Position numbers and translations under genes: made by a program | The notes under the pieces: model-generated | Told to the model about the DNA's origin: nothing | Seen by the model: the letters and a program-made list of their open reading frames with translations, nothing else | Database searches by the model: none | Source of the DNA: Gammaproteobacteria bacterium | GTDB taxonomy: Bacteria; Pseudomonadota; Gammaproteobacteria; PS1; Pseudothioglobaceae | NCBI GenBank assembly: GCA_030739975.1 | Contig: JASLYC010000019.1 | Span: 1 to 34,257 of the forward strand | Direction of reading: 5' to 3' | Length of the DNA stretch: 34,257 nucleotides | In this document: one piece after another, positions 1-34,257 of the stretch | How positions within the stretch are numbered: the stretch's first letter is position 1 | Layout: every line of letters starts with the position of its first letter

Positions 1-213
1 CTCATACTCTACGTGTGCAGTTGAGATTGTAATACCGCGCTCTCTTTCTTCAGGAGCGTTATCAATATCAGCGTAATCCTTAAATTCACCGCCTCTTGCT
101 TCAGCCATCACTTTAGTGATTGCTGCAGTTAGTGTAGTCTTGCCATGGTCAACGTGACCGATTGTGCCCACGTTTACGTGTGGTTTGGTTCTTTCGAATT
201 TTTCTTTTGACAT
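1..213 (-). CDS. tuf: Elongation factor Tu, N-terminal part (cut by window edge)
   Basis: EF-Tu is the GTPase that delivers aminoacyl-tRNA to the ribosome. Only the first 71 codons are present; the gene runs off the left edge. The reverse complement reads [20 protein letters not shown] and then the P-loop VDHGKTT (around residues 21-27), followed by the switch region [10 protein letters not shown], all diagnostic of EF-Tu. The ATG at 213-211 is preceded by a strong AAGGAG ribosome-binding site. It lies 24 nt downstream of fusA in the classic rpsL-rpsG-fusA-tuf order and is almost certainly co-transcribed. Identity is certain; whether a second tuf copy exists cannot be seen. Confidence 0.97.
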
Positions 214-237
214 TTTTATTCTCCTTAGTGAATAAAT

Positions 238-2340
238 TTATTTATTTAATTTTTCGATTACTTCATCAGCAACATTTCTTGGTGCCGCGGAGTATTTTTC
301 AAACTCCATCGAGTAGCTTGCACGTCCTTGTGACATTGATCGTAAATCTGTAGCATAGCCAAACATCTCGGCTAATGGAACGCTTGCTTTAATCTCTTTC
401 CCTGCTGGAGTATCGTCCATAGAGCTCACCACACCACGTCTGCGATTTAAATCTCCCATAACATCGCCCATGTAATCTTCTGGTGTAGAGACATCAACAG
501 TCATCATTGGCTCAAGTAGTTGTGGGTTGGCCATCTTGACGCCCTCACTTAGACATTTTGATGCCGCAATCTTAAAAGCCATTTCATTTGAGTCAACATC
601 ATGGTAAGAGCCGTCAAAAACAGACACTTTCATGTCTACTAATGGGAATCCAGCTAACACACCATTCTCCATCTGCTCTTGTATACCTTTATTAACTGCA
701 GGAATGTATTCCTTAGGAATAACGCCGCCCTTGATTTCATCAACAAATTCATATCCAGCTCCAGGCTCTTGCGGCTCAATACGAAGGTATACGTGTCCAT
801 ATTGTCCACGACCTCCAGATTGTTTTGCAAATTTATGCTGATGTTCAACCATAGAAGTAATAGACTCACGATATGCAACTTGAGGCGCTCCTACATTACA
901 TTCAACATCAAATTCACGTTTCATTCTGTCAACGATAATGTCTAGGTGCAACTCTCCCATACCGGCAATGATAGTTTGACCAGATTCTTCATCAGAAGAA
1001 ACTCTAAAAGAAGGGTCTTCATGAGCTAATTTACCCAAGGCAATACCCATCTTCTCCTGGTCTGCTTTTGTTTTTGGCTCTACTGCTACTGCAATCACAG
1101 GCTCAGGAAACTCCATTCTTTCAAGAATTATTTTGTTATTCATGTCACATAATGTATCGCCCGTAGTTACATCTTTTAACCCAATTGCTGCTGCTATATC
1201 GCCAGCACGTACCTCTTTAATCTCTTCTCTGTCATTAGAATGCATTTGCACAATACGTCCGATACGTTCTTTCTTTCCTCTTGACGAGTTATAAACAAAG
1301 TCTCCAGACTTAAGGACCCCTGAATAAACCCTGAAGAATGTTAGGTTTCCAACAAATGGATCGGTTGCTATTTTAAATGCTAGTGCTGCAAAGGGCTCTT
1401 TGTCATCAGCATTTCTTGGTGCAACTGTTTCGTTTGCGTCATCGAGTATTCCAGAGATAGATTCAACTTCTAGTGGTGATGGCATATACATAATCATTGC
1501 GTCTAGGACAGCTTGAACACCTTTGTTTTTAAAGGCTGAACCACAGAACATTGGAATAATTTCATTGTTAATAGTTTGCAACCGAATACCTTCTCTAATC
1601 TCATCAGCATTTAGGTCGCCTTCTTCCAAATATTTTTCCATCAAATCTTCAGTGGCTTCAGCAGCAGACTCAACCATATATTCTCTCTTTTCGTTTGCAA
1701 GATCTACAAGGTCAGCAGGGATGTCTTTAATATCATAGGTTGCACCCTGATCAGCCTCATTCCAGAATATAGCTTTCATTAAAATTAAATCTACAACTCC
1801 TTCAAACTTTTCCTCTGCACCAATAGCAATTTGCATTGGAACTGGGTTTCCTCCTAGTCGTGTTTTTACTTGATCACAAACACGAAGAAAATCTGCTCCT
1901 GAACGATCCATCTTGTTAACGAAGCCGATACGTGGAACATTATATTTATTGGCTTGCCTCCAAACAGTTTCAGATTGTGGCTCAACTCCTCCAACTGCAC
2001 AAAAAACGGCGCAAGCGCCGTCTAATACTTTCAAAGATCTCTCTACCTCAATAGTGAAATCTACGTGTCCTGGAGTGTCAATAATGTTAATACGATGATC
2101 TTCAAACTGACTGTCCATTCCTTTCCAGAAGCATGTTGTTGCAGCAGATGTTATAGTTATGCCGCGCTCTTGCTCTTGCTCCATCCAGTCCATTGTTGCG
2201 CCACCATCATGGACTTCGCCAATTTTGTGAGTACGCCCTGTATATAGTAATATACGTTCAGTTGTTGTAGTTTTTCCGGCATCAATGTGTGCCATAATTC
2301 CAACATTACGATAACGAGATAGTGGGGTTGTTCTTGCCAT
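238..2340 (-). CDS. fusA: Elongation factor G
   Basis: EF-G is the GTPase that drives tRNA-mRNA translocation and, with RRF, ribosome recycling. The protein is 700 residues, the usual length. G-domain motifs are in order: [12 protein letters not shown] (P-loop, about residues 17-28), RGITI (switch I), DTPGHVDF (switch II), [10 protein letters not shown], and a G5-like GSAF. The domain IV segment [15 protein letters not shown] is intact. The start at 2340 has AAAGGAC upstream as ribosome-binding site. It is third in the str operon, 26 nt after rpsG and 24 nt before tuf, so expression should follow the rpsL promoter. Nothing is truncated or unusual. Confidence 0.98.
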
Positions 2341-2366
2341 TTTATTATTAGTCCTTTAAAACTTTT

Positions 2367-2849
<483 letters not shown>

Positions 2850-2853
2850 TTAA

Positions 2854-3228
2854 TTATTTTTTAGGCTTCTTAGTTCCGTATTTAGAACGACCCTGCATTC
2901 TGCCATCAACGCCTGTAGTATCTAGGGCTCCCCTAACTGTATGGTAACGAACACCAGGAAGATCTTTAACACGACCACCACGAATAAGTATTACCGAGTG
3001 CTCTTGCAGGTTATGACCCTCTCCACCAATATAGGTTGTAACTTCAGCTGAATTAGTTAGTCTTACACGAGCAACTTTTCGAAGGGCCGAGTTAGGCTTT
3101 TTTGGTGTTGTTGTGTAAACACGAGTACAAACACCGCGCTTTTGAGGGCAGCTATCTAGTGCTGGCACATCACTCTTCATAACCTTCTTTTTACGTGGAT
3201 TACGAACTAACTGATTAATAGTTGACAT
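2854..3228 (-). CDS. rpsL: 30S ribosomal protein S12
   Basis: S12 lies in the decoding centre of the 30S subunit and controls accuracy. The protein is 124 residues and carries [13 protein letters not shown], with Lys43 (the classic streptomycin-resistance position) in its wild-type state. It also has the loop [13 protein letters not shown], which contains the Asp that is beta-methylthiolated in many bacteria. It is first in the str operon, 100 nt downstream of a perfect-consensus promoter at 3329-3358. Confidence 0.98.
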
Positions 3229-3328
3229 AAATACAATTTCTCCAAAATTCTATAACTTTTAAATTAAATTTTAAATGTTTATTTGTTTATTCTTACCCTA
3301 CGATTTTGCAGGGGCAATAAACCGGTGA

Positions 3329-3358
3329 ATTATACTTTGACATAAGAGTCCATGTCAA
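3329..3358 (-). promoter_or_regulatory. Promoter of the str operon
   Basis: Read on the minus strand, TTGACA (3358-3353) and TATAAT (3334-3329) are separated by 18 bp. Both hexamers match the sigma-70 consensus exactly. The predicted start, near 3322, leaves a leader of roughly 93 nt before rpsL, which fits a strongly expressed ribosomal protein operon. Confidence 0.88.
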
Positions 3359-3375
3359 CTAGACTTAACCTTTTT

Positions 3376-3849
3376 TTATGTAGAAACTTTAATTAGTGAT
3401 TTCAGTAAATATTCACTTGAAAGATTTAGCATCTCAAATACATCATTGAAACGACCTTCGTAGTAAGGATCAGGCACACTTTGCCCTTTAGAATCAGGCA
3501 TATTATCCAACATTAATGAAATCTTGTTCTGGCATTCTACTGGGCATTCAGATATTAGATTATCAAGGTTAGAAGAGTCCATAGCAATAATATAATCATA
3601 ATAGTAAAAATCACTTTCATGAACCTGGCGTGCTTTTTGACTAGATAAGTCAACCCCATATCTAATCGCACATTTTTGTGATCTTATGTCTGGACTCTGC
3701 CCTATATGGTAGGCATGAGTACCAGCAGAATCAACTTCAAACAAATGCTCAGCATCAAACTTTTCTAATTGTTTCCTGAAGGCTCCTTCTGCAGTTGGCG
3801 ATCTACAAATATTACCCATACATACAAAAAGAATTTTATATTTAGTCAT
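3376..3849 (-). CDS. Low-molecular-weight protein tyrosine phosphatase
   Basis: This cytoplasmic phosphatase hydrolyses phosphotyrosine (or another small phosphoester) through a cysteinyl-phosphate intermediate. The signature CMGNICRS near the N-terminus gives the C-x5-R loop (Cys10, Arg16), and the general acid Asp127 lies in VPDPYY. The 157-residue length is typical for the family. Some relatives (Wzb, Etp) pair with a tyrosine kinase in capsule export, but no kinase or capsule gene is adjacent, so the substrate is unknown. The str operon promoter lies between this gene and rpsL, so the two are separate transcription units on the same strand. It is divergent from the YeeE-type gene. Confidence 0.9.
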   Translation of the reverse strand: MTKYKILFVCMGNICRSPTAEGAFRKQLEKFDAEHLFEVDSAGTHAYHIGQSPDIRSQKCAIRYGVDLSSQKARQVHESDFYYYDYIIAMDSSNLDNLISECPVECQNKISLMLDNMPDSKGQSVPDPYYEGRFNDVFEMLNLSSEYLLKSLIKVST

Positions 3850-3944
3850 GTTTTTTATATCAATATTTTGTTATTAAATTATAATCAGCTTCTAATCTAT
3901 GGATATTTTATAATTTAACATATCAATTAAACAAGGAGATTTTA

Positions 3945-5168
3945 ATGGAGCTTGAAATATACCAAAATATGCTTCTAATGGTGCTTTTAACAGCTTTTAT
4001 TATGGGGTGGGTGGTGTCAAAAACTGATTTCTGTACTATGGGTGCAGTTTCAGATTGGGTTAATATGGGGTCAACCTTGAGGCTAAGATCTTGGTCTCTG
4101 GCTATTTTAATTGCAATGCTATTTACTACTATTTTGAATTACTTTGGTTTAATTGATATGTCTTTAACCCAAAACAATGAAACCTCAAACCCTCCATACA
4201 ATACTCCAGTATTTGCCTGGCTACGTTATGTTTTAGGTGGATTTATTTTTGGTATTGGAATGACTATTGGATCTGGCTGTGGAAACAAAACATTTGTCCG
4301 TATAGGTGGTGGAAATTTAAAATCAATAGTTATTATGATAACCATGTCTATTGGAGCCTATCTAATGATTTTTACAAATTTTGGATACAATGTATTTTTA
4401 CAATGGACTGGAGTATTTGATGTGGATTTAACAAATTTAGACATAAATAGTCAAGACCTCGGGACATTAAGCGCTGCTATTTTGCCAACCGACGCATACA
4501 ACAATAAGATTATTCTTGGTTTATTAATATCAATTACAGGGCTCTGGTTTTTGTTTAGTAAAAAAGACTTCAGGTCTGATAAACACATCATAACAAGCGG
4601 CATTGTAATAGGGGTATGCGTTTCAATTGTTTGGTATTTAACTGCCGGCAGTATGGGGCAAGAACTTTTAGAGGAAGCAGAAATGATTGATGATGTACCT
4701 TTTGGGCTTGGAGCCCAGTCCCTAACTTTTACCTCCCCATATGCACATTTAGTGCAATTAATTAACACTAATTTTGATTTAGTTTATCTAACTTTTCCTT
4801 TAGCGGGTGGAACTGGAGTATTGCTTGGCTCATTTGCTTACTCAATTATTAATCGATCTTTTCGTATAGAATGGTTTAACTCTATAGCAGATTTTATTAA
4901 TCATCTTTTGAGTGGTTTTTTGATGGGTATTGGGGGTGTTCTGGCGATGGGTTGCACTGTAGGGCAAGGAATAACAGGTGTTTCTACTTTATCTTTGGGT
5001 TCTTTTATTGCACTAGGCTCAATTATTTTTGGTTCAGCGCTTACAATGAAAATAAGGTACTATAAATTAGTTTATGAAAAAGAAGCAAATATTTTTACCG
5101 CAATAATGGCAAGTTTAGCAGATATGAAAGTAATTCCAAACAGATGGAGACATTTAGATCATGTCTAA
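3945..5168 (+). CDS. YeeE/YedE-family sulfur-compound transporter
   Basis: This is a 407-residue multi-pass membrane protein with about ten hydrophobic segments. It has the duplicated YeeE/YedE (Sulf_transp) pattern: FCTMGAVSDW (Cys30), GSGCGNKTFVR (Cys112) and GCTVGQGITGVSTLS (Cys337). In the characterised family member, conserved cysteines along the pore pass thiosulfate through the membrane, and these three sit in matching motifs. The likely role is thiosulfate or related sulfur uptake, which suits a genome with soxB; substrate assignment is inference. The ATG at 3945 has AAGGAG 6 nt upstream and TATAAT at 3909-3914. Its stop overlaps the kdsD start by 8 nt, so the two are probably translationally coupled. 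Confidence 0.85.
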   Translation: MELEIYQNMLLMVLLTAFIMGWVVSKTDFCTMGAVSDWVNMGSTLRLRSWSLAILIAMLFTTILNYFGLIDMSLTQNNETSNPPYNTPVFAWLRYVLGGFIFGIGMTIGSGCGNKTFVRIGGGNLKSIVIMITMSIGAYLMIFTNFGYNVFLQWTGVFDVDLTNLDINSQDLGTLSAAILPTDAYNNKIILGLLISITGLWFLFSKKDFRSDKHIITSGIVIGVCVSIVWYLTAGSMGQELLEEAEMIDDVPFGLGAQSLTFTSPYAHLVQLINTNFDLVYLTFPLAGGTGVLLGSFAYSIINRSFRIEWFNSIADFINHLLSGFLMGIGGVLAMGCTVGQGITGVSTLSLGSFIALGSIIFGSALTMKIRYYKLVYEKEANIFTAIMASLADMKVIPNRWRHLDHV

Positions 5169-6123
5169 GAGTTTAATTAACACTGCAAAACAGGTTCTAG
5201 ATATAGAAATAAATTCTCTTAAGGACTTACAAAAAAGGATAGACAGTACTTTTCTTGATGCGTGTAATCTAGTAAATAAATGTGATGGCAAAGTTGTATT
5301 AATTGGTATGGGTAAATCCGGTCATATTGGTAATAAAATTGCAGCCACTCTAGCTTCTACTGGAACTCCATCTTTTGCGGTGCACCCTGCTGAAGCCGGG
5401 CATGGAGATCTTGGAATGATTACCCCTGGAGATGTAGTTATTGCAATATCTTATTCTGGAGAATCTGAAGAAATAATTACACTAGTTCCTATCATTCAAA
5501 GGCTTAACATACCAATCATTGCTATGACTGGAAATGTCAACTCTTCAATTTCCAAAGTATGTGATGTTCATCTTGATATAAGCGTTGAAAAGGAGGCGTG
5601 TCCCCACAACCTAGCCCCCACATCATCTACAACCGTTACTCTTGCTATGGGCGATGCACTGGCAATAAGTTTGCTTACTAGCAAAGGTTTTGGTGCAAAT
5701 GATTTTGCACGTTCTCACCCCTCTGGCGCATTAGGCAGAAAACTATTAACGCTTGTAAAAGACATAATGAAGAGTGGCGATGATATACCTATCGTGGGTC
5801 CTAAAACCAGCATGATAGATGCTCTACTAGTGATGAGTGAGAAGGCCCTGGGAATGGTCCTAATTACTAATAAAAAAAAGCTTTTAGGTATTTTTACTGA
5901 TGGCGACTTAAGACGTGTACTAGAAAATAAAAACAATATTAGTGAATTATTGATAGAGGACGTTATGACTTCTAATTGCAAATCAATTTCGGTAGATAAG
6001 CCAGCTGTATTAGCAGTTAAGATTATGGATGAATGTAAATTAAATTCACTCCCTGTTATTGATGATGGTAAGGTTGTTGGTGCAATTAATACTCACACAT
6101 TAATGCAAGCCAGGATTATTTAA
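5161..6123 (+). CDS. kdsD: D-arabinose 5-phosphate isomerase (KpsF/GutQ family)
   Basis: The enzyme interconverts ribulose 5-phosphate and arabinose 5-phosphate, the first step toward Kdo for lipopolysaccharide. The 320-residue protein has an N-terminal SIS domain (GMGKSGHIGNKIAATLASTG, HPAEAGHGDLGM, ISYSGESEE). Two C-terminal CBS domains follow (about 205-260, with GIFTDGDLRR, and about 270-320, with SLPVIDDGKVVGAI). KEACPHNLAPTSSTT is a strong family signature. The start overlaps the YeeE-type gene (ATGTCTAA). The usual partners kdsC and lptCAB are not here, so the pairing with a sulfur transporter is unusual. Its end overlaps the convergent HupE-like gene by 4 nt. Confidence 0.93.
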   Translation: MSKSLINTAKQVLDIEINSLKDLQKRIDSTFLDACNLVNKCDGKVVLIGMGKSGHIGNKIAATLASTGTPSFAVHPAEAGHGDLGMITPGDVVIAISYSGESEEIITLVPIIQRLNIPIIAMTGNVNSSISKVCDVHLDISVEKEACPHNLAPTSSTTVTLAMGDALAISLLTSKGFGANDFARSHPSGALGRKLLTLVKDIMKSGDDIPIVGPKTSMIDALLVMSEKALGMVLITNKKKLLGIFTDGDLRRVLENKNNISELLIEDVMTSNCKSISVDKPAVLAVKIMDECKLNSLPVIDDGKVVGAINTHTLMQARII

Positions 6124-7241
6124 CCAATAACTCTCTCAATCCCCCACCAAAAACCGATTATCGAAATTATCACAGAAACTGGAATTATTAGTACTTGCCT
6201 GTAATGATTTGGAAAAATTTTTTTATTTATTAAAACTGTTAATAGTACACAAATAACTATAGCGATTTGTGCTAGCTCAACACCAACATTAAAACCTATA
6301 AGTGTTACCAAGAAAGAATCTGGCTCCATATCAAAATTTTTAAGCATGCTAGCAAAGCCCAAACCATGGATAAGTCCAAACAAAAACACAATTAAACTTT
6401 TGCGCATTATTGATTGATTGCCAAATATATTTTCAATTGCCACATAACTAATTGAAAATGCAATAACTGGCTCAACAAAATTAGCTGGCATTTCAATTAA
6501 GCCATACATTGCCATACCTAGGGTCAAGGTATGTGCAACAGTGAAAGCTGTTACTAGGAGTAATAATCTTTTTAACAAAAATGTGGAAAGTGCCATACCA
6601 ACTATAAATAACAAATGATCCCAGCCATGTGGCGCTACATGATCGAAACCAATTGAAATAAATTGCAGTAATTTTTGAGTGATATTAATTGGTTCCGATT
6701 CATAAATGGCTATTTTCCCACTAGAACCTCCATCTCTCAGCCATATCCAATCATTCCATGTGTATTCATTTTTTTTATACACTCTATAACGCAAAGCGCT
6801 ATCGCCATATACCTTTCCGTACTGCCAAGAAATAGTTTTGGGCCATTCGTCGAGCTCTACATAATATTTTAGTGTTGATTTTCTTGGTCTTTTCTTGTAT
6901 CCAACTATATCTATTTTGGCTGAATGAAAGTTTAACTTTTGTTTAACTTCATTTACAGAAAATATAATGTCTTCTGTGTATTTAGGCTGGAAGATATCAA
7001 ATTTTTGTTTAAGCTCTACAGGCTGAAGAGCTCTAAGCTCATCATATTTATCTGAGTTAGGTGCATCTAAGGTGTTCTTGTACTTTGTACCTATGCCAGT
7101 TATTGCTCCTTCGATACTAAGATCTATACTTACTTCGACAGCCCTATCCGGAAAAATTGATATCTCCACAAGAGCTGGCTTTACTACATCAGCGCTGACA
7201 TAGAAACTCCAAAAAACCAAGACTAAAAAAATATTTCTCAT
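6120..7241 (-). CDS. HupE/UreJ-family membrane protein with N-terminal periplasmic domain
   Basis: This is a 373-residue protein with a short signal peptide (cleavage likely near VSA-D) and a periplasmic domain to about residue 190. A C-terminal HupE/UreJ-like module of about six membrane helices follows, starting at the histidine-rich HVAPHGWDHLLFIVG and including AHTLTLGMA and FGLIHGLGFASML. HupE and UreJ proteins are linked to nickel or other metal uptake. The two-domain version seen here is common beside respiratory genes and has no firmly established substrate. No hydrogenase or urease gene is in the window. It follows soxB on the same strand but lies beyond a terminator, and a TATAAT ends 6 nt before its ATG with no ribosome-binding site, so it may be leaderless. 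Confidence 0.78.
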   Translation of the reverse strand: MRNIFLVLVFWSFYVSADVVKPALVEISIFPDRAVEVSIDLSIEGAITGIGTKYKNTLDAPNSDKYDELRALQPVELKQKFDIFQPKYTEDIIFSVNEVKQKLNFHSAKIDIVGYKKRPRKSTLKYYVELDEWPKTISWQYGKVYGDSALRYRVYKKNEYTWNDWIWLRDGGSSGKIAIYESEPINITQKLLQFISIGFDHVAPHGWDHLLFIVGMALSTFLLKRLLLLVTAFTVAHTLTLGMAMYGLIEMPANFVEPVIAFSISYVAIENIFGNQSIMRKSLIVFLFGLIHGLGFASMLKNFDMEPDSFLVTLIGFNVGVELAQIAIVICVLLTVLINKKIFPNHYRQVLIIPVSVIISIIGFWWGIERVIG

Positions 7242-7247
7242 CTATAC

Positions 7248-7253
7248 ATTATA
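7248..7253 (-). promoter_or_regulatory. Possible -10 box of a leaderless promoter for the HupE-like gene
   Basis: On the minus strand TATAAT occupies 7253-7248 and is followed by six bases and then the ATG at 7241. Transcription would therefore start at or next to the A of the start codon. No convincing -35 hexamer is seen. The box overlaps the end of the soxB terminator T-tract. Confidence 0.4.
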
Positions 7254-7277
7254 AAAAAGGCTCCAACTAGTGGAGCC
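7251..7277 (-). terminator. Rho-independent terminator after soxB
   Basis: A 7-bp stem, GGCTCCA (7259-7265) paired with TGGAGCC (7271-7277), encloses a 5-nt loop. On the minus strand it is followed by TTTTTTAT, and on the plus strand by ATTTTTTTT, so it could stop transcription from both sides. It lies 24 nt past the soxB stop. Confidence 0.85.
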
Positions 7278-7300
7278 ATTTTTTTTATCTAAACAATAGG

Positions 7301-9190
7301 CTAAATCAAATCGCCAGAATAGTTTTCAATTCCTGGATTTTCTTTTACGCCTTTAATAGTTGGATGGTTTACTTTAGTTAGATTGAGGTGTTTCTGTTTA
7401 CGTAAATAATCTGCAGCTACATCCCACATCAGTCGACCATTACCTATAGAGCTGACCTGAGCCCAACCAGCTACCTTGTATAGCTTGTTTGGATCTACTG
7501 GAGTTCCGTCATCATCCTTGATATTGCTAATACGCTCACCTAAAGATGCTGCAGGGTCAATAGTGTAATCTAGTCCGCCCATGCGAACCATGTCTCCACC
7601 AGATTGCAAGTAGGGATCCTGTACAAACAAGTTCTCAGCAATACCTTCAAGAATGTCTCTTATTTGAGAGCCTGCCATCTCACTAACGTTAGTTTCTCCA
7701 TAAGTCATAGATGTATTAGTCATCAAATCCTCCATTGTGACTTTGTGCCCAGCTATAACGGAAGTTCCCCATCGAACACCAGCTGACATAGCAAAATCAG
7801 CATTATGCTCTTCACGCAATGAATTAACTAACACTTGATCCCAGGTTCCCATAAAGTTTCCACGACGATAAAGTGTCTGTTCAGTTGTACATAATTCTTC
7901 AGACAAAATTTCGTTATAAGTTTTGCCGACCCTATTTGGATTATTTGACATTGTAGAGCTTCGAGCTTCAACAACATTTTCATCGTACTTAGTGCTACGC
8001 ATCTTATTAATATAAGAAACCATCTCTGCATCTGGTTTTATCAGATTGGTAATTATTGGCAACATTTTGTAGTTGTATCCTGAAACTTTGTGGTCTCTAA
8101 TATCTAAATCCATAACGCCAATATATTTTCCAGAACATCCGGCATTTGTTACTACGGTATATCCGCCAGCATTCTTTACTTCGATTGGCTTAGGCATGCC
8201 ATCATGCGTATGACCTCCAAATATCGCATCAATTCCAATTACTCGTGAAGCCATTTTTAGATCTACGTCCATGCCATTGTGTGAAACAACTATTACAGCA
8301 TCAGGGTTTTCATTCTCACGAATATCCTCCACAAGCTCACTCATTTCATCTTCGCGCAGACCAAAAGACCAGTCTGGAAAGAAGTATTTTTGCGGGTTAG
8401 CGTTAGATGTTCTAGGAAAAGCTTGGCCTATAACAGCAATCCTGTGGCCTCCTACATTTTTTATTACATATGGCTTAAATGGTATGCCCTCATCTTCATC
8501 AAACAAACCTCGTCCGTCATACTTTTCAGTCATAGAAATATATTCATCTTCCATAAGTGCGTCTTCTAATATTCTTACATTCTGACCTAAAAAGTCGCCC
8601 TTAAAAAAACCAATATTTTTTAATACTTCATTCTCTTTATAAGTAAACTCCCAATGACCTACCATAACATCAACGCCTAAAATATTACAGGCCTCTACCA
8701 TATCTGCGCCCCTTGTCCAGAGTGATGTTCCGGAGCCTTGCCAGGTGTCTCCTCCATCCAAGGTTAATGTATTTTGCCTACCTCCAGCAGACTCACGTAA
8801 TGACTCTAGGACGCTTTTTATTTGTCCGAAACCTCCTGTTTTTCCGTACTTAATAGCAAGTTCCTCAAAATTATTATATGTAAATGCGTACGCTTCAGCA
8901 GAACCGGGCTTCACTCCTATTTCTTTCAACAAGTTGTTACCGACAACATGAGGCAACTTACCAAATGTTTCTCCAAAACCTAGATTTACGTTTGGCTCAC
9001 GAAAATAATTTGGCAATAGGTTGCCGTGAACATCGGTTATATGTAGTATACGTGCGCTGCCTGTTTTAGGCATTTCGTACATGTTTTCTTGACCAAACAG
9101 ACTGGTTTTGTTAGCATATCCGGTACCTATTAAACCTGCAGCCGAACCCGCACCCAAAATTTTAACAAACTCTCTGCGTGTTAATGACAT
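7301..9190 (-). CDS. soxB: Thiosulfohydrolase SoxB
   Basis: SoxB is the periplasmic dimanganese enzyme that hydrolyses sulfate from the cysteine-bound sulfur intermediate on SoxYZ during thiosulfate oxidation. The 629-residue protein begins with a twin-arginine signal (LTRREFVK, then a small hydrophobic stretch to about residue 26). Metallophosphoesterase motifs follow in order: DVHGN (Asp53, His55), GGDTW (Asp147), the SoxB-type GHWEFTY (His179), SHNGMD (His304) and GGHTHDG (His327, His329). The C-terminal 5'-nucleotidase domain is complete. The start has AAGGAG 4-5 nt upstream. No other sox gene is in the window, so soxB stands apart from the carrier and cytochrome genes. It is divergent from murE. 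Confidence 0.95.
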   Translation of the reverse strand: MSLTRREFVKILGAGSAAGLIGTGYANKTSLFGQENMYEMPKTGSARILHITDVHGNLLPNYFREPNVNLGFGETFGKLPHVVGNNLLKEIGVKPGSAEAYAFTYNNFEELAIKYGKTGGFGQIKSVLESLRESAGGRQNTLTLDGGDTWQGSGTSLWTRGADMVEACNILGVDVMVGHWEFTYKENEVLKNIGFFKGDFLGQNVRILEDALMEDEYISMTEKYDGRGLFDEDEGIPFKPYVIKNVGGHRIAVIGQAFPRTSNANPQKYFFPDWSFGLREDEMSELVEDIRENENPDAVIVVSHNGMDVDLKMASRVIGIDAIFGGHTHDGMPKPIEVKNAGGYTVVTNAGCSGKYIGVMDLDIRDHKVSGYNYKMLPIITNLIKPDAEMVSYINKMRSTKYDENVVEARSSTMSNNPNRVGKTYNEILSEELCTTEQTLYRRGNFMGTWDQVLVNSLREEHNADFAMSAGVRWGTSVIAGHKVTMEDLMTNTSMTYGETNVSEMAGSQIRDILEGIAENLFVQDPYLQSGGDMVRMGGLDYTIDPAASLGERISNIKDDDGTPVDPNKLYKVAGWAQVSSIGNGRLMWDVAADYLRKQKHLNLTKVNHPTIKGVKENPGIENYSGDLI

Positions 9191-9202
9191 CTTATCTCCT
9201 TG

Positions 9203-9220
9203 TGATAAATTTCATTATCA
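9203..9220. promoter_or_regulatory. Inverted repeat in the soxB leader, possible operator
   Basis: TGATAA (9203-9208) and TTATCA (9215-9220) are perfect 6-bp arms around a 6-nt spacer. The repeat sits directly upstream of the soxB ribosome-binding site (9195-9200). It also lies just downstream of a weak promoter candidate on the minus strand: GTAACA at 9255-9250, an 18-bp spacer, and TATCAT at 9231-9226. It could bind a repressor near the transcription start. The arms are AT-rich, so chance is possible. Confidence 0.4.
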
Positions 9221-9290
9221 ACTACATGATACCAAATACAAGGAATATTTGTTACAAGGCAAAAAATAATTTAATCCAAGCTTTATTTAT

Positions 9291-9319
9291 TTAGCATAAT
9301 AATAAAAAAATCATATAAT
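9291..9319 (+). promoter_or_regulatory. Promoter of murE, possibly giving a leaderless mRNA
   Basis: TTAGCA (9291-9296, four of six matches) and a perfect TATAAT (9314-9319) are 17 bp apart. The -10 ends six bases before the murE ATG at 9326, so the predicted start nucleotide is the A of the ATG. There is no purine-rich ribosome-binding site upstream. Confidence 0.5.
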
Positions 9320-9325
9320 ATACTT

Positions 9326-10723
9326 ATGAACATTTCTCAACTACTAATAGGCATAATTGATACAAAAATAAACTTAGAAGTTGATGGCATTTGTATGAAT
9401 ACAGAAAATGCCCATGCTGGAGATTTATTTATAGCACTACAAGGTGAAAGTTGCCATGGTATCAAATATATTGAGTCAGCAATTGAAAAGGGTTGTGTAG
9501 CTGTTTTAGTTGATTCACAAGACATCGAATGTGGTATTCCTTCAATCAGAATTGATGGCTTAGAAAGTCGTTTAGAAGAGATAGCATCGTCTTTTTATAA
9601 AAATGCAAAAAAAGTAAAATTAATAGGAATAACTGGAACAAATGGTAAAACCTCTGTTGGTTATTTTATATCGCAGATGCTAACTAAATTGGAAGTTAAT
9701 AACGGCTTTATTGGTACGCTTGGAATTTCAAATTACCAAGATAAACACAACAATAGCTCTAACACTACACCTGATATTATTACACTTTACAGAACTCTAG
9801 AGCAGTACTACAAAGACAATATAAATATAGCAGTGCTAGAAGTTTCATCGCACAGCATTTCTCAAAAAAGAATTGCCGGACTTAATTTCATTCAAGCTAT
9901 CTTTACCAATCTTAGCCAAGATCATCTTGATTACCATAAAACAATAAAAGAGTATCGACGTGTAAAAGGCGAGCTATTTAGTATTAATTCAATAAAATCT
10001 GTGATTATTAATAAAGATGATGATAATTGGCAGTACTTTTCAGACAAGTCTAAAGGAAAAAATATTGTCACATTTAGCCTATGTGATTTTGATAATAATA
10101 CTATTACAGATAATGGTTTTTTATGTAAATTAGATAACTATATTTTTGAAGTTTCTTTACTAGGAGAATTCAACTTGTCTAATATGTTGGCCGCATTAAA
10201 TAGCTTACAAGAGTTAGGCTTTAGCCGTGATAAAATTATCCCACTCTTACCTAAACTGTACTCTCCAACTGGCAGAATGCACAAAATAAAAAATATATCT
10301 GCTTGGGTAGATTATGCCCATACCCCAGATGCAATTTCTAACGCTTTATCTACACTAAAGAAACATTTTCCTAGCCACAAAGTGCGCGTAGTTTTTGGTT
10401 GTGGTGGCAATCGTGACAAGGGTAAGCGCGCTAAAATGGGAAAGATAGCATCGGAACTTGCAAACAGCATAATTCTAACTAATGACAACCCTAGGAATGA
10501 AGACCCAAACACAATTATCAACGAGATTATTAGTGGCATTAATGATAACTTTGAGGTCGAGGTTATTCTAGACAGAAGGCTTGCAATAGAAACTGCAATA
10601 TCCACTTTAAAGGAGGATGAGTGTTTGCTTATTGCTGGCAAAGGTCATGAAACAGTTCAACAATTTAAAGACAAAACAATTGAAATTAACGATATAAAAA
10701 TTGCGCAAAATGCTGCTATCTAA
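9326..10723 (+). CDS. murE: UDP-MurNAc-tripeptide synthetase (meso-diaminopimelate-adding)
   Basis: MurE adds meso-diaminopimelate to UDP-MurNAc-L-Ala-D-Glu in the cytoplasmic phase of peptidoglycan synthesis. The 465-residue protein shows the Mur ligase order: N-terminal UDP-binding domain, P-loop GITGTNGKTS (about 101-110), the central-domain signature VLEVSSHS, and a C-terminal domain with DNPRNEDP (387-394). DNPR is the motif that selects diaminopimelate over lysine, as expected for a Gram-negative. It is somewhat shorter than the E. coli enzyme (about 495). It overlaps murF by 14 nt. Confidence 0.96.
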   Translation: MNISQLLIGIIDTKINLEVDGICMNTENAHAGDLFIALQGESCHGIKYIESAIEKGCVAVLVDSQDIECGIPSIRIDGLESRLEEIASSFYKNAKKVKLIGITGTNGKTSVGYFISQMLTKLEVNNGFIGTLGISNYQDKHNNSSNTTPDIITLYRTLEQYYKDNINIAVLEVSSHSISQKRIAGLNFIQAIFTNLSQDHLDYHKTIKEYRRVKGELFSINSIKSVIINKDDDNWQYFSDKSKGKNIVTFSLCDFDNNTITDNGFLCKLDNYIFEVSLLGEFNLSNMLAALNSLQELGFSRDKIIPLLPKLYSPTGRMHKIKNISAWVDYAHTPDAISNALSTLKKHFPSHKVRVVFGCGGNRDKGKRAKMGKIASELANSIILTNDNPRNEDPNTIINEIISGINDNFEVEVILDRRLAIETAISTLKEDECLLIAGKGHETVQQFKDKTIEINDIKIAQNAAI

Positions 10724-11969
10724 TACACGAGATATATCGAAGGTTCTGGGTATCGATCTAGTTGGGAGTAAGAACAGTATATTTAAAGGGGTTTGTACTG
10801 ATACAAGAAAAGACGTCAATGGCAAATTATTTGTAGCACTCGTTGGAAATAATTATGATGCCCATGACTATATAGAACAAGCTTATGAAAATGGTGCTGT
10901 TGCTGCTATTGTAAGCAAGAAAGTATCGACAAAGATGCCTCTCCTAGTAGTAAAGAGTACTGAAAATGCACTTAGCACTATTGCCAAATGGCACCTTAAA
11001 AATATTAACCCTATAGTAGTTGCAATTACTGGAAGTAACGGCAAAACCACTACTAAAAACCTATTAGCCAGCATACTTAACATAAAGAAACCAACACACG
11101 CAACTAAGGGAAATCTAAATAACAACTTGGGTGTACCAATAACAATTTTAGGTTTGGATAGCAAGCATAAATATGCTGTAATCGAAATGGGGGCTAACCA
11201 TATTAACGAAATTAAGCATTTGCGTGAAATGGTTAATCCTGATATAGCGATAGTAACTAATACATTAGACGCTCATATAGGTGAGTTTGGAGGCCTCAAA
11301 AATTTGATAACTGCTAAGGGTGAAATTTACTCTAGTAACAGCCAAAATATTGTCAATAAAAATACTAACTTTAGAGGCGACATAAGTTTTGGAAATGGTG
11401 GAGATATTTTTGCAACAAATATTACCAAAAATAGTTTTGATTTAAATATTCATGATAAAAAAACACAAGTTGTTTTAAAGTTAATTGGAAAACACAATAT
11501 TGAAAATGCACTTGCAGCTAGTGCTTGTGCTCACGCACTCGGGGTTGATATAAATACCATAAAACAAGGTCTCGAGGATACCTCGGCAGAAAGTGGAAGA
11601 CTAACAATAATAAAAAACAAAAAACTCACTATTATTGATGACACATATAATGCAAGCCCTCAATCAATAAAGGCTGCAATAAAAACTCTGCTAGATTTTG
11701 AAGGCAGCAAGGTAGCAGTGCTTGGCTCTATGGCTGAGCTAGGCAGTGAATCAATAAAGTTTCATAACGAGATAGGAGAATTTGCTAAACAAAAAATTGA
11801 CACCGTTTACTCTTATGGCGATTTGGCAATTAATTACAATGCTAGTCATTTTGATAGTCTAAATAAGCTTGCTAAACACATTATAGATAATCACAAAGGT
11901 TCAACTGTAATGATAAAGGGGTCGAGAATGGTTAGGTTAAATGATTTAGTGGAATTACTACAAAAATAA
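10710..11969 (+). CDS. murF: UDP-MurNAc-tripeptide--D-Ala-D-Ala ligase
   Basis: MurF adds D-Ala-D-Ala to complete the UDP-MurNAc pentapeptide. The P-loop ITGSNGKTTTKNLL and the MurF signature IIDDTYNASPQS are both present. I place the start at the ATG at 10710 (419 residues, reading MLLSNTRD); an in-frame TTG at 10701 would add three residues and is less likely. The overlap with murE suggests coupled translation. The usual next gene, mraY, is absent; a tRNA-Arg gene with its own promoter follows instead, so the division/cell-wall cluster is split in this organism. Confidence 0.95.
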   Translation: MLLSNTRDISKVLGIDLVGSKNSIFKGVCTDTRKDVNGKLFVALVGNNYDAHDYIEQAYENGAVAAIVSKKVSTKMPLLVVKSTENALSTIAKWHLKNINPIVVAITGSNGKTTTKNLLASILNIKKPTHATKGNLNNNLGVPITILGLDSKHKYAVIEMGANHINEIKHLREMVNPDIAIVTNTLDAHIGEFGGLKNLITAKGEIYSSNSQNIVNKNTNFRGDISFGNGGDIFATNITKNSFDLNIHDKKTQVVLKLIGKHNIENALAASACAHALGVDINTIKQGLEDTSAESGRLTIIKNKKLTIIDDTYNASPQSIKAAIKTLLDFEGSKVAVLGSMAELGSESIKFHNEIGEFAKQKIDTVYSYGDLAINYNASHFDSLNKLAKHIIDNHKGSTVMIKGSRMVRLNDLVELLQK

Positions 11970-11980
11970 CCACTAATTAC

Positions 11981-12009
11981 TTGACCTTTTGTGAAAATAT
12001 GGTGATAAT
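11981..12009 (+). promoter_or_regulatory. Promoter of tRNA-Arg
   Basis: TTGACC (11981-11986) and GATAAT (12004-12009) are 17 bp apart; each matches five of six consensus bases. The predicted start near 12016 gives about 46 nt of 5' leader on the tRNA precursor. Confidence 0.7.
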
Positions 12010-12061
12010 TATGCGCTTTATAGCAGGCTCTTCATTATTCTAACTTTTCACAGAATCTTAT

Positions 12062-12138
12062 GCGCTCGTAGCTCAACTGGATAGAGTACTCGGCTACGAA
12101 CCGAGCGGTTGCAGGTTCGACTCCTGCCGAGCGCGCCA
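12062..12138 (+). tRNA. tRNA-Arg (anticodon ACG)
   Basis: A 77-nt cloverleaf with encoded CCA. The acceptor GCGCTCG pairs with CGAGCGC. The D arm contains AGCTCAACTGGATAGAGTA. The anticodon stem CTCGG/CCGAG holds loop CTACGAA, with ACG at 12096-12098, and the T arm GCAGG-TTCGACT-CCTGC is perfect. The A of ACG would be converted to inosine by TadA to read CGU, CGC and CGA. Confidence 0.97.
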
Positions 12139-12220
12139 AATCTATTAGCTTTAACCAAATAGAATACGATACTCTGTTAGAATATCGTTAAATTCAAAGT
12201 AATTAAAGGCAGATTTGAAA

Positions 12221-12805
12221 ATGATGACAATACCAAACATTCTAACGATTTCTAGAATATTATTAATTCCAGTAATTGTTATACTTTATTATTTCCAGCC
12301 AGCTTACTCTGAGGCTCCTATTTTTTCATGGTTTAATTTTTCACTGGTAGCCGCATACGCAGTTGTCAGCATTACTGACTATTTTGATGGTTTCTTGGCA
12401 AGAAAAATGGACATGACTTCAAAGTTAGGCGAGTTTTTAGACCCTGTTGCAGACAAACTTATGGTTTCAACCGCTCTAATATTGCTTGTTGACTATTACC
12501 CTGTTGAATCACATTGGTACATTACATTATCTGCAATAATAATAATAGCTCGTGAAATACTTGTTTCTGCTCTTAGAGAATGGATGGGCACAATCGGCAA
12601 AAGGTCAAACATTAATGTCTCTTGGATTGGAAAAGTAAAAACCTTCATGCAGATTTTTGCAATTTTATTTTTGCTATATCAGCAACCATTTTTTGGTTTG
12701 CCTAGCTTCGAAATTGGCATTATATTATTATTGACAGCGACATTTTTAACTCTTTGGTCAGGATTTATTTATCTAAAGTCAGGCATGAAAACATTGAAAG
12801 CATGA
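12221..12805 (+). CDS. pgsA: CDP-diacylglycerol--glycerol-3-phosphate 3-phosphatidyltransferase
   Basis: PgsA makes phosphatidylglycerol phosphate, the committed step to phosphatidylglycerol and cardiolipin, at the inner membrane. The CDP-alcohol phosphotransferase signature is intact: DG-x2-AR-x8-G-x3-D-x3-D is seen as DGFLAR, then GEFLDPVADK (near residues 50-75). Several hydrophobic helices are present. Start choice: TTG at 12215, ATG at 12221 and ATG at 12224 are all in frame. I use 12221 (194 residues), behind AAAGGCAG; family members usually begin close to the IPNILT motif. It lies between tRNA-Arg and tRNA-Gly, and pgsA followed by tRNA-Gly and tRNA-Cys matches the E. coli pgsA-glyW-cysT order. 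Confidence 0.93.
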   Translation: MMTIPNILTISRILLIPVIVILYYFQPAYSEAPIFSWFNFSLVAAYAVVSITDYFDGFLARKMDMTSKLGEFLDPVADKLMVSTALILLVDYYPVESHWYITLSAIIIIAREILVSALREWMGTIGKRSNINVSWIGKVKTFMQIFAILFLLYQQPFFGLPSFEIGIILLLTATFLTLWSGFIYLKSGMKTLKA

Positions 12806-12829
12806 TTGCTTTTTGTAAGCTAAATAAGC

Positions 12830-12857
12830 TTGACTCCTGACAAAAAGACACTATAAT
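12830..12857 (+). promoter_or_regulatory. Promoter of tRNA-Gly
   Basis: TTGACT (12830-12835) and TATAAT (12852-12857) are 16 bp apart. Transcription would begin about 7 nt before the mature tRNA end at 12871. Confidence 0.7.
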
Positions 12858-12870
12858 TTTAGCTTTGTAG

Positions 12871-12946
12871 GCGGGAATAGCTCAGCTGGTAGAGCATCAC
12901 GTTGCCAACGTGAATGTCGCGAGTTCGAATCTCGTTTCCCGCTCCA
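12871..12946 (+). tRNA. tRNA-Gly (anticodon GCC)
   Basis: A 76-nt cloverleaf with encoded CCA. The acceptor GCGGGAA pairs with TTCCCGC. The D arm contains GCTCAGCTGGTAGAGC. The anticodon stem closes on loop TTGCCAA, with GCC at 12904-12906, and the T arm is CGAG-TTCGAAT-CTCG. Confidence 0.97.
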
Positions 12947-12965
12947 AATTTTGTTATAAAAATTG

Positions 12966-12987
12966 GCCTGTTTGAACAGGCTTTTTA
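12966..12987 (+). terminator. Hairpin with T-tract between tRNA-Gly and tRNA-Cys
   Basis: GCCTG (12966-12970) pairs with CAGGC (12977-12981) around a 6-nt loop and is followed by TTTTTAT. It has the form of a rho-independent terminator, but the stem is only 5 bp and tRNA-Cys follows 16 nt later. It may be a partial terminator or an RNA-processing hairpin. Confidence 0.55.
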
Positions 12988-13002
12988 TCTTTATGCGTTA
13001 TT

Positions 13003-13076
13003 GGCTGGGTAGCAAAGCGGTTATGCAGGGGCCTGCAAAGCCTTATAGACCGGTTCGACTCCGGTCCCAGCCTCCA
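13003..13076 (+). tRNA. tRNA-Cys (anticodon GCA)
   Basis: A 74-nt cloverleaf with encoded CCA. The acceptor GGCTGGG pairs with CCCAGCC. The anticodon loop is CTGCAAA, with GCA at 13035-13037; its stem includes two G-T pairs. The T arm is ACCGG-TTCGACT-CCGGT. A weak promoter-like pair (TTGGCC 12963-12968, TATCTT 12986-12991, 17 bp apart) overlaps the preceding hairpin. No tRNA-Leu follows, unlike E. coli glyW-cysT-leuZ. Confidence 0.96.
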
Positions 13077-13108
13077 TACCTCCTATAATTCATATTATTA
13101 AATACTTT

Positions 13109-13426
13109 TTATTGCTGAACCAAATACATATACAAAAAGGTTCCAGAAAAAATACTTAATAGTGAATTCTTTTTCCAAATATGAACCACAACAGTTACTA
13201 CAATCGCGAATATTGTATTTAGACTTGTGGGGCTTGTAAAATCAACATTTTTCAAAACATACAAAACTAAAATACTCATAATCATTGGCGGTGTATATTT
13301 AGCTATATAACTCATCATCGGGTGTTTGCTTTGTTTTTGAAAAATCACAAAAGGTAGTAGTCTTGTAGTAACTGTTGCTACTGTCATGACTAAAATAAAT
13401 ACAATTAGATAACTATTATCAGCCAT
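13109..13426 (-). CDS. azlD: AzlD-family branched-chain amino acid export subunit
   Basis: This is a 105-residue protein with about four membrane helices, the small partner of AzlC. The family signature is seen as TVATVTTRLLPFVIF near the N-terminus and YTPPMIMSILVLYVL in the middle. AzlCD pairs (YgaZH in E. coli) export valine and other branched-chain amino acids. The start overlaps the end of azlC by 8 nt (ATGGCTGA), which supports a two-component transporter. It ends just past tRNA-Cys on the opposite strand. Confidence 0.86.
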   Translation of the reverse strand: MADNSYLIVFILVMTVATVTTRLLPFVIFQKQSKHPMMSYIAKYTPPMIMSILVLYVLKNVDFTSPTSLNTIFAIVVTVVVHIWKKNSLLSIFSGTFLYMYLVQQ

Positions 13427-14093
13427 AAGATTTATTCTTGATAGCTCTTATAATTAATAGAATAGATAGGGACAATAAAATTGATCCAATAAGCATCTGA
13501 TCTTTGAAAAAATACAGCACAAATATGGAGGACAATGTTGCAATTGCAAATGGCAGAATGTCCCTGATATTTTTCCATTGTTCGATAACCAAAACAATAA
13601 ACAATGCTGTTAATGCAAAATCCATCCCCTGAGTATTAAATTCAACTACCCCACCAATTAATACTCCCAATGTGCAGCCCAGTACCCAGTATGCCTGATT
13701 AAACATAGTAATAAAAAAATAATAATCTTGCTCATTAACTTTGTTAGGAATTTTAATAGTTGTTACTAAAGAATAGGTCTCATCAGTCAATCCAAAAATT
13801 AAATATAGCTTTCTAAGGCCCCATTTTCCGTACTTATCCAGTATAGATAAACCATAAAAAATATGCCTAGAATTTAACATAAAAGTGGATATAAATACTT
13901 CAGTTAAACCTGCACCTGTAGAAAGCAACCCAATAGCCATAAACTGTGCCGCACCAGCAAAAATAAATAGCCCCATCAAGGTGGCAAAATACCAAGGATA
14001 GCCTAGATCTTGAAACAATAACCCAAATGTCATGCCCATTGGAACATAGCCGAACATAATTGGGGTCGTCTCTTTAAGAATATTTCTTATCAT
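13419..14093 (-). CDS. azlC: AzlC-family branched-chain amino acid exporter
   Basis: This is a 224-residue inner-membrane protein with about seven hydrophobic segments and the AzlC motifs PMGMTFGLLFQDLG (near residue 20), FAGAAQFMAIGLL and LNSRHIFYGLS, followed by FGLTDETYSL. It probably forms the permease with AzlD. The start ATG at 14093 has no obvious ribosome-binding site. The 87-nt gap to argG holds a weak 6-bp hairpin (14149-14165) that could mark the end of the argG transcript. Confidence 0.88.
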   Translation of the reverse strand: MIRNILKETTPIMFGYVPMGMTFGLLFQDLGYPWYFATLMGLFIFAGAAQFMAIGLLSTGAGLTEVFISTFMLNSRHIFYGLSILDKYGKWGLRKLYLIFGLTDETYSLVTTIKIPNKVNEQDYYFFITMFNQAYWVLGCTLGVLIGGVVEFNTQGMDFALTALFIVLVIEQWKNIRDILPFAIATLSSIFVLYFFKDQMLIGSILLSLSILLIIRAIKNKSYG

Positions 14094-14180
14094 TATGTAG
14101 CTAAATCCCTACTTATGATATATAAAAAACACAAAATAATACAATATAATTTCACATAATGAAATAATTATATTTTTGAT

Positions 14181-15377
14181 TTACTTGAGTGATTTTAGTC
14201 GCAAGCGTAAAGCATTGAGATTAATGAATCCCTCTGCATCTTTTTGATTATATGCCCCGCCATCATCTTCAAATGTGGCTATCTTTTCACTAAACAAACT
14301 ATTGTCAGACTTTCTGCCTACTACAGCAACGACCCCTTTATAAAGTTTGAGGCGCACAACCCCATTAACTACTTCTTGGGTTTGATCTATTGCAGCTTGC
14401 AACATCTCCCTTTCAGGGGCAAACCAAAATCCGTTATAAATCATCTCTGCATACTTAGGCATAAGTTCATCTTTAAGGTGTGCCGCTTCTCGATCAAGTG
14501 TCAAAGATTCCATTGCACGATGAGCCTTCAACATAACGGTACCTGCTGGAGTTTCGTAACAGCCACGAGATTTCATTCCTACAAAGCGATTCTCAACAAT
14601 ATCATCCCTGCCAATTCCGTGTGCTCCAGCACGCTTATTCAAATCTTCCATGACACTTGAAGGGCTCATTGATTTGCCATTAATAGCCACAATATCGCCT
14701 CTTTCAAAAGTTAATTCTACATATTCTGGCTGGTCTGGAGCGTTCTCTGGAGAAACCGTCCAAAGCCACATATCTTCTTCTGGCTCATGCCACGGATTCT
14801 CTAAAATGTCACCCTCATAAGAAATATGTAATAAATTTGCATCCATAGAGTATGGAGACTTTTTTGATTGCTTTTTATGATCAATTTTAATGCCATGCTC
14901 TTGCGCATAATTCATCAAACTTTCGCGCGAAGATAGGTCCCACTCCCTCCACGGAGCGATAACCCTTATATCTGAATTTAGAGAATATGCATTAAGTTCA
15001 AACCTAACCTGATCATTGCCCTTTCCGGTTGCCCCATGAGATATTGCATCAGCTCCAACTTCATCGGCAATTTCCACTAAGCGCTTTGATATTAAAGGCC
15101 GTGCAATAGATGTCCCTAATAAGTATTCGCCCTCATAAACAGTATTAGCGCGGAACATTGGGAAAACAAAATCACGCGCAAACTCTTCACGCAAATCTTC
15201 AATATATATCTCCTTAACCCCAGCTGCAATAGCCTTTGCGCGTGCTGGCTCTACCTCTTCTCCCTGACCAATGTCTGCAGTAAAAGTTACAACTTCACAT
15301 TTATATGTATCCTGCAACCATTTAACAATAATGCTTGTGTCTAAACCGCCTGAATATGCTAATACAACTTTATCCAT
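14181..15377 (-). CDS. argG: Argininosuccinate synthase
   Basis: ArgG condenses citrulline and aspartate, using ATP, to argininosuccinate in arginine biosynthesis. The 398-residue protein begins with the PP-loop SGGLDTS (residues 9-15). It contains [15 protein letters not shown] and the citrulline/aspartate-binding segment near [17 protein letters not shown]. The length is standard for the short bacterial class. The start overlaps the DUF2914 gene by 8 nt (ATGGATAA), so arginine synthesis is tied to two genes with no known link to it. No argH is seen nearby. Confidence 0.97.
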
Positions 15378-15765
15378 CTTTGCTTCCGTACTCGAATGTC
15401 TTGCTTAATAATACTTCAGAATGTTGATTCAATACATCAACAGTCCATTCACCTAGCCAAGTATGCCATAAATTTTTTGATGACCATACCCTCCAACGCT
15501 CCCCCTTTATATCAAAACTAATCTCCGCCATGACTTTGTTATTGTAGTGCCACCTATGGGTAATACTTTCACCAGTCAAATTACGTATATTAGTAAAAAA
15601 GTAGATTTTACCTAAAGAATTGTCCGCGTCAGCAATGATATTAACAGGCTGCCTGTTTTCAACATTTGTTGCAAAAACGGCTTGAGAAATATTATCGTGT
15701 GGCCATTCAGCCCTTGCAGAGCCAAATAGAAGGCATATTAATAACAGATGTAGAATTGTTTTCAT
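15370..15765 (-). CDS. Secreted DUF2914-domain protein of unknown function
   Basis: This is a 131-residue protein with a clear signal peptide (hydrophobic residues 4-16, cleavage after ARA near residue 19). The mature part looks like a DUF2914 domain: [38 protein letters not shown] and GEWTVDVLN are the recognisable blocks, suggesting a small beta-rich periplasmic fold. No enzymatic residues stand out. It overlaps ycgN by 4 nt upstream and argG by 8 nt downstream, so all three are likely one transcript. Function is unknown. Confidence 0.78.
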
Positions 15766-16220
15766 GATTTAACCCAGTCTATTATATGTAAAAATACTTC
15801 ATCATCACTAACATCTGCATCTGAATAGGCTCTACCACGAACAGAAATACCGGCCATATGTACATAATCTGGATCTCCACTTACCAGATGGTGCCAATCA
15901 TAAAGGCTTTTCTTTTGGTATAACAATCTATAAGCACAAGTTGAAGGGAGCCAGTTAAACTTTTCACCCCAATCTGGTTGTATATTTAGGCAATCAGGTA
16001 CATATTGCTTGCGCGACTCATAATGCTGACATCTGCAAGTTTCCTCATCTAGATAACGGCATACTACGTCAGTAAAAAAGACCTCATCTGTAGCCTCATC
16101 CTCGAACTTATGCAAACAGCAAAGTCCACAACCGTCACACAGCATTTCCCATTGTTCTTTGGTCATTTGCTCTAGAGTTAATTCCTCCCAATAGTTAAAA
16201 CTTTCTTTTTCAGCTGCCAT
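15762..16220 (-). CDS. ycgN: YcgN-type cysteine-cluster (YkgJ-like) protein
   Basis: This is a 152-residue cytoplasmic protein of the UPF0260/YcgN family. Conserved cysteines occur in CDGCGLCC (residues 28-35), VCRYLD, CRCQHY, DCLNI and STCAYR. Such patterns in the YkgJ/YcgN group are thought to bind zinc or an iron-sulfur cluster, but no biochemical role is settled. The tail with VHMAGISVRGR and a final HIIDWVKS is characteristic. It is first in the ycgN-DUF2914-argG unit and probably sets its transcription from the gap at 16221-16301, where I cannot name a clear promoter. Confidence 0.85.
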   Translation of the reverse strand: MAAEKESFNYWEELTLEQMTKEQWEMLCDGCGLCCLHKFEDEATDEVFFTDVVCRYLDEETCRCQHYESRKQYVPDCLNIQPDWGEKFNWLPSTCAYRLLYQKKSLYDWHHLVSGDPDYVHMAGISVRGRAYSDADVSDDEVFLHIIDWVKS

Positions 16221-16301
16221 TATGTTCTTTTGATGGTACTAAACTTAGTAATAATCGATACTGTGTTAATAAATGTGAACATATATCTTTTTAATTTCTA
16301 G

Positions 16302-17183
16302 CTATTTTATTTGACTCAATAACCTATCTATACCGATAGCAACGCCAGAACATTGCGGGATTATATTTTGTATTTTTGACAAAAAATCATAATCAATACT
16401 GCATATTTTTTTGTCCATTAATTTTCTTTTATTGTTCTCCTTAATAAACCTTTGTCGGTATGTTTCTGGATCCTGAAGCTCATCATAACCATTGGCAATT
16501 TCTATTCCATTGAGATACAACTCAAATCTTAAAGCAATATCTCCATTAGTCTTTGCAAGTGCTGACTGACTTTTTGGGTAGTCATAAATAAAGCAAACCG
16601 GAATATGCTTTAATTTTGGCTCAATTAAATGGGTAAATAATAGCATCTGCAGGTCTTCAATAAATAGAAAGTCATTTGTTAATCCTAGCCCACTAGCAAT
16701 ATTTTTTAGTTGCTCAAAATCTACTTTGAGTATATCTATGTCTCCATAATCATTGAAAGCTTGTGAATAAGATATTTTTTCTGGCTTTATATTTACTCCA
16801 ATACTGTTCAATAGATTTGCAATATCGTCCATAAGGTCATGAATCTCAAACCCTACCCTATAATACTCCAACATTGTGAACTCATTAAAATTGTTCTTGC
16901 CATGCTCATTGTCTCTGAAGGCTTGACATATCTGATAAATATCTCCACAATCTTCAGATAATAGCTTTTTCATCTCTAATTCTGGGGATGTGTGTAAATA
17001 TTTAATAGTTTTTGGTCCAACCTCTGCATTTACTGTGGCACAGATACTGTCAATATATACATCAGTTGTAGGGTTATCGATGAGGGTGGAGGTTTGCACT
17101 TCAAGTAACCCCTGAGAGTCAAAAAAATTTCTAATTCTCTTAATTAACTGGCTTCTCTTAATAAGATATGCTTTATCTAACAT
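16302..17183 (-). CDS. epmA: EF-P lysine beta-lysyltransferase EpmA (short form)
   Basis: EpmA (PoxA/GenX/YjeA) is a class II lysyl-tRNA synthetase-like enzyme without an anticodon-binding domain; it attaches (R)-beta-lysine to Lys34 of EF-P. Motif 2 is seen as FRDNEHGKNNFNEFTMLE and motif 3 as GVAIGIDRLL, with the tRNA-free core complete between them. I start at the ATG at 17183 (293 residues); a TTG one codon upstream is possible. The protein is shorter than E. coli EpmA (325), ending only five residues after the motif 3 block, so the last helix is missing. Its substrate gene efp lies immediately upstream on the same strand, which strongly supports the call. EpmB is not in the window. Confidence 0.92.
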   Translation of the reverse strand: MLDKAYLIKRSQLIKRIRNFFDSQGLLEVQTSTLIDNPTTDVYIDSICATVNAEVGPKTIKYLHTSPELEMKKLLSEDCGDIYQICQAFRDNEHGKNNFNEFTMLEYYRVGFEIHDLMDDIANLLNSIGVNIKPEKISYSQAFNDYGDIDILKVDFEQLKNIASGLGLTNDFLFIEDLQMLLFTHLIEPKLKHIPVCFIYDYPKSQSALAKTNGDIALRFELYLNGIEIANGYDELQDPETYRQRFIKENNKRKLMDKKICSIDYDFLSKIQNIIPQCSGVAIGIDRLLSQIK

Positions 17184-17286
17184 CAAACGATCATTAATTT
17201 AGTAACTTAGAATAATCTTAATTTAATAAGTAGAATTAAAATTTACTAGCACTTGTTACGGGTCTAATTATACAATTTCTCAATAA

Positions 17287-17850
17287 TTATGCCCTGCCCA
17301 CATACTCATTTGTACGGGTGTCAACTTTAATACTTTCGCCAATACTAATGAATAATGGGACCTGAACAACTACACCTGTATTCAGTGTAGCTGGTTTGCC
17401 TCCAGTTCCTGCAGTATCACCCTTAAGGCCAGGATCTGTATCAACAACTTCGAGCGTGACATGGTTAGCTGGTGTTACAGATATCGGGTTATCGTTCCAC
17501 AATGTCACTACACAGTTATCTTGCTCAACGAGATAATTTATTGCTTCTGCGATTGCTTTAGAGTCTAGAGCATATTGCTCAAAAGAGCTGGGATCCATAA
17601 AATGCCATGATTCGCCATCGGAGTATAAATACTGCATCTCTAATTCCATAACATCAGCACCCTCTAATGACTCCCCGGATTTAAATGTTTTCACTAGCGT
17701 CTTCCCTGTTATTAAGTCTTTAAACTTAACACGATTGAAGGCCTGGCCTTTGCCTGGCTTAACTATTTCATTGTTTACAATTGAACAAGGGTTGCCATCA
17801 AGAATTAATTTCAGGCCATTTTTAAATTGATTGGTTGAGTAGTTTGCCAT
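17287..17850 (-). CDS. efp: Elongation factor P
   Basis: EF-P binds between the P and E sites and rescues ribosomes stalled at polyproline. The 187-residue protein has the three beta-barrel domains and the loop KPGKGQAF, with Lys34 in the modified position and no Arg substitution. This predicts the beta-lysine pathway and agrees with epmA next door. The C-terminal block [22 protein letters not shown] is typical. A TATAAT on the minus strand (17878-17873) is a possible -10, though I see no good -35. The gene is divergent from sucC. Confidence 0.97.
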
Positions 17851-17902
17851 TTGAATTTGTCAAAAATATATTATTATAAAAAAGTATTTTATGTAAAATT
17901 TA

Positions 17903-17930
17903 TTTACTTGTATTTTACTCAAATTATCAT
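17903..17930 (+). promoter_or_regulatory. Possible promoter of sucCD with very short leader
   Basis: TTTACT (17903-17908) and TATCAT (17925-17930) are 16 bp apart; matches are moderate. The -10 ends 8 nt before the sucC ATG, and no ribosome-binding site is seen in between. Confidence 0.35.
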
Positions 17931-17938
17931 AGTTATTC

Positions 17939-19099
17939 ATGCACATACACGAATATCAGGCTAAAGAAATTTTTGGCCAATATGGCATTCAGACGCCACG
18001 TTCTGTTCTTATTAATAATTTATCTGAAGCTGAGTCTGCTTGCGAGTCTGTCGCTGGCAATGTTTGGGTAGTAAAAGCACAAGTTCATGCTGGCGGCAGA
18101 GGCAAGGGCGGAGGTGTTATCCTTGCTAGAAGTATAGATGAAGTTGAAAATGCATGCACCAACTTGCTTGGCTCAAACCTTGTAACACCTCAAACAGACT
18201 CAAAAGGTTTGCCCATTAATAAATTATTAATTGAGGGTGGACAGAATATTGAACGTGAATTATATCTAGGGTTGCTGGTAGACCGTCAAACTCAAAAAAT
18301 TACCATTCTTGCTTCCACTGAGGGTGGCATGGATATAGAGAAAGTTGCAAGTGATACTCCTGACAAAATAATAAAATTTAGTGTTGACCCTTTAGGCACT
18401 TTGTCCGTTAAAGATTGTGAATATATAGCAAATAATCTTGACCTTAATGACGAATTAATCAATCAATTTTCTACAACTCTATTAGGGCTATATCAAATCT
18501 TCATAGAGAAGGATGTAAGCCTAATAGAGATTAACCCTCTTATAACAACAAAGGAAAATAAGTTGCTAGCCCTTGACGGAAAAATTGATTTTGATGATAA
18601 CGCACTATACCGTCACGAAGATATTTTTGACTTGCGCGATACCTCACAAGAAGAAGAAAAAGAGATACTTGCAAGCGAACATCAACTTAACTATATATCT
18701 CTAGATGGAACTATTGGCTGTATGGTTAATGGAGCAGGTCTTGCTATGGCAACTATGGACTTGATTGGACATCACGGTGGCTCTCCTGCTAACTTTTTAG
18801 ATGTGGGGGGCGGCACTACAGCTGAAAGAGTTGCAAAAGCATTCGAACTTATCCAAACTGAATCCAACGTTAAAGGAATACTGGTGAATATTTTTGGTGG
18901 CATCGTTCGTTGCGATCTTATCGCAGAAGGCATACTCCAAGCTATTGAAAAGGTTGGTCTTAAATTACCTATAGTAGTTAGACTTGAGGGCACAAATGCA
19001 AAAGAGGGTTTAGATTTACTAGGCAAATCTGAATTTAGTGTGCATACAGAGGCTGACCTCACGAAAGCAGCTATCAAAATTGTGGAGCTTTCAAAGTGA
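17939..19099 (+). CDS. sucC: Succinyl-CoA synthetase (ADP-forming), beta subunit
   Basis: SucC is the ATP-grasp, nucleotide- and succinate-binding subunit of the TCA-cycle enzyme converting succinyl-CoA to succinate with substrate-level phosphorylation. The 386-residue protein begins [17 protein letters not shown]. It carries [15 protein letters not shown] (residues 46-60), the metal-binding EINPL, and the C-terminal [10 protein letters not shown] and [11 protein letters not shown] loops. Its TGA stop overlaps the sucD GTG start by 4 nt. No sucAB or sdh genes adjoin. Confidence 0.97.
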
Positions 19100-19968
19100 G
19101 CGTTTTAATTAATAAAAATACAAAAGTTATAACTCAAGGTTTTACTGGTAAACAGGGAACATTTCATTCTCAGCAATCGATAGCATATGGAACCAATTTT
19201 GTTGGTGGAGTTACGCCTGGAAAAGGTGGTCACACGCATCTTGATCTACCAGTATTTAACAGCGTAAGTGAGGCAATTAAAGAGTCAGGGGCTGACGCTA
19301 CCATGATTTATGTCCCACCAAAATTTGCATATGCATCAGTTATAGAAGCTATAGAAGCTGAAATACCCGTTATTGCTTGCATTACAGAGGGGATTCCTGT
19401 TCAAGATATGATTAAAATTAAAGCCATCTTGGATAACTCAAACTCAACACTGATTGGACCCAACTGCCCTGGTGTTATAACTCCTGGAGAATGTAAACTT
19501 GGAATTATGCCTGGCAATATTCATATGCAAGGAAGTGTTGGTGTTGTGTCTCGTTCAGGAACACTTACTTATGAAGCTGTCCACCAAACTACAATTGCAA
19601 ATCTAGGTCAGAGTACCTGTATAGGAATTGGTGGAGACCCGATACAAGGAATGAATTTCATTGACTGCTTGAAACTATTTGAGGATGATGAAGAAACTGA
19701 GTCCATAATTATGGTTGGAGAAATTGGTGGTAGCGCTGAAGAAGAGGCTGCTGAATATATCCAATCTAATGTAACTAAACCGGTGGTTTCTTATATTGCT
19801 GGACTGAGCGCACCAAAGGGTAAACGCATGGGTCATGCAGGTGCAGTAATAAGTGGTGGTAGCGGGAAGGCAGAAGACAAAATTTTAGCCCTTAAGAGGG
19901 CTGGAGCAGCAGTAGCTCCAACTCCAGCCCTTATGGGCTCAACATTATTAGAGTTGCTCAATAAGTAG
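19096..19968 (+). CDS. sucD: Succinyl-CoA synthetase, alpha subunit
   Basis: SucD binds CoA and carries the phosphohistidine intermediate. The 290-residue protein contains the CoA-binding loop [19 protein letters not shown], and [15 protein letters not shown] with the active His247. It starts with GTG in a GTGA overlap with sucC, so stoichiometric coupled translation is expected. It ends directly against the convergent HIT gene with no spacer and no visible terminator. Confidence 0.97.
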
Positions 19969-20397
19969 TCAAAGCTCCTTGCCTAGTTTTTGATAAAAAA
20001 CCTCAATACTCGGGAGAACGAGACTTGAATCTCGCTGTTTTTTACCCCACATCGGTTCAGGGAAATAGCTGTCATTCTCAAACCTTGCCATAATATGCCA
20101 ATGCACCCTCGGTAAAATATTACCAAAGGAGGCTATATTAATTTTGCATATTGGACTAGTGATAATATTTTGTTGAGATGAACTCCTCAGCCCCTTTTTA
20201 TTTTCATTGAAATAGCTAAGCATTAACTTTTCTGTTATATCAATTACCCTGAATATTTCAGTCTTTTCCTCACTACTGCAATGACTAAACTCTTTTATGT
20301 TGCGCTTAGTGAAAACTTTAACCCAGGGTATCTCACTAGGTTCATGCTCAACGGTTATTAAGCTATTTTCAAATATCATGCTGTCACCTGTATTCAT
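19969..20397 (-). CDS. HIT-family nucleotide-binding protein
   Basis: This is a 142-residue protein with the histidine-triad segment LPRVHWHIMARFEND followed by FPEPMWG, typical of a small proteobacterial HIT subfamily. The first His of the triad is Arg here, while the central (catalytic) and third His remain, so nucleotide hydrolase or transferase activity is still plausible. Substrate is unknown. The start could also be the internal ATG at 20379, which has AGGTGA 5 nt upstream; the first ATG has only a poor site. It is 6 nt after queA at the end of the rnf-queA transcript. Confidence 0.8.
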   Translation of the reverse strand: MNTGDSMIFENSLITVEHEPSEIPWVKVFTKRNIKEFSHCSSEEKTEIFRVIDITEKLMLSYFNENKKGLRSSSQQNIITSPICKINIASFGNILPRVHWHIMARFENDSYFPEPMWGKKQRDSSLVLPSIEVFYQKLGKEL

Positions 20398-20403
20398 TTT
20401 TTT

Positions 20404-21420
20404 TCATTGAGATCTCTCTAACAGCATCGCATCTCCGTAAGAAAAAAATCGATATTTTTGTTCTATCGCATGCCGATAAATTTGCATCAGCCTTTCATGC
20501 CCAATGAAAGCACTAACTAGCATTAATAAAGATGATTTAGGTAAATGAAAATTAGTAACCATCATATCGACAACTTTAAATTCAAAACCCGGATATATGA
20601 AAATATCTGTCTCACCTTTGCTAGCAACTAATTCTCCATTCGCAGCTACAGACTCTAGTGTGCGAACTGAGGTTGTTCCTATAGCAACAACCCTACCACC
20701 ATTTGCTTTAGTTAGATTAATTTTATCAATAACGTCTTGGGAGATTTCAAAGTATTCACTGTGCATTACGTGGTCTTTAATTTCTTTTGTTTTTACTGGC
20801 TGAAATGTTCCAGCACCAACGTGCAGTGTAATAAAACAATTATCTATTCCTTGGCTATTTAAATCATTCAATAACTTTTTATCAAAATGTAGTCCAGCAG
20901 TCGGAGCTGCAACTGCACCGTCTCGAGCCGCATACACTGTCTGATATCTATTGGCGTCTGTTTCGTTATCCATCCTTTCAATATAAGGAGGTAGAGGAAT
21001 ATGACCTATGCAATTTAATAAATCATAGATGGAATCTGTCTCAAACTCGAGTGTATAAAAGTTTGCTTTTTTTTCTAGCACCTTAACATTTGTATCATTT
21101 TCAAGTTTTATAATGCTACCCAATTTAGGCGCTATACTTGCTCGTATCATTGCCAAAACGGAATTATTATTAATAATTCGCTCAATCATAATTTCAACTC
21201 TACCACCAGTCATTTTAGTGGCAAATAAGCGCGCAGGAATGACCCTAGTATTGTTCATTACTAGTAAATCATTAGGCCTTAAAAAGTTAGCTATTTGACT
21301 GAATTGTGCATCTATAATAGTTGAAAATGGCACTAAAAGTCTTGAATCTGTTCTACTCTTTTTTGGGTTCTGGGCTATTAGAGACTTGGGTAAGTCAAAA
21401 TCATAATCACTTAATCTCAT
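20404..21420 (-). CDS. queA: S-adenosylmethionine:tRNA ribosyltransferase-isomerase
   Basis: QueA transfers the ribosyl moiety of SAM to preQ1 in tRNA, making epoxyqueuosine. I place the start at the ATG at 21420 (338 residues, MRLSDYDFDLPKSLIAQ), the family's usual N-terminus; upstream in-frame codons overlap rnfG and are not family-like. Motifs include VMNNTRVIPARL, AAPTAGLHF and TLHVGAGTFQPV. It overlaps the rnfG stop by 14 nt, so it is translated with the rnf genes, in the position rnfE would normally occupy. Other queuosine genes (tgt, yajC) are not seen. Confidence 0.95.
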   Translation of the reverse strand: MRLSDYDFDLPKSLIAQNPKKSRTDSRLLVPFSTIIDAQFSQIANFLRPNDLLVMNNTRVIPARLFATKMTGGRVEIMIERIINNNSVLAMIRASIAPKLGSIIKLENDTNVKVLEKKANFYTLEFETDSIYDLLNCIGHIPLPPYIERMDNETDANRYQTVYAARDGAVAAPTAGLHFDKKLLNDLNSQGIDNCFITLHVGAGTFQPVKTKEIKDHVMHSEYFEISQDVIDKINLTKANGGRVVAIGTTSVRTLESVAANGELVASKGETDIFIYPGFEFKVVDMMVTNFHLPKSSLLMLVSAFIGHERLMQIYRHAIEQKYRFFSYGDAMLLERSQ

Positions 21421-22000
21421 GCTGGTCAAAATATTCCAATACTTGGTAAGATGCACTCACTATAGCCCTTGGAGTAATTGTGGCGCCTGTAAATGAATCA
21501 AAAGCACCGCCATCTCGCTTAACTTTCCATTTTGATTTTGGAGGATTTGATAGAGAGAGGCCAGTAAACTGATCAATCCAGTTTGATTTTCTTATGTCAA
21601 TTTTATCTCCTAGTCCAGGAGTTTCTTTGTGCGCTATAACCCTTACACCTAAAAGATTGTTGTCTTTATCTACTCCAGTTAAAAGCCTTATATCGCCGTT
21701 ATAGCCATTTGGGTAGGTGTGCTCAATAAGATATGCAAATACTACTTCGTTTATCTTTGCAGGATAGATATTTATATCTTGTTGAACGCCATGAATATGT
21801 ATATTTTTTGAAAATTTGTCTTGCAATATATCGTTGTTATAGCCACTAACTAGCTCCCCCAGCCTTTTAATTAGTAACTGCTCTTCGTTGTATTTTATTT
21901 GATCTTTGGTAGAATCCTGCGTTAAAGAAACAAAGAATATACTTACGGCAGTAAATATTAGTAGCAGTAATCCAGACTTAATAATTGGTCTTTGGTTCAT
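21407..22000 (-). CDS. rnfG: Rnf complex subunit G (covalent FMN)
   Basis: RnfG is the periplasm-facing flavoprotein of the ion-translocating ferredoxin:NAD oxidoreductase. The 197-residue protein has one N-terminal membrane helix (about 8-27) and an FMN-binding domain with DSFTGATITPRAIV. FMN would be attached to Thr174 in TGAT. HKETPGLGDKI is the other family block. It overlaps rnfD by 4 nt and queA by 14 nt. It is the last rnf gene here; rnfE does not follow. Confidence 0.95.
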   Translation of the reverse strand: MNQRPIIKSGLLLLIFTAVSIFFVSLTQDSTKDQIKYNEEQLLIKRLGELVSGYNNDILQDKFSKNIHIHGVQQDINIYPAKINEVVFAYLIEHTYPNGYNGDIRLLTGVDKDNNLLGVRVIAHKETPGLGDKIDIRKSNWIDQFTGLSLSNPPKSKWKVKRDGGAFDSFTGATITPRAIVSASYQVLEYFDQHEIK

Positions 22001-22941
22001 TTTCCAAAAACCTTTGGCTTGGTATAACTGTCAATAAGAGGTACGGCAATATTAATAAGCAACACTGCGAAAGCAACCCCATCTGGATAGCCACCAAACA
22101 CCCTAATAATTACCACCAACATACCAATAAGAAATCCATAAATCAATCTACCTTTAGGTGTAGTGCTTGAAGAGACTGGGTCAGTTGCAATAAAAAATGC
22201 TCCTAACATTGACGCACCCAACATTAAATGAAGTTGTGGTGGTAGGTATATATTATCGTCAATCAAGAATAATAGCCCAGCAGTTGCAAATATACCAAGA
22301 ATAAAAGCTGTCGGGATTTGCCAATAAATTATTTTTCTAATCAATAGGTACAATCCACCAACCAGAAAGCCTGCATTAATCCAAGATTGACTCAATGAAT
22401 AAATATCTAAATTTTCAATATGAGTGCCTAAAGATATTTGCATTTTGACCTCATCAAGCTTAGTGGCGCCAGTAAGAATATCAACAGAAGATATATTAAA
22501 AATTGCATTAATACTTTGCTCTATATTTACATAATCACTGCCCCAGGTTGTCATCTGAAGTGGATACGAAATCAATAAAAAGGCATACCCCAGCATTGCC
22601 GGATTAAAAGGGTTATTGCCTAGCCCACCGTATATCTGTTTACCAAAAATAATTGCGAAAGTCACCCCGACAACTATAATCCACCATGGGGCCATAGTTG
22701 GAATGGATATCGCTAATAATATTGCTGTCAATATAGCTGAGCCATCAGCTATGGTAGGCTTAACTGGTAGTCCTCTAAAACTTAAAAATACTGACTCAGA
22801 AACCAAAGCCGTTACGATACCCAGCACTATTTGTATCAATACACCCCAACCAAAAAAATAAAAAGAAGCACCCACACCTAAACCAAGTGCGTAGATCACT
22901 TGTCTCATAACTTGACTAGTATTTAGTTCGCCACTATTCAT
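21997..22941 (-). CDS. rnfD: Rnf complex subunit D (membrane, covalent FMN)
   Basis: RnfD is a membrane subunit carrying a covalently bound FMN. The 314-residue protein has about eight to ten hydrophobic helices, GLGNNPFNPAMLGYA, and the flavinylation motif DILTGATKL (Thr160). The conserved TDPVSS and GYPDGVAFAVLL blocks are present. It is shorter than E. coli RnfD (352), mainly at the N-terminus and in loops. The start ATGAATAG overlaps rnfC by 8 nt. Confidence 0.95.
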   Translation of the reverse strand: MNSGELNTSQVMRQVIYALGLGVGASFYFFGWGVLIQIVLGIVTALVSESVFLSFRGLPVKPTIADGSAILTAILLAISIPTMAPWWIIVVGVTFAIIFGKQIYGGLGNNPFNPAMLGYAFLLISYPLQMTTWGSDYVNIEQSINAIFNISSVDILTGATKLDEVKMQISLGTHIENLDIYSLSQSWINAGFLVGGLYLLIRKIIYWQIPTAFILGIFATAGLLFLIDDNIYLPPQLHLMLGASMLGAFFIATDPVSSSTTPKGRLIYGFLIGMLVVIIRVFGGYPDGVAFAVLLINIAVPLIDSYTKPKVFGK

Positions 22942-24439
22942 TTATTTTATTTTTTTTATTTGTGTTTACTCGTTCCATTGCTTTGGTTATTTTATCTTTC
23001 TGCGACTTTTCTTTTGCCATTTTCTCTTTAATTGCCTTCTTCTTAGCTTCCATCATTTGTGCGCGTTCAGTTTTGTTTCGCTCTAGTCGAAACTCTCTGT
23101 ACTCAAACCTTTCTCTAGCAATATTGGCTTTCCTTTTTTCTTCTGATGTATTTCTATGTAGAGCTTTGGCAAAAGAGAAATATTCGACTAAAGGTATATT
23201 GCTAGGACAAACATAAGAGCAGCAAGCACACTCAATACAATCAAAAAGACTATACTCAACAGCCTTATCTGTCTTTTCACTCTTAGAATACCAGTAAAGC
23301 TGCTGAGGCAACAAGCCAACTGGACATGCCTGATTACATGAACCGCAACGTATGCATTCTCTAGCAGTATCCTTAGCTACACGGTTATTGATAAAAATAC
23401 AATTACAAGTTTTGCTTATTGGAACATCAGTACTAGGAACATCAATTCCCATCATCATCCCTCCCATACGAACATCGTGCTTAAGTTTGTTAGGGCTGGA
23501 TAAAGAGACAATATCCTCAAAAGATGAGCCCAATCTGGCTTCATAATTATAAGGCTTAGATACTCCACTACCTGTAACTGTTACAATCCTAGAAACTAGC
23601 GGTTTGCCTTCAATAATAATATCAAATATAGCCTTTACAGTTGCCACATTTAAACAAACAATACCGACATCTATAGCAAAATCTCCAGAAGGTATCTCTT
23701 TATCAAGTATGGTCTTGGTGAGTAATTTTTCAGATCCAGAAGTATACTTAGTCGGCACATGAGCAATGCTAATTCGGTCATTATTGTTATTTATTAGTAA
23801 GGAATTATAGGCATCAGGTTTGTCATTTTCAATCGCAATGATTGCTCTCTCTGCACCACAAATATGTAGCAAAATTTCAACTCCTTTTATAACTTGGCTG
23901 GGATAGTTTTGCATCAAAGCATCGTCACACATTATTCCTGGCTCACACTCAGTTCCATTAACTATTATTGTGCTACAGTTTTGCGATAATCCCAACTTAA
24001 TGTGTGTGGGGAAACCAGCCCCACCCATTCCCACAATGCCTGCATAGTGAATTTTCTCAATCAGCAAAGATTGTGGATATTTCCAATAATCTTTTGTCGA
24101 ATTTTCATCTTTTACCCACTCATCTTTGCCATCAGACTGAATAGTAATGCACTGAGTTTTAAAGCCAGATTTATGAGGAATGAGATGATCATCTATTGCT
24201 GTAACTTGGCCAGAAACAGTTGCATGTATTGGTACAGAATTAAAGTCATCATTACTAGCAATAACCTGTCCTGTCAATACAAGATCTCCTACCTTGACGC
24301 ATGGGGTAGCCTTTTCTGTCATTCTTTCATTGAGCGGCAAGATTACTTTGTTTGGAAGTGTTGTTTTTTTTATTCCAACATCATCAATCGGGTATGGGTT
24401 AGAGATAAAAACACCACCTTTGTATAAATCACTATACAT
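22934..24439 (-). CDS. rnfC: Rnf complex subunit C (NADH/flavin/Fe-S)
   Basis: RnfC binds NADH and FMN and relays electrons through two [4Fe-4S] clusters. I start at the ATG at 24439 (501 residues, [11 protein letters not shown]), which overlaps rnfB by 8 nt; upstream in-frame codons lie inside rnfB and are not family-like. [12 protein letters not shown] is the flavin/NADH-binding signature. Cluster motifs are C362-x2-C365-x2-C368-x3-C372 and C401-x2-C404-x2-C407-x3-C411. The last 70 or so residues are a highly charged Lys/Glu/Arg-rich segment, likely a coiled coil, as in other gammaproteobacterial RnfC but shorter. Confidence 0.95.
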
Positions 24440-24974
24440 TTGCAACCTCAGTAATATCTGGAACAAAGTTACGCATTGTTGGTATAACTTCAACCATATC
24501 AATACAATCAACTGGACAGACAGGGATACATAAGTCACACCCTGTACATTCATCAGCAATCACTGTAGTCATAACTTTGCTTGAACCAACAAAAGCATCT
24601 ACAGGGCATGCCTGTATACAAAGTGTACAGCCTATACATATCTTTTCATCGACAACAGCAACACGCTTGGGCTTTGTTTCGCCATGTTCGTCATTAAGAT
24701 TCATTGTCTCTATATCCAATAGCTCTGCTAGAGCATCCACCCCTTCTTGACCTCCAGGGGGGCATTGATTTATTTTCGCCTCACCTTTTGCTATAGCTTC
24801 AGCATATGGTCTACAACCAGGATAATCACATTGGCCACACTGTGTTTGTGGGAGTATTGCGTCAATCTGATCAACTAGTGGGTTACCCTCTATTTTAAAT
24901 TTAATAGCTGCATAGCCTAATATAAGCCCCAACAATAAAGCTAGAGACGAGAAAAGAAAGATTGAGTCAAACAC
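24432..24974 (-). CDS. rnfB: Rnf complex subunit B (ferredoxin-type)
   Basis: RnfB is the membrane-anchored ferredoxin-like subunit that exchanges electrons with soluble ferredoxin. The 180-residue protein has one N-terminal helix (about 5-25) and a 4Fe-4S domain with C46, C49, C54 and C71 (CGQCDYPGC). Two C-x2-C-x2-C-x3-C clusters follow (C113-C123, C143-C153). It starts 3 nt downstream of rnfA and overlaps rnfC by 8 nt. Confidence 0.96.
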
Positions 24975-24977
24975 TTC

Positions 24978-25553
24978 TTAAACCAAGCCAATAAAACCCA
25001 TAAATGCCATCGACATCAGCCCAGCAGTTATGAGCGCGATTGGCACCCCTTGGAAAATAGTTGGAACGTTCGCTAGCTCTATTCTTTCACGAATAGCGGA
25101 AAACAAAACCAAAACAAATGAAAAACCAACAGCTGCACCAAAACCATACACTCCAGATGCAAGAAAACTATTATTTTGTCCAACATTTAGTAAGGCAACA
25201 CCTAAAACAGCACAATTAGTAGTAATCAACGGCAAAAACACGCCTAATGATTGATGCAAAATAGGTGAAGTTTTATTGACTACCAGCTCTGTAAATCCTA
25301 CAACTGCTGCAATTGTAACGATAAAAGCTATTGTCCTTAAATACTCAAGGTCAAAGGGCATCAAAATATAAGTATTAATTAGATAGCTAAATATACTTGC
25401 AAGTGTCAACACAAAGGTTGTAGCAAAACCCATACCTATAGCAGTATCAATCCTCTTTGAAACTCCCATGAAAGGGCAAAGCCCTAAAAACTTAACTAAT
25501 ACGAAGTTGTTTACTAATATAGTGCTAACTAAAATTAAGACGTATTCATTCAT
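24978..25553 (-). CDS. rnfA: Rnf complex subunit A (membrane)
   Basis: RnfA is one of the two homologous core membrane subunits (with RnfE). The 191-residue protein has six hydrophobic helices and the conserved [17 protein letters not shown] and [12 protein letters not shown] segments, whose cysteines in RnfA/RnfE are thought to hold an intramembrane Fe-S cluster. Two tandem ATGs occur; I use the second (25553, MNEYVLIL) from family alignment. It is first of the unit rnfABCDG-queA-HIT. The upstream 225 nt hold the promoter region, but I cannot fix a -35/-10 pair. Confidence 0.95.
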
Positions 25554-25556
25554 CAT

Positions 25557-25778
25557 TGTAATGATGATTTTAACCTATAAATAACTATCATTTAACTCAT
25601 AGAATTTTGCCTAATCACTATTTTAGTGTTTGCCAATTCTTATCATAAAGCTGGCAGGTAGTAAAATTATTTATTCGAGATGTAATTTATACATTTATCC
25701 AGCCTTTATAGAGCTCTGTTCTGTCTTCTATTTAGGCTGCATTGTGATTTCTTTAGTTGCTCTGTATTTATAATTAAA
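25557..25778. other. Intergenic region upstream of rnfA
   Basis: This 222-nt stretch has no convincing gene. It contains a short palindrome CACTATTTTAGTG near 25616-25628 and a loose TGCCA/TGGCA inverted repeat beside it. These could be regulatory sites for rnf, but AT-rich chance is possible. No continuation of the IclR effector domain is readable downstream of the regulator's stop. Confidence 0.5.
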
Positions 25779-26048
25779 TTATACTTGGCTAAGCTCTAAG
25801 TCCTTATTAGCAACTGCACTTAAATATACAAATGACGGACCAATACAGTATTTCCTATCCATTCTGCGTGAGATATAACCAAAATCGATAAGAGTTTGTA
25901 AATTTCTATATGTTGTTGTTATATTGAAATTAGTTTTTTCACTTATCTCATCTAAAGACATACTTGAATTTTCCGTAGAAAAACAAGAAAGTATATATAA
26001 GCACTTCTCTATTGAATTATATTTTTTATTCATTTCGTTTATTGACAT
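25779..26048 (-). CDS. Miniature IclR-type winged-helix regulator (DNA-binding domain only)
   Basis: This is an 89-residue protein that matches only the N-terminal winged helix of IclR regulators. NSIEKCLYILSCF forms helix 1; SLDEISEKTNFNITTTYRNLQTL is helix-turn-helix plus recognition helix (about residues 34-56); GYISRRMDRKYCIGPSF is the wing. It ends with the linker-helix start (DLELSQV), exactly where the roughly 170-residue effector-binding domain should begin. The stop is clean and no effector-domain remnant follows. It could be a working stand-alone repressor or a decaying IclR gene. Operator-like palindromes and a strong promoter just upstream favour function. It lies between the cys operon and rnf, on the same strand. 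Confidence 0.72.
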   Translation of the reverse strand: MSINEMNKKYNSIEKCLYILSCFSTENSSMSLDEISEKTNFNITTTYRNLQTLIDFGYISRRMDRKYCIGPSFVYLSAVANKDLELSQV

Positions 26049-26089
26049 TTAGCTAATCATTTAATAAATACATATATGTATTTAACTTT

Positions 26090-26121
26090 TGGTGCAGTGC
26101 ACCATTTGTTGCAGTGCACAA
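26090..26121. promoter_or_regulatory. Two tandem 15-bp palindromes, likely IclR-type operators
   Basis: TGGTGCAGTGCACCA (26090-26104) is a perfect palindrome around a single central base. TGTTGCAGTGCACAA (26107-26121) is an imperfect copy sharing the core TTGCAGTGCAC-like centre. The centres (26097, 26114) are 17 bp apart. The 15-bp TGG...CCA form resembles the known E. coli IclR site TGGAAATNATTTCCA. The second copy overlaps the -10 box of the regulator's promoter. Confidence 0.75.
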
Positions 26122-26148
26122 TATATAGTGTTTGTGACTAAATGTCAA
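26120..26148 (-). promoter_or_regulatory. Promoter of the miniature IclR-type gene
   Basis: On the minus strand TTGACA (26148-26143) and TATATT (26125-26120) are 17 bp apart, six and five matches to consensus. The predicted start near 26113 lies within the second palindrome, a layout expected of an autorepressed promoter. Confidence 0.75.
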
Positions 26149-26264
26149 GTAAAATCAAAAAAAATCCCTCACTTCTAGCAATAGTAATTATCTTTATATA
26201 TATTAACCATCATTAATTTTTCCTGTTTCCTGCTATTGTTTTGTCATATATAGATAATTAAAAT

Positions 26265-27011
26265 TTAAATATTGGCCTCTACAGATATTTGTTCTAGACT
26301 ATTTTTTTGTCGCTTCAAAGGTCGAGTATGTATGCCGCACTCACCTCCGCACTTGCTAGAACCAACCCATCTACCACTACGTTCATCGCCAGTTGATATA
26401 GCAGTACAAGGTGTACACCCTAAAGACCTGTAGCCATCTCTGTATAATTCATTAACCTTTACACTGTTCATTGCTAGATATTGCCAGATCTCTCTCTCTT
26501 CCCAGATTAATATAGGGTTTAGCTTTGTCAGGCCTGTATCTCTTAACTCAATTTCTCGATAATCTGTTCTTGTTCTGCCTTCAGTACAACGAAGTCCGGT
26601 AACCCAGCATTCAGATTGGAAATGCTCTAATGCTTCTCTAGTAGGTTCAACCTTAAATATTTCACAACACCCATCTGGATCGGTCTTATAAAGATTATCG
26701 ACCTTACTGTCGCTTTGAAAAATTTTAGTTTCAGGGTAACGGTCCACAAAATATTGCATATATTGTTTCGTTTCTTTTGGCTTGTATGGTGTAGTTACAA
26801 TAAAACCTTTAATATCGGAAGAGACTTGTTTTGCTAAATCCCAAACAACACAAGAATCCTTACCTAGACTGTTTGCAACTATCAAGTTGTCTCCATATTC
26901 ATTATATGCATCATTTATTAAATCCAAAGAGCGCTCAATTTTTTGATTCAATGTCAACCCATTGACTAGTTTAAATACGTCTTCACTTGTAGTTATATTT
27001 TGTTCTTTCAT
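26265..27011 (-). CDS. cysH: Assimilatory adenylyl-sulfate (APS) reductase
   Basis: CysH reduces activated sulfate to sulfite with thioredoxin. The 248-residue protein has the PP-loop-like NSLGKDSC (48-54). It has the pairs Cys115-Cys116 (DGCCEIFKVEP) and Cys199-x2-Cys202 (GCTPC), the four cysteines that bind a [4Fe-4S] cluster and mark APS rather than PAPS reductases. The catalytic Cys225 is in ECGIH. The AAAGGA site lies just before the ATG at 27011. It is the last gene of cysI-DUF934-DUF2061-cysH. Use of APS means no APS kinase is required; this is inferred from the cysteines. Confidence 0.94.
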   Translation of the reverse strand: MKEQNITTSEDVFKLVNGLTLNQKIERSLDLINDAYNEYGDNLIVANSLGKDSCVVWDLAKQVSSDIKGFIVTTPYKPKETKQYMQYFVDRYPETKIFQSDSKVDNLYKTDPDGCCEIFKVEPTREALEHFQSECWVTGLRCTEGRTRTDYREIELRDTGLTKLNPILIWEEREIWQYLAMNSVKVNELYRDGYRSLGCTPCTAISTGDERSGRWVGSSKCGGECGIHTRPLKRQKNSLEQISVEANI

Positions 27012-27063
27012 TTTTTCCTTTATTTGTTTTAATTAATAATAATATTTCACTGTATAAGAAGCT

Positions 27064-27282
27064 TCAGGTCTCCGCCTTCGCAGTCCTACCAAATGAAACA
27101 CGGTTCCACACTCTTTCATGTCCATAATACAAAAACATCTTTGTAAACACTTCTATACCTGCAATGGCACCTGCCCATGTCAATTTACCTGTAATATACC
27201 AAGATATTATAAAAGTATCCGTAGTTGCAATTACCCTCCAAGAGGTTGTCTTTAATGCTGTTCTGTATGATTTCTCAAACAT
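27064..27282 (-). CDS. DUF2061 small membrane protein in the sulfur assimilation operon
   Basis: This is a 72-residue protein with two hydrophobic helices (about 15-31 and 36-54) and the DUF2061 pattern: KTTSWRVIATTDTFIISWYITG, then AGIEVFTKMFLYYGHERVW. Conserved polar residues inside the membrane (Arg, Asp, Glu, Lys, His) suggest a helical hairpin with a functional or partner-binding face. No activity is known to me for this family. It sits 6 nt after DUF934 and 52 nt before cysH within the cys operon, so a role in sulfite/sulfate assimilation is a reasonable guess. Confidence 0.83.
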   Translation of the reverse strand: MFEKSYRTALKTTSWRVIATTDTFIISWYITGKLTWAGAIAGIEVFTKMFLYYGHERVWNRVSFGRTAKAET

Positions 27283-27288
27283 AATTAT

Positions 27289-27708
27289 TTACCCAAATTT
27301 GTGTTGTTCAATTAGTCCAGAGTTATTCTCTGCAGCCTGATAACATATACTGAAGTCTATCGCATAGTCTTCGTTGTATTGCTTGTACTCTGGCAATAAT
27401 TCATAAGAATCAATGCCTGACCTGAAGATAAATTGCAAATGATCAATATGAACGTTAAGGGCTCGTATTTCTCCTTGATAGCCTAACCTTTTCTTTAGTA
27501 ATTTAACTTGAGAATAACTTCTGCCGTCATCGAAGTTGTTAAAATCAAATGCAACCAATGGAGCCTGTTTAAGTGTTACAAACAGAGACTCGACGTCGTC
27601 AGTTGGGCGGACAAGAATGCCATTAGTTTCATTTGAATCTCCACTTTTTTCTATGAGCCATTGTTCGATATGTAGTAATTTATATGTCTTCTCTTTGCTA
27701 TTAAGCAT
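27289..27708 (-). CDS. DUF934 protein associated with sulfite reductase
   Basis: This is a 139-residue protein of the DUF934 family, nearly always encoded between cysI and cysH in proteobacteria and suspected of assisting sulfite reduction. Recognisable blocks are GILVRPTDDVESL, VAFDFNNFDDGRSYSQVKLLKKRLGYQGEIRA and DHLQFIFRSGID. No cofactor motif is visible. The start is the ATG at 27708, decided by a perfect AGGAGG 6 nt upstream; it overlaps the cysI stop by 8 nt (ATGCTTAA). An in-frame ATG ten codons earlier lies inside cysI and has no such site. Confidence 0.88.
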   Translation of the reverse strand: MLNSKEKTYKLLHIEQWLIEKSGDSNETNGILVRPTDDVESLFVTLKQAPLVAFDFNNFDDGRSYSQVKLLKKRLGYQGEIRALNVHIDHLQFIFRSGIDSYELLPEYKQYNEDYAIDFSICYQAAENNSGLIEQHKFG

Positions 27709-29338
27709 ACACAGCCTCCTTAAATAATTTGATTCCAATTCTATTAAATAATTGATTAAAGTTTTCGCCTTGTTGTTTATTATTTACGTAAACATTAACT
27801 ATCTTCTCTACTGCATCTACAACATCGACAGATGCAATAGCTCTACCCAATTTCTTACCTAACTTGGTGTCATTTTTTGTTCTGCCTCCTAAGGTAATTT
27901 GGTAGTAGTCTTCTTTTCCCTTATTCAGTCCTAATAAACCAATATCAGCTACGTGATGATGTGCACATGAATTTTCACAGCCTGATATGTGGAGATTCAG
28001 CTCTCCAATCTCGAACAATAGTCCGTTCTCTATAAACCTATTCTGAATTCTTTTAGATACTGGTATCGAGACAGCTTTTGCCAATGAACAATAGTCCGCC
28101 CCAGGGCAAGAAACAATATGGGCGAATGTTGAATTATGTGGACTAGACAAATCAAACATCTCTAACTGTTGCCATAACTCATACAGATCCTCGTTTCTTA
28201 CATATGGAAAAACTATGTCCTGATTTTTTGTTGTTCTGACCTCATTAAGGCTATATTTTGATGCCAGAGCTGACAAATGTCTTAATTGGTCAGAATCTAT
28301 ATTTCCTGGAGCAGAACCAATTTGAGTTAGAGAAACAGAAACTATAGAGTAGCCCTTAACCTTATTGTCAGATACATTGTTGCTTTTCCAGATAGTGTAA
28401 TTAAAGTCAACCCTTTGTTCTATATTTTTACTTGTGATTGGCTTTATTGGCGCTATAAAATCTTTTTTAATTTTGTCTAGTTTAGATATGTTTAACTTAA
28501 TCTCATCATCATCTCTTGACGATAACCAGTCTTTTTCAACTAAATCGTGAAATTTTTCTATGCCTAACCTTTTTACTAGGAACTTTATCCTTAACCTTTT
28601 GTCATTATCTCTCTTGCCGTAAAGGTTATATACCCGTAAAACTGATTCTATATAACTCAATATATCTATTTCTGGAACGAAAGACTTTATTTTTGGGGCA
28701 AGCATAGGCGCTGCCCCTAGGCCACCACCAGCATATACACTAAACCCTAGCTCGTGCTTATCGTTAAGAACCAATTGAAGCCCTAAATCATTGAACTGTA
28801 TGCCAATCTCGTCATTCTCTGAGCCATTTATTGCAATTTTGAATTTCCCTGGGAGCCAAGAAAACTCAGGGTGTAGAGTGAACCATTGCCTGATTAATTC
28901 GCAATATGGTCTTGCATCAGCCACCTCATCCTTTCTTATGCCAGATAGAGGATCAGCAGAGATATTTCTAACTGTCTTGCCGCTACTCTGTATTGCGTGC
29001 ATATTGACCTTTGCAAGGTCTGCTATTATTGAATTTATCTGTGATAAATCTATCCAATTAAACTGTATATTTTGTCTGGTTGTGAAATGACCATATCCCC
29101 TATCATATTTATCAGCTATAAGACCCAATTGATTTAATTGCTTAGAATTTAATGAGCCATACGGTATAAGCACTCGCAACATATATGCATGTAACTCCTG
29201 ATATAGTCCGTTCCTTAATCTGATGCTTCTAAATTGATCATCGCTTAGCTCATTATCAAAATATCTTGTTACTTGTTTTTTGAATTGATTATGCCTCTGA
29301 TCTATAAATTTAGTGTCATTGTCATGGTATTTATACAT
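27701..29338 (-). CDS. cysI: Sulfite reductase hemoprotein (siroheme/4Fe-4S), nitrite/sulfite reductase family
   Basis: This is a 545-residue siroheme enzyme expected to reduce sulfite to sulfide with six electrons. Two half-domains each begin with the ferredoxin-like segment; YGHFTTRQNIQF marks the first. Cluster and siroheme ligands are C411-x5-C417 (CPGADYC) and C454-x3-C458 (GCENSC). Nitrite reduction cannot be excluded from sequence alone, but DUF934, cysH and the absence of nitrate genes favour sulfite. No CysJ flavoprotein is seen, so ferredoxin is a likely donor. The start has no ribosome-binding site and a weak -10 (TATAAA about 16 nt upstream), consistent with an activator-dependent promoter in the Lrp-box region. 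Confidence 0.9.
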   Translation of the reverse strand: MYKYHDNDTKFIDQRHNQFKKQVTRYFDNELSDDQFRSIRLRNGLYQELHAYMLRVLIPYGSLNSKQLNQLGLIADKYDRGYGHFTTRQNIQFNWIDLSQINSIIADLAKVNMHAIQSSGKTVRNISADPLSGIRKDEVADARPYCELIRQWFTLHPEFSWLPGKFKIAINGSENDEIGIQFNDLGLQLVLNDKHELGFSVYAGGGLGAAPMLAPKIKSFVPEIDILSYIESVLRVYNLYGKRDNDKRLRIKFLVKRLGIEKFHDLVEKDWLSSRDDDEIKLNISKLDKIKKDFIAPIKPITSKNIEQRVDFNYTIWKSNNVSDNKVKGYSIVSVSLTQIGSAPGNIDSDQLRHLSALASKYSLNEVRTTKNQDIVFPYVRNEDLYELWQQLEMFDLSSPHNSTFAHIVSCPGADYCSLAKAVSIPVSKRIQNRFIENGLLFEIGELNLHISGCENSCAHHHVADIGLLGLNKGKEDYYQITLGGRTKNDTKLGKKLGRAIASVDVVDAVEKIVNVYVNNKQQGENFNQLFNRIGIKLFKEAVYA

Positions 29339-29440
29339 GGTTTTGTTTGGCTTTATAATTTATCAAAGGGGAATATATATAAAATATTCTAATAAAATTG
29401 ATTTTTGTAATAAAAAAATAATGAAATTATTTAATATAGC

Positions 29441-29471
29441 TAAATAAATAGTATATTATTCTATTTATTTA
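29441..29471. promoter_or_regulatory. Inverted repeat containing a perfect Lrp-type box
   Basis: Arms TAAATAAATAG (29441-29451) and CTATTTATTTA (29461-29471) are perfect 11-bp inverted repeats around 9 nt. The central TAGTATATTATTCTA (29449-29463) matches all 15 positions of the E. coli Lrp consensus YAGHAWATTWTDCTR. It lies between cysI and the divergent Lrp/AsnC gene. Confidence 0.7.
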
Positions 29472-29479
29472 ATTATTAA

Positions 29480-29494
29480 CAGAATATTATTATG
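29480..29494. promoter_or_regulatory. Second Lrp-type box, over the regulator's start codon
   Basis: CAGAATATTATTATG matches 14 of 15 positions of YAGHAWATTWTDCTR. Its centre is 31 bp from that of the first box, close to three DNA turns, as expected for wrapping by an Lrp-type oligomer. It overlaps the ATG at 29492, suggesting autorepression. Confidence 0.55.
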
Positions 29495-29959
29495 GACAAA
29501 TTAGACAGAATCATACTGGACCTGCTGCAAAAAAATTCAGACTTAACCATTCAAGAAATTTCTAAATCTGTGTATCTCTCAACTACTCCTTGCTGGCAAA
29601 GAATTAAAAGACTAAAGGAGCGTGGTTTTATTCAAAAAACTGTAGCTATTCTCGACCCTAAAATGGCTGAATTAAATACTACAGTATTTGTGTTTGTCAC
29701 TATTGAGAATCATGATAAAGATAAACTAGAATTATTCTCAAGAGTGGTATCAATGATGCCAGAAATAGTGGAATGCCATAGGCTAAGTGGCTCTATTGAC
29801 TACCTCTTAAAAGTAATAATTAAAGATATTGAGGGCTATGACTTGTTTTACAAGGGATTAATAACAAAGGTCTCGTTTCTAAATGTTACATCTAACTTTG
29901 TAATAGAGAGAATGAAGCAGACAACTGAAATTCCAATAAATGTTGATTTAGATAAATAG
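29492..29959 (+). CDS. Lrp/AsnC-family transcriptional regulator
   Basis: This is a 155-residue regulator. Residues 1-60 form the AsnC-type helix-turn-helix (KLDRIILDLLQKNSDLTIQEIS, TTPCWQRIKRLKERGFI). Residues 65-145 form the RAM effector domain (TVFVFVTIENH, VECHRLSGSIDYLLKVIIKDIEGYD). Lrp/AsnC proteins form dimers to octamers, wrap DNA and sense amino acids. The divergent position next to cysI and two Lrp-type boxes in the shared 153-nt region suggest control of sulfur assimilation, perhaps in response to cysteine or methionine; the effector is inference. It ends 7 nt from the convergent TSUP gene. Confidence 0.92.
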   Translation: MDKLDRIILDLLQKNSDLTIQEISKSVYLSTTPCWQRIKRLKERGFIQKTVAILDPKMAELNTTVFVFVTIENHDKDKLELFSRVVSMMPEIVECHRLSGSIDYLLKVIIKDIEGYDLFYKGLITKVSFLNVTSNFVIERMKQTTEIPINVDLDK

Positions 29960-29966
29960 ATATTTC

Positions 29967-30701
29967 TTAAGCGAGCACCTTAAACATACCAAAAGAGCTT
30001 ATACATAGTAAAGCTCCGCCTACCCATTTTTTAAATAACTGGTCATTATTGATAATCTTTTGATGGGTAAAAATACCTAATACATGCCCTATAGCTGCAA
30101 CAGGTATTAAGTACAATGAGAATTGCCAATCTATACTAACCCCAACAACAACAAATGCAGTCATCTTAATTCCAACTAAAATAATCCACAGAACGAACAT
30201 CGTATTTCTTAGCATTGATTTATCTACAAAACGCATATAGACTGCAACTATCAAAGGTGCTCCTGTCAATGATGTTCCTGAAATATACCCTCCAATAACA
30301 AGAAATACCTTATCAAGCCAGGATTTGTTTGAACTTATTTTTTTATCTAAAATCCAATTAATTGCATAAAAAATTGTTACGCAATAAATAAAAATAACTA
30401 TAACTTTTGTTGGCAAGTTAAGAAGCCCAATAACTCCAATAAGTGTTGGTGGAATAATCCAAACTAGTGTCCTTTTTAGGTATCCCCAGTCAACACTATC
30501 AAGGGAACTAAAAAGAGTAAGCGAGGTAAAGAAAAACAGATGCATACCAATAATGGGCAGCCAATATACTGGTGAGCCGCCTATCAACAACAATAATGGT
30601 AACCCCAGAGCTGCCCCGCCAAAACCCAAGCCAGTCCTAACAAAACCGGTCCATACAAAGATTAGTCCAATTAAAATTAGGCTTGAATTATCAAAACTCA
30701 T
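29967..30701 (-). CDS. TSUP (TauE/SafE) family membrane transporter
   Basis: This is a 244-residue inner-membrane protein with about seven to eight hydrophobic helices and the paired family motifs: GFVRTGLGFGGAALGLPLLLL near the N-terminus and GYISGTSLTGAPLIVAVYM in the middle. TSUP proteins export sulfite, sulfoacetate or other anions. In this sulfur-rich setting, export of sulfite is a plausible guess, not shown. It starts 12 nt after glmM on the same strand, so it is likely carried on the ftsH-folP-glmM transcript. There is no ribosome-binding site before the ATG. Confidence 0.85.
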   Translation of the reverse strand: MSFDNSSLILIGLIFVWTGFVRTGLGFGGAALGLPLLLLIGGSPVYWLPIIGMHLFFFTSLTLFSSLDSVDWGYLKRTLVWIIPPTLIGVIGLLNLPTKVIVIFIYCVTIFYAINWILDKKISSNKSWLDKVFLVIGGYISGTSLTGAPLIVAVYMRFVDKSMLRNTMFVLWIILVGIKMTAFVVVGVSIDWQFSLYLIPVAAIGHVLGIFTHQKIINNDQLFKKWVGGALLCISSFGMFKVLA

Positions 30702-30713
30702 TGTTTTTAGATG

Positions 30714-32039
30714 TTAACTGATAATTTTTGCTAATTTTGTAGCGCTCATTTGCACTAAAGATAAGTCCTTGCCCTCGACCATAACCCTAACAACTGGCTC
30801 TGTTCCAGATGCTCTAATGAGCACTCTGCCGTCATCTCCGAGCTCTTTTTCAACTTCTTGCTGAAGATTAATTAAATCTTTATTGGTTGACAAATCGAGT
30901 CCTTTTTTGGTTTGTATATTAATCAAGACTTGTGGAAATTTTTCCATTTCAGATTTTAATTGTGAAAGGGTTTTGTTGCTTTTTGCAATAACCTCAAGCA
31001 CCTGTAAGGCAGAAATGATACCGTCACCAGAGGTAGTTTTTTCTAGGCATATAATGTGACCTGACCCTTCCCCACCAAGCGAAGATTCATTCTTTTGCAT
31101 CTCATCCATAACAAAACGGTCGCCAATAGCTGCCTCTATAAAGTTAATATCTAAAGAACTTAGGGCCTGTCTCATTCCCAGATTAGACATCTTAGTGCCA
31201 ACTACTGTATTATTTTTTAGTCTATTTTGCTCTTTCCAGGCCTTGGCAATAATAAACACAATCTCATCACCGTCAACTAAAACTCCATCACTATCAACCA
31301 TTACTAAACGGTCACCGTCGCCGTCAAAAGCAATCCCTAAGTCAGCTCCCAACTCTACTACTTTGTGTTGAAGATTTGTAGTTTCGGTGGCTCCACAATC
31401 AAGATTAATGTTAAAACCGTCTGGAGAGTTATTAATTATGGTTATATTTGCACCAAATTCTGAAAATATGTCTTCTGCAATATGATAAGTTGCCCCGTTA
31501 GCGCAATCTATAACTATGCTGATTCCGCTAAGATTTACTGAATCATCGATAGTAGATTTACAAAATTCTATATACCTGCCCAATGACTGCTCCCTTCTGC
31601 GTGCTTTACCGATAAATGAACTACCCACACTCACCATAGGTTCGGCAAATTTTTTCTCAATCTTGTGCTGATATTTGTCGCACATTTTAAAGCCTTTCGA
31701 GGAGAAAAACTTTACCCCATTATCTTCGAAATGATTATGTGATGCGCTTATAACAACCCCTGCACTAGCGTTATAGGCTTTTGTTAGATGTGCAACAGCA
31801 GGTGTTGGCATAGGCCCTAACAAGCTAACATCTACTCCTGCTGATAAAAAGCCAGCCTCAAGTGCAGACTCGAACATATAGCCAGAAACCCTAGTATCTT
31901 TGCCGATAACAACGCTTGCCTTGCCGTCCTCTGCAAGTACAGATCCTACAGCCCAACCCAGCTTTAAAAAGAAATCTGCAGTTATTGGGTTAACGCCTAC
32001 CTCACCACGGATACCGTCAGTACCAAAATATTGAGTCAA
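30714..32039 (-). CDS. glmM: Phosphoglucosamine mutase
   Basis: GlmM converts glucosamine 6-phosphate to glucosamine 1-phosphate for UDP-GlcNAc, feeding peptidoglycan and lipid A. The 441-residue protein has [10 protein letters not shown] at the start, the phosphoserine loop ISASHN (Ser100), the metal-binding DGDGDR, GEGSGH for sugar binding, and [12 protein letters not shown] for phosphate binding. The start codon is TTG at 32039, preceded by AAAGGAG at 6 nt inside the last codons of folP. The gap to folP is 2 nt. The order ftsH-folP-glmM is as in E. coli. Confidence 0.96.
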
Positions 32040-32041
32040 AA

Positions 32042-32851
32042 CTACTCCTTTAAATCGTTAACACTTTCTAAAATATTAAGTGCATCTCTTGTTTCCATAA
32101 CATCATGTACACGAACAATGCTTGCACCATTTTGTACTGCCATAATAGCTGCAACAACACTTCCAATAATTCTATCGTTTACTGCTCTATCATTAAGTAA
32201 AGAGCCAATCATAGATTTACGAGATATGCCAACCATTAATGGTAATTTTAAACTGTTAAACTCTTCAAGTCTTTTAAGTATCTCTAAATTATGATTTAAT
32301 GTTTTGCCAAAACCAAAACCTGGGTCAATGATTATGTTCTCATTATTAATGCCAGATTTCAAACATTCATCTATCTTCTGGCTAAAAAAATCTTTTATCT
32401 CATCAACCACATCAACATAAGTAGGGCTATCTTGCATTGTTCTTGGCATGCCCTTCATATGCATCAAGCAGACCTTGACCCCCAAAGAGGATGCCATTGA
32501 AATTGCTCCATCGGCACTCAAAGCAGATACATCATTAATAATACTTGCTCCAGCAACTACCGCTTTTTCCATTACTTCAGGCTTTGAGGTATCTATAGAT
32601 ATTGGAATATTGATTTGGTTTTTAATTTCTTTGATTATAGGTATTACTCTACCCAATTCCTCTTCGGTTGTTGCTGGATTTGAGCCTGGTCTTGTTGATT
32701 CTCCACCAATATCAATTATATCGGCCCCCTGATCAACCATTATTTTTGCCCTTTCTATGGCATTTTCAATGCCTAGATATTGACCGCCATCAGAAAAAGA
32801 ATCGGGCGTGATATTTAGCACGCCCATAATAACTGTTTTAGATTTGTGCAT
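32042..32851 (-). CDS. folP: Dihydropteroate synthase
   Basis: FolP joins p-aminobenzoate to dihydropterin pyrophosphate in folate synthesis and is the sulfonamide target. The 269-residue protein contains [15 protein letters not shown] (residues 9-23), [14 protein letters not shown], the pterin-site segment [16 protein letters not shown], and the C-terminal VRVHDV. The length is typical. It lies 14 nt downstream of ftsH and 2 nt upstream of glmM. Confidence 0.97.
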
Positions 32852-32865
32852 TACTGCAATTTTAT

Positions 32866-34257
32866 TTAAGCGATCTGTTCTGTGCCGCCGCCTAATGGAT
32901 TTTGTTTAGGTTTATTGTCTGGTTTATCTGAACCATCTGCGCCTGAACCTAGTTCAGTAGAAACAACATCAGAATCAGTTATAACGGCTGCTTCACGCAT
33001 ATCCTTCCGATTCATTAGGTCATCAATTTGTTCTTTATCGATAGTCTCAAACTCAATTAATGCTTTTGCCATTGAATGCAAAATATCAATGTTTTCTTCT
33101 AATAATTTAGTCGCTATTTTATAGTTTCCATCTATGACTTTGCGAATCTCTTTGTCAATACTATTAAATGTATCGTCAGATATATGTTTATGCTTAGTAA
33201 CTTGCCTTCCAAGAAAAACTTCGCCCTCATCCTCGCCATAGGCCATAGGCCCCATAACCTCAGACATACCCCAAAGTTTAACCATCTTGTGGACTATTTC
33301 GGTTGCGCGCTCGATATCATTACTGGCTCCTGTAGTTACAGCATCTGCGCCATAAATTAATTCCTCTGCTATACGGCCACCAAATAAGGATGCGACTTGA
33401 GAATTTAATTTACGCTTAGAAATACTGTATGCATCTTTTTCAGGCAGAAACATAGTTACGCCCAATGCTCTACCTCTAGGAATAATGCTTACCTTGTAGA
33501 CTGGGTCGTGCTCAGGCATAAGTCTACCTACAATAGCGTGACCCGCTTCATGATAAGCTGTCATCTCTTTTTCAGATTCGTCCATAGCTAAGGTTTTACG
33601 CTCAGAACCCATCATAATCTTGTCTTTAGCTTTTTCAAACTCCTGCATGCCAACTAAATTTTTTCCTTTTGAAGCTGCTAGTAGTGCTGCCTCATTACAC
33701 AGGTTAGCTAAATCTGCACCAGAAAATCCAGGTGTACCTTTTGCTATATTGGCTGACTTGACGTTCTTCGCTATAGGCAGCTTTCGCATATGCACCTGTA
33801 AAATTGCGTCCCTACCGTTAATGTCAGGAAGTCCAACCATGACCTGTCTATCAAAACGTCCAGGTCTTAGTAGTGCAGGATCAAGAACATCAGGCCTGTT
33901 GGTTGCGGCAATAACTATAATCCCTTCGTTCCCCTCGAAACCGTCCATCTCGACCAACATCTGGTTCAATGTCTGCTCGCGCTCATCGTGACCGCCACCC
34001 ATACCAGCGCCACGCTGCCTACCAACAGCATCAATTTCATCAATAAAAATTATGCATGGTGCATTTTTTTTAGCTTGCTCGAACATGTCACGAACTCTTG
34101 ACGCTCCAACACCAACAAACATTTCTACAAAGTCTGATCCTGAGATAAAGAAAAATGGCACATCGGCTTCTCCAGCAATCGCCTTGGCTAGAAGAGTTTT
34201 ACCTGTACCCGGAGGTCCAACCATTAGCACTCCTTTAGGTATTTTTCCGCCAACCTT
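32866..34257 (-). CDS. ftsH: ATP-dependent zinc metalloprotease FtsH (partial, C-terminal 463 residues)
   Basis: FtsH is the membrane-anchored AAA+ protease that degrades LpxC, sigma-32 and misassembled membrane proteins. The N-terminal membrane part lies beyond the right edge. The visible part starts before Walker A (GPPGTGKT). It contains Walker B ([11 protein letters not shown]), the arginine-finger region [20 protein letters not shown], the zinc site HEAGH, and [14 protein letters not shown]-like protease-domain blocks. It ends in a flexible Gly/Lys/Pro-rich tail ([16 protein letters not shown]). It heads the ftsH-folP-glmM-TSUP unit. Confidence 0.97.

Follow-up and report, generated by a model that had tools for sequence, protein, structure and literature searches.

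Sulfate assimilation after uptake is, in the textbook view, a soluble pathway. In the bifunctional CysN-CysC enzymes of sulfate activation (NF004035), which we take to be NodQ-like, CysN carries an extra C-terminal domain, an APS kinase. The transporters TauE/SafE (PF01925) and CysTWA, which in orthologous Bacteroidota operons hold the same slot as members of the DUF2061 family (PF09834), are many-helix or multi-subunit systems, whereas the DUF2061 protein described here matches that family alone in a Pfam scan (E ≤ 0.001; no TauE, SulP, SLC13 or CysTWA match). Corynebacterium glutamicum CysZ, too, is encoded in an assimilatory sulfate operon, cysIXHDNYZ; it is a membrane protein, and in the available text of PMC1266029 it is needed for growth on sulphate and sulphite and is proposed, with a deletion phenotype, to be a high-affinity sulphate transporter; it has 309 residues, in contrast to the 72 of our protein, whose role is predicted.

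Pfam assigns DUF2061 no function. In the literature outside subscription papers we found no mention of COG3205 and, in the portions of text available, no report that connects DUF2061 with sulfate assimilation; mentions of DUF2061 concern other subjects. The accessible parts of PMC12442407 and PMC3751524, on iron and Fur control in Shewanella and Caulobacter, list Shewanella SO_4740 with a Fur-binding motif and report that Caulobacter CC_0155 is up 13-fold under iron limitation and 6-fold in a fur mutant, the available part of PMC12632274 links PA3237 to polymyxin resistance, and one DUF2061 mutation appears in partially accessible text on spectinomycin-selected Neisseria lactamica. We find DUF2061 beside, and sometimes fused to, sulfate-activating and sulfate-reducing enzymes in several phyla, and so it probably belongs to sulfate assimilation as a membrane part that has been overlooked. 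Such a recurrent, sometimes fused, small membrane-type partner would mean that many bacteria organise sulfate activation at the membrane, and would give a DUF family a testable function.

The DUF2061 gene in the window and in the Thioglobus family

The window, the whole 34,257-nucleotide stretch of DNA analysed here, comes from a 1.5-Mb draft genome (completeness 87%) of an organism in the same family as Candidatus Thioglobus, and holds a minus-strand operon in the order cysI-DUF934-DUF2061-cysH. The first gene (27701..29338) encodes, by profile match, a cysI-type sulfite reductase haemoprotein (NIR_SIR) that scores below every NCBIfam equivalog cut-off; it is followed by a DUF934 ORF (PF06073; 27289..27738), the DUF2061 ORF (27064..27282, ATG start) and, 52 nt downstream of the latter, a cysH-type (phospho)adenylylsulfate reductase (26265..27011; PF01507, with NF002537 above cut-off). 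ORF coordinates and Pfam matches confirm the first-pass annotation, which had placed a DUF2061 ORF 6 nt behind DUF934 in this operon, and the ORF is the sole PF09834 match in the draft genome. An Lrp/AsnC-type ORF (29492..29959, plus strand) is divergent from cysI and, judged by its position, possibly regulates the cys operon, and a TauE/SafE membrane protein (29967..30701, minus strand; Pfam match) is the operon's upstream neighbour.

Elsewhere in the window, soxB (7301-9190; TIGR04486, above cut-off) and a TsuA/YeeE-like transporter (3945-5168; score below cut-off) are consistent with a sulfur oxidiser. Rnf electron-transport genes (22934-24974; rnfC and rnfB models above cut-off) lie near the cys operon on the same strand, and between them and cysH is an 89-residue ORF (25779-26048) whose sole Pfam match above cut-off is an IclR helix-turn-helix and which may be a truncated regulator.

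Among 57 related genomes, DUF2061 was found in 9, DUF934 in 14 and PF01507 in 33, the last count including weak matches. Seven of the 36 genomes of the window's own family contain DUF2061, six of them in the order cysI-DUF934-DUF2061, and in the five besides the window's the gap between DUF934 and DUF2061 is 2-24 nt. As cysH directly follows DUF2061 in just four of these six genomes, the triplet is the constant part. One family genome (G004) has DUF2061 without DUF934 and four (G013, G020, G034 and G035) have DUF934 without DUF2061; the order cysI-DUF934-cysH was seen in L128, there with cysDN added.

The DUF2061 protein scores 79.8 bits against PF09834 (cut-off 23.1) over positions 2-52 of 52. 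Its dN/dS is 0.13-0.19 against four of five relatives (dS was saturated in the fifth comparison), coding-sequence values that indicate purifying selection, and conservation in relatives together with these ratios ruled out a chance ORF. The two-helix protein of the first-pass annotation is also what AlphaFold2 predicts, with helices at 5-31 and 34-61 (mean pLDDT 80.6), and a natural tandem DUF2061 protein (L279) gives a four-helix model predicted with confidence (pLDDT 90.8, pTM 0.76). Membrane location of the window protein is weakly predicted, its helices being poorly hydrophobic: over 17 residues, the Kyte-Doolittle mean reaches at best 0.53 in one helix and 1.11 in the other, against family means of 1.29 and 1.46 by the same measure (94 sequences). 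Averaged over 94 sequences, the N-end has a net charge of +3.3, the loop of +0.2 and the C-end of +1.8; this pattern of positive ends and a nearly neutral loop fits a topology in which the two ends are cytoplasmic, and agrees with the fusions to cytosolic enzymes at either end.

In a motif-selected set of 98 non-redundant sequences, K11, T23, E44, K48, Y52, H55, E56, R57 and W59 are 79-97% conserved; the 100% conservation of R16 and part of that of W15 follow from the motif used for the choice. Polar or charged residues are conserved inside the helices: D22 in 71%, T23 in 87%, E44 in 79% and K48 in 87%. The 72 residues include no cysteine, and the protein is thus without the residues for a ferredoxin-like (CysX-type) Fe-S cluster. 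Kinship to a known fold or solved relative could not be read from the searches: the best sequence match of DUF2061 to PDB chains has E 0.92, the tandem model of L279 has no Foldseek match at E ≤ 0.001, and the best VIA-align Z is 6.4.

Linkage to sulfate assimilation across phyla

Genomes were sampled phylum by phylum, without regard to their similarity to the window, and a locus was called linked when cysI, DUF934, cysH, cysD, cysN or cysC, recognised by profiles built from sequences gathered in the analysis, lay within 1.5 kb, the distances being recounted from the DUF2061 domain itself. DUF2061 was found in 91 of 398 Pseudomonadota genomes (G000 included), 28 of 247 Bacteroidota, 9 of 101 Campylobacterota and 16 of 194 Verrucomicrobiota. 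Linked loci number 20 of 28 in Bacteroidota (one locus without a recovered domain being scored as a miss), 10 of 10 in Campylobacterota, 12 of 16 in Verrucomicrobiota and 3 of 95 in Pseudomonadota, the window's own locus left out, and all of them have a cys gene on the same strand as DUF2061. Chance linkage was assumed by us to be ~1% per locus, and the binomial and Fisher figures ignore relatedness. The association of DUF2061 with sulfur genes that the first-pass annotation had put forward is real, wider than the window and strong in Bacteroidota, Campylobacterota and Verrucomicrobiota, with fusions to CysN and CysC among its forms; in Pseudomonadota, the window's own phylum, it is rare. Moreover, a strong PF01507 match (E < 1e-20) is present in 25 of the 28 Bacteroidota genomes with DUF2061 versus 116 of 219 others (Fisher p 0.0002). 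In the genome collection, 45 of the 80 closest contigs are linked; Pelagibacteraceae account for 22 of the 35 unlinked ones, and in four of the others sulfate ABC genes stand immediately upstream of DUF2061.

The sequences fall into types. Most linked copies belong to type 1, whose first helix carries [S/T]-W-R and whose second carries T-K...Y-x-H-E-R-x-W; the window copy is of this SWR type, distinct from type 2, which has S-F-A and E-P-x-x-N. Most Pseudomonadota copies are type 2 or other forms: by a rough motif rule, type 2 is the commonest among the Pseudomonadota loci drawn (55 of 95, plus L128), type 1 accounts for 13 loci, two of them linked, and type 2 and other forms account for 82, of which the one linked locus is a CysN fusion (L128). 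We consider it very likely that type 1 DUF2061 is a member of the sulfate-assimilation pathway, a membership that is well supported outside Pseudomonadota and in the window's family. A third type (S/T-Y-R ... GFMIVSNIYT ... HERxW) was seen in L287-L290 and L131, with no cys gene within 1.5 kb.

A single dominant neighbour for the whole family was sought and rejected, as Pfam scans of the Pseudomonadota loci and relatives show no dominant family. These scans took 80 of 87 upstream and 84 of 86 downstream neighbours (the rest overlapped DUF2061 or were dropped, and the row for L134 was replaced by its DUF934 ORF), and the sulfur matches among the 25 families listed are DUF934 in 5 of 80 upstream and PAPS_reduct in 3 of 84 downstream. 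Another oxyanion transporter neighbour, with Na_Pi_cotrans and PhoU matches, was found at 4 of the 80 upstream positions, that of L102 included; L102, L107, L109 and L114, from one alphaproteobacterial genus, carry a type 1 DUF2061 16-132 nt behind an ORF of 554-563 residues.

Gene orders around DUF2061 vary. Besides the cysI-DUF934-DUF2061-cysH of the Thioglobus family, we found Rrf2-[cysK]-DUF2061-cysH-cysD-cysN-cysI in Bacteroidota and Campylobacterota, cysJ-cysI-DUF2061 in Carboxylicivirga, cysI-cysH-cysC-DUF2061 in L118 and L221, and cysI lying 7-78 nt before DUF2061 in L145, L146 and L186. The Campylobacterota loci L292, L293 and L301 have the run 422/423 aa-137 aa-cysK-cysH-cysD-cysN-cysI, in which, DUF2061 aside, no gene is flagged with two or more membrane segments. 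Half of the Verrucomicrobiota loci (8 of 16) read cysN-DUF2061 with 26-62 nt between the genes, and on Verrucomicrobia contigs L154, L178 and L202 the order is cysTW-cysA-DUF2061; L199 has cysA and a piece of cysTW, and CysA is directly upstream of DUF2061 in all four.

Other contexts carry sulfate-activation genes with no reductase labelled in the stretches. L281 and L282 read DUF2061-cysD-cysN, and a Nod-factor operon on a Mesorhizobium plasmid reads sulfotransferase-DUF2061-cysD-cysN behind nodC-nodI; on a Bradyrhizobium plasmid no cys gene is annotated within 5 kb of DUF2061 (two of ten plasmid records were examined). L297-L300, L279 and L280, which we read as polysaccharide clusters, have a second or separate cysC and, except in L299, cysD and cysN; their other neighbours, labelled by eye, are CysQ, a sulfotransferase and a flippase, and they too have no labelled reductase. 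The common factor of the gene contexts is therefore sulfate entry and activation, not sulfite reduction, and it is at that membrane step that we place the function.

Fusions point to the same enzymes. CysN is fused to DUF2061 in two genomes (G240 and G067), so that CysN again carries an extra C-terminal domain, but a two-helix hairpin instead of the APS kinase of CysN-CysC enzymes. The G240 protein (538 residues) consists of GTP_EFTU, eEF1A_C and then DUF2061 at 472-522; in that of G067, CysN is above the TIGR02034 cut-off and DUF2061 scores 25 bits (cut-off 23.1). DUF2061 is fused to APS kinase in six genomes: a Deltaproteobacteria MAG (L219; DUF2061 at 15-65, APS_kinase at 77-222), one Bacteroidota (L283) and four Campylobacterota (L297-L300). 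The fusion in L298 is above the apsK cut-off, and the Walker A motif is kept in the APS-kinase fusions, although around it the four Campylobacterota domains differ from stand-alone kinases. Large apparent fusions in L042, L058, L106 and L111 have no partner domain in Pfam and are probably over-long ORFs.

Phage and Pelagibacteraceae copies

Viral contigs yielded at least 555 relatives, of which 80 were kept (L339-L418). In 38 of these 80, an APS-kinase-like gene lies within 150 nt of DUF2061 on the same strand (28 of the 69 contigs with a recovered DUF2061 ORF and 10 of the 11 others). The phage proteins match Pfam APS_kinase over about half of the model, with a weak cytidylyltransferase-like part in L412 and L373; that of L404 (4125-5186) corresponds to PHROG 10255 'kinase', and in L370 (892-1931) DUF2061 lies between a 142-residue APS-kinase-like ORF and an ORF matching PHROG 10255 positions 124-228. 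The annotated phage collection gave one DUF2061 match, with no cys gene named nearby. The pair of DUF2061 and a putative APS-kinase-like enzyme is possibly an unannotated sulfur-related auxiliary module; with DUF2061 as a partner in sulfate assimilation, the set of phage-borne sulfur genes would grow by one that is so far unannotated.

A FastTree tree puts the window copy and L142 inside the phage sequences (support 0.82-0.91), and a mixture-model tree puts them with bacterial copies; a single clade of the six Thioglobus-family rows was not rejected by the AU test (p 0.28). Given the disagreement between the two trees, we do not claim transfer of DUF2061 from phage to the window.

Among the 22 Pelagibacteraceae (SAR11) genomes with DUF2061 (drafts of 0.7-1.2 Mb that may be incomplete), none has a true CysH/CysD match, and 14 have just weak 27-32-bit matches in ORFs of 522-530 residues, so that genomes lacking the pathway can still carry a type 1 copy. 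At their 22 DUF2061 loci, which fall between L164 and L218, the scanned neighbours include his genes, HIT and HpcH. Four of these copies cluster with phage copies in a 59-row tree of few columns and low resolution, and the Pelagibacteraceae copies may thus serve another role.

Sulfate entry, tethering and other possible roles

In orthologous Bacteroidota operons DUF2061 changes places with transporters. L265 and L266 read Rrf2-[DUF2061]-cysH-cysD-cysN-cysI and L313 and L314 read Rrf2-[TauE]-cysH-cysD-cysN-cysI, and the operons are orthologous since CysD of L313/L314 is 84.6-86.6% identical to that of L265, L266 and L277. CysTWA precedes cysH-cysD-cysN in L312, in the place held by DUF2061 in L269 (CysD 80.9% identical), and in L321 the orthologous slot is empty, with neither DUF2061 nor a transporter. 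The 20 linked Bacteroidota loci were compared with 20 Bacteroidota cysH/cysD loci without DUF2061, hand-picked as high-scoring PF01507 matches and about half of them cysD without cysH. TauE, SLC13-like or CysTW was found in the stretch at none of the 20 DUF2061 loci versus 12 of the 20 controls (six TauE, five SLC13-like and one CysTW; Fisher p 4.5e-5, relatedness ignored, with stretches mostly of 16 kb and some short). The eight controls that also have no such transporter include two on contigs of 3.6 and 6.0 kb and two without a labelled cys gene.

This exchange points to a function in common close to the step of sulfate entry, without proving transport. Genome-wide, SulP is matched in 33 of the 35 genomes with DUF2061 and in 19 of the 20 controls, and SLC13 in 30 of 35 and 10 of 20, weak matches included in each case. 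As each of the 35 DUF2061 genomes has a SulP and/or SLC13 match, DUF2061 need not be the sulfate permease, and the idea that it is its host's only one finds no support. TauE and DUF2061 co-occur in the window's family, TauE lying in the window neighbourhood itself, which argues against strict exclusion.

The reading we prefer, with a probability of roughly 0.45 for the mechanism as a whole, is that type 1 DUF2061 would be a small protein devoted to sulfate assimilation, sited at the cytoplasmic membrane and acting at the step of sulfate entry and activation. Each chain would form a helical hairpin with both ends cytoplasmic, and two hairpins may pack into one unit of four helices, an arrangement suggested by the natural tandem copies. 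Conserved residues on a polar face, T23, E44, K48 and Y52 in the helices and K11 and HER-W at the cytoplasmic ends, would touch the oxyanion and/or a partner. DUF2061 would act as a permease or channel subunit, or as the partner of one, and would pass sulfate to a membrane-held ATP sulfurylase, APS kinase or APS/PAPS reductase, covalent fusion being the form this takes in some species. An old question, the coupling of the energetically poor ATP sulfurylase step to sulfate entry, would thereby become testable. The entry reading is helped by the transporter count (0 of 20 versus 12 of 20), whereas the linkage of only 2 of the 13 type 1 loci in Pseudomonadota weighs against it. Against the preferred explanation also stand the Pelagibacteraceae copies without the pathway, the SulP/SLC13 transporters encoded in the same genomes, the weakly hydrophobic helices, the iron/Fur regulation in two organisms, TauE beside the window operon, the transporter-free controls and the empty slot of L321.

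The first-pass annotation had offered membrane docking of the reductases, sulfite or sulfate handling, or electron delivery. Sulfate handling is supported as a direction, at activation or entry, and so is docking as such. That the reductases are what is docked is not favoured, because both the fusions and the reductase-free contexts point to activation or entry. Docking alone, with no substrate carried, is a possible though somewhat doubtful account: DUF2061 would keep the enzymes that activate sulfate or use (P)APS at the inner membrane, next to a separate permease or to sulfotransferase or polysaccharide machinery bound there. Such a tether is favoured by the fusions, which join a cytoplasmic end to either of two distinct cytosolic enzymes, by the polysaccharide loci, by the APS-kinase-like phage gene beside DUF2061 and by SulP and/or SLC13 in the same genomes; however, a mere anchor would hardly need conserved D22, T23, E44 and K48 in its helices, and the transporter exclusion in Bacteroidota operons is left unexplained.

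A bolder form of the entry reading strikes us as unlikely, if worth stating. Type 1 DUF2061 would here be a novel, minimal class of oxyanion permease or channel, its ~70-residue hairpins forming a sulfate-conducting unit that replaces TauE, SLC13-like or sulfate ABC transporters; fused forms would feed ATP sulfurylase or APS kinase directly, and phages would keep it next to an APS-kinase-like enzyme so as to divert the sulfate of their hosts.

Less probable still is a membrane or stress protein of general function, under iron/Fur control in some lineages and repeatedly recruited to cys operons for the iron-rich sulfite reductase or its by-products, which would not be a sulfate component as such. 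The Fur-binding motif of SO_4740 and the induction of CC_0155 by iron limitation and in a fur mutant, both from partially available sources, agree with it, as do the 92 of 95 Pseudomonadota loci unlinked to cys genes, but most Pseudomonadota copies are of other sequence types (SO_4740 and CC_0155 were not typed), several contexts have no sulfite reductase within the stretch examined, and the fusion partners are sulfate-activating enzymes. Electron delivery to sulfite reductase, or its docking at the membrane, is very improbable despite the position of DUF2061 after cysI-DUF934 in six of seven window-family genomes and close behind cysI in L145, L146 and L186, because the window protein has neither cysteine nor any other domain, loci without cysI nearby exist, and the fusions go to CysN and CysC.

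At L308 (8390-10000), a single ORF adjoining cysH combines a TauE/SafE transporter with the sirohaem-synthase domains NAD_binding_7 and Sirohm_synth_M.
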